Shown here piece after piece: positions 1 to 41,494 of a stretch of DNA of 41,494 nucleotides (its first letter is position 1; each line of letters opens with the position of its first letter). A program made the translations under genes and the position numbers. Source of the stretch: a virus. The DNA is taken from positions 1-41,494 of the IMG/VR virus record IMGVR_UViG_3300027721_000030. One strand, given 5' to 3'. The notes under the pieces were generated by a model. That model was given only the letters and a program-made list of their open reading frames with translations, was not told the origin of the DNA and searched no databases.

Positions 1-131
1 GTTTGAAAATGTTGTATGTATATTATAAAAGAAAAATATTTTATGAATATAATTATATATTACATACAAATTGACGATGTTTATGGGATGAAAATGAATT
101 AGATGATATTATGCAAATAAACTTATTTAAA
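1..131. repeat. Left copy of terminal direct repeat
   Basis: Bases 6-131 are identical to 41369-41494. The five bases before them (GTTTG) also match 41363-41367 if one A is inserted, since this copy has AAAA where the right copy has AAAAA. This is what a circular or circularly permuted genome assembled slightly past its start looks like. The unit length would be about 41,36x bases. It may be an assembly overlap rather than a packaged terminal redundancy. Confidence 0.95.
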
Positions 132-197
132 AAGTATAATTGATGGTTTGACTTATGATGTACTTATTTAAAATATGAAGACACTTTTAATTATTAA
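9..197 (+). CDS. 3' part of a small hypothetical gene that crosses the circular junction
   Basis: Joined to 41342-41494 across the repeat this gives one 72-residue protein starting at the ATG overlapping the helicase stop (TAATG) and ending at TAA 195-197. Within this copy the reading frame is open from the ATG at 9. The protein is rich in Tyr, Asn and Lys (segments such as MLYVYYKRKIFYEY) and I recognise no family. The A-tract length difference between the two repeat copies falls inside the gene: only the five-A version keeps the upstream ten codons in frame. Confidence 0.7.
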
Positions 198-206
198 AAA
201 TTTTAA

Positions 207-866
207 ATGACTTATAAAGAAAATTTAGCGTTAATTATTAATTATATAAATTGATTAAATACAGATGATAAAATTAATGTAATTAATGATATTAAAAAAG
301 AACTACACGAAATTAGTCCGTTTAAAAAAGAACCTACAGATTGTGTAATATGGGTAAAATGAGATGATATTGTAGCCAATGATTATAATCCTAATGCTGT
401 TGCACCGCCAGAAATGGAATTACTAAGAATATCAATAAATGATGATTGATATACCCAACCAATAGTAACGATGGAAGAAAATAACAAAAGAATAGTTATT
501 GATTGATTTCATAGAAACAGGGTGTGAAAAGAATATGAAGAAATAAAAACTAGAATACATTGATATTTACCAGTAGTAACAATTAATCAAGAAAATGAAG
601 ATAAGGGCAATAGAATGGCATCAACTATTAGACATAATAGGGCAAGATGAACACATAAAGTAGACTCTATGTCAGATATAATATTAGAATTAAAAAGAAG
701 GAACTGGAGCAATGAAAAGATATGAAATAAATTATGAATGGAACCTGATGAGGTCTTAAGATTAGCCCAAGTTAGTTGATTAGCGGAAATGTTTTTAGAT
801 CGTGAATTTTCAGAAGCATGGGAAGCAGAGGATGAAACAACTGATGATATTGAAACTATATCATAA
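207..866 (+). CDS. ParB/IbrB-like N-domain protein
   Basis: 219 residues. A ParB/sulfiredoxin-fold domain is indicated by IDGFHRNRV around residues 98-106 (the ParB GxRR-type nucleotide-binding region), preceded by INDDGYTQPIV, and by RHNRARG at about 142-148. A helical region then follows (EKIGNKLGMEPDEVLRLAQ, with an HTH look), and the C-terminus is acidic. In the ParB family this fold binds and hydrolyses CTP, and in IbrB-type proteins it is encoded beside a PAPS-reductase-like partner; here the partner lies two genes downstream. No ParA ATPase gene is present, which argues against plasmid-type partitioning. Start ATG follows the previous stop by 9 bases. The role in this phage is not known; a nucleotide- or DNA-modification or transcription-control role is inference. 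Confidence 0.85.
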
Positions 867-871
867 AAAGA

Positions 872-1258
872 TTGTATTATCATTACACATTACGAGAAGA
901 TTACAAAAACTGATTGTATGAAAATAATAAATGAAATGATAAAATAGAATTAGCAATTGAGTTACTATGATCTGATAATTTATATAATAGCATGTGTAAG
1001 GTACTGAAAGAGCGACCAATATCTAGTAATGAAAATCTTACAAACATATCTCAAAACAGACAAGCATATTTGTGACAAGCTAGTTGCTGTTTAGAATATT
1101 GATTATCTAGTGATATAACAATAAAAGCACGACAAAAATTAGACAAGAATACACAAAATAAAGCTAATTTAATAGCAGATGATGTAATAAGATTATTTGA
1201 GATTAAACATATAACAAAATATTATTCTTTATTTACTTATGAAGAGTTATGCCAATAA
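872..1258 (+). CDS. Conserved phage protein of unknown function between ParB-like and reductase-like genes
   Basis: About 128 residues from a TTG at 872. An in-frame ATG at 818 would overlap the ParB-like gene by 49 bases and add a Gly/Asn-rich stretch, so I prefer the TTG, with doubt. The middle reads ISQNRQAYLGQASCCLEYGL, followed by a helix with alternating Lys/Ala/Asn and a C-terminus DDVIRLFEIKH. I recall this general layout (NRxxxLGQAxC, then ANxxADxVIxLxE) from phage proteins found beside IbrAB-like genes, but it has no assigned function. The stop overlaps the ATG of the next gene by 10 bases, which suggests coupled translation with the reductase-like gene. Confidence 0.75.
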
Positions 1259-2466
1259 AAAGATATTTATGAAAAAATGTTCATGATGCATCAAAAGAAA
1301 GAATATGATGGACGTTCGATAATTTTGAAAAAATATGTATATCATTTTCATGATGAAAAGATAGCACTGTAATGCTTCATTTAGTTATGGAAGAGGCGAA
1401 AAAAAGACAAATAAAGATATGATTATTATTTATAGATTGGGAATGTCAGTTTAAAATGACGATAGATCATATTTTATCACTAATAGAATTATACAAAGAT
1501 AATATTGATTTATATCGAATACAATTACCTATTAGTACAAATAATGCTACTAGTATGTATGAGCCAACATGGAAATCGTTTGATGATGATAAAAAAAACT
1601 TATGGGTAAGAGATAAATTTGATTTTGCTATAAAAGATAAAGATTATTTTCCATTTTATTATGATTGAATAACATTTGAGGAGTTTGTTCCCTTATTCTG
1701 AAAACGATATAGTAAATGAAAAAATATGGCACAATTCGTTTGAATAAGAACAACTGAAAGTCTTAATCGTTATCGTGCGTGTTCTACATGAAACAAATCA
1801 ATGTTCGACAAAAAAAGATTTACAACAAATGTTGTTGATACGGTATATAATGTTTATCCAATATATGATTTTTCGGTAGAAGATATACGAACATATTTAT
1901 GAAAATATAAAAAGAAATATAATAGTCTTTATGATAAAATGTATAAGGCTTGATTAACAATACATCAAATGAGGGTAGATGAACCATTTTGAGACGAAGC
2001 AAGAAAAAACTTACGGTTATATTCAATTATAGAACCAAGCACGCGATCTAAGTTTATAGCAAGAATGAATTGAATAAACACATGAGCGTTGTATTCAAAA
2101 ACTAAATGAAATATATTGTGAAATCATAGTGTTACGTTACCTGAATGACATACATGGCAGAGTTTTGCTATGAATATTTTATATAGTATGCCTCCAAAAA
2201 CAGCAGAACATTATAGAAATAAAATAGCAAAGTATATACATTGGTATAGTGATAAATGATATTCAGAATGAATACCTGATTGTTGAGATTATAATTTAGA
2301 ACAAAAATGAAAAATACCTAGTTGGAGATTAATTTGTAAGGCATTATTAAGAAATGATTATCGGTGTAGATGACTTTGATTTTGAGTAACAAAAAGCAGT
2401 AATTATCAAAAATATTTAGAATTAATGAGAAAAAAAAGAGAAGAATGGAATATTTTAATTAAATAA
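1249..2466 (+). CDS. PAPS reductase/sulfotransferase-like PP-loop protein (IbrA / DUF3440 type)
   Basis: 405 residues. The PP-loop SFSGGKDSTVMLHL at residues 32-45 is the adenine-nucleotide pyrophosphatase signature; both of its glycines are TGA. The strand LLFIDWECQ follows at about 65-73, then GIRTTESLNR at 165-174, which is typical of the DUF3440/IbrA branch, and a C-terminal half with WRLICKALLRNDYRCRGLGF. The length matches the IbrA-type family (about 400). Members activate a substrate by adenylation. Sulfate reduction itself is unlikely in a phage, and related PP-loop enzymes act in DNA phosphorothioation (DndC, SspD) and tRNA modification. The gene sits in one run with the ParB-like protein upstream and a GNAT protein downstream. 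Which substrate it acts on cannot be told from sequence. Confidence 0.92.
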
Positions 2467-2472
2467 ATAATT

Positions 2473-2868
2473 ATGATGTGAGAAATAGTATGTTCTAATA
2501 ATAAAGAAACATCAATTAAATTACTTATAGATTTTATAGATTGAGATGTGTATAAAGAACTATGAGAACCAATATTATTTGATAATGATTTTTTAATTTA
2601 TTTATTAGATTGAAAGGCAGTATCGTTTATTTGATATAATATAAAAAAACATAATTGCAAAATAGAGTATGTTTATACATTGAAAAATTATAGGTGAAAA
2701 TGATATTTTAATAGTATATTTGATATATTTATATGAAAAGTAAAATATAGGTGAGTCAATAAAATAAACTTAGTATCAACAATAACCGCAAAAAAAATTT
2801 ATTTAAATAAATGATTTATTATATCAAAAGAATTTAAGAATTATTTTTATATGTATAAAATAATATAA
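2473..2868 (+). CDS. GNAT-family N-acetyltransferase
   Basis: 131 residues. The acetyl-CoA-binding motif A is visible as YTLKNYRGKGYFNSIF (RGKGY at residues 74-78, matching Q/RxxGxG/A), and motif B as the usual C-terminal TAKKIYLNKGF (residue 110 onward). Upstream there is a beta strand with SFIGYNIKK. The length is normal for a minimal GNAT domain. Start ATG lies 6 bases after the reductase-like gene, with a second ATG directly after it, and the stop overlaps the next gene's ATG by one base, so this is part of the same transcription unit. The substrate (protein, nucleobase or small molecule) is unknown; the neighbours suggest a joint modification pathway. Confidence 0.85.
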
Positions 2869-3059
2869 TGACAACAAAACAACAACTACAACGGAATAAC
2901 TTTCTAGTAGAGTTCCTTAAGACTCATGAATGAGATTATCAAGATTTAATAATACATGCAAAAAATTTATATTATTTTTGACAAGACGACTCTGATTTTA
3001 GAAAAGAATATTTAAGTATGAAAGAGTTTGAAAAAAGAGTTTGACAAATAACTAAATAA
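2868..3059 (+). CDS. Small hypothetical protein
   Basis: 63 residues, ATG overlapping the GNAT stop as TAATG. Charged and probably helical (QQLQRNNFLVEFLKTHEGDY), with no family I recognise. It is probably translated by coupling to the acetyltransferase gene. About 78 bases downstream (3060-3137) hold only a start-less reading frame. Confidence 0.7.
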
Positions 3060-3137
3060 CTATGTAATCATATCGAATCAATTGAATATGTAACAAAAAA
3101 GATTAGAATAATTATATTTATAATTAACACGTAACAG

Positions 3138-3413
3138 ATGGGATGGATGTATTACAATAATCAATTAGTTAAATTCAAAGAAATAAGTTTATGAACTATC
3201 ATACGGACAAGAGATTGAAAGGGGAAGCTAATAGAAAAGAAATGGAATAAGACAATAGCGGAACCTAGCAAGCCAGAAAGGATAAAACGAAGAAATGATT
3301 ATAAGAGATCATTATTTAAGATCAACAAAGCACGATATGACTTCACAGAAAAGAAGTATTTGAATATATTTGATCAAGCTTTAAATGAGTTACCAAAACA
3401 AAATGAAAACTAA
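3138..3413 (+). CDS. Small basic hypothetical protein
   Basis: 91 residues, strongly basic in the middle (KPERIKRRNDYKRSLFKINKAR), with a Trp/Tyr-rich N-terminus MGWMYYNN. The stop overlaps the start of the NinG-like gene. Position and charge would fit an accessory nucleic-acid-binding protein of the recombination genes, but this is inference; no family recognised. Confidence 0.75.
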
Positions 3414-3918
3414 AAAACCAAAGAAGACTAAATTTGAAGTAGTTTTTGGAAGATATGAAAGTATAAATCCAAAATATTATCAAATAGCAAAAGAGTATAA
3501 AGATAGGTTAAAATCGTTTACCGAATTATGTTTAAGTGATATTGTGTATTCAGATTACATAAAAATAACTAAATCAGTAAAATGAATATGTACTTGTGTA
3601 ACGTGTTGATCTCAATTAGAGTGGAATAAAAGATTAATGCAAAACTGACATTTTCACAAAAGAAAAGATTATAAATATAGATTTATGGATGAAAATTGTC
3701 GGCCACAATGTCGGACGTGTAATTGTGCCTTAGATTGAAATTATGTTAATTATACTGATTTCATAGCTCATAAGTTGTTTTGATGAGATCATACACACGC
3801 AATAACAATGTATAATGATGATGATTTCGTGATAGTATCTAAGACAGAACAGAGAGATTTAGTAGTTGATAAATGGTATCCAGAAATCCAAAGAACTAAA
3901 CAGGTAACTAAAGTATAG
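3403..3918 (+). CDS. NinG-like recombination protein (HNH-type zinc fold)
   Basis: 171 residues from ATG 3403, which overlaps the previous stop; an in-frame ATG at 3385 would add six residues. Cysteine pairs CTCVTCGSQLEW, then GHFHKRKDYKYRF, then CRPQCRTCNCALDGN and FIAHKLFGGDH follow the order seen in lambda NinG and related proteins (CxxCG - GHF - RF - N-xx-xCRxCN). In lambda, NinG (Rap) resolves branched recombination intermediates. The gene lies just before the ssDNA-binding protein, as is common in phage recombination regions. The C-terminus ends in a Lys/Thr-rich tail. Confidence 0.85.
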
Positions 3919-3964
3919 CGGATAATTTTAATATAGAGTGGCTTTATTAAAAAAAAAGGTTAAA

Positions 3965-4168
3965 ATGACAAATGTAATATGAAATAATTGATATTCAGAA
4001 GAGATAGTATCTGATATATCCCAACCAATAAAAACATTATTCTATTGAATGCAAAGACATGCATATGTACAAAATTGATTCAAGGTTTTCTGTATACCAG
4101 TTATAGCGTGGAATTGAAGGTGGTGGAATTATTTTCATTGGATACAAAGAGATAAATTTAAAAATTAA
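3965..4168 (+). CDS. Small aromatic-rich hypothetical protein
   Basis: 67 residues with a striking C-terminal aromatic cluster (WNGRWWNYFHW). No transmembrane pattern and no family recognised. It lies between the NinG-like gene and another small gene in the same direction, preceded by an A-rich leader. Confidence 0.7.
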
Positions 4169-4177
4169 AAAACACAC

Positions 4178-4375
4178 ATGAAAATAAAACTACATGATCT
4201 TGAGATTAAACGAATGGCAGACAAATTATTAGAATATGATAACTATTTAGAAACATTAGATAAAAAAGATCAAGAAAAGGTTATTAAATGAGTTGTATAT
4301 TTTAGGGAAATACTAGAGGAATTATTGTACGATCGGTCAGATGTATTGGCTGATGTTGTAAAAAGAGCTAAATAG
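4178..4375 (+). CDS. Small charged helical hypothetical protein
   Basis: 65 residues, almost entirely predicted helix with alternating acidic and basic residues (LEIKRMADKLLEYDNYLETL). No recognisable domain. Placed 24 bases before the ssDNA-binding protein, so it is probably part of the recombination/replication unit. Confidence 0.72.
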
Positions 4376-4399
4376 TTTTAAATTATTATAAATATACAA

Positions 4400-4933
4400 A
4401 TGACAAATCAATCATGGGCGTCTGATGACTTCAAGCCTACAGAATCAAGTAAAGGTAACTACACAAAATTAAAAGAATGAGACACAAAACTAAGAATTCT
4501 TACATCTCCAATCAAAGGATGGGAATATTTCAACAAGGAAAACAAACCTGTAAGAAGTGAAACAGAGATCAAAGATCCAACAGACATTAAAGAAAAATGA
4601 CAAGTAAAACAGTTTTGGGCAATGTGAGTTTATAATTATGATGAAAAGAAATTACAAGTTTGGGAAATCACACAAAACAGCTTAAAAAAGCAATTACGAG
4701 ACTTAACAGGAGATGAAGACTTTGGAAGTCCAACACAATACGACATCAAAGTAAATAGATCATGAAAAGATTTAGAAACTACGTATATGATAAAAGCATT
4801 AAGCAAAAACGAATTCAAAGAAAAAGATATATTAAAAGACTCAAAACAATTAAATCTGAGATTATTATACACAGGATGAAATCCATTTGAAGAAATTTGA
4901 ACAATAAAGGCGATAGAAGGTTGAGATGAGTAA
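4400..4933 (+). CDS. ssb: Phage single-stranded DNA-binding protein
   Basis: 177 residues. The pattern YTKLKEGDTKLRIL followed by PIKGWEYF, KQFWAMGVYNYDEKKLQVWEITQ, LKKQLRDLTGDEDFGSPTQYD and IKVNRSGKDLETTY is typical of the large group of phage ssDNA-binding OB-fold proteins that differ from bacterial SSB. Aromatic residues (W, F, Y) alternate along the predicted strands. It would coat single-stranded DNA during replication and recombination, in line with its position after NinG. Codon use is slightly richer in GC-ending codons than its neighbours (AAG, AAC, GAC), fitting a well-expressed gene. Confidence 0.85.
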
Positions 4934-4977
4934 AATAAAAGTGTATTTAGACTAGGTGTCATGATAGCACAAATAAA

Positions 4978-5040
4978 AATTAGACGTGTATAATTTACAA
5001 TACGAGTTAATCTCCACTTATAAAATATATACGTCTAATT
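4978..5040. promoter_or_regulatory. Long inverted repeat in the gap after ssb
   Basis: AATTAGACGTGTATA (4978-4992) and TATATACGTCTAATT (5026-5040) are complementary in 14 of 15 positions around a 33-base spacer, in a 134-base gap with no convincing gene (only a 10-codon ORF at 4959). The spacer holds a weak promoter-like pair, TTTACA and TATAAA, 19 bases apart. It could be a paired operator, a transcript stem or a replication signal. No U-tract follows, so an intrinsic terminator is unlikely. Confidence 0.55.
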
Positions 5041-5067
5041 ATTACATTTAATTGATAAACTAAGCCA

Positions 5068-5457
5068 ATGATAACAATAAAAGAAATATTAGTTAAACAT
5101 GAAGATTTAAAAGCTAAGTGATTAAGGCTTAATGAGGATAATATATACACACGAATATGATTACGAGATAGTATAATTGACTTAATAGTTGAAAAGAAAT
5201 CAATAATGTTAGAGGAAAGGCTTAAGTTAAAAGTAGAAAAATGAATAGAAAGGGTAAAACTTAAGAATAAATTAGATGATAAAGGCAAAAAAGTACATAC
5301 AGAGTGAACGGCTGACGCTGTAATAGATGAAATGTATTATGAAAAAGATATAAGCCAAGAAAGGATTAATTTAGAAATTGAATTATTGCAGGAGAAAAAG
5401 AAAATAATCCAAGAATATATAAATCTATGAAAGAAAATAGTATTTAAAAACTGATAA
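5068..5457 (+). CDS. Coiled-coil hypothetical protein
   Basis: 129 residues, mostly long charged helices (EKKSIMLEERLKLKVEKGIE and ERINLEIELLQEKKKIIQEY) separated by a short Gly/Lys/Thr linker with HTEGTADAVIDEM. It looks like a two-helix coiled coil or hairpin. No family recognised. It is the first gene after the inverted repeat, so it may head a transcription unit. Confidence 0.78.
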
Positions 5458-5460
5458 ACA

Positions 5461-5520
5461 ATGTATATCACTAAATTCAAATATGCCCTATTAAAATTAA
5501 AAAATCTAATTATAATATAA
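5461..5520 (+). CDS. Very short ORF
   Basis: 19 codons (MYITKFKYALLKLKNLIII) from ATG to TAA, filling most of the space between the coiled-coil gene and the next membrane-anchored protein. Basic with a hydrophobic end. It may be a leader peptide or chance; nothing beyond an open frame supports it. Confidence 0.25.
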   Translation: MYITKFKYALLKLKNLIII

Positions 5521-5545
5521 CCACTTTTATAATTAAAAAACAAAA

Positions 5546-5827
5546 ATGAATAGAAAAGTTATTGTGTCAATAATGCTAGTAATAGCAACAATCTCAATAG
5601 TATTAGGTATGAAGATACCAGAACGAAAACTAAACGCACAGATCCAAGATAAACTAGAGGAAATGACAGCAATACAAGATCAAATTAATCAAAGCAAGCA
5701 AGAATGGGAATGATACGAACTTAAGAAGCAAGAAATACATTCAGTAGCCAACGAATTAAGAACAAAGCTAACTGAAAAGAAAAACGAGTTATGTCAATTA
5801 GATAATCAAGCGTGTATGGGTTTGTAG
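5546..5827 (+). CDS. Membrane-anchored coiled-coil protein
   Basis: 93 residues. An N-terminal basic start plus hydrophobic segment (VIVSIMLVIATISIVLGM, about residues 5-22) is followed by a coiled coil (QIQDKLEEMTAIQDQINQSK) and a Cys-containing end (NELCQLDNQACMGL). The layout resembles an inner-membrane spanin or another envelope-spanning accessory. It lies directly before a transglycosylase-like gene, and the next gene's frame is open through this stop. Function is inferred from topology only. Confidence 0.75.
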
Positions 5828-5850
5828 TAGGAGAAAACAAGCCAATAAAG

Positions 5851-6318
5851 ATGTTTACAATCAGTGATGAAGACTGAGACCTAATGAATAAAATATGTAA
5901 ATACTGAAAGATAAACTGAAAAGTAAGTCCACTATGTAATAATCGAGAGTTATTCTATAAGATCAAAGATATATCAAAAAGATATGAAGTAAATCATTGA
6001 ATGTTAATTTGAATAACGATGAGTGAAAGTCATATAGGAGCAAATTATTCAAGTTCAAAGTGTAGTTGATATAATAATTGGAGCTGAATAAAGCGGGAAA
6101 AGTGATGACCAAAGAAGAAATATCCTGATGAAAACGGTTGTCGGTTATATAAGTTTGAAAGTTTAGAGGAATATTTTGAAGAATTTGCAAAGATAATAAA
6201 AGAATGATATATAGATAGAGGTGCAAAAACTCCTGAAGAAATTAGCAAATCATATGTAAAAAATGATTGAGTTATAAAGCATAGTTGGAGCAATAGAGTT
6301 AATTTATTTATTAATTAA
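5851..6318 (+). CDS. Lytic transglycosylase / lysozyme-like protein
   Basis: 155 residues. GMLIGITMSESHIGANY contains the glutamate (E59) that follows a hydrophobic helix in SLT-type transglycosylases, with CSGYNNWSGIK just after it. The C-terminal part (YFEEFAKIIKEGYIDRGAKTPEEI) fits the closing helices of this fold. It would cleave peptidoglycan glycan strands. I use ATG 5851, but the frame is open upstream to a GTG at 5812 giving VYGFVVGENKPIK, and AGGAGA lies 16-22 bases before 5851, so an earlier start is possible. No signal peptide; export may depend on the preceding membrane protein or on virion delivery. Confidence 0.75.
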
Positions 6319-6324
6319 TAAAAA

Positions 6325-6513
6325 ATGCTAGAATGAACAAACAAATATAAAATATACAGATGGATATTTGAGCATATAGAAGAATTATGCGACACAGAAA
6401 GAATTATAGACATAATAAATATAGATATAGATGGAGATGTTTTAATAATAAATTGTTGAAAAACAACTTTACAATATTCTATTGATAAATTATTTCTAAA
6501 GTTAAACAGTTAA
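6325..6513 (+). CDS. Small acidic hypothetical protein
   Basis: 62 residues, rich in Ile and Asp (RIIDIINIDIDGDVLII), probably a small alpha/beta fold. No family recognised. It begins 6 bases after the transglycosylase stop, with an A-rich leader. Confidence 0.7.
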
Positions 6514-6533
6514 TTTATTTATGTAAAACAAAC

Positions 6534-6956
6534 ATGTTAACAAAAAACGATATAAGATTATTTGAAATTTTGGATGAATATATTGATAAGAGCTTGAGTT
6601 TTGGTTGTAATATAGCACGATATACGGAGGAACAAACAAAGATAGAGTGAGTATATTTACAAACTATTATACCAAATGAATACACTATTATTTCAAAAGT
6701 TATGCAAAACAATTGAGTAGTTCATAAAAGTGAAGATTATGAATATGATATAATCTGACATCGATTTACACTATCTACAGTATTGAGATATTGCTTTGGG
6801 AATAATATCAGAATAATATGTTCAGAAGGAATAATATATTGCGAATGAAAGCGATGATATACTGATTATACTTTTGACATAACCAAAGAACTAAAAGATT
6901 ATTCAGAAGAAGAAAAAGAAAAGCTAATTTTATTTTTAGAAAGTATAAAATGCTAG
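6534..6956 (+). CDS. Hypothetical protein
   Basis: 140 residues starting MLTKNDIRLFEILDEYIDKSL, with central strands (VYLQTIIPNEYTIISKVMQ) and a Lys/Glu-rich C-terminal helix. Similar N-termini occur in small phage proteins of unknown role. The stop TGC TAG overlaps the start of the next gene (ATGCTAG), so the two are probably co-translated. Confidence 0.75.
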
Positions 6957-7303
6957 AAGAATTATTAAATAAGTTAATAGAATTATGATGGCAACCTCGA
7001 TGAAGTGAAGATATAATAAAAATAACTATAGATCAAGATTGATTTATTACATATTCAAAAGATTGATGATGTCCATTTGAGGTTTCATATAATGATTTAT
7101 GTTCAATAGATAGTTGATTATGGCAGTTCGTTTGTAAAAATAAATTGTATTGAGAAAAAGTATATGATTGACTAAACGAATATGTGAAAGTAATAAATAA
7201 TGTAATAACAAAAAAAAACACCAATTATCGACTAATGTTATCATCTATACAAAAAGACAAGGAAAAATTTATTTTAGAAAATATAAAAATAAAATGAAAC
7301 TAA
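6950..7303 (+). CDS. Hypothetical protein with DLCSIDSGLWQFVCKN segment
   Basis: 117 residues, ATG overlapping the upstream stop by 7 bases and the next ATG lying inside its own end. The segment SYNDLCSIDSGLWQFVCKNKLY at about residues 47-68 recalls a recurring core of small phage hypotheticals that describe a short beta region with a Trp. No function known. Confidence 0.72.
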
Positions 7304-7479
7304 TACAATATATTAAACAGTTATTTTGTAAGCATCAATATCATTGTTATATAACTATTGATGAAGATATAGTAATACTTGATAATATAAAATGTTGTAA
7401 GTGTTGAAAAGAAATAAAATCATCTTTACAATTAATAAATGAAAAATGTATTATCAATATGATAAAAAATTTAACTTAA
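7294..7479 (+). CDS. Small Cys/His protein, putative zinc ribbon
   Basis: 61 residues with CKHQYHCY near residue 12 and CCKCGKE at about 37-43, a layout that could bind zinc (CxxH ... CxxC). A family of phage proteins of this size with a CKHxY and KCxKCGK pair exists; their role is unknown. Begins 10 bases inside the previous gene's end. Confidence 0.72.
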
Positions 7480-7492
7480 TAAATAAAACAAA

Positions 7493-7720
7493 ATGAAACT
7501 AATACTAATATTATCTATACTAATGTTATTGGGTTGATGTAGTACACAACAAGAAACTATAGTAAGAGAGAAAGCATTAATGATATGTTGAAACACTAAT
7601 TTTATATCAAATTATAAATGTATTAAAAAAGAAATATGTTGAAAGGCAGAATGTTGTAAATTATATTACTATAATATAAAATGTAATAGTATTATATCTC
7701 AACATACTTGAACTTTTTAA
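7493..7720 (+). CDS. Small lipoprotein
   Basis: 75 residues. The N-terminus KLILILSILMLLGGCSTQ is a signal peptide with lipobox LGGC (Cys16); the glycine before Cys is encoded by TGA, so this motif only exists with UGA as Gly. The mature part has seven or more further cysteines in pairs (ICGN, YKC, ICGKAECC, IKC), suggesting disulfides outside the cytoplasm. Phage lipoproteins of this size often block superinfecting DNA entry (Llp- or Cor-like roles), which is a possible but unproven function. A second lipoprotein follows. Confidence 0.82.
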
Positions 7721-7738
7721 TTAATAAAAATACAAAAT

Positions 7739-8020
7739 ATGAAATTAATTTTATTATTGTCTATACTAATTATGTCTTGATGTAGTCAATCAGATAATAT
7801 AGAGGAGTCAATGAATAAGAATGGATATGACTACGAGCTGGCAAACGAAATACATTTCATAATTGAAAGTAATTATCAAGAGTGAAAAATGAGTACGGAG
7901 TTCGAATCAAACTGCAAAGTAATAAATAATATATTAGCTAAATATCCTCTTAGATATGATGTTAATATAAGTTGATATGAGGATGTTTGTAATGTGCAGG
8001 TTTTAAATACTAACAAATAA
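7739..8020 (+). CDS. Lipoprotein, second in tandem
   Basis: 93 residues. The signal KLILLLSILIMSGCSQS has lipobox SGC (Cys15), again with a TGA glycine. The signal peptide is very similar to that of the preceding lipoprotein while the mature parts differ: this one is acidic, with ESNYQEGK and YPLRYDVNISGYEDVC. The two may form a surface pair, or they may come from a duplicated signal region. Function unknown. Confidence 0.82.
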
Positions 8021-8024
8021 AATC

Positions 8025-8219
8025 ATGTTTAATTTTTGAAACATAGTTGTAGTGGAATGAGATAAGGTATGAGTAATAGTAAAAAGTTTTGATGATAATA
8101 CTTATGAAGTATATGTAAGAATTTATAGAGATATAAAACTTTACGAAAATAATAGTATTAAACACTTTATATATGATAAGATATTGAGTGGTGAAGATTT
8201 GGAATATTACAAAATCTAA
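8025..8219 (+). CDS. Small hypothetical protein, beta-rich
   Basis: 64 residues beginning MFNFGNIVVVEGDKVGVIVK, then YEVYVRIYRDIKLYENNSI, which looks like a small SH3-like or barrel fold used by many short phage proteins. No family recognised. Starts 5 bases after the second lipoprotein. Confidence 0.7.
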
Positions 8220-8227
8220 TAAATAGT

Positions 8228-8247
8228 TATTTAAGAAATCTTAAATA
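8228..8247. promoter_or_regulatory. 20-bp palindrome before a three-gene cassette
   Basis: TATTTAAGA AA TCTTAAATA is a perfect 9-bp inverted repeat with a 2-base centre, 26 bases before the ATG at 8273. This is the usual shape of a dimeric repressor operator. With the hairpin at 8835-8856 it brackets a cassette of three genes whose glycine codons differ from the rest of the genome. Confidence 0.6.
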
Positions 8248-8272
8248 TAAGTTCATTAAAAACCTAATCATC

Positions 8273-8485
8273 ATGAGTAACTTAGAAGGATACGAATTAG
8301 TCGAATACGAAAGGCAAGTATATTATGCTTTCGTTACCAACAGCTTTACATTATTAGACTGGCAACGCTCACACCCTAACATGAAACTATACCTGTATAA
8401 ATACGGGAAAGTACAATTTAAAATAGAATGTTCAAAACTAAAAAAAGTAACGTTATGAATAGAAAAGAGAAGTATCAAAGTTTAG
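8273..8485 (+). CDS. Small hypothetical protein, first gene of cassette with canonical-code features
   Basis: With UGA as Gly this is 70 residues; with the standard code it would stop after 61 (TGA at 8456-8458). That TGA lies in ATGA, overlapping the ATG (8455) of the next gene, which is a classical coupled stop/start. The extra nine residues (GIEKRSIKV) just read through into the overlap. Core: EYERQVYYAFVTNSFTLLDW and YLYKYGKVQFKI, a small beta-rich protein. No family recognised. The other two glycines are GGA and GGG. Confidence 0.72.
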
Positions 8486-8679
8486 ATGGATTTGAAAAGA
8501 GAATGTTAGAAAATAAAGTCAAATGTATATGTGCAGAATTTGACTTGCAATACTTTGAAGAGGAATGTTTCTGCAATGAAGGTGATTATATCGCCTATCT
8601 AAGCAACATTCATTATTTACACTTAACTATGAAACAAGACAAAAAGCGAGCCTATGAACAAGAGAAGAATTTTGTATAA
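8455..8679 (+). CDS. Small Cys-rich hypothetical protein, cassette gene 2
   Basis: 74 residues with no in-frame TGA; its two glycines are GGA and GGT. Four Cys residues (KCICAEF, ECFC) in an acidic helical context. ATG 8455 is chosen because it forms the ATGA overlap with gene 1; an in-frame ATG at 8428 would overlap more. Function unknown. Confidence 0.72.
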   Translation: MNRKEKYQSLDGFEKRMLENKVKCICAEFDLQYFEEECFCNEGDYIAYLSNIHYLHLTMKQDKKRAYEQEKNFV

Positions 8680-8827
8680 AGGAGAGTATTGGATAGCTTA
8701 CTTGCCTGTAAGGAATACATTAATTCCAGAATTAAAAAGATGTAACCCCGAGGTTATGGTTAAGCTTGTAAAGTTTGGTAGTAATACGACAATCTATGTT
8801 AAATTAGATGAATTGGGTTTAGATTAA
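8654..8827 (+). CDS. Small basic hypothetical protein, cassette gene 3
   Basis: 57 residues, overlapping the previous gene by 26 bases, no in-frame TGA and all three glycines GGN. Contains YKGEYWIAYLPVRN and VKLVKFGSNTTIYVKLDE, which looks like a small beta-barrel. It ends 7 bases before the GAGGGAG hairpin that closes the cassette. Confidence 0.7.
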   Translation: MNKRRILYKGEYWIAYLPVRNTLIPELKRCNPEVMVKLVKFGSNTTIYVKLDELGLD

Positions 8828-8834
8828 TCTTTAT

Positions 8835-8856
8835 GAGGGAGGTTATAATCTCCCTC
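8835..8856 (+). terminator. GC-rich hairpin closing the cassette
   Basis: GAGGGAG (8835-8841) and CTCCCTC (8850-8856) form a perfect 7-bp stem with an 8-base loop, in a very A/T-rich stretch. The tract after it (TAACAAACATTTAATT) is only moderately U-rich, so it may be a weak terminator or a processing or stability element. The hairpin after the capsid gene (21442-21470) resembles it in sequence. Confidence 0.6.
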
Positions 8857-8888
8857 TAACAAACATTTAATTAATTAAAATAAAACAA

Positions 8889-9254
8889 ATGAAACAATAT
8901 AAACACAAAAAGCTAGATATAATAATAAATGAAGAGATAAATTGAGAAATTTATTATTATAATAAATGAAATAAAACAATTTATTTAGAAAAAGAATTAA
9001 TAGAAAATAGTCAAGATTGGGAAGAAATAAAAGAAGATATATTTCAAAAGATACATGATAAGTTTTTGGCAAATGATGAAGCTAACTCATATAAGGAGCT
9101 TAAATATGCTATACAAGATTGTATATGAATAACTAGAGAAGAGATAAAAAATTTATCAGTTAAAATTGATTTTCCTAGTTGAAATAATCAAGATTTAATA
9201 TTTAAACATGATGTTATAGAACTATTTCAAAACAGATGACTTTTAATTAATTAA
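8889..9254 (+). CDS. Hypothetical protein, first of a tandem paralogous pair
   Basis: 121 residues starting MKQYKHKK. The C-terminal half ELKYAIQDCIGITREEI, then HDVIELFQNRGLLIN, aligns with the next gene, as does a WEEIKED core. The C-terminal block looks like a helical domain (LxxAIxxxxGITxxEI). No family recognised. Confidence 0.78.
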
Positions 9255-9261
9255 ACAAAAG

Positions 9262-9654
9262 ATGAAACAATATAAATATATATGACAAGATAAACAAAAG
9301 CAGTGATGGATAGCAATAGAAAACTGAAACAATTATTTAATATGAATAGAAGAAAAATTTAAATGTATTCGTCGAATGATAGAAAATGAACCTACTATAT
9401 GGGAAGAAATAAAAGAAGAAAATTTATTGTGAAATGCTATAGTGGAATATATGGAAATTAAAGATAAAAAACAATGAGCTAGTTTAGATGATTTAGAGTA
9501 TGTTATAAAAAAACATCTATGAATAACAGAAGATGAACTACAAAATAAAGTTTGTACTTCATGCGATTGGTTATTGATAAAAGATGTAATAGAACTATTC
9601 AAGAAGAGAGGGCTTTATATTGAAAACAATAAAAATGAGAGAAATAAAATTTAG
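9262..9654 (+). CDS. Hypothetical protein, second of the tandem paralogous pair
   Basis: 130 residues starting MKQYKYIGQDK. Shared with the upstream protein: MKQYK start, WEEIKEEN, DLEYVIKKHLGITEDEL and IKDVIELFKKRGLYI. The identical start and separation of only 7 bases point to local duplication followed by divergence. The stop overlaps the YopX gene by 20 bases. Function unknown. Confidence 0.78.
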
Positions 9655-10063
9655 AGTTTTTGATTGATATAAAATGCAATATCTAGATACACAAGATAAT
9701 GAAATATTTATTTGATTTGATTGATTATGTTATAAAGTAGATTCTTGAATAGAATCTTACGAAATAAAACAATTAAAAGATATAATATTAATGCAATATA
9801 CTTGACTAAAAGATAAGGACTGAAAAGAAATATACGAATGAGATATATTGGAATGTTATGATTCATGGAAACCTTATAGATGTATAATAGAATGGAAAGA
9901 TGAATTAGCTTCTTGTTGATGTTGTTTTGAATCGTTTGACTGATCTTGATTTGCTTGAACGGTAATATGAAATGAACATCATTCATCATCATTAGCGACA
10001 TCTATAGATAAATCTAAAATTATTTGAAATATATATGAAAATAAAGATTTACTTACTAACTAA
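9635..10063 (+). CDS. YopX-family protein
   Basis: 142 residues. REIKFRVFDGYKMQYL at the N-terminus, [20 protein letters not shown] in the middle (about residues 58-77) and VIGNIYENKDLL (split by a short insertion, SKIIGNIYENKDLLT) at the end are hallmarks of the YopX protein family, common in Gram-positive and other phages. The family is thought to form decamers; no biochemical role is established. Length is normal. Four of the family's conserved glycines are TGA codons here, again supporting UGA as Gly. Confidence 0.92.
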
Positions 10064-10073
10064 AATAAATAAA

Positions 10074-10253
10074 ATGTGAAACAACATAAAATCATTTAAT
10101 ACAAAAAACATAGATAAGTATATAAAAAGAATAAGAAAATGAATTAAAGAATCATACAAGGAAGAACGTAAACTATATAAAGAATCAAAAAAGTCACGAA
10201 AGGCTTATGAACAATATAATGATAAATATAAACCATTAATTTATATATTATAA
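10074..10253 (+). CDS. Small basic hypothetical protein
   Basis: 59 residues, highly basic (YIKRIRKGIKESYKEERKLY, then KKSRKAYEQY), probably one long helix. No family recognised. Follows YopX by 10 bases. Confidence 0.65.
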
Positions 10254-10262
10254 AAACAAAAA

Positions 10263-10466
10263 ATGAAATGTAAAATCTGTAATAAAGAAATAGCAAAGAA
10301 GCAATGAAACCCCACAATGTGTGTACATTGTAGAAATCTACATGATAGATTATTATTAGATATAAGCAGATACAAGAAATCTAATAATAAAGAAAAACTA
10401 CAGCAAAAAGAAGATGAATTAAAAAACCTATTGCAAAATAATAAAAAAAGTATATTAAACAACTAA
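10263..10466 (+). CDS. Small zinc-ribbon protein
   Basis: 67 residues with CKICNKE and CVHCRN (two CxxC pairs 14 residues apart), followed by a charged helix with Lys/Glu/Gln repeats. Zinc binding and a nucleic-acid or protein contact role are likely from the motif. Ends 23 bases before the small terminase gene. Confidence 0.75.
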
Positions 10467-10489
10467 ATTTATATATATTATATATAACT

Positions 10490-10885
10490 ATGCCAATAAT
10501 AAAATCTAATACTAAATCTAAACCAAAGGCAAAAAACAAATCTAAGCCAAAGTTAAGATTAAAACAAAGAAGATTTGTAGAGGAATATATAAAGACAGGT
10601 AACGCAACAGAAAGTGCAGAAAGAGTATATAATTGTAAGAATAGAACAACAGCAAGTGCTATAGGAACAGAAAACCTGTGAAAGCCTTTGATTAAAGCCG
10701 AAATTGACGATCGGTTAGAAAAAGCTAAGCAGAAAATATATCATTTATCACAATCAGCAGAAAAGGAAGAGGTTCAGTTAAGAGCTAGCCAAGATATTAT
10801 TGATAGGAGAGAATGAAAAGCTATAAGCAAAGTAGAGTTAGCTTGAAAGTCTTGAAACCCTATAGAAATAAAGCGAAGTATGTAA
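10490..10885 (+). CDS. terS: Terminase small subunit
   Basis: 131 residues. After a Lys-rich N-terminus, KLRLKQRRFVEEYIKTGNATESAERVY is the classic opening of the terminase_2-type small subunit, whose helix-turn-helix recognises the packaging site. NPIEIKRSM at the end is probably the contact to the large subunit. The usual partner does not follow: the large subunit begins 5.3 kb downstream at 16234, after two small genes and the glycosyltransferase module. Confidence 0.88.
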
Positions 10886-10913
10886 ATAAGCTTTAAATAC
10901 TTAACAAAAATAT

Positions 10914-11162
10914 ATGATTAAATTAATTTCTGATCTAATAGAAAAGTATAGTAATCTAGCAACAGTGTATACTTGTGATGTAGTAGAAGATTTAAAGAGC
11001 ATAAGACAACACTACCTAATAGAAACAGTACCACAAGAAATAAAGAAGCCTATAAATGAATTAAGAGATGAATATAAGGCAAAGAATCCAGTACAAAAAC
11101 AAGTACCACCAATCTATTGGAATAATTATGATTGGATTTTAGCAAAGATTAACAAATTCTAA
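10914..11162 (+). CDS. Small hypothetical protein
   Basis: 82 residues without any glycine, helical (IKLISDLIEKYSNLATVY), with a Pro-rich end (QKQVPPIYWNNYDWIL). No family recognised. It starts 28 bases after the small terminase and is followed directly by the next gene. Confidence 0.72.
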   Translation: MIKLISDLIEKYSNLATVYTCDVVEDLKSIRQHYLIETVPQEIKKPINELRDEYKAKNPVQKQVPPIYWNNYDWILAKINKF

Positions 11163-11164
11163 AG

Positions 11165-11458
11165 ATGGAAGAAATGTATTTAGAGGTTAAACTACCTAAT
11201 ATATTAGTACCTAAACTAGAAGAGTACAAGAATTTCAAATGAGTAAATAGTTCAACAAAGACAGACGAAGATATAAATGGAGAAACACGAAAGTTCGTGT
11301 GATTTTTTAGTGTAAAGAGATTAATAACAAAGATTAACAACGATTATACTAAGATGTATAAGCAGTATAATGATGTATTCTTTGAAGAGTTTGGTAAAGA
11401 ATGGAAAAAGATGAAAAAGGAATTGAAAAATGAAAAAAACATCACAAATGACAAATAA
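11165..11458 (+). CDS. Small hypothetical protein
   Basis: 97 residues; N-terminal strands (MYLEVKLPNILVPKLEEY), then a charged helical C-terminus (KEWKKMKKELKNEKN). No family recognised. Its 3' end forms the left arm of the following terminator-like hairpin. Confidence 0.72.
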
Positions 11459-11470
11459 TGGTTTTTTTTG
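11433..11470 (+). terminator. A/T-stem terminator before the glycosyltransferase module
   Basis: AAAAAAAC (11433-11440) pairs with GTTTTTTT (11461-11468), followed by TGTTTT. Only one G-C pair, so the stem is weak, but the A-tract/U-tract form is typical of bidirectional terminators in A/T-rich genomes. It separates the small terminase genes from the sugar module. Confidence 0.5.
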
Positions 11471-11548
11471 TTTTAAATAACAATTGTTAATTGGTATTAT
11501 AAAAATTTACTATTTTATACTTTACGGCGGAAAGAATAGATTGGTTGT

Positions 11549-11576
11549 TTGACAAATAATTTAATTAATATATAAT
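11549..11576 (+). promoter_or_regulatory. Near-consensus sigma70 promoter for the glycosyltransferase module
   Basis: TTGACA (11549-11554), 16 bases, TATAAT (11571-11576): both boxes are exact consensus. The ATG at 11580 lies only 4 bases after the -10 box, so a normal start point (about 11583) would fall at or just inside the start codon. The transcript is therefore leaderless or the true translation start is different. Confidence 0.75.
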
Positions 11577-11579
11577 ATT

Positions 11580-12467
11580 ATGGAAAAAAAGATTAAAGTT
11601 TATGTATGAATACCAAGCTATGATTGAAAACCATATGCAGAAACTTTGATTAATATATTTCATCAAGAATTACCTGATAATGTTGAACTACTATTAGATC
11701 GTACACATATAATTGATTGACTACCAGTTCAATTGTCAAGAAACCAAATAGTCCATAATTTTCTAAGAAGCAATGCTGATTATTTATGGTTTGTTGATGA
11801 CGATAATCCTCCTGCGGTTGATGTATTAAAATATTTACTTGAGCATAAAGTAGACGCTATTAGTGCTGTTGTACCATTAAGGAAATGACCATTAAGATAT
11901 TGTTTAGTTAAATGATGAAAGCCAATAGATAGTTTTGAATGATTATGATGACCATTAATAGAAGTAGATAATATTTGAACATGATGTTGTTTATTATCGC
12001 AAAAACTAGTGGAATCAATGCGAATTAAAACGCAATGACACCCATATCAATTCAGAGTTGACCGATATGTGTATAATGAAAAAGAATGACGTCCAGAGGA
12101 ATATGATGAACAAGATGAATTGAGGTGATGGAGGGAAACATATAAATCACAAGATAATCATATATATAAAGTACAAAGAATGGTTTGAGAAGATCTACGA
12201 TTCTGAGAACAAGCGCAGAAGCTATGATACAAGTTTTATGCTGATTTAAGAGCACATGCCTATCATTTCATGGGTAAATCTGAGAAAAGGTTTATAAAGA
12301 ATGAAGATTGTTTAATTTCTAATAGTTTTATAATTAACAAAAATAAAGAAAATGAAACTATCAATAATTATCCCGACTCTGAAGCAGGGGACATATCTTG
12401 ATGATATACTGAAGAATTTGGAGACATTGAATTTACAATCATATGAGATAACAGTTATACATGATAA
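11580..12467 (+). CDS. GT-A fold glycosyltransferase
   Basis: 295 residues as read. IKVYVGIPSYDGKPYAETL at the start, DRTHIIDGLPVQLSRNQIV, and WFVDDDN (D73-D75, the DxD nucleotide-sugar/metal motif) are typical of phage-encoded GT-A enzymes; NIGTGCCLLSQKLVE and GEDLRFGEQAQKLGYKFYADL follow in the expected order, ending with LRAHAYHFMG. The last 38 residues lie in a 116-base overlap with the next gene and look unconserved, so the true end may be shorter or have been lost. It is the first gene of the sugar module and sits immediately after the promoter. Confidence 0.85.
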
Positions 12468-12915
12468 GTTAGTGAATGAAGCGTGGAATGAGTGAGTAAT
12501 GAAAGCTAAATGAGAATATATAATGGTAATCAATGACGACATTATCTTGTATAATGATACAATAACTAAGATGATGTTGGCATTAGAAACTAGTATAGTA
12601 AGTTGACCATATTTCAGAAGAGCAGATGAAGAAAGGATATATTCTACAAATTGAAAAAATATAGTATGATTTTGTTATATGTTTAAGAAAAAAGATAGGG
12701 AAAGATTATTCCCAATTGATCCAAGATTACAGTTGTGGTTTTGAGATAATTGGATTTATGAAAAAGCTAATAGGAATATAGGATGGTGATGATTTATTTA
12801 TCATTTTGAAAGTAAGACCTTATTTTCAGAAGAACATAAAAAGAAATGTTTAGAGATAATAGCAGAAGATAAAATCCAATGGGAGATAATCAAAAAAGAG
12901 AATTGATGGATTTAG
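12352..12915 (+). CDS. Family 2-type glycosyltransferase
   Basis: 187 residues. KLSIIIPTLKQGTYLDDILKN is the canonical GT2 N-terminus; YIMVINDDIILY carries the acidic nucleotide-sugar motif (N61-D62-D63). GFCYMFKK and LFPIDPRLQLWFGDNW match the acceptor region of short family 2 enzymes, and WGGFIYHFESKT the C-terminal strand-His. Shorter than typical (about 230-300), and lacking membrane segments. Starts inside the 3' end of the previous gene. Confidence 0.85.
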
Positions 12916-12930
12916 TTATTAATAAAAAGA

Positions 12931-14220
12931 ATGTTAATAAAAGAGCTTTATGAAAAATATAAAAGTGAGTCATCAGATATTAATGAGCATCTTGAAACTC
13001 TTTGTAATTTGGTAAAATGATTAGATCATATTACTGAAATGTGAGTTAGGGAATGACTCAGTACAATAGCATTATTGCATTGACTTAAGAAATGATGAAG
13101 ATTAGTAAGTTTTGATATAAACTGAAATCCTAACATAGAAAAGATAAGCACAATGGCAAAAGATGAATGAAAAAAGTGGAATTTTAGATGTGAGAATGTA
13201 TTAAATCTAGATATAGAATACACAGACTTTTTGTTTATTGATACTTGGCATTGTTATGATCAACTAATCCAAGAATTAACTAAACACTCGCCTAGAGTTA
13301 AAAAGTATATAGTAATGCATGATACAACAACATTCTGAGAAGTGTGAGAAAATGATTATATTAAAAGGGAATGATGATATTTAGGGTTAAACAAAGCAAT
13401 AGATGAATTCTTAGAAGCTAATGATGAATGGACTAAGAAGAAAGTATACACAAATAATAACTGATTAACAATATTAGAGAGATGTCCAAAACCAGTATTA
13501 GCAAAACCAAATAAATTTACTAAGATCAAATCTAATAAATGAGAGGTGATAGTTTATACGGCTATATGTTGAAACCATGATGTATTAAAGAAGCAACCAA
13601 AACAAGATATACCAACAAGATTTATCTGTTTTACAGATTGACCAGTAAAGATTGAGGTATGAGCTAAACGGGAAATAGTAACAATGGATATATTTAAACA
13701 CTTGTCACCCAGGATGAAAGCTAAGTATTTTCGTACAAATCCTGATGAATTATTTGAATGAAACTGAACAATAATGTATATGGATGGAAGTGGTGAGTTA
13801 ATAGATCAAGAATCAGTATCATATTTTACTAAACAATTAAATAAAGATATACTTTGCTTTAAACATCCAGAAAGGAATTGTATATATAAAGAGGCAGAAT
13901 ATTGCTATAACAACTGAAATACTATCCCAAAATACATTTGACAGCCAATGATTGAGCAATGTCAGTATTATTTAGACAGATGACACCCAAAAGAACGAGG
14001 ATTAAGTGCAACATGATTATTAATTTATAGTTTAGAAAACAAAAAGGTAATTGAATTTCTACATGATTGGCGAACTGAATGTCTAGCCTGGTCTTATCAA
14101 GACCAATTAAGCTTTGATTATCTAGTCAGAAGAAATTGAATCAAAAGACAACGATTATCAGACTTCCAATGGGAAAACAAATATATTAATTTCCTCCATC
14201 CTCATTTACATAATCTCTAA
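12931..14220 (+). CDS. Fusion: class I methyltransferase plus DUF616 glycosyltransferase-like domain
   Basis: 429 residues. Residues 1-195: SAM-dependent methyltransferase of the cephalosporin-hydroxylase/MT_24 type, with ITEMGVREGLST (E36-x-G38...G42, motif I), VSFDIN, DFLFIDTWHCYDQLIQEL and IVMHDTTTFGE. Residues about 203-429: a DUF616 (TOD1/MUCI70-like) domain, VIVYTAICGNHDVL, RFICFTDGP, TIMYMDGSGEL, FKHPERNCIYKEAEYC and WSYQDQLSFDYLV. The pair would methylate and glycosylate the same polymer, or one domain may act on the product of the other. A second, free DUF616 protein follows 2 bases later. Confidence 0.85.
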
Positions 14221-14222
14221 GC

Positions 14223-14882
14223 ATGAAAATAACAGTATACAACACAATATATTGAAAGTATGATACACTTAAACTACAGCCTAAGCAGTCAATAGATATT
14301 GCTTTTGTATGTTTTTATGATGAATTTCCTGACAAAGAAGAGTGAACTAACAATCAGCGGAATGTAGAGCGTAGCTGAACATATCAACACTTAAATTCAA
14401 GAATGCAATGAAAATATATGAAGTTTCATCCATTTATGCACATTAATTCAGATATTTATATTTATATTGATGGAACGACAAGGTTTAAACATGAAAACTC
14501 AGTAAAAGAGTTAGTAGACCAATTAAAAGGCGATATATTATTATTTAAACATCCTGAGCGTAATAATATTGATGAAGAAGCAAAAGCATGTGTAGACTTA
14601 GAGTTATATTATAAGTGAGAGTTATTTGAACAACAAGTCAATTCATACAGGAACTTATGATATAATGATAATAAGTTATTTACAGCTTGAGTAATGGTAT
14701 ATAGGAAATCCAGTAAGCTAGAAAATATGTTTAATGAGTGGTGGGGGGAATGTCTAGCATGGACCCAACATGATCAATTAAGTTTTAATTACTTATTATG
14801 GAAACATAAAATAGATGTTAGTGTAATAGATTGAGATTTATGGAATAATAATATTTTAACTTTTGAGTATCCTCATGCTTAG
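14223..14882 (+). CDS. DUF616 glycosyltransferase-like protein
   Basis: 219 residues. ITVYNTIYGKYDTL, VCFYDE, SDIYIYIDGTTRF (IDG at 82-84), LFKHPERNNIDEEA and WTQHDQLSFNYLL match the DUF616 core and the C-terminal half of the preceding fusion, of which it is a paralogue. The family is glycosyltransferase-like; the acceptor is unknown. Stop GCTTAG overlaps the next ATG by 8 bases. Confidence 0.85.
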
Positions 14883-15591
14883 TATAGTATGCCCACACTA
14901 TAAGAATCCTAAACTAATAATAGACACAATAAAGAATGTAAGGAATACTTGCAACATTGATTATGAATTAATAGTAATTAATGATTGATGTTTAGATGAT
15001 TCAGATAAATATATAAAAGAATTAATGTGAAAAGATATAAAATATATTCCACTATCTGAAAATATATGAGTAACGAAAGTATGGAATTTATGAGTAAAAG
15101 AATCAAAAGGTGATTATATATGTGTAATTAATAACGATATAATAACCCCGAAATGATTCTATAAAAAGTTAATAGACTGATTTGATAAAAACGACAAAGA
15201 ATTAATAATGACTATGCCAAGATATACGCAAGATGAGGACTATATTAATGTATTATATATGTATCATCATATCACTTGATTCTGTTATATGATTAATAAG
15301 ATAGGAAAAGAGTTCTTATTCCCAATAGATGAAAGGTTCAAGATATTTGGGAATGATAATTGGTTATGGATGAAGCTTAAATATAATAATTACTCTGCCA
15401 AAGTAGTAAAAGATGCTATTTGCCATCATATTAAGTCAGCAACAGTTAAAGACTTAAGCAAGAATGAAGATAGAGAAAAGTATTTGAAGTTAGCAAATGA
15501 AGAATGATGGGAGGTCAAACCGGTATATGATGTAATAGAAGAGCCAGAGTGAGATATTATTTATTCATTTAACCCAAAATATGGACTATAA
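14875..15591 (+). CDS. Family 2-type glycosyltransferase
   Basis: 238 residues. LSIVCPHYKNPKLIIDTIKN, ELIVINDGCLDDSDKYI, GVTKVWNLGVKESKGDYICVINNDI (N86-D88 region) and ITGFCYMINKIG with FPIDERFKIFGNDNWLWMKL give the full GT2 order, ending with a HHIKSATVKDL acceptor loop. No membrane segments. Overlaps both neighbours, so tightly coupled with the DUF616 gene and the GT-D-like gene. Confidence 0.88.
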
Positions 15592-16243
15592 TAAATTCCT
15601 GGAAAAGCTTATAAGCAAAGTACCATTTTCTATGATTAGATGGTGAGATGGTGAACGATTATCATTATTTGGATGTAATATAAACCATTACAGTGCTAAT
15701 AAATCTTTATATTATCCTGAAATGTGAGTAGCATTAAGGAAAATATTGGAGAAACCATTAACTTATTTACATTGACTACAGAATATGGGTTATAGAATGT
15801 TCAAAGATAAAATAGATCAATTAGTTGATGTAAGTGGATGGTACCATTCAGATATATTACATTTAGCAAGTATTAATTGAGAATTAGAAAGAATGTTTAA
15901 TGTTTTAAAAGATAATAAAGTATTGTTGATCTGACCAGATCATTTAAGGAATATGGATAAGTATTTTAAGTATGATTACTTTATTCAAATAGATGCGCAT
16001 GCTTGTTGGTTAGATAAAGACAAAATAGAAAATAAGATTAGGGAATATCTAACAGATAAAGACTATACAGTGGTATTGGTATGTGCTGGGCAGACTGCAA
16101 ATGTAATTGTAGATGATATGTATCCAGAATATGGATTAAAGCATACATTTATAGACATATGAAGCTTATTTGAACCTTATGTATGAGTATCAAATAGAGA
16201 ATATCATAATGAAATTTTACAAAGATTAAATAAATGACAATAA
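15581..16243 (+). CDS. GT-D (DUF1792)-like glycosyltransferase
   Basis: 220 residues. FSMIRWGDGERLSLFG at residues 17-32 is the DUF1792/GT-D signature (xxxRxGDGE), with VLLIGPDHLRN and TVVLVCAGQTANVIVDDMY in the following Rossmann-like strands, then HTFIDIGSLFEPYVG. In streptococci such enzymes extend O-glycans on serine-rich adhesins. Here it ends the sugar module; its stop overlaps the large terminase start by 10 bases, so packaging and sugar genes are on one transcript. Confidence 0.82.
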
Positions 16244-17493
16244 TAGTACCATATTCACCAAGACAATACCAAATAGAGAACCTTCATAATGTAGAAGCAA
16301 GATTTAAGGTATTGGTTTGGCATAGATGAAGTGGTAAGACAACATCTTGACTAGCAGAGTTATTAAAACAAGCTTGTATAAAAAAATGAACATATCACTT
16401 TATATCACCGACATACACACAAAGTAAAAGAAATGCATGGAAGATAATAAAAGAGATGTCGGTAGTAATACCATGAACAAATTTTAATGAAAGTGAATTA
16501 AAAATAACATTACCAAACTGATCATTAATATATTTATTAGGGGCAGATAATCCAGACAGCTTAAGGGGTCTTGACTATTGTGGTGTTGTAATGGATGAGT
16601 ATAGTCAACAGCCAGGTAACATATTTACTGAGATTATAAGACCTAGATTAGCAATAACAAATTGACGATGTATTTGGATTTGAACACCTAAGTGACAAAA
16701 TAGTTTCTTTGATTTATATGAATGAGCCACAAATGACGGCTGGCACCGTTCATTATTAACATATAAAGACACATGAATAATCAAAGATGAAGAAATACTA
16801 GCTATGAAAAAAGATATGTCTACGGATGAATTTGAACAAGAAATGAATTGTAGTTTTACGGCCTCTATAAAATGAGCCTATTATTGAGAATATATCTCTA
16901 AATGTAGAGAAGATTGAAGAGTGACAGAATGAATATATGACAAAGCTTTGCCAGTTAATACTTACTGGGATTTATGAATTTCTGATTATACAAGTATAAT
17001 ATTTGTACAAGTACACAGAAACCAAGTTAGAATAATAGACTCATATCAGAATAACTGACAATGATTAGAACACTATTTTAAATACCTACAAGATAAGAAT
17101 TATTCTTATGAATATCATTATTTCCCACACGATATATCAGTAAAAGAATTATGAACATGAATAACTAGATTAGAATTAGCAGAAAAGTTTTTTTGATCAA
17201 GTAAATGTAGAATAACGCCAAATGTATTAGTAAAGGATGGAATAGAAGCTGTCAAATATATATTTGAGAAATTGTGGTTTGAAAAAGAGACCACTAAATG
17301 ATTATTGGACGCAATAAGCCAATATACACAGGAGCGAGATGACAAGAAATGAATGTTTAAAGATAATCCAAGACATGATTGGACGTCACATTATGCTGAT
17401 TCACTACGTTATTTAGCTGTTAATTATAGGGATCTAATTAAAAAGAACCAAAGAGATACGGTGATAAGTATAGATTTTTCTAAATATGTATAA
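16234..17493 (+). CDS. terL: Terminase large subunit
   Basis: 419 residues. Walker A HRGSGKTT (30-37; the glycine is TGA), adenine contact QYQIENL, VVMDE Walker B (118-122), coupling motif IGTPKG (149-154), and an RNase H-like nuclease with D246 (WDLGISD), D300 (FPHDIS) and D389 (HYADSLRY). This is the complete motor/nuclease that fills the procapsid. Length is normal. I count 22 TGA to 7 GGN glycine codons. A strong terminator follows at 17567. Confidence 0.96.
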
Positions 17494-17566
17494 CCCATAT
17501 TGTATAATAAATTTATAATAATACCATAATAAGCAATAAATATATATTGATAATAAAATAAAATAA

Positions 17567-17595
17567 TCTACTTAGGCTATAAGTAGACTTTTTTA
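17567..17595 (+). terminator. Intrinsic terminator after terL
   Basis: TCTACTTA (17567-17574), loop GGCTA, TAAGTAGA (17580-17587), then CTTTTTTAT: a perfect 8-bp stem with a U-tract. A TATAAT at 17594-17599 follows, without a clear -35 box, and may restart transcription for the portal gene. Confidence 0.85.
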
Positions 17596-17612
17596 TAATA
17601 GATAAAAAATAA

Positions 17613-19544
17613 ATGATACAACAATGATATCAAATAGACGGTAAATGGTTTGACGATGAAAGCAATGTTAAGTTTCCCAAACCAATCGCAGAGATATTAC
17701 AACAGATTAGAGAGGAATACGATTCGTGAATAGAATTTTCAAGAGATAAAAGAGAGTTATTTGAAAAAAGACATAAACTCTATGCAAATATAAGTGATAC
17801 TGAAAACAAAGTTTATATTAGACTACTATTTTCAGTAATGCAAACATTAATGTCATTATATTATAGTGATACCCCAACAGTTAAATTCTACTGAAGGACA
17901 TTATGAGATGAAGATCTAGCAAATAATATAAATAATGTACGGTGATTTGATTATGAAGAGATGGATTTGGAGAAAAAGAAATATACAGTACAATGGGACA
18001 GATTGTTTTATTGATGTTGAATAGAGATATTTGAAGATTGGGACGATGATATTCAATGCCCAGTGTCAAGAGTAATGAATCCAATGACTCGGATCCCTGA
18101 TCCATATTCATATTTATGAGGAGATGAGAGATTTCATTGATTTGAATTAGAAATTGATCTTGATATGTTGACAGAGGAGAACGGATTTAAGAACAAAGAC
18201 TTATTAATCTGAAAAACATTAGAAGATTTGACTAAAACGGCTAGGGAATCAGTATGAGACGTGAGACAACTAAGCGTGGAAGATTACGAAAAGATAAGAA
18301 AAACAACTATATATTATCACTATACTATAATAAATAATAAGAAATATTTTATTTGTACAGATTATTCAAAATCAATAATAATTAAGTTTGAAGAAATCCA
18401 ACCAGCAAACAAAGCACAAAAAAGGAATCCATCATTAGTTAAATTTCCAGTAATAATAAGACACTGGTCACCATTACAAGGAGATCCGTATGGAGTTTGT
18501 ATTCCTGACATAATGGAAGATAAACAAATGATGATTCAATTGTTTACAAACCTAAACAGGATAAAAGCAGAACATGAAGCGTGGTGAGATATGTTCTTTT
18601 ATGATGAAGATGCTATCAAAGATATAAGTGCATTACAAATACCAACACAAGGACCTAAATATATTAAGGCTAATCTAAGACAGAACCCTAACCCAATAAT
18701 GGAAGTGCCAAGAAATAGTGTTAAACCTGACGCATATAATATGCCACAAATATTACAACAACAAGCTAGTCTAGATTTGTGAATGGATCAAAGAACATTA
18801 TGAATCCAATGATGAAGTAATATAACAGCTACAGAAAACCAAACTATTCAAAAGAATGCTAATCTTAGAATGATGTTATGAAGTAAAATAGATGGATGGG
18901 CAGAAAAAGAGTTTGCAAAGATATGGTATTCATTTTATCAATTGAATTTTAAAGGTGGTGAGAAAGCGTTTAGGCTATGAAGTGCCATATGAAGTAATTA
19001 CTTTAGCTTAAAAAGAAATCAATTCATTACTGATTCAGATATAGACGTGGAAATATTAACACAAAGCCAAGTAAACGACAGAGAAGAAAAAGAAAAGGTA
19101 TGATTAATGGCAATGTTGAATGATTTAATAAACAACCCATTATCATCAAACTTTAGTAAGACATTTACAAGAAGAAGGATCCTAAAATTAACATGAGTTC
19201 CTGAAGATATAATTATGGCAATGTTACCAAAGACAAAAGAAGAGTTGCAAGCGGATATGGATGTAGATTTAATTAATAATTGAGAAGATATTATACCTAT
19301 AACAGATATGAATGAAGATCATCGAACTTATTTAGTTAAATATGATAGGGCTATAGATAATGAACAGAAGTTTAGAGCAATAGAAGCAAGAAAAAAAGCG
19401 TTGACAGCAAGTGGTCAATCACAAATTAATCCACAACAACAAGGAGGAAATATGCAAATGCAATGACAACTAGTAAACCAAATGATGCAACAACAGAATA
19501 GCACTCAATGAAAAGCGGCGAGTTTACAGAATGTAGCACAATAA
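17613..19544 (+). CDS. Portal protein
   Basis: 643 residues, the size of P22-type portals. FEKRHKLYANISDTENKVYIRLLFSVMQTLMSLYYSDTPTV is the usual N-terminal stem/clip lead-in, RLFYGCGIEIFEDWDDD the wing with a conserved Gly-Cys-Gly, IRHWSPLQGDPYGVCIPDIM the conserved core, and IQGGSNITATENQTIQKNANLRM the region before the crown helices, with a Gln/Met-rich C-terminus (INPQQQGGNMQMQGQ). It forms the dodecameric channel for DNA. It follows the terminator and heads the virion genes. Confidence 0.88.
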
Positions 19545-19569
19545 AGATTTATATATTAATAATTATAAA

Positions 19570-19704
19570 ATGATGAAAAGATCAAAACCAGCAGTAATGA
19601 AAACAGCGAAAAAAACATCAAAGTTTACAACATCTTGATGAACTAGCTATAAAACAACAGTTAAAAGAACAAAATGACCAAAATTTAATAAATCACATAA
19701 ATAA
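19570..19704 (+). CDS. Small basic protein
   Basis: 44 residues, Lys/Thr/Ser-rich (MKTAKKTSKFTTSGGTSYKT) with no acidic residues. Similar in character to the ORF at 31741. It could be a DNA-contacting virion protein. No family recognised. Stop TAA lies 2 bases from the next ATG, in AAATAAGGATGG, one of the few starts with an AAGG just upstream. Confidence 0.68.
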
Positions 19705-19706
19705 GG

Positions 19707-19985
19707 ATGGAAGCTCTAGATATAGCGAAGAACATAGAGTTATTTAAGTCAAGCCAATGATGGAAATTGATGGTAGAAGAGATTGATAAGAAAATAAAAG
19801 AATATACTGACTTTATAACCTGAGATTTGTTGCCTGAAACTGTAGATGGTGAGATGAATGAAAGGAAATTTGATAAATTTGATTTATTAAGAGTTGAAAG
19901 GAATGTATACAAACAGATTAAAGAATTACCAGATATGCTCATAAGATCACATAATCCAATAACAATTTGAAAGCCACAAGCTTAA
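19707..19985 (+). CDS. Hypothetical virion-region protein
   Basis: 92 residues, helical (NIELFKSSQGWKLMVEEIDK; YTDFITGDLLPETVDG), with a helical C-terminus. Position between portal and scaffold is commonly occupied by small head proteins of this type. The start is supported by TAAGG 2-6 bases before the ATG. Confidence 0.75.
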
Positions 19986-19996
19986 AATACTAGCCC

Positions 19997-20020
19997 TAAA
20001 AGTAGGCAGAATTACTTTTA
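19997..20020 (+). promoter_or_regulatory. Hairpin before the scaffold gene
   Basis: TAAAAGTA (19997-20004) and TACTTTTA (20013-20020), a perfect 8-bp stem with an 8-base loop (GGCAGAAT), 17 bases before the scaffold ATG. Weakly followed by T residues. It may adjust expression between the portal and the capsid genes, or stabilise a processed mRNA end. Confidence 0.5.
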
Positions 20021-20037
20021 AATCATTATTAAATAAA

Positions 20038-20538
20038 ATGACAGATGAAACAGCCAATGTAGAGGCAGAAACTACAGAAGAAGTTACTGAGGACACAAAC
20101 TCAGAAGATACTACTGAAGAAGTTGAACAGACTGAAGAGGTAGTAGAGGAAAAGGTTAAACCTCAACCTAAGAAATTAGATAAATTTGAAAAGATTCTAG
20201 CTGAGAAAAACCAAGCAAAGAAGGAGGCAGAAATAGCGAAGATGGAGAGAGATGTTGCTAAGGTTCAAGCTAAATATTGAGAGATTGACGAGGCAATATA
20301 TAATGAAATCAGAACTAAACATCCAGAACTTGATTTAGAGGAAGTATATGCGATATATTCACATAAGAATCCAAGGGAGCAAGTAGAAAGGAGATCAGAT
20401 CTAAAAGTAGTTGGTAACAAACCAGTCTACACAAAGAAAACATTTACTTACGAAGACCTTAGTAAGATGGACCAAGCTAGATATAACGAGACGCTATGAC
20501 TAGCTAAACAAGGTAAGGTTGCAATAAGAACATCTTAA
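20038..20538 (+). CDS. Scaffold protein
   Basis: 166 residues. A very acidic N-terminal half (residues 1-40, about half Glu/Thr/Asp), then a coiled coil (KFEKILAEKNQAKKEAEIAK...) and a C-terminal basic part (SDLKVVGNKPVYTKKTFTYE, then LGLAKQGKVAIRTS). This is the standard pattern of HK97/P22-type scaffolding proteins placed between portal and major capsid genes. It would guide shell assembly and be released or cleaved before packaging. Confidence 0.85.
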
Positions 20539-20562
20539 CTTTTAAATTATAATTTTATTAAA

Positions 20563-21399
20563 ATGACTTCAGTTACAAAATATGGTTGAAATACCATTGT
20601 ATTAGTAGACCTATTACAAAAAGAAACAATTAGACTTTTAGATGAAAAATTAGTAGTAACTCCTTGGGCTAATAGAACATACGAATGAGCTATTCAACAA
20701 CAAGGTGATACAGTTAGAGTAGAAACATTTCCTAATGTTACATATTCATCTTGAACTACTGCATGAGCAGACATCACAGAATCAAGCTTCACAGTTTCAA
20801 GTGAAACATTGCAAGCTGACAAATTGGCTCAATTAAACATTCCTATTGCAGACTTATCTAGAATCCAAGCTAACATTGATTTGATGTCTAAATTGGCTGA
20901 CAGAATAGCTTTTGCAATGGCTAAAGTTTATGAACAATTTGTTATCTACACAGCAGTAGCATGAGCTTGAACTACATTATATTCAGGTTGAGCGGTATGA
21001 TTGACTAAATCAAACATCCATCAATACATTGAAGAAATGAGAGTTGCTTTATCTGATAAAAACTGGTTTTGAGATACAGCTTTGTTTGTAACTCCTTCAG
21101 TTGCATCATTAGTAAGACAATCAGCTTTGTTTGATTGATTCAGAGAATGATTAGACATTAGAATGAATGGATTTGTTTGAAGAATGTCATGATTCCAAAT
21201 CTTTGAATCTAACTTAATACCTTCAACTAAAATGTTGGCATTATGAAGAGGATGTGTTCACTTTGTAGAACAAATGGGTAAAACAGATATCAGACAAGCA
21301 GTAGAATGATTTAGAGTACATTTCATTAGTGAATTAGTCTACGGCGGGAAGGTCTTTACAGAAGAGGCAAAAGGTATAGCAACACTTCTCTATTCTTAA
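20563..21399 (+). CDS. Major capsid protein, HK97 fold
   Basis: 278 residues. VTPWANRTYEGAIQQQGDTVRVETFPNV, ITESSFTVSSETLQADKLAQLNI and YEQFVIYTAVAGAGTTLYS, then ALFVTPSVASLVRQSALFDGF and MSGFQIFESNLIPST, give the order of P22 coat-like/phage capsid families (E-loop, spine helix, A-domain). Codon use differs from all other genes: Ile is ATT or ATC in 15 of 18 codons by my count, while ATA dominates elsewhere, and NNC/NNT codons are enriched, as expected for the most strongly expressed protein. TGA is still used for Gly. Confidence 0.92.
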
Positions 21400-21441
21400 A
21401 AAATATATATAATATGTTATAAAGGGACTTAGCGGTTTAAT

Positions 21442-21480
21442 TAGTGGGAGGTGTTAGAGACCTCCTGCTACCCTATTCTT
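21442..21480 (+). terminator. GC-rich hairpin after the major capsid gene
   Basis: Stem TAGUGGGAGGU/ACCUCCUGCUA around loop GUUAGAG: 9 Watson-Crick plus 2 G-U pairs, 21442-21452 and 21460-21470, then CCCTATTCTTTTA. The U-tract is interrupted, so it probably lowers transcription of downstream genes after the capsid or protects the 3' end of a capsid mRNA. It resembles the hairpin at 8835-8856. Confidence 0.7.
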
Positions 21481-21501
21481 TTATACTCTAACTATAAAAA
21501 G

Positions 21502-22011
21502 ATGGAAGAACGAAAAATAATCCCATTTGGGAATTGAAATTATAGAATAAATAAGTGCTGAGAAATACAAAGACTTCATAGATATAAAAAAATACGGTTA
21601 TCTATGAAAACAACATTAAGAGCATTATATCCAAGAGTATCATTATGTCATAATTACGAAAAAAAGAATTATATGGTAAATCGTTTGATGTGATGTGCAT
21701 TCCTATGATTAAATATGGAAGATAGGCGAACATTAGTATTACATTTAGACGACAATCCATCTAATAACAATCTAAATAACTTGTCATTATGAACACAAGC
21801 TGATAACATGAAGGATATGAGGAGAAAATGAAGAGATAACTTCTTAAAATGATCTAGTCATCCAATGGCTAAACTTAATGAAGAAAAAGTAAGGCAAATA
21901 AAACTATCCTATAATTTGAATTCACAGACTCTATGAAATATATATTGAGTAAGTAGAGACATGATTGATAGAATAAGAGCTTGAAAAAACCGAACACACG
22001 TTATGATTTAA
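21502..22011 (+). CDS. HNH homing endonuclease
   Basis: 169 residues. GNYRINKCGEIQRL at the N-terminus (NUMOD4-like), then HLDDNPSNNNLNNLSLGTQADNM, the HNH_3/NUMOD core (HLDxNxxNNxLxNLxxGTxxxN), and a C-terminal repeat-type DNA-binding region (AKLNEEKVRQIKL and NIYGVSRDMIDRIRAGKN, an HTH of the NUMOD1/MerR-like kind). Free-standing endonuclease inserted between the capsid and adaptor genes. Such enzymes cut phages lacking the insertion and spread themselves. Confidence 0.88.
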
Positions 22012-22029
22012 TTACTATAAATTATACAA

Positions 22030-22728
22030 ATGATCTACACAGACATCACAGAATATGCTCGCGAACAAGCAAACGTATCATCAGCAGATTATACAGATGC
22101 TAAGTTACTAAAATATGTAAATAGGAGGTATCATGAAATCGAAAACTCTATAAAGAAATTTGTAGCGGTAGATTATTTCTATGATGTATATACAACAAAT
22201 CTAGTAGCAAATCAAAACGAGTATTCATTTGAAACATCTAGCGCAACTCAACCATGAATAACTGACGTTATAAGATTAGAGATTAAATGGGCAACAACTG
22301 ACGCATATTATACATTATTGAAGCCTAGAGCTTATGATGATCTTACAACTGATGAAATATCATCATTGCAAGCTAAAGAGGATTGATATTATCAAGTTAA
22401 AGATTCAAGTGTATTTATATATCCAACACCATTGAACTCAGTAAGTAATGGATTAAGAATGCAATCAATAATAAATCTAATAGATCTAACAGTTACAAGT
22501 ATTGAAACAGAGATATTTCCAAGACATACAGAATTAAGACAATATCATTATATAATAGCAATGTGAGTAATAGCGGATATATTTTGAATGAAGAGACTAG
22601 CACAAGACAAGGCTAATGCAGAAATAGAATATAACAACCAATTACAAAAGATGTTGTCAGAGTTAGGAAATAGAGTAAGTCAACCAATAGAAGGGTATAA
22701 TCCAAGTTGATATATTTATAAATTATAA
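22030..22728 (+). CDS. Head-tail connector / virion structural protein
   Basis: 232 residues. AREQANVSSADYTDAKLLKYVNRRYHEIENSI and YTTNLVANQNEYSFETSSATQ, with IPxxVIRLEIKWATTD-like and PRAYDDLTTDEISSLQ blocks, LIDLTVTSIETEIFPRHTELRQYHYII in the C-terminal half. This is the usual pattern of the adaptor/ring protein following the major capsid protein in podo- and siphophages (gp6-like helical adaptor). It would attach the tail to the portal. Confidence 0.8.
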
Positions 22729-22733
22729 ACTAT

Positions 22734-25466
22734 ATGGCACAAACTATCGCACCAATACTAAACAATTGAGCAACATGATGAATAGCTGATGATAAGTTCG
22801 TATGAATAGCTAATAGTTTTCAAGATATTTCAAATTTAGAGATTAGGAAGTTTCCAAAACAAGTGCAACTACAATATGCTATGGTAAAAGATAGTTGAAG
22901 TGTGGTAGTAGATAAGATTAATTGTTCGTTGACTATATCAAGTACATGAGATATAATGGCATTTGGTAATGCTTGAAATATTTATGTTAAATCGCTTTGA
23001 TGAGCACGACAAAAAGTATATACTCATAGTACTTGATATTCAATATTAGGATGTATAGAATATAATCAGTATATATACTGGGCAACATTAGACAAATTAC
23101 ATAGAACAGATATAAGTAGTGTGTCAACGGCTATTAGTTGAGGAACATTAACACCTACGGATCTAAACTGGAAGACATTGAACTGAATAACTTATAGTAA
23201 CTGATTACAGACTAGTTACACATTAGATACAAGTGTTAAATATAAAACAGGTGAAAAGATATACGTTAAAAAGAATTATAATTTGTGAGCAGTTTGAATT
23301 AGTAGTTGAACAACAGCACCAACAAAAGCTTACTTAATAGAAGCTCCAGTGGTTCCTGCGATAGCATGAAATAGTTTAAGATTATATACAAGTTCACAAG
23401 TAGATGTGTTGACATGAAGTCCTGTTTGGACAGAAGCAAGACCTTCTTGAGATAATAATAGAGATTGGAGGATAACAGATGTAAGTATAAACTGACAAAT
23501 AATGTTAGCTTGAGCTTATTGATGAAGATTATATACAAGTGCTGATTGATGAGCTAACTGGACAGAGAGACAACCATTAGGAGATAATAATGGGAATTGG
23601 TTGACGTGAGCTATAAGCGATGACTGAACAAAGATGATAGTAGCAGAAGACGCTAAAAGATTGTGGTATAGTACAGATAGTGGAGCTAACTGGACAGAAA
23701 CACGTCCAGATTGAGATGCTGATAAGGATTGGACATTTGTTAAAATAACACCAAGCGGAGCTAAATATTTTGTATGAAATAAAACAAAAGTATTTACTAG
23801 TACAAATTGAAGTTCATGGACTGACATAAAGACACAAAAGGATGTTTATGAAATATTTTGGGATTGAGAAATAAGCAACGACTGAAATAGAATATTATTA
23901 ACATGATGATTTGATTCTGTCAGTAGTACGCCTTATAATGTTTATTATACAGTTGATTGATGATCTAATTGGTCAACAAAACTAACAACAAGTTTAGTTC
24001 CATGATATAATAAATGTACAATGACAGACGATTGATTATTTCTATTTGTAACTGAGAGACAAGCACCACAAGAATTACATTATTCACTAGATAATTGAGC
24101 AACATGGAGTGATGTAACAATAGCAGAATGAGTGACAAATATATCATGTGATTATTTAGGACAAATAGTAACATTATCAACAACAAAACGTATATATAGG
24201 ACATTAGACTTATTTACTTCTACAAATGAATATAGACCAGCAGGAGACGTTGATAAATCATGGAATAATATCAAGTTGTGACAATGAGCTATCCGATTAC
24301 AAACAGTTAATGTAACAACTTGAGTTGCAACATTTAGCACAAGTATTACGGCTGGTAAATATTACTACATATTAGCTGACAAAGAATGATCAAGTTACGA
24401 CGCTTCATATAAAACGACATCATATCCAGTAACAAAAACAGATATAAATTATATTAATTGAGTAGCTCCATATACAGACACAACAAAATCACGATTAATA
24501 ACATCATTATGAACTACAATAGTAAATGATATAGCTCATCCAATGATTACAAGTAACTGAACATTATATATAGGTGATTGACAGTTCGTGGCTACAATAG
24601 ATCCAGCTGGTGCTTATGTATGAGATACATTGGAATTAGCTGAGATGGATAAAATATATGATATTACTTATAATAATGCTTATGTAAGGATATATTGTAT
24701 TCAATGAACTAGTTCAGATACATGAATAGCTTACTTTTGGGATTGAGTACAACCAGCACCAGACCAAAGACAAGAGTTGCCAGGTAAATTCAGGAATGTA
24801 ACTATGAGGGATAATATAGATTATACAATAATGTGAACAAACGAAACTATATTATACTTTTATCCATATCAAAGACAGTTACTCAAGAGAATAACTAATT
24901 TTTCTAGTGGTATAAAATCAATGATAAATTACAAAAATTATTTATTATTTTGAGCATTATGAGGGGTATATTCATGGTGAAACTTCAATAAAGACTATCC
25001 TGAATGTTTAAACTTAGAATATAAGACATCAAACGGTAATAATACAGATGAAATATGATGTATATGGAATAGTAACGGAGATTTGTATGTATGATGGAAG
25101 AACTGAACAAGCTATTGAATAGATAAATTAAGCACAACGGTCTATTCATTAACATGATATTTAACAAGTAGAGTCTTTTATTGATCAAATATGTTTAGAA
25201 GAAAGGATGATTGCGAAATATATATTTCCCATGAACCATTGATAGCATGACAAACAATAAAAGTATATACAAAAAAGAATTTAAGTTGAAGTTTTACGTT
25301 AAGTTATACAATAGATAGTACAAATTGAGCAGTGTCAGAGAATAACTTTCAATTACAACAAGAATTTTTTCAATTAGAGATTAAGTTGGAATTAGAATGA
25401 CCTTGAACCTCAACACCAATTATATATGAATGTGTTTTAAGGCTAAATCAAGAATCAGAATGATAA
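22734..25466 (+). CDS. Large Asp-box (BNR) repeat tail protein
   Basis: 910 residues. At least five Asp-boxes SxDxGxxW occur between about 23530 and 24100: SADGGANW, STDSGANW, STNGSSW, TVDGGSNW and SLDNGATW, with regular spacing, which is a beta-propeller of the sialidase/sortilin type. Several of their glycines are TGA. The N-terminal 180 residues and the C-terminal 300 residues are beta-rich (Thr, Ser, Tyr) without known motifs. It probably binds a surface sugar of the host; no catalytic sialidase residues (Arg triad) could be assigned. Confidence 0.78.
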
Positions 25467-25489
25467 TTTATTTATCTAAGAAATAAAAC

Positions 25490-25723
25490 ATGTCTAAAAA
25501 TGAAATAAAAGATATAAGTATCCCAAGTATTGATAGCCAACCAATACAAATTAATATTTGAGCAGATAACACAGGGACATCAGCCAATCAAAGTGCAGGA
25601 ATTACAAGTGCTCCCACAAGACTAAGGGGGTGAGTGCTGGGTAATTGAACAACACCAGCCGGAACAGTGACACTAGAAGTTAATTGAAAAACATACTATT
25701 TATTATATTCAACAACTCCATAA
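25490..25723 (+). CDS. Small virion-associated protein
   Basis: 77 residues, Thr/Ser/Gly-rich with TSANQSAGITSAPTRLRGG and VTLEVNGKTYYLLYSTTP, typical of small beta-structured tail proteins. No family recognised. Stop overlaps the next ATG by one base (TAATGG). Confidence 0.7.
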
Positions 25724-28590
25724 TGGCAACAACAAGAAAAGCAACAACAAAAGTTGCACCAGCAAAAAAGACATCATCATATACTACAAGTTGATGAACA
25801 TCATTTTCTAATGCTAAACCAGCACCACAGATAAATTATGCACCACAAATTAAGAGTGCTCCACAGATTACGAGTGCTCCACAAATAACACCAGCACCAC
25901 AGATATCACCAGCACCACAAATAGGGACACCTGTGCAGGCAGTTTCAACATCACAAAATAAACCAATTACAAATTGACAAGTGAAAATACAAGCTCCTAA
26001 ATGAACAGTTATCAAGTCTAACGTTCCTAAAAGCCAACCAACTTGACAGTATCAAACAGTTAGTACTGAATGACAAACAGTTGATGTATGACAAAGAGAT
26101 TATGCAACATGATATCCTACAGGAACACCGCCAGTTTGAAGTATAGGCGAGTCTTATAGAAAAGAAGCATGACAAGAGGCGGTATTGACTGACGCTTTAT
26201 GAAATAAAACAACATTATCATGAGAACCAATTCAACCCTCAAATAATATATGATGATCAACAACATCTGTATGATGAACTTGAACAGGAACCAATGCTAC
26301 ATTTAACAATATACCCGAATCACCAACTGAGAATAAGGTAGATATGAATAGAATAAACAGCTCAAATGCTTATGAAAACCTACAAGCTGGTAATATATCA
26401 GAGCAACAATATAACGATATAATGGGAGTTGATCAAAACAAAGTGGCAAGAATGCAAGAACTACAAGCAATGACATCTACAGATCAACTAAAGGCTAGCA
26501 AAGGGAAATATACATTAAAAGAAGTAATGGAATATAATCCACAATTATATAATAACTGGTTACAAGCTAGAAAGGATGAAGCAATAACTAACGACGTTAA
26601 TGCTACATTGACGCCAGCAGTACCAACAAATTTAGTAAATCAGACAGGAGATCAAGATTTTGATATTACAAAGATACTACAAGACTTTATAAATAATAGT
26701 CAGAACAGTAATAAGTTTAATATAGAAGAAGAAAGGAATAAGTTAATGCAAGAATACGACGTTAACTGATTACAAACTATGAATAACGAGAATAAGGCGA
26801 AAGTATTAGAGATTCAATCATTAATGAGGAATAAACTAGATGAAGTAAGGAAAAGGTATGAGTGAACATGAGCCACAGAATGATTTATAAGGGCTATGGC
26901 CGCAAAAGAAAATACATATTTACAACAAGAGCTAGACGATGCACAAATAGCCTACTGATTAAGTTCAGATAATCTTAACGATGCACTAGCAAACGTGACA
27001 GATAGTTTGGGAATATCACAACAACAATATAATATGGATCGTCAAGATATGATGGATAAAATAACTCAGGCTTGATTTGTAATGGATTTAGCTAGTTACC
27101 AAACACCACAACAAAAGGAAGATCAAGCATGGAATAGTTTTATTAGACAACAAGATTATATAAACTGAAATATTAATTCAAGCGATCCAGCCACAAGACA
27201 GAAAGCAATAAGTAATGCAGTAGATTGAGTATTAAAGGAATTTGCTTGAATACCAATGCTAAGAAGTAGAGAACAAATGATCTCAGATATAACAAAGATG
27301 GTTAATTGATGAACAGAATTATGAAAAGCTATAACAGACAATATAAGAACCCCAATAATGAATAAACCTGAGTATAAAGCATGGGCAAATAAACAATTTG
27401 GAGCAAATGAAATACAGAATATAAACTGAGTAGATATGCAGTTTAACTCTAATACTAATAGTTGGGAGTTACCAACAATTACAGATGGTTCATTTTGAGT
27501 ATGGTCTTGAAAAACAACTAATATATGAGCAGAAGATTGGGATGTAGATCTAAATGTATGAGATTATATACAAGCTCCTACAAATTGAATAATAAAATCA
27601 TTAAATACAGACAGAGATGGAAACGTATCAATGCAAATGTACACAGACGATTGATATATATTAGAATTTAATCATCTTGATCCGTCAACATATGAAAAAT
27701 TTGAATGATTAATTGGTAAGAATGTAAGTCAATTTGATGTAATAGCGATATGATGAAATACATGAAGTGTAAAAGATAGCAATTGAAATTGGCTAAGAAA
27801 AGATTGAAAGGTGATAAATCAAGAAGCATTAAATAATTGATATTGAAGCCACTTGGATACAAGATTAGTTGACAAAGACTGAAATGTATTGTCTTGAAAT
27901 AAAGTAAAATCATATATAGAGTGAAAAAGAAGTTCACAAGCTGGTAAATCATCTACAACTTTTGATCCTGCTTATGCAAATACATATTCAGCGATTCTTG
28001 CTGATCAGAATTGAATGGCGACAACTAGGTTTTCAAAAGAATTATGAATAAGTTGAAAAGACTTAATAAAACAAGCTCAAGAGTGGAAAAAATCAACATT
28101 ATGAAAAAGTGTTTGAGTGGCATTAGACGCTATTGATAAATTAGATACAAATTATCCATGAAGAGGTAATGCAATTTTGTCAGACTACTGAGCTACTAGA
28201 ATAGTAAATCCAGCGTTGGCAGATTTCAACAGACAATATAACTATATAAAAGCCAATTTAACAATGGACAAATTAGTCGCTTTAAAAGCTAGTTGAGCTA
28301 CATTTTGAGCGCTTAGTGATCCAGAAAGAGAAGCAATTGGAAATGCAGCAAACGCTATTAGCTTAGATATGTCAGCAGAAGAATTTAAGGTTCAGTTAGA
28401 TATTATAAGGGAGACTTTAAAGTCATCTGTATGATGAGTAGACCCAAGATTAACAAATGCTGACACTAATAATACTAATAATAATAATACATGAACTACG
28501 ATAAATTATTGATTCATAAACACATCACCAACATGAGCTTGAAGTAATTCAATAAGCAATCGAGATGCTTATGCTAGTACATATAAATAA
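25723..28590 (+). CDS. Large virion protein with Ala/Pro/Gln-rich N-terminus and degenerate M23-like domain
   Basis: 955 residues. N-terminal 70 residues contain tandem APQI-type repeats (SAPQI, PAPQI), followed by low-complexity Ser/Thr/Gly. A helical middle (about 220-560) is tape-measure-like. From about 607: DLNVGDYIQAPTNGIIKSL, ILEFNHLDPSTY (H651), a Gly-rich GGNTG and YGSHLDTRLVDKDGN (H710), the order of LytM/M23 peptidases, but the first zinc His and the HxH pattern (here HLD) are altered, so it is probably inactive or uses different ligands. The C-terminal end is Asn/Thr-rich. Likely ejected with DNA or spanning the tail. Confidence 0.72.
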
Positions 28591-28613
28591 TTTTAAATAA
28601 TATATAAAAATCA

Positions 28614-31600
28614 ATGGAGCAATTTAATCCAACAGTAGGATTCCAAGCAGGATGAGTATGAGCAATAAATCCTATGGCAAACAGATCCTCAACAAACGAA
28701 TCACAAATATTTCCTTGATTAAATATCAATGAAGAATTTGCTATAGTAAATAAAGTAAGCACAATGTGATTAGATGAATATACTAAAAGGCAAGAGATGA
28801 ATAATTGATATAATGCTTTTCTTAAGAAAAAGAAAAAGGAGCAACAATCATTAGAAAGGGATAATCTAAGAAAACAGATTATTCAACAAAATAATGATCC
28901 AAAGACTCCAGTAGAGATTAAACAACAAAACGAATTATTATATAAATCCTCACAGATAGCTGATTTGGTAAGGACTAATGCAGAAAAGCAAGGAATAGAT
29001 TCATCTAATTTAGACGATCAGAAATTACTAGAGTGATTTTTCAAAGCTAATCCAAATATGCAAAAGGATTATGTAGATTTTCTTAATAATAAAACAGACA
29101 TAACAAACTTATCAATGAAGTTTAATCCTGAACAAACTATAGAAGAGTGAACAACGTGAGTATCATGAGTCGCTAATATACCTACAGCTTGATTAAAAGC
29201 ATGATTAAGTAGAATGTGATTGGATATGTGAAATTGGGAATGGCTAAACCCTATATGAGAAGTAGCAACAAAGATTGATGAATTGGCAATGAAAATACCA
29301 ACATTAACAGAAGATGAATGGAACGAATTTTCAGATAAAAAATTATGAGATTTTGGGTTATGAATGTGAAAAATACCAACAATGGTGGCAAACATACCAT
29401 GAAGTTTTCTAAAAACATTGACAGCGACAGCTAGATGAATGACCAACCCAGTAGATACTATGACATGATTATTTAGATTAGTTTGAACTAAGGAAGGTCA
29501 CGAAGTATTAAATAATAGATATTGAAGTATGGACGCGTTTAGTTCATCAATGACACAAGACCCAGTATGAGTAGCAAGCGATGTATTAACAATAATACAA
29601 TGATGAGCTTGAGCAGTTAGTAAGGTAGCATGAGCTACTTGATATAGTAATTTAGCAAAGACAGCTTGAAATATATCTGCAACAGCTTGAGGGGCTAGTA
29701 ATTTATGATTAGATTTAGTGATCCCTGCATGAATAGAAAAATTATGACAGATATCTCAATGAATACCATGAGTAGAACAAGTTGTTAAGTATGCAACAGC
29801 AGTACAACAACCATTAAAGACAGCGACTCAGACTATGAAAGTAATAAAAGATTATGTTAATCCTAAAATGAGTAATGACGATTTGATTTGACATATAGCA
29901 CAAGTATCAACACCAGAAGAAAAAGCAAGAATATCTAAATGATTACAAGAATTAGATACTAAATGAGTAAAAACATATGAAGATTGAATTAATGTTGCAA
30001 AGGCTAAATGAAAAGAAGTTATGGATTTACAAAGTCAAGTATTAGATTTAGAACAACAAAAACTATGAAGAACATTGTGAAAAGCCGATACTGATGTTAT
30101 AATAGAAAATAAAGAATATTGAACATCAAGACCTGTAAACTATGTATCAGAGGCTCTAGATCAATTAAAATCAGCTTATGAGGAATGAGGTAAGATAGAT
30201 AAGGTATTACAAGTAGAATGATTAATGAGAAAGTTTGATAATAGCCAATTAACAATAAAAGAAATTGATAGAATAGCTAAAGATTACTGAATGGAAATAG
30301 CTAAGAAAGCGTTTGATAATCAAGGTAACTTAAAAGACAATCCTAAATATCAAAGTTTTGAGAAGGTAAGGGATTGAGTAAAAGAGACATCTAGAAAGTT
30401 TATGTGAGAATGAGCTAAATTATTAGATGATTCTTATAGTAATATCAAGACTGTACAAGAAAATTTTAAAAAATTAGATAAGAAAGTTAAGACATTGCAA
30501 AATACATTAGAACCAAGATGAATATTATGAACATTATGAAGTATATGATGAAAGGCATTAGACTTAATTTGAATGAGAAAGTTTTTAACTAATTTCTTAT
30601 TGGAAAGTAATAAATGATTAAAGAAAATGAACTCATTAGAATTACAAAATAATCTTCCCAAATACTTAAAGTTATTTGATGAAGCAAATAAGAATCTAAA
30701 TAAAGTATCAAATGCTACACAAGCACAAAACATAATAAATAGATTAAAAACCGATTTAGAGGATGTAAAGAGTGAAAATAAAGAAGTAGGTTTTAACCAA
30801 GCAGAGCAACCTGCTATAACAAAGCAGGAATCCAACATAAACAGATTAAAACAAGATATCGTAAAGACTGTTGATCTAAAACAACCTATACAATGAAACT
30901 ATATATGAAAGGAATGAATGAAAAGATTATGATTAATGGATGAAGATTGAAACTTTGACCCTAATATGAATAGACTATATTTAGATCAAGATCAAATGGT
31001 TAAATATAAACTAGACCCTAATGAAATGACATTTGATAAGACTAAATTTAAAGATATAACAGATAATTATAAACAAGAGCCACATTATAAGGCTTATGCT
31101 AAAGTATGAGACTTAATCAAAGATGAAACACTATATAAAGCCTATCCTGAGCTAAAAGATGTAGATATATGGTTGTGAGATAAAGACTATTGAGGATGAT
31201 ATGTAGATAGATGAATAGAAAAGAAGATAATCATAGGAACTGATTTAAACCATCCAAGAAACACATTAATACACGAAATTCAACATTATATACAATATCA
31301 AGAATGATTTAGTAAATGATGAAATCTAGGAGACTTTAAGACTAATCCTGATATGTTTAAGGCTATGGTTAATAGGGAAAGGTCATTACTAATTGATTCA
31401 ATAGAATGATGAAAAATACCTGATGATATGTTAATGGATGCAGTTAAAGAAATAAAGAGATATGAAGAAATAGTTAAGGAAGTAGATAATTATTGAGCAT
31501 GAACTATCTGACAAAGAAGATATATGCGTGAGTTAGCAAAAGAATTGTTTGACGAAACATCAATAAGATGAGCTTATATGTGATTACCAGGAGAAGAGGA

Positions 31601-31661
31601 AGCGTTCTTAGCTTGATGATGGAATGAACAAGTAAAGACCAAAACAAAACTAGATAAATAA
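28614..31661 (+). CDS. Large internal virion protein with C-terminal LPD23-like metallopeptidase
   Basis: 1015 residues. N-terminus helical, middle with Gly/Ala-rich hydrophobic segments (about residues 280-380, e.g. IPTAGLKAGLSRMG, IIQGGAGAVSKVAGATGY), then a long coiled-coil region (about 440-770). The C-terminal ~200 residues hold NTLIHEIQHYIQYQEGFSKGGN (HEIQH at 887-891), the HExxH of the large polyvalent-protein-associated LPD23 metallopeptidase, followed by YEEIVKEVDNYGAG and GAYMGLPGEEEAF. Such domains ride in phage polyvalent proteins delivered with the DNA. The substrate is unknown. Confidence 0.78.
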
Positions 31662-31682
31662 TTTATAACTTAAACTAACAAA

Positions 31683-31715
31683 ATGTGATGTAAATGAAAA
31701 AAAAAAGGTAAATAA
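31683..31715 (+). CDS. Ten-codon ORF
   Basis: MGCKGKKKGK, ATG to TAA, between two virion genes. It ends in the same KKGK-TAAATAA context as the following ORF, so the short repeat may mark a duplicated 3' end rather than a real gene. Confidence 0.2.
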
Positions 31716-31740
31716 ACTTTTAAATTATAATTATAATAAA

Positions 31741-31869
31741 ATGCAAACATGGATCTGAACACCTTATAAAAAGGTTAGAGTAAAAGCTAAAAGTCTTAAT
31801 CCAACAAAAAAGATTAAAGTACCAGCTATCAAAACAAAATCAATCTTAATATCAAAAAAAGGTAAATAA
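31741..31869 (+). CDS. Small basic protein
   Basis: 42 residues with 14 Lys/Arg and no acidic residues (KKVRVKAKSLNPTKKIKV, ending SKKGK). Preceded by AACTTTTAAATTATAATT, nearly the same leader as the major capsid gene (20538-20562), suggesting a strongly translated virion protein. It could bind packaged DNA. No family recognised; compare the basic protein at 19570. Confidence 0.65.
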
Positions 31870-31889
31870 TTTAACATTGAATGTAATTA

Positions 31890-32273
31890 ATGTCAACAAA
31901 CCGAACAGAGAGAACAAAACAATCATCAAATCGAACTAAAAATCGTGATGTTTATTATGAAAACGTAATTTTAGCATACGATGATTTATTAGGTGATTAT
32001 ATTAACTGGACGGATTGAGACTGAAACAATATATTAACTCAACGTTACAATAATACAGATTGGGAATGAAAAACATTAATATCTTCTAATTGGAATAGCC
32101 AAAGAAATATTGCATCAGTTGAAATATTATTAACCTATGACGACACAGAATGAAATTATATTAATTGGTTAGATTGAGACTGAAATAATATATTAATCCA
32201 AAGGCAAAGTATAACAAACTGGAATAGTAGAGCATTGCCAACAACGTCACGAAGTGCGAGGGTACCTATTTAA
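31890..32273 (+). CDS. Small repeat protein of the tail region
   Basis: 127 residues with a duplicated unit: YDDLLGDYINWTDGDGNNIL then TQRYNNTDW, and YDDTEGNYINWLDGDGNNIL then IQRQSITNW. The first 20 residues are basic (TNRTERTKQSSNRTKNR). Repeats of this kind suggest a small beta-structured adhesin or tail decoration. Function unknown. Confidence 0.75.
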
Positions 32274-32289
32274 TTAAATAATTAAAACA

Positions 32290-34941
32290 ATGGCAGAACA
32301 AAAGACCATAGACGAGTTAATATCATTATCTACATTGTGAGATGATGACATACTTCCAGTATTGGCTGATTGAGAAACGACAGCTCAAAAAGTAGCTTGA
32401 AGTGTAATAAAAGATTATGTAAAAACATGATTAACCACTAATGATGTGACAGCTTCAACAAATAAGAAGTATGTAACTGATGCCCAATTAGTAGTTATAT
32501 GAAACACAAGTTGATCTAACACTTGAGATAATGCTACTAATAGTCAATATTCAGGATTGGCTACTAGTAAACAAGATACTCTAGTAAGTTGATCAAATAT
32601 AAAAACTGTTAATTCCAATTCATTATTATGAAGTGGAGATTTGGTTATAGCGAGTTGATGACACGTAATTCAGGATGAATGAACACCATTAACAACTAGA
32701 GCTAACTTAAATTTCGTATGAGCATGAGTAACAGTGACAGACGATTCATGAAATAATGCAACTGTTGTAACAATACCTGAATGAAGTATTCCATGATGAA
32801 ATGATACTGAAATACAATTTAATGATTGATGAGATTTAAGCGGAGACTCTACATTTACATTTAACAAGACAACAAAAGCAATCGTATCTACTTGATCTAT
32901 TCAAATAGATAATATAAAAATAGATTGAAACACAATTTCTAGTACAAATACAAACTGAGATATAAATCTAACACCTAACTGAACATGAGAAGTTATTTTA
33001 TCAACTATGCATTCTTCTACTAGTGCATGATTAACAATACATAACAATTGACACCAAAATGTAGCTTTATTTTGACCGTGATGATGACAATCTACTACTT
33101 TTTATGATTGAGTTAAATTAGATGCTAGTACATGAAGCAGAATCTTGAGCACAGATTCAAATAAAAACATAACAGCATTAGATACTGGTACCTATCCAGA
33201 CCTGACTGAATTATCATATGTTAAATGATTAACGTGACCAATAGAAACTAGGATTACACAGTTCCCAGTAGATATAAATAGATATTGATTCATTAGTTGA
33301 ACAACTACATTAACATTTGATTGAACAAACACAATAACAGTAGCTCCAGTATCACCAGCAACAACATGGAGTTATTATAGAACATGATTAAAACATACAA
33401 TAACAGGTAGTAAATCTGTAGTATTAGATTGAACACCAGTGACTACATGAATGTATTATATATATATAGATTGAACAGCTTGAACATTAGTATCTTGAGG
33501 AGCTTGGACATTAAATGATACCAAAGTCCCAGTCGCTACATTATATTTTAACGATACTTTGACTCCTAAATATGTGTTTACAGATGAAAGGCACACAACT
33601 TGAATAGATAGAGCTTATCATAGAGAACACCATTTTACAGAGTGAACGGAGTATGTCCCTTGAACATGAATCCCTAGTTGATATACATTGAACACACCAA
33701 CAGATGCAGGTAACACATTTGGAATATCAGAAGCTAAGATATTTGATGAAGATTTGGCATTAATATTGTCGGAGTTAACAGATCCTAATTGAACATGAAC
33801 ACCATATTTTGTGCCTTATAGAACAGCTTCAACTACTTACGTATGGGCTAAATCTGATATGCCATTCTTATATGATAGTTTAGGGTGAGGAGCATATTGA
33901 TATATCAAATATGATAATGCTTGAACATTAACAGCTTCAGCAAACAATAGATATATAAATTATTTTCTTTTTCTAAGTAATGCAAGAGCTGGTACAGAGG
34001 CTACACAATGAACAAGTACAGATGATAGCAGATTTATGATGATACCATGAAGGACAAGTCATACAACAACAGCTTCTGCATATTCAGAAGCTCCAATAAT
34101 ATCTGCTTGATTTCCAGTGGCTGAATGAATATCAATATATCAAATAACATTTAGTACATTATGAGTAGCAGATTCAGTAAAATGAAGATGTCAAATAAAT
34201 AGAGTACAAGAAATCCAATCAGTGATATTAAGTACAAGTACAGTAAGCACAGCAGATCATAATACATTAGCTAACTTACAATTATCAAATACATGAGTTA
34301 CATACTGACACGTAGATGATCAGGCACAAACAATATACTGAGCAAAAACATTCAATAGCGATGTAGTAGTCCCAGATGAATCATATTGAGCTTGATGGGA
34401 TACTAATTTGGAGGTTCCTACAAAGAACGCTGTTTATGATAAAATACAGACATTATCACCTTTAGCTAGTCCAACATTTACAGGAACGGTTACATTGCCG
34501 ACAACAGTATTATGAGAAGCCAGTTTTCAGTTAGATCCTACATTAAGTGCAGATGGTAAATGGAGCTGAATAACAACAACAGGGACAGCGTGAGCTACAT
34601 TAGTGTTTTGAGATTTATGTTATTTTCAAGCTTCTGATAGTAGATGGGAAAAGGTAGATGCAAATGTAAGTGCTTGATATGATAAAAGATTATGAATATG
34701 TGTATTGGCTTCAGCAAATGACTGAGACGCTACAGAGATGTTGTTAATCTGAAAAATAAGAGCCGATAGTAAGTTTCCAACAATGACTATTTGAAGTGCT
34801 GTCTATATGAGTGAGACTGCTGGGGAAATAGTAGTAACACAACCATCAACAGCCGATGTTTGTATTAGGGTAGTATGATTTTGATGTACAGCAGATGAAT
34901 TATGGTTTAATCCAAGTAATGATTATATTGTACATGTTTAG
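32290..34941 (+). CDS. Tail fibre protein
   Basis: 883 residues. N-terminal virion-attachment part (EQKTIDELISLSTL ... IKDYVKTGLTTNDVTASTNKKYVTDAQ), typical of phage tail fibres; then a long beta-rich shaft with Gly/Thr/Asn. LASPTFTGTVTLPTTV near residues 725-740 is the classical fibre repeat. The C-terminal GKIRADSKFPTMTIGSAV and GEIVVTQPSTADVCIRVVG with FNPSNDYIVHV is a recurring fibre head. It recognises the host surface. Positioned after the virion genes and before the LamG adhesin. Confidence 0.85.
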
Positions 34942-34989
34942 TATTAACATTACATTATACATTAATATTTTTATAATTAAATACAAAAA

Positions 34990-35745
34990 ATGGCATTGAC
35001 CGACAATTTAATATCATACTGGAAATTAGATGAAACGAGCTGAAATGCTAGTGATAGCGTTTGAAGTAATACATTAACTAATACAAGTGTCACATACTCT
35101 TCTTGAAAAATAAATAATTGAGCAGTTTTTAATTGATCCGCAAAGTTAGAAAAATCATCAACATCTTCATTAGAACCAACATCGGCATTGACATATTGAT
35201 TTTGGTTTAAGGTAAATAATTTTTCTGTCAATCATGGTTTTTTAGTTAAAAACCATTCTACAACATGGGCAAGCCCTTATATTTCATATTGAGTAAGAAT
35301 GATTACAACTAAATCAATGGACACATTTATATCTTTATGAGGAGCACTTATTGAATATGGTGTTTCAGATCCTATATGATATAGCGCTTGAACACGGTAT
35401 TTTTATGTTTTTACATATGATTGATCCTATACAAGAACATATATCAACTGAACAAAACGCGAAGAAACATCAAGAACATGATCAATAGCATATAATTGAT
35501 GATCACTTAATTTGTGAACGGATTTATGATGAGATTCAGTTCAAGGATGAGTTGATGAAGCATTTATATATTCTAGAGCAATAAGTTCCACGGAAGTTAC
35601 GGAGTTATATAATTCATGAAATGGATTACAATATCCATTTACTACGACAAATATAAAATCTATTAATTGACTTACATATGCTAATTTTAAATCAATGAAT
35701 TGATTAGCAAAAGCAAGTATTAAAAATATTAATTGACTAGCTTAA
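34990..35745 (+). CDS. LamG (concanavalin-like) adhesin with C-terminal INGL repeats
   Basis: 251 residues. LISYWKLDETSGNASDSVG, AVFNGSAKLEKSST and LTYGFWFKVNN, then YFYVFTYDGSYTRTYINGTK and GVDEAFIYSRAISSTEVTELYNSG, form a complete LamG/concanavalin sugar-binding domain (about 1-205). The C-terminal 45 residues repeat KSINGL-YANFKSMNGLAKASIKNINGLA, a xxxNGLAxAS-type repeat seen in environmental phage virion proteins. It probably binds host surface glycans beside the tail fibre. Confidence 0.85.
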
Positions 35746-35771
35746 AACTTTAATTTTTAAAATAAATAAAA

Positions 35772-36038
35772 ATGGTGAACTATGTAAAAAAAGATGATTT
35801 TACTATCCAAAGTACAGACACAATAACAGTAACTAAAGAACTAACAAAAGATCAGATTAACTACAAGATACAAGAAATAGAAAGTAATATAGTCTGATTT
35901 GAGAATAAGATTGCAGAATTAGAAACAGAAAAAACAGAATATGAATGATTATTACAACAAGCTATTGATTTATGAGTATTAACGCGTGATGAGTGGCAGG
36001 CTCAACAACCGGTAGAAGATCCAGTTATTCCAGAGTAA
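35772..36038 (+). CDS. Hypothetical tail-region protein with coiled coil
   Basis: 88 residues. A heptad-like helix from about 25 to 60 (YKIQEIESNIVGFENKIAEL), then LLQQAIDLGVLTRDEWQAQQP. A small chaperone- or fibre-associated protein is plausible from the position after the adhesins and the coiled coil; no family recognised. Ends before the lysis genes. Confidence 0.7.
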
Positions 36039-36096
36039 TTTTAAAATTAATAATATTGCTGATGACAATTCGAAGCAAGCTTTTACAATCTAATCC

Positions 36097-36390
36097 ATGC
36101 TAGATATGAAAGGATTAATATCTAAATATCCTATAGAATTCCAATTGTGAGGGTTCATAACAATGATTTTATTTATAGTTTGAAGTGTATGGAGCTGAAG
36201 TGCAGTTTATCATTCATTGACAAGTAGATTAGAAAAGATTGAAAACTATAATAATTGACATATAATAGAAACGCTTAAAATAGATTCAAGGATAAAACTG
36301 CTTGAAGATAATAATGTTGAAATCAAGGTATCATTAGCTAAAATTAGCAAAGATTTAGAGTATATAAAAATTTTACTTGATAAAAAATAA
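36097..36390 (+). CDS. Membrane protein with coiled-coil tail
   Basis: 97 residues. An N-terminal membrane segment (GGFITMILFIVGSVWSGSAVY, about 19-39) is followed by a coiled coil (SRLEKIENYNNGHIIETLK and IKLLEDNNVEIKV). Topology matches a phage protein that anchors in the cytoplasmic membrane with a periplasmic coiled coil (holin- or spanin-like). An in-frame ATG at 36106 and a 13-codon ORF (36062-36103) overlap its start. Immediately followed by the holin gene. Confidence 0.7.
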
Positions 36391-36392
36391 AC

Positions 36393-36605
36393 ATGGATTC
36401 AAAAAGATTTGAGCTTAACAAAGAGGATATTAAAAGATGGATGTTTAATACAGCCTTATTCTTTGCACCTGCGTTCTTGATATTCTTAACTAGCATACAA
36501 GCTTGAAATGACTGGAAAACATCATTGATAGCAATATATGTTTGGGGGTTAAATACTGCAATAGACATTACAAGGAAGTTTCTACAAGATAATAAGCCTA
36601 TTTAA
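36393..36605 (+). CDS. Holin-like protein
   Basis: 70 residues with two membrane segments (WMFNTALFFAPAFLIFL and TSLIAIYVWGLNTAIDI) separated by a short polar loop, a basic N-terminus (KRFELNKEDIKRW) and a polar C-terminus (RKFLQDNKPI). Size, topology and position before a cell-wall peptidase fit a holin that opens the cytoplasmic membrane. Its stop lies inside the following terminator. Confidence 0.72.
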
Positions 36606-36617
36606 AGGGCTTTTTTA
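36594..36617 (+). terminator. Intrinsic terminator at the end of the holin gene
   Basis: AAGCC (36594-36598) and GGCTT (36608-36612) with a 9-base loop, followed by TTTTATT. A short but G/C-containing stem with a U-tract, overlapping the stop codon of the holin. Confidence 0.65.
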
Positions 36618-36633
36618 TTAAGTTAAAAAAACT

Positions 36634-36714
36634 ATGTGATTCGATCAAACATTGATTGTAATTTGAATTATTTTGGTTATATTTTATATGATGATGTGAC
36701 ATAATGTTAAATAG
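36634..36714 (+). CDS. 26-residue single-pass membrane peptide
   Basis: MGFDQTLIVIGIILVIFYMMMGHNVK: a single hydrophobic helix. The stop AAATAG overlaps the next ATG. Tiny membrane peptides of this type are common in lysis and early regions. No family recognised. Confidence 0.5.
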
Positions 36715-36895
36715 CAAAGACTACTTTGTAGATATGAAACAGGATGATTTCGACAAATATTGCGAATATCTATGGGAAAAATACTGAATTAAAATAAATG
36801 AACAGTTAGAAATAATTTTGAATGATGATGATTTTTGTGCAACTCTTTATGCAAAAAAGAATACGGAGCAGATAATAAAACAGAAAATAAACTAG
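36704..36895 (+). CDS. Small acidic hypothetical protein
   Basis: 63 residues, acidic N-terminus (DYFVDMKQDDFDKYCEYLWE), overlapping the previous stop by 11 bases. No family recognised. Confidence 0.65.
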
Positions 36896-36911
36896 TATCT
36901 ATTGTTAAATA

Positions 36912-37007
36912 ATGAGTAAAAACGTTTACAAAAAAGTTGAAGTGGTGTTTTAGTCATTCATAATTTCAACGAGTCTAATTTGCTTGATATATGATGATAG
37001 ATACTAG
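36912..37007 (+). pseudogene. Amber-interrupted small membrane ORF
   Basis: ATG 36912 starts MSKNVYKKVEVVF and meets TAG at 36951-36953, but the same frame then continues with SFIISTSLICLIYDDRY to a second TAG at 37005-37007. Ignoring the first TAG gives a basic start plus one membrane helix, the form of a small lysis or anchor protein. It may be a decayed gene, a suppressed amber, or chance; the 13-codon version may itself be a leader peptide. Confidence 0.35.
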
Positions 37008-37030
37008 GTTTTATAAATTAATAAAATAAA

Positions 37031-37894
37031 ATGGTTAATTTACCTTTGGAAGAAATACCTTTCGGTTGTTTTGGTCCTTGAATAGAAGATTCTGATTTCT
37101 TATTGTGAGAGGATATTGGACTTGATGATATAGCAAATAATGTCAGGAGTATAGATAAGACAATCATATCATTAAACCAAGACACTTGAGGATTAACTCA
37201 TAGATGTACTGCAATGAGTACTTTGTCAATTATGTATTCATATGACAAAATTCAACCTAATTGACTTGAACTAGATGAATTCAATAAACATTGTATAGCT
37301 ATAGGTTGGCAAGAGTGAATATGAAATACACAACAAAAATGATGTGATATAGCTGTGAAATGGTATAATCAGAAATACAATAAGAAAAACCTGTATTATA
37401 GATGAGTTTATACAGAGGAATATACAAAGAAACTGCATGAACTTTGATATTGATGTACAAGAAGCTATAAAGGAAATTCAACATATAATAAAGATAAATA
37501 CGATAATTGATTAATAGAGTGAACTGCATTCTGAAAGTCTAGTTATGGGCATTGCATAGCTGAATGGTGATTGGACTTGTTGAATGATACCTATCCCAAA
37601 AAAGCACATAATCAATATAAATTAAAATATCCTACAAAGTTAATAGATAACCAGGTATTTCGACCTACTTGCTATTGGATTATACCTCAAGAGAAGTTTG
37701 GAATAGATAAAGAGATGGTTAAACTAAAGAAGATGTTGGAGATTGAAAAGAAATGGAATAGTACAGTACGACAAGAACTAGAAAAACACTTATTAAGAGG
37801 GCAAATAAAAGATGAATACATAACACAAATACAACAGGATCTACATAACACAAATATAAGTATCCATAATCTATTGAAAAATAACAATATTTAA
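37031..37894 (+). CDS. Papain-like cysteine peptidase (endolysin candidate)
   Basis: 287 residues. TGGLTHRCTAMSTLSIM (Cys59) and SYGHCIAEWGLDL (His174) with the following Asn/Asp (about 185-186) match a C1/C39-like catalytic triad; the spacing Cys-His of about 115 is normal. A Pro-rich N-terminus (LPLEEIPFGCFGPGIEDSDFLL) and a C-terminal coiled part from about 225 (KLKKMLEIEKKWNSTVRQ) flank it. Positioned after the holin, so it may cleave peptidoglycan cross-links in lysis; a role in host-protein cleavage cannot be excluded. A strong terminator follows. Confidence 0.75.
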
Positions 37895-37927
37895 ATATAA
37901 GATAGTTGTATTATATTGTTGTAAAAG

Positions 37928-37966
37928 AATCAACGTACTGTGGTTAGAGCGTTGATTTTTTTTGTA
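37928..37966 (+). terminator. Strong intrinsic terminator ending the late region
   Basis: AATCAACG (37928-37935) and CGTTGATT (37950-37957), a perfect 8-bp stem with a 14-base loop, then TTTTTTTG. It separates the late operon from the early region. The 234 bases from 37895 to 38128 hold this terminator, the promoter at 38089 and an A/T-rich stretch without other visible features. Confidence 0.9.
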
Positions 37967-38088
37967 TTTTAATTAATTATAACGCATTATATAATAAATA
38001 TATAAAAAGTAAACTAGATAATATTGTGCATACAAACTAGTATATCAACATCAGATATAATTGAAGTATAAAAAAAGTCTATTTTCTC

Positions 38089-38116
38089 TTGATTTATTTA
38101 AAAAAAAGATTATAAC
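38089..38116 (+). promoter_or_regulatory. Early promoter P1
   Basis: TTGATT (38089-38094), 16 bases, TATAAC (38111-38116). The block TCTTGATTTATT and GATTATAA recurs in the same register at 39644-39672 upstream of the RNA element, so the two promoters share more than the -35/-10 boxes. Expected start near 38123, a few bases before the ORF at 38129. Confidence 0.75.
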
Positions 38117-38128
38117 TTCCATACACAA

Positions 38129-38182
38129 ATGAAACAACAAAATCCAAAGTGATATGAGTTTTGATTGTGATACCACTTTTAA
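38129..38182 (+). CDS. Possible 17-codon leader peptide
   Basis: MKQQNPKGYEFGLGYHF, just after the promoter and 18 bases before the next gene. Contains three TGA glycines, so it could respond to the glycine-tRNA(UGA) supply if translated, but this is only a possibility. Confidence 0.35.
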
Positions 38183-38200
38183 AATCTAACCACTTTAAAA

Positions 38201-38422
38201 ATGAAAAAACCATTTATCAATTATCGTAAGGACTTTAACCTATTAGAGTATGTAGCAAAAGAGAATGGTCTTAGTATAGAAACTGCTGACATGTTGTTGT
38301 CAGACTGGAAGCTAAACCATAATGGTCAAACATTTCATGAATATTTACAGGAGATGAAAGCCGAACTAATGATGGATAAATACCCTGAATTTTCTTTATT
38401 TCATAACAATAAAAATGCTTAA
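38201..38422 (+). CDS. Early small protein
   Basis: 73 residues, helical (LLEYVAKENGLSIETADMLL and FHEYLQEMKAELMMDKY); both glycines are GGT. ATG in a CCACTTTAAAAATG context repeated just upstream (CCACTTTTAAAA). The first clear gene of the early unit, often the place of host-takeover proteins. No family recognised. Confidence 0.75.
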   Translation: MKKPFINYRKDFNLLEYVAKENGLSIETADMLLSDWKLNHNGQTFHEYLQEMKAELMMDKYPEFSLFHNNKNA

Positions 38423-38606
38423 TAAACTAATAAATGATTTTAACTTAAATGTTATTAAATCATATCCGCACAAGGAAATAGACTGAATCAAGTATAGGGT
38501 GTTAATAAAAGATAAAAAGGAGTTTGACACAGAGGATTATTTGATTCCTAATTACGATCATACAGTTAAAATTGATAACAAATATTTTAGTTTTTTTAGA
38601 TTATAG
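38415..38606 (+). CDS. Early small protein
   Basis: 63 residues, overlapping the previous gene by 8 bases; basic, with YRVLIKDKKEFDTEDY and KIDNKYFSFFRL. No family recognised. Small beta-rich early phage protein. Confidence 0.68.
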
Positions 38607-38607
38607 G

Positions 38608-38886
38608 ATGAAAAAGAAAAAAAGAGTAATGCCTTGGTGAACAAAAGACTGACAAGAGGAATTAATGAAATTACGAACAAACTTGGAAGATGAAAAGAAA
38701 ATATATTGTATGTGAAAACTTTTTAATTGAAATTGATTATTTTATAGAAATTATATCATTTGGGAAAATTTAATCAAAGAAAAATATTGAATTGACCCGC
38801 AATCGTATCTGGACACGAAACACAAAGAGCTTCACAAAAAATATCAAGTGGCAATTATATCGTCTGAAGAAATTAACGAAGCTTAA
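38608..38886 (+). CDS. Early small protein
   Basis: 92 residues, Lys/Glu-rich, with WGTKDGQEELMKLRTNLEDE and a tyrosine-rich middle (GLFYRNYIIWENLI). TAGG precedes the ATG by one base. No family recognised. Confidence 0.7.
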
Positions 38887-38915
38887 AAGTTTTATTTAAA
38901 TTATAACAAGCCAAA

Positions 38916-39092
38916 ATGACTAAATTTTCAGAAAGAAGTAAAAGAGAACCTTTCACAATAGAAGATAATTGAAGAACTATTTATTTTAATGATTGAATAA
39001 ACGAGCATTTCAATTGTAAAGAATCAGAAATGGAAGAGTTAGAAAAGTCAGTAGAGGAATTGAAAGAAGAAGAAAAATATTTATATTTTTAA
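38916..39092 (+). CDS. Early small acidic protein
   Basis: 58 residues; an N-terminal basic part, then EDNGRTIYFNDGINEHF and a very acidic helix (ESEMEELEKSVEELKEEE). No family recognised. Confidence 0.65.
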
Positions 39093-39100
39093 TTTATAGA

Positions 39101-39292
39101 ATGATATTTGAAATAGATTTTAGAAAAATAGAAGATTACAAAAAGAATAATCTTCTAAAAGATTTAGAGTTCTTTGAATTAGCTGGGTTTGACAGATCTA
39201 ATTACTACAAAGTAAAAAAGAAAGGGTACTGTTGATTGAAGACAGCAAAAAGAGTTTTTGCAAAAGGTTTTGATTTTATATTTATTAAATAA
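39101..39292 (+). CDS. Cro/XRE-like helix-turn-helix protein
   Basis: 63 residues. LEFFELAGFDRSNYYKVKKKGYCGLKTAKRVFAKG matches the XRE helix-turn-helix (scanning helix ELAGF, recognition helix SNYYKVKKK, then LKTAKRV). The size is that of Cro-like repressors. It lies between the two early promoters, whose shared flanks or nearby sites are candidate operators, and before the immunity gene, so an autoregulatory or lysis-lysogeny role is possible. No integrase was found. Confidence 0.7.
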
Positions 39293-39298
39293 TTAAAA

Positions 39299-39433
39299 AT
39301 GTGAAAAGCAATTGGGGCAATATTATTAATAATACTTTTATTAGTATTGAGCATAGCACGACCACCTTTCGCCTTTATATTGTGAGTTATACTTGTTCTT
39401 ATGTTAATTGGTCGGATATTTGATAGAAATTAG
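39299..39433 (+). CDS. Small two-helix membrane protein
   Basis: 44 residues, hydrophobic: GAILLIILLLVLSIA and FAFILGVILVLMLIG with a short RPP turn. Probably an early inner-membrane protein working with the next gene. No family recognised. Confidence 0.65.
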
Positions 39434-39454
39434 TTTTATAATTTAATTAAAAAA

Positions 39455-39637
39455 ATGGATTTAGTATTATGATTATTATGATTATGAGTTTATTTATTGC
39501 CATGAATAATAGCAAGTTCAAGAAAAAACAAAAATGAGCAATCAATATGGTTATGGAATATATTTTGATGATGGTGTTGAATAGTATGGATAGTATGTTT
39601 GATAAATGCTATATCATGAGAAAAAGAAAAAGAATAA
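39455..39637 (+). CDS. Superinfection immunity (Imm-like) membrane protein
   Basis: 60 residues. VYLLPGIIASSRKNKNEQSIWLWNIFGGWCGIVWIVCLINAI matches the superinfection immunity protein family (YxLPxIIAxxRxKxNxxxIxxLNxxLGWxxIGWIVALxWA), two membrane helices with a basic turn between. T4 Imm blocks entry of superinfecting phage DNA. Encoded just before promoter P2. Many of its glycines are TGA. Confidence 0.85.
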
Positions 39638-39645
39638 ACTTTGTC

Positions 39646-39673
39646 TTGATTTATTAGATAAATTGATTATAAG
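39646..39673 (+). promoter_or_regulatory. Early promoter P2
   Basis: TTGATT (39646-39651), 16 bases, TATAAG (39668-39673), in the same TCTTGATTTATT...GATTATAA context as the promoter at 38089. Expected start about 39680, directly in front of the structured RNA element. Confidence 0.78.
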
Positions 39674-39679
39674 TAAGTC

Positions 39680-39761
39680 AATCCAGTGTTTAAATGTCGG
39701 CTAACATAAAAAACACTTGGGTACACAAAAAGTCTTAGCCGACAGCCCAAGTGTTTTTATT
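39680..39761 (+). ncRNA. Structured RNA / attenuator with interlocking complementary segments
   Basis: Segments in order: C 39685-39691 (AGTGTTT), A 39695-39704 (TGTCGGCTAA), B 39709-39721 (AAAAACACTTGGG), A' 39735-39744 (TTAGCCGACA), B' 39746-39758 (CCCAAGTGTTTTT), then ATTTAT. A:A' (10 bp, perfect) and B:B' (13 bp, perfect, ending in a U-tract like an intrinsic terminator) cannot both form as simple hairpins: the order A-B-A'-B' is pseudoknotted. C can pair with the first part of B (7 bp), competing with B:B'. So the transcript of P2 could either end at about 39760 as a short RNA or read through into the replication genes. Which signal decides is unknown; a countertranscript or a ligand is possible. 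Confidence 0.7.
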
Positions 39762-39776
39762 TATATTAAATTTAAA

Positions 39777-40490
39777 ATGTCAGATCAAATTATTAGAATA
39801 CCACTAAAATATCTTGAGGTTATAAATACTATATCAGATGAAGAAGCTTGAAAGATATTTAAAAATATTCTTGGTGGTGATAAAATACTTGATTGACTAA
39901 CAAAAGTTTATTATAATTTAATTATTACTGATACAAATAATATACAAAGGAAAGTAGAAATATGACAAAAAAATGGAATCTTAGGTAAAGACTATTGAAA
40001 GTTATGATGAAGACCAAAAAATAACCCCCTAGGGGGAAAAAAAATAACCCCCAATATACATAACAATACAATACATATAAATAAAATAAATAAAGAAGAA
40101 CAAAAACTCTCCTTCTGAATAAAATGATTGGTTAAACTTAAACAAACAGAACATGAAAAATTAATTAAGCAGTACGGCGAAACTGTTATAAATAAATATA
40201 TACAAGATGTTGAAAATTATATAGTTAATTGAAAAGGTGGAAAATATAAAGATCATTACTTAGCAATACTTAAACGATTAAGAACATCAGAAGTTAAGAA
40301 GATAGATCATAAAGAGCTAACAGATCAAGAATTGTTTGAAATTATAAAAAATGATAAACTAGTCCTCGGCGTTTCAGTATCACATTATGAATCTAAACGA
40401 TGATCTGAAAGATATAAAAGAATTTACCAAATGCGAACAGATTATAAAAGGGAAAGGTTCTTATGAGTTTTAAATCTTAACAAAAATTAA
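39777..40490 (+). CDS. Replication initiator / helicase-loader-like protein
   Basis: 237 residues. N-terminus IPLKYLEVINTISDEEAGKIFKNILGG ... KNGILGKDYGKLGGRPKNNP resembles the phage replisome-organiser type (AGxLFxxIxxY..., ending NGxxGGRPK); C-terminus (HEKLIKQYGETVINKYIQDV and YKDHYLAILKRL) is the helical domain typical of DnaD/loader-type proteins, followed by a basic tail. A GC-rich palindrome and direct repeats lie inside its coding sequence (40025-40052), as in lambda O. Directly upstream of the helicase gene (next ATG follows its stop). Confidence 0.72.
40025..40052. other. Candidate replication origin inside the initiator gene
   Basis: CCCCCTAGGGGG is a perfect 12-bp palindrome at 40025-40036, and AAATAACCCCC occurs twice, at about 40019-40029 and 40042-40052, with an A-tract between. 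In a genome otherwise very A/T-rich, this is the strongest local G/C cluster. Iteron-like repeats within an initiator gene are known for lambda O. Confidence 0.55.
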
Positions 40491-41342
40491 ATGATTAGTT
40501 TGCAAGAAGAACTCGAACAATTAGAAAACGAAATCACAAAAGTAAATGACATAGATTGGACAGATATAAACGAATACACACGATGAATAGATTGAATGCC
40601 ACACTGGTTAGGAAAGTTTTGAAAAAGAGATTTGGTTGTTTTAGCTGGTTATCCTAGTTGTTGAAAAACAGAGTTTACGTTCTTTTTAGCTAAAAAGAAC
40701 GCCGACATATGAAATAAGACTTTGTATATAAGCTTAGAACTTAAACCACAAGATTTATTCACAAGAATTGCAAGAAAAAGAGCTTGAGTATCAAAACTAA
40801 ACTTTCAGAATAAGCAGAATATAAGTAATGAACAGTTTGATATAATAGATAAAGAATATAAATGATTACAAAATCAAAAGAATATTAAAGTATTATCTTA
40901 TAAAAAATCTCCCAATGTTAATGAAATAATAAACACAATGGAAAAGTACAGGAAAATGTGATATGATTTGTTTTTTATAGATAACCTTTGAAAAATACAA
41001 TGAGATCAAAACGAATCAATAAGATTCCCAATTATAACAAGTAAACTACAAGACTATAAAAACGATAAGAATATTTGTATTTGGTTGCTTCATCATTTAT
41101 CAAAACCAACAAAACAAAACCAATATCAACCCTGATGAATAAGTTGAATAAGATGAAGTCAAAAGATAATAGATAATTCAAGTTTAATCTTTGAATTATA
41201 TAGAAATCTTGATCCTGATGATCCAATAGAAGATAAAAATAAGGTTGATTTAATATTATACAAAGACACTATAGATTGAGCAGTTTGAACGGTATCATTA
41301 AGATTTGAAAAATCAAATTATTTTATATACAACAATAAGTAA
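40491..41342 (+). CDS. DnaB-like replicative helicase (RecA-fold)
   Basis: 283 residues. GYPSCGKTEF (Walker A, 53-62), ISLELKPQDLFTR (H1a), DLFFIDNLGKI (Walker B, D164), LLHHLSKP (H201-H202) and GISGIRGSQKIIDNSSLIFEL (arginine finger-type end) in the DnaB C-domain order. It lacks the full N-terminal domain of DnaB; residues 1-50 include a short HWLGKFGKRDLVVLAG lead-in. It would unwind DNA at the origin, loaded by the upstream protein. Stop and the next ATG share an A (TAATG). Confidence 0.85.
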
Positions 41343-41494
41343 TGGATTATAAATTAGAAAAGGTTTGAAAAATGTTGTATGTATATTATAAAAGAAAAAT
41401 ATTTTATGAATATAATTATATATTACATACAAATTGACGATGTTTATGGGATGAAAATGAATTAGATGATATTATGCAAATAAACTTATTTAAA
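41342..41494 (+). CDS. 5' part of a small gene crossing the circular junction
   Basis: 51 codons to the window end, continuing at base 132 and ending at TAA 195-197 (72 residues). ATG overlaps the helicase stop. Starts MDYKLEKVGKMLYVYYK. The five-A tract at 41368-41372 keeps the ATG in frame with the rest; the four-A tract in the left copy would break it. Unknown function; it connects the replication genes to the ParB-like gene, whose ATG follows the stop by 9 bases. Confidence 0.72.
41363..41494. repeat. Right copy of terminal direct repeat
   Basis: Repeats 1-131 with one extra A. See the left copy. Identity outside the A-tract is complete. Confidence 0.95.

Follow-up and report, generated by a model that had tools for sequence, protein, structure and literature searches.

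The window analysed here is the whole of the IMG/VR virus record IMGVR_UViG_3300027721_000030, all 41,494 bases, which reads in genetic code 25 (TGA as glycine) and carries all of its recognised genes on the plus strand; the hosts of this phage appear to be bacteria of the Gracilibacteria type, in which one stop codon is recoded. The ends of the window (1-131 and 41364-41494) match over about 131 bases, apart from a single difference. This terminal repeat suggests a circular or terminally redundant genome, and on such a map the replication genes at 39777-41342 run on into position 1. The gene for a superinfection-immunity membrane protein (39455-39637; PF14373, E = 1.2e-11; phrog_1039, E = 1.8e-15) is followed on the plus strand by a promoter, P2, and then by five short segments, C, A, B, A' and B', which end just ahead of position 39777. 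At that point starts the gene for a putative replication initiator, replisome-organizer-like by a weak partial match (39777-40490; phrog_13246, E = 1.2e-6), itself followed by a DnaB-type helicase gene (40491-41342; PF03796, E = 7.4e-24). Further upstream, an intrinsic terminator composed of a 13-pair hairpin and a long U tract (37924-37961) closes an operon, beyond which a second promoter, P1 (38087-38115), precedes a set of small early genes. Gene starts across the window show no Shine-Dalgarno signal, having instead an A-rich stretch at -12 to -1, itself preceded by a stretch made up of A/T only. Elsewhere, at 207-2466, lies a ParB-like and PAPS-reductase-like gene pair of the IbrB/IbrA type, which is 50-70% identical among otherwise unrelated phages with very different G+C content.

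The five segments occupy the positions assigned to them by a sequence-only reading of this DNA. Segment C (39681-39691), the putative antiterminator strand, begins at the predicted +1 of the P2 transcript. A (39695-39704) and A' (39735-39744) form a perfect 10-bp match and would constitute the two strands of a clamp stem, the latter lying inside the terminator loop. B (39709-39722) is, according to the perfect repeat and the computed folds, a shared strand able to pair with either C or B' (39745-39758), the 3' strand of the terminator. Both long matches proved to be as originally described, 10 bp for A:A' and 13 bp for B:B', to which folding adds one U-G pair, bringing B:B' to 14 bp and moving the start of B' one base upstream of the initially proposed 39746-39758. 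The C:B pairing, by contrast, had been put at 7 bp and is longer: AUCCAGUGUUU (39681-39691) pairs with AAACAC-U-UGGGU (39711-39722) in an 11-bp helix interrupted by one bulged U, which makes C a slightly imperfect copy of B'. The U tract UUUUUAUUUAU (39754-39764) marks the predicted 3' end of a short RNA.

P2 (39644-39673) had been described as TTGATT-N16-TATAAG at 39646-39673. The promoter call stands, and its definition is improved to TCTTGATTTATT-N9-GATTATAA, a motif of 24 specified bases that occurs exactly twice in the window, at P2 (39644-39672) and as an exact match at P1, and not at all in 100 shuffles. For comparison, we used 353 genomes from the class of a Gracilibacteria genome, reached through a DNA probe for the EF-Tu-like motif HVDHGKTT with the glycine written TGA. 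Matches of the element DNA to these genomes comprised mostly the promoter segment, and the promoter pattern with at most one mismatch was found at 7 sites, versus 0 for the reversed control. At 8 of the 9 inspected motif sites, an open frame of 85 codons or more begins with an ATG 28-45 nt downstream, although two of the nine come from a genome set partly chosen for having matches and other open frames overlap some of the sites. P2 is thus a predicted promoter with strong, if not perfect, independent comparative support. In these genomes, TTGAYTTATT-N11-ATTATAA resembles a strong promoter type of the Gracilibacteria class, with conserved bases beyond the two hexamers. The P1 leader (38122-38204) has features of its own: it includes a 14-nt direct repeat (ACCACTTTTAAAAT / ACCACTTTAAAAAT) at 38172 and 38189, and an upstream CAAAGTG could pair with either CACTTT copy, possibly as a smaller switch ending at the ATG of the first early gene.

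The five-segment arrangement is not the product of chance. Besides A/A' and B/B', the 41.5 kb contain no interlocked pair of perfect inverted repeats with 9 bp or more (span below 90); interlocked pairs with at least 4 G/C per arm were absent from 40 dinucleotide shuffles of the whole window, and those with at least 10 bp in each repeat appeared at a mean of 0.025 per shuffle in 40 such shuffles. Across the genome, the loop of a terminator with this geometry matches the preceding 35 nt over 10 nt at a frequency of 0.0018. Pairing with B as good as that of C has a frequency of 0.0013 in random 21-mers and 0.0005 in shuffled upstream sequence.

B:B' has both hallmarks of an intrinsic terminator, a stable hairpin (-17 kcal/mol as a bare hairpin) and a U tract directly after it, although its loop is long, at about 22-24 nt. 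Only two good U-tract terminators were found on the plus strand of the window, B:B' and the one at 37924-37961, and B:B' is the stronger. A promoter followed by competing antiterminator and terminator stems ahead of a gene is the generic anatomy of an attenuator, which the element shows; regulated read-through would be the predicted consequence. Folding of the growing chain gives C:B an energy of -8.3 kcal/mol by position 39720 and -11.6 kcal/mol by 39724; B:B' prevails only from 39756, when B' is nearly complete, and reaches -20.5 kcal/mol as the best nested fold. The combination of C:B with A:A', calculated by summing the helix energies and adding a pseudoknot penalty of 9.6, reportedly from Dirks and Pierce, comes to about -23.5 kcal/mol against the -20.5 of the terminator. 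This is a rough hand estimate with an error of several kcal/mol, and we call the two states balanced because of the size of that error. The earlier proposals that the stems exclude one another and that C:B and A:A' can combine into a pseudoknot thus hold as statements on sequence and energy. The loops of such a pseudoknot would measure 3, 6 and 12 nt, the last being A-rich, dimensions that an H-type fold should be able to accommodate. Geometry further argues that A:A' and a complete B:B' would not coexist, since 4 nt would need to span both helices. In the pseudoknot, the GGG required by the 5' end of B' would lie at the opposite end, so that A:A' would serve as a clamp on the antiterminator. 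A' ends 1 nt before B' starts, and since it emerges just before B', A:A' and B:B' would race.

We consider it about an even bet that the element is a cis-acting attenuator, in which a pseudoknotted antiterminator competes with a terminator and which gates transcription from P2 (and P1) into the initiator and helicase genes. From the sequence we infer that the RNA switches between termination and read-through, that the pseudoknot forms, that an input sets the switch and that replication is controlled; the course of events would be as follows. A transcript begun at P2 (about 39680) or arriving from P1 would make C:B first; as A' emerged, A:A' would close over C:B as an H-type pseudoknot and keep the 5' end of B' off B, allowing RNA polymerase to continue into the initiator and helicase genes. 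Were A:A' unmade or opened, B' would displace C, and B:B' with its U tract would form, leading to a stop near 39760 and release of an RNA of ~80 nt. The input would most likely be a factor, from the phage or the host, that binds the C/A/B/A' region or melts it. Both promoters sharing the motif precede B:B', and the terminator ends only about 17 nt short of the initiator ATG; hence, transcripts from P1 and P2 have to read through B:B' before the initiator and helicase genes are reached. The initiator could have a promoter of its own further downstream, or a nearly leaderless one, and a weak promoter-like site with 9 of 12 matching positions before it (39739-39767) is at chance level.

A different role for the same RNA, which we regard as rather unlikely, is that of a standalone small RNA gene: the ~80-nt P2 transcript ending at B:B' would act in trans or as an antisense RNA, with the initiator expressed from other promoters or by leak-through. 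The element does have its own promoter and terminator, and most of the 5' 28 nt are unpaired in the terminator fold. The 5' end (39673-39691) is 84% complementary to 19 nt of the initiator gene (39883-39901), and this pairing, at -21.7 kcal/mol, ranks with the genome's few best sites, but a shuffled 5' part finds equally good partners somewhere in the genome. A freely acting small RNA would, moreover, leave unexplained why C copies B' and why A' lies inside the terminator loop. Both features would be accidental or decorative repeats if B:B', by itself a good terminator, simply insulated the early genes from the replication genes. The chance frequencies of A:A' and C:B, each near 0.001-0.002 given the terminator, speak against such accidents, and a promoter placed 80 nt ahead of an insulating terminator makes little sense, so that we hold simple insulation to be improbable.

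The inverted repeats could also be read at the level of DNA, as half-sites for protein binding in an operator or a replication origin rather than as RNA stems. The location directly before the initiator gene would suit an origin, and phage origins are often found in or near initiator genes. The element has no iterons, however, and the U tract, the placement of the promoter and the bulged C:B pairing fit RNA better. A better candidate origin lies within the initiator gene at 40016-40052, where AAAAAATAACCCCC is repeated at 40016 and 40039 and is accompanied by a CCCCCTAGGGGG palindrome; we propose this region as the best replication-origin candidate and consider a DNA-level role of the element very improbable. 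Least probable of all is trp-like attenuation by a ribosome on the 14-codon frame at 39694-39738 (MSANIKNTWVHKKS), which would set the fold by covering A, B or A': the frame does cover A and B and stops inside A', but its start context falls below 94% of the gene starts of the phage, it has no run of one regulatory codon, and, by a rough estimate, frames of such length arise often in AT-rich sequence when two codons signal a stop.

The attenuator reading finds partial parallels among known systems. The pT181/pIP501-type plasmid attenuators likewise have leader stems that exclude one another, with a terminator, ahead of a replication initiator gene, and they are set by antisense RNA from an opposing promoter. 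For our element, the suggested likeness to the pT181 type is not borne out in this respect, as no antisense promoter is supported: the P1/P2 motif is absent from the minus strand of the window, and general promoter-like sites on that strand are at chance level. The c4 antisense RNA of phages P1 and P7 is likewise short and structured, has a promoter of its own, lies in an immunity and replication neighbourhood, and has a defined complementary target, whereas the complementarity of the element to potential targets is not beyond chance; the best nearby pairing falls within the shuffled range, and the c4 comparison proposed earlier fails at that point. The put antiterminator RNA of phage HK022 resembles the element in being a structured RNA right after an early phage promoter. 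It adopts a double-hairpin fold, modifies RNA polymerase for distant terminators and has no terminator of its own, whereas the element includes one, and the P1 leader lacks a similar fold.

The preQ1, fluoride and ZTP riboswitch classes include pseudoknots with a terminator expression platform, and in these the resemblance concerns design: in a 5' leader, an early H-type-like pseudoknot and an intrinsic terminator compete for the same strand. Unlike in these riboswitches, the antiterminator strand of the element is a copy of the terminator strand, and the element has no aptamer consensus, no metabolic gene downstream and no riboswitch match in Rfam. The impression from the sequence that it belongs to no recognised family agrees with a covariance-model search of Rfam 15, which yielded 0 matches above the gathering score and only weak ones below it (E 0.4-3), with no riboswitch among them.

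Searches of viral contigs, phage records and the 353 Gracilibacteria-class genomes yielded no close relative. Viral contigs were queried with the initiator, helicase, terminase, capsid and IbrA proteins, an alignment of three helicases, the promoter pattern and the A:A' pattern; genome contigs with the terminase; and the 353 genomes with the helicase, terminase, initiator and element DNA. The DNA search of phage records returned 0 matches. Several candidates were considered and set aside. The closest helicases (34-35%) are primase-helicases adjoining a serine recombinase, without such a leader; the IbrA matches belong to otherwise unrelated phages that have mainly the IbrA/ParB pair in common; one contig encodes a weak relative of the initiator (34% over 88 aa), the upstream sequence of which, judged by eye, lacks such an element; and three pattern matches were chance matches. 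With a single sequence known, the lack of covariation reflects the extent of the data and does not count against the stems. In two genomes of the Gracilibacteria class, the helicases closest to that of the phage are code-25 primase-helicases beside a serine recombinase, probably integrated elements.

A literature search retrieved no work on how phages of code-25 bacteria regulate their genes, and the one phage paper retrieved on these bacteria (PMC10746230) does not contain the word "promoter". The promoter motif offers a usable handle on transcription starts in this uncultivated group. Beyond the attenuator itself, we tentatively suggest, at somewhat less than even odds, that the element represents a new family of self-contained phage RNA switches, in which, just ahead of the replication genes, an H-type pseudoknot antiterminator opposes an interlocked terminator, timing or autoregulating replication in a code-25 phage. 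If it works as argued, it would be a compact gate for phage replication, in which topology, beyond strand competition alone, blocks the terminator.
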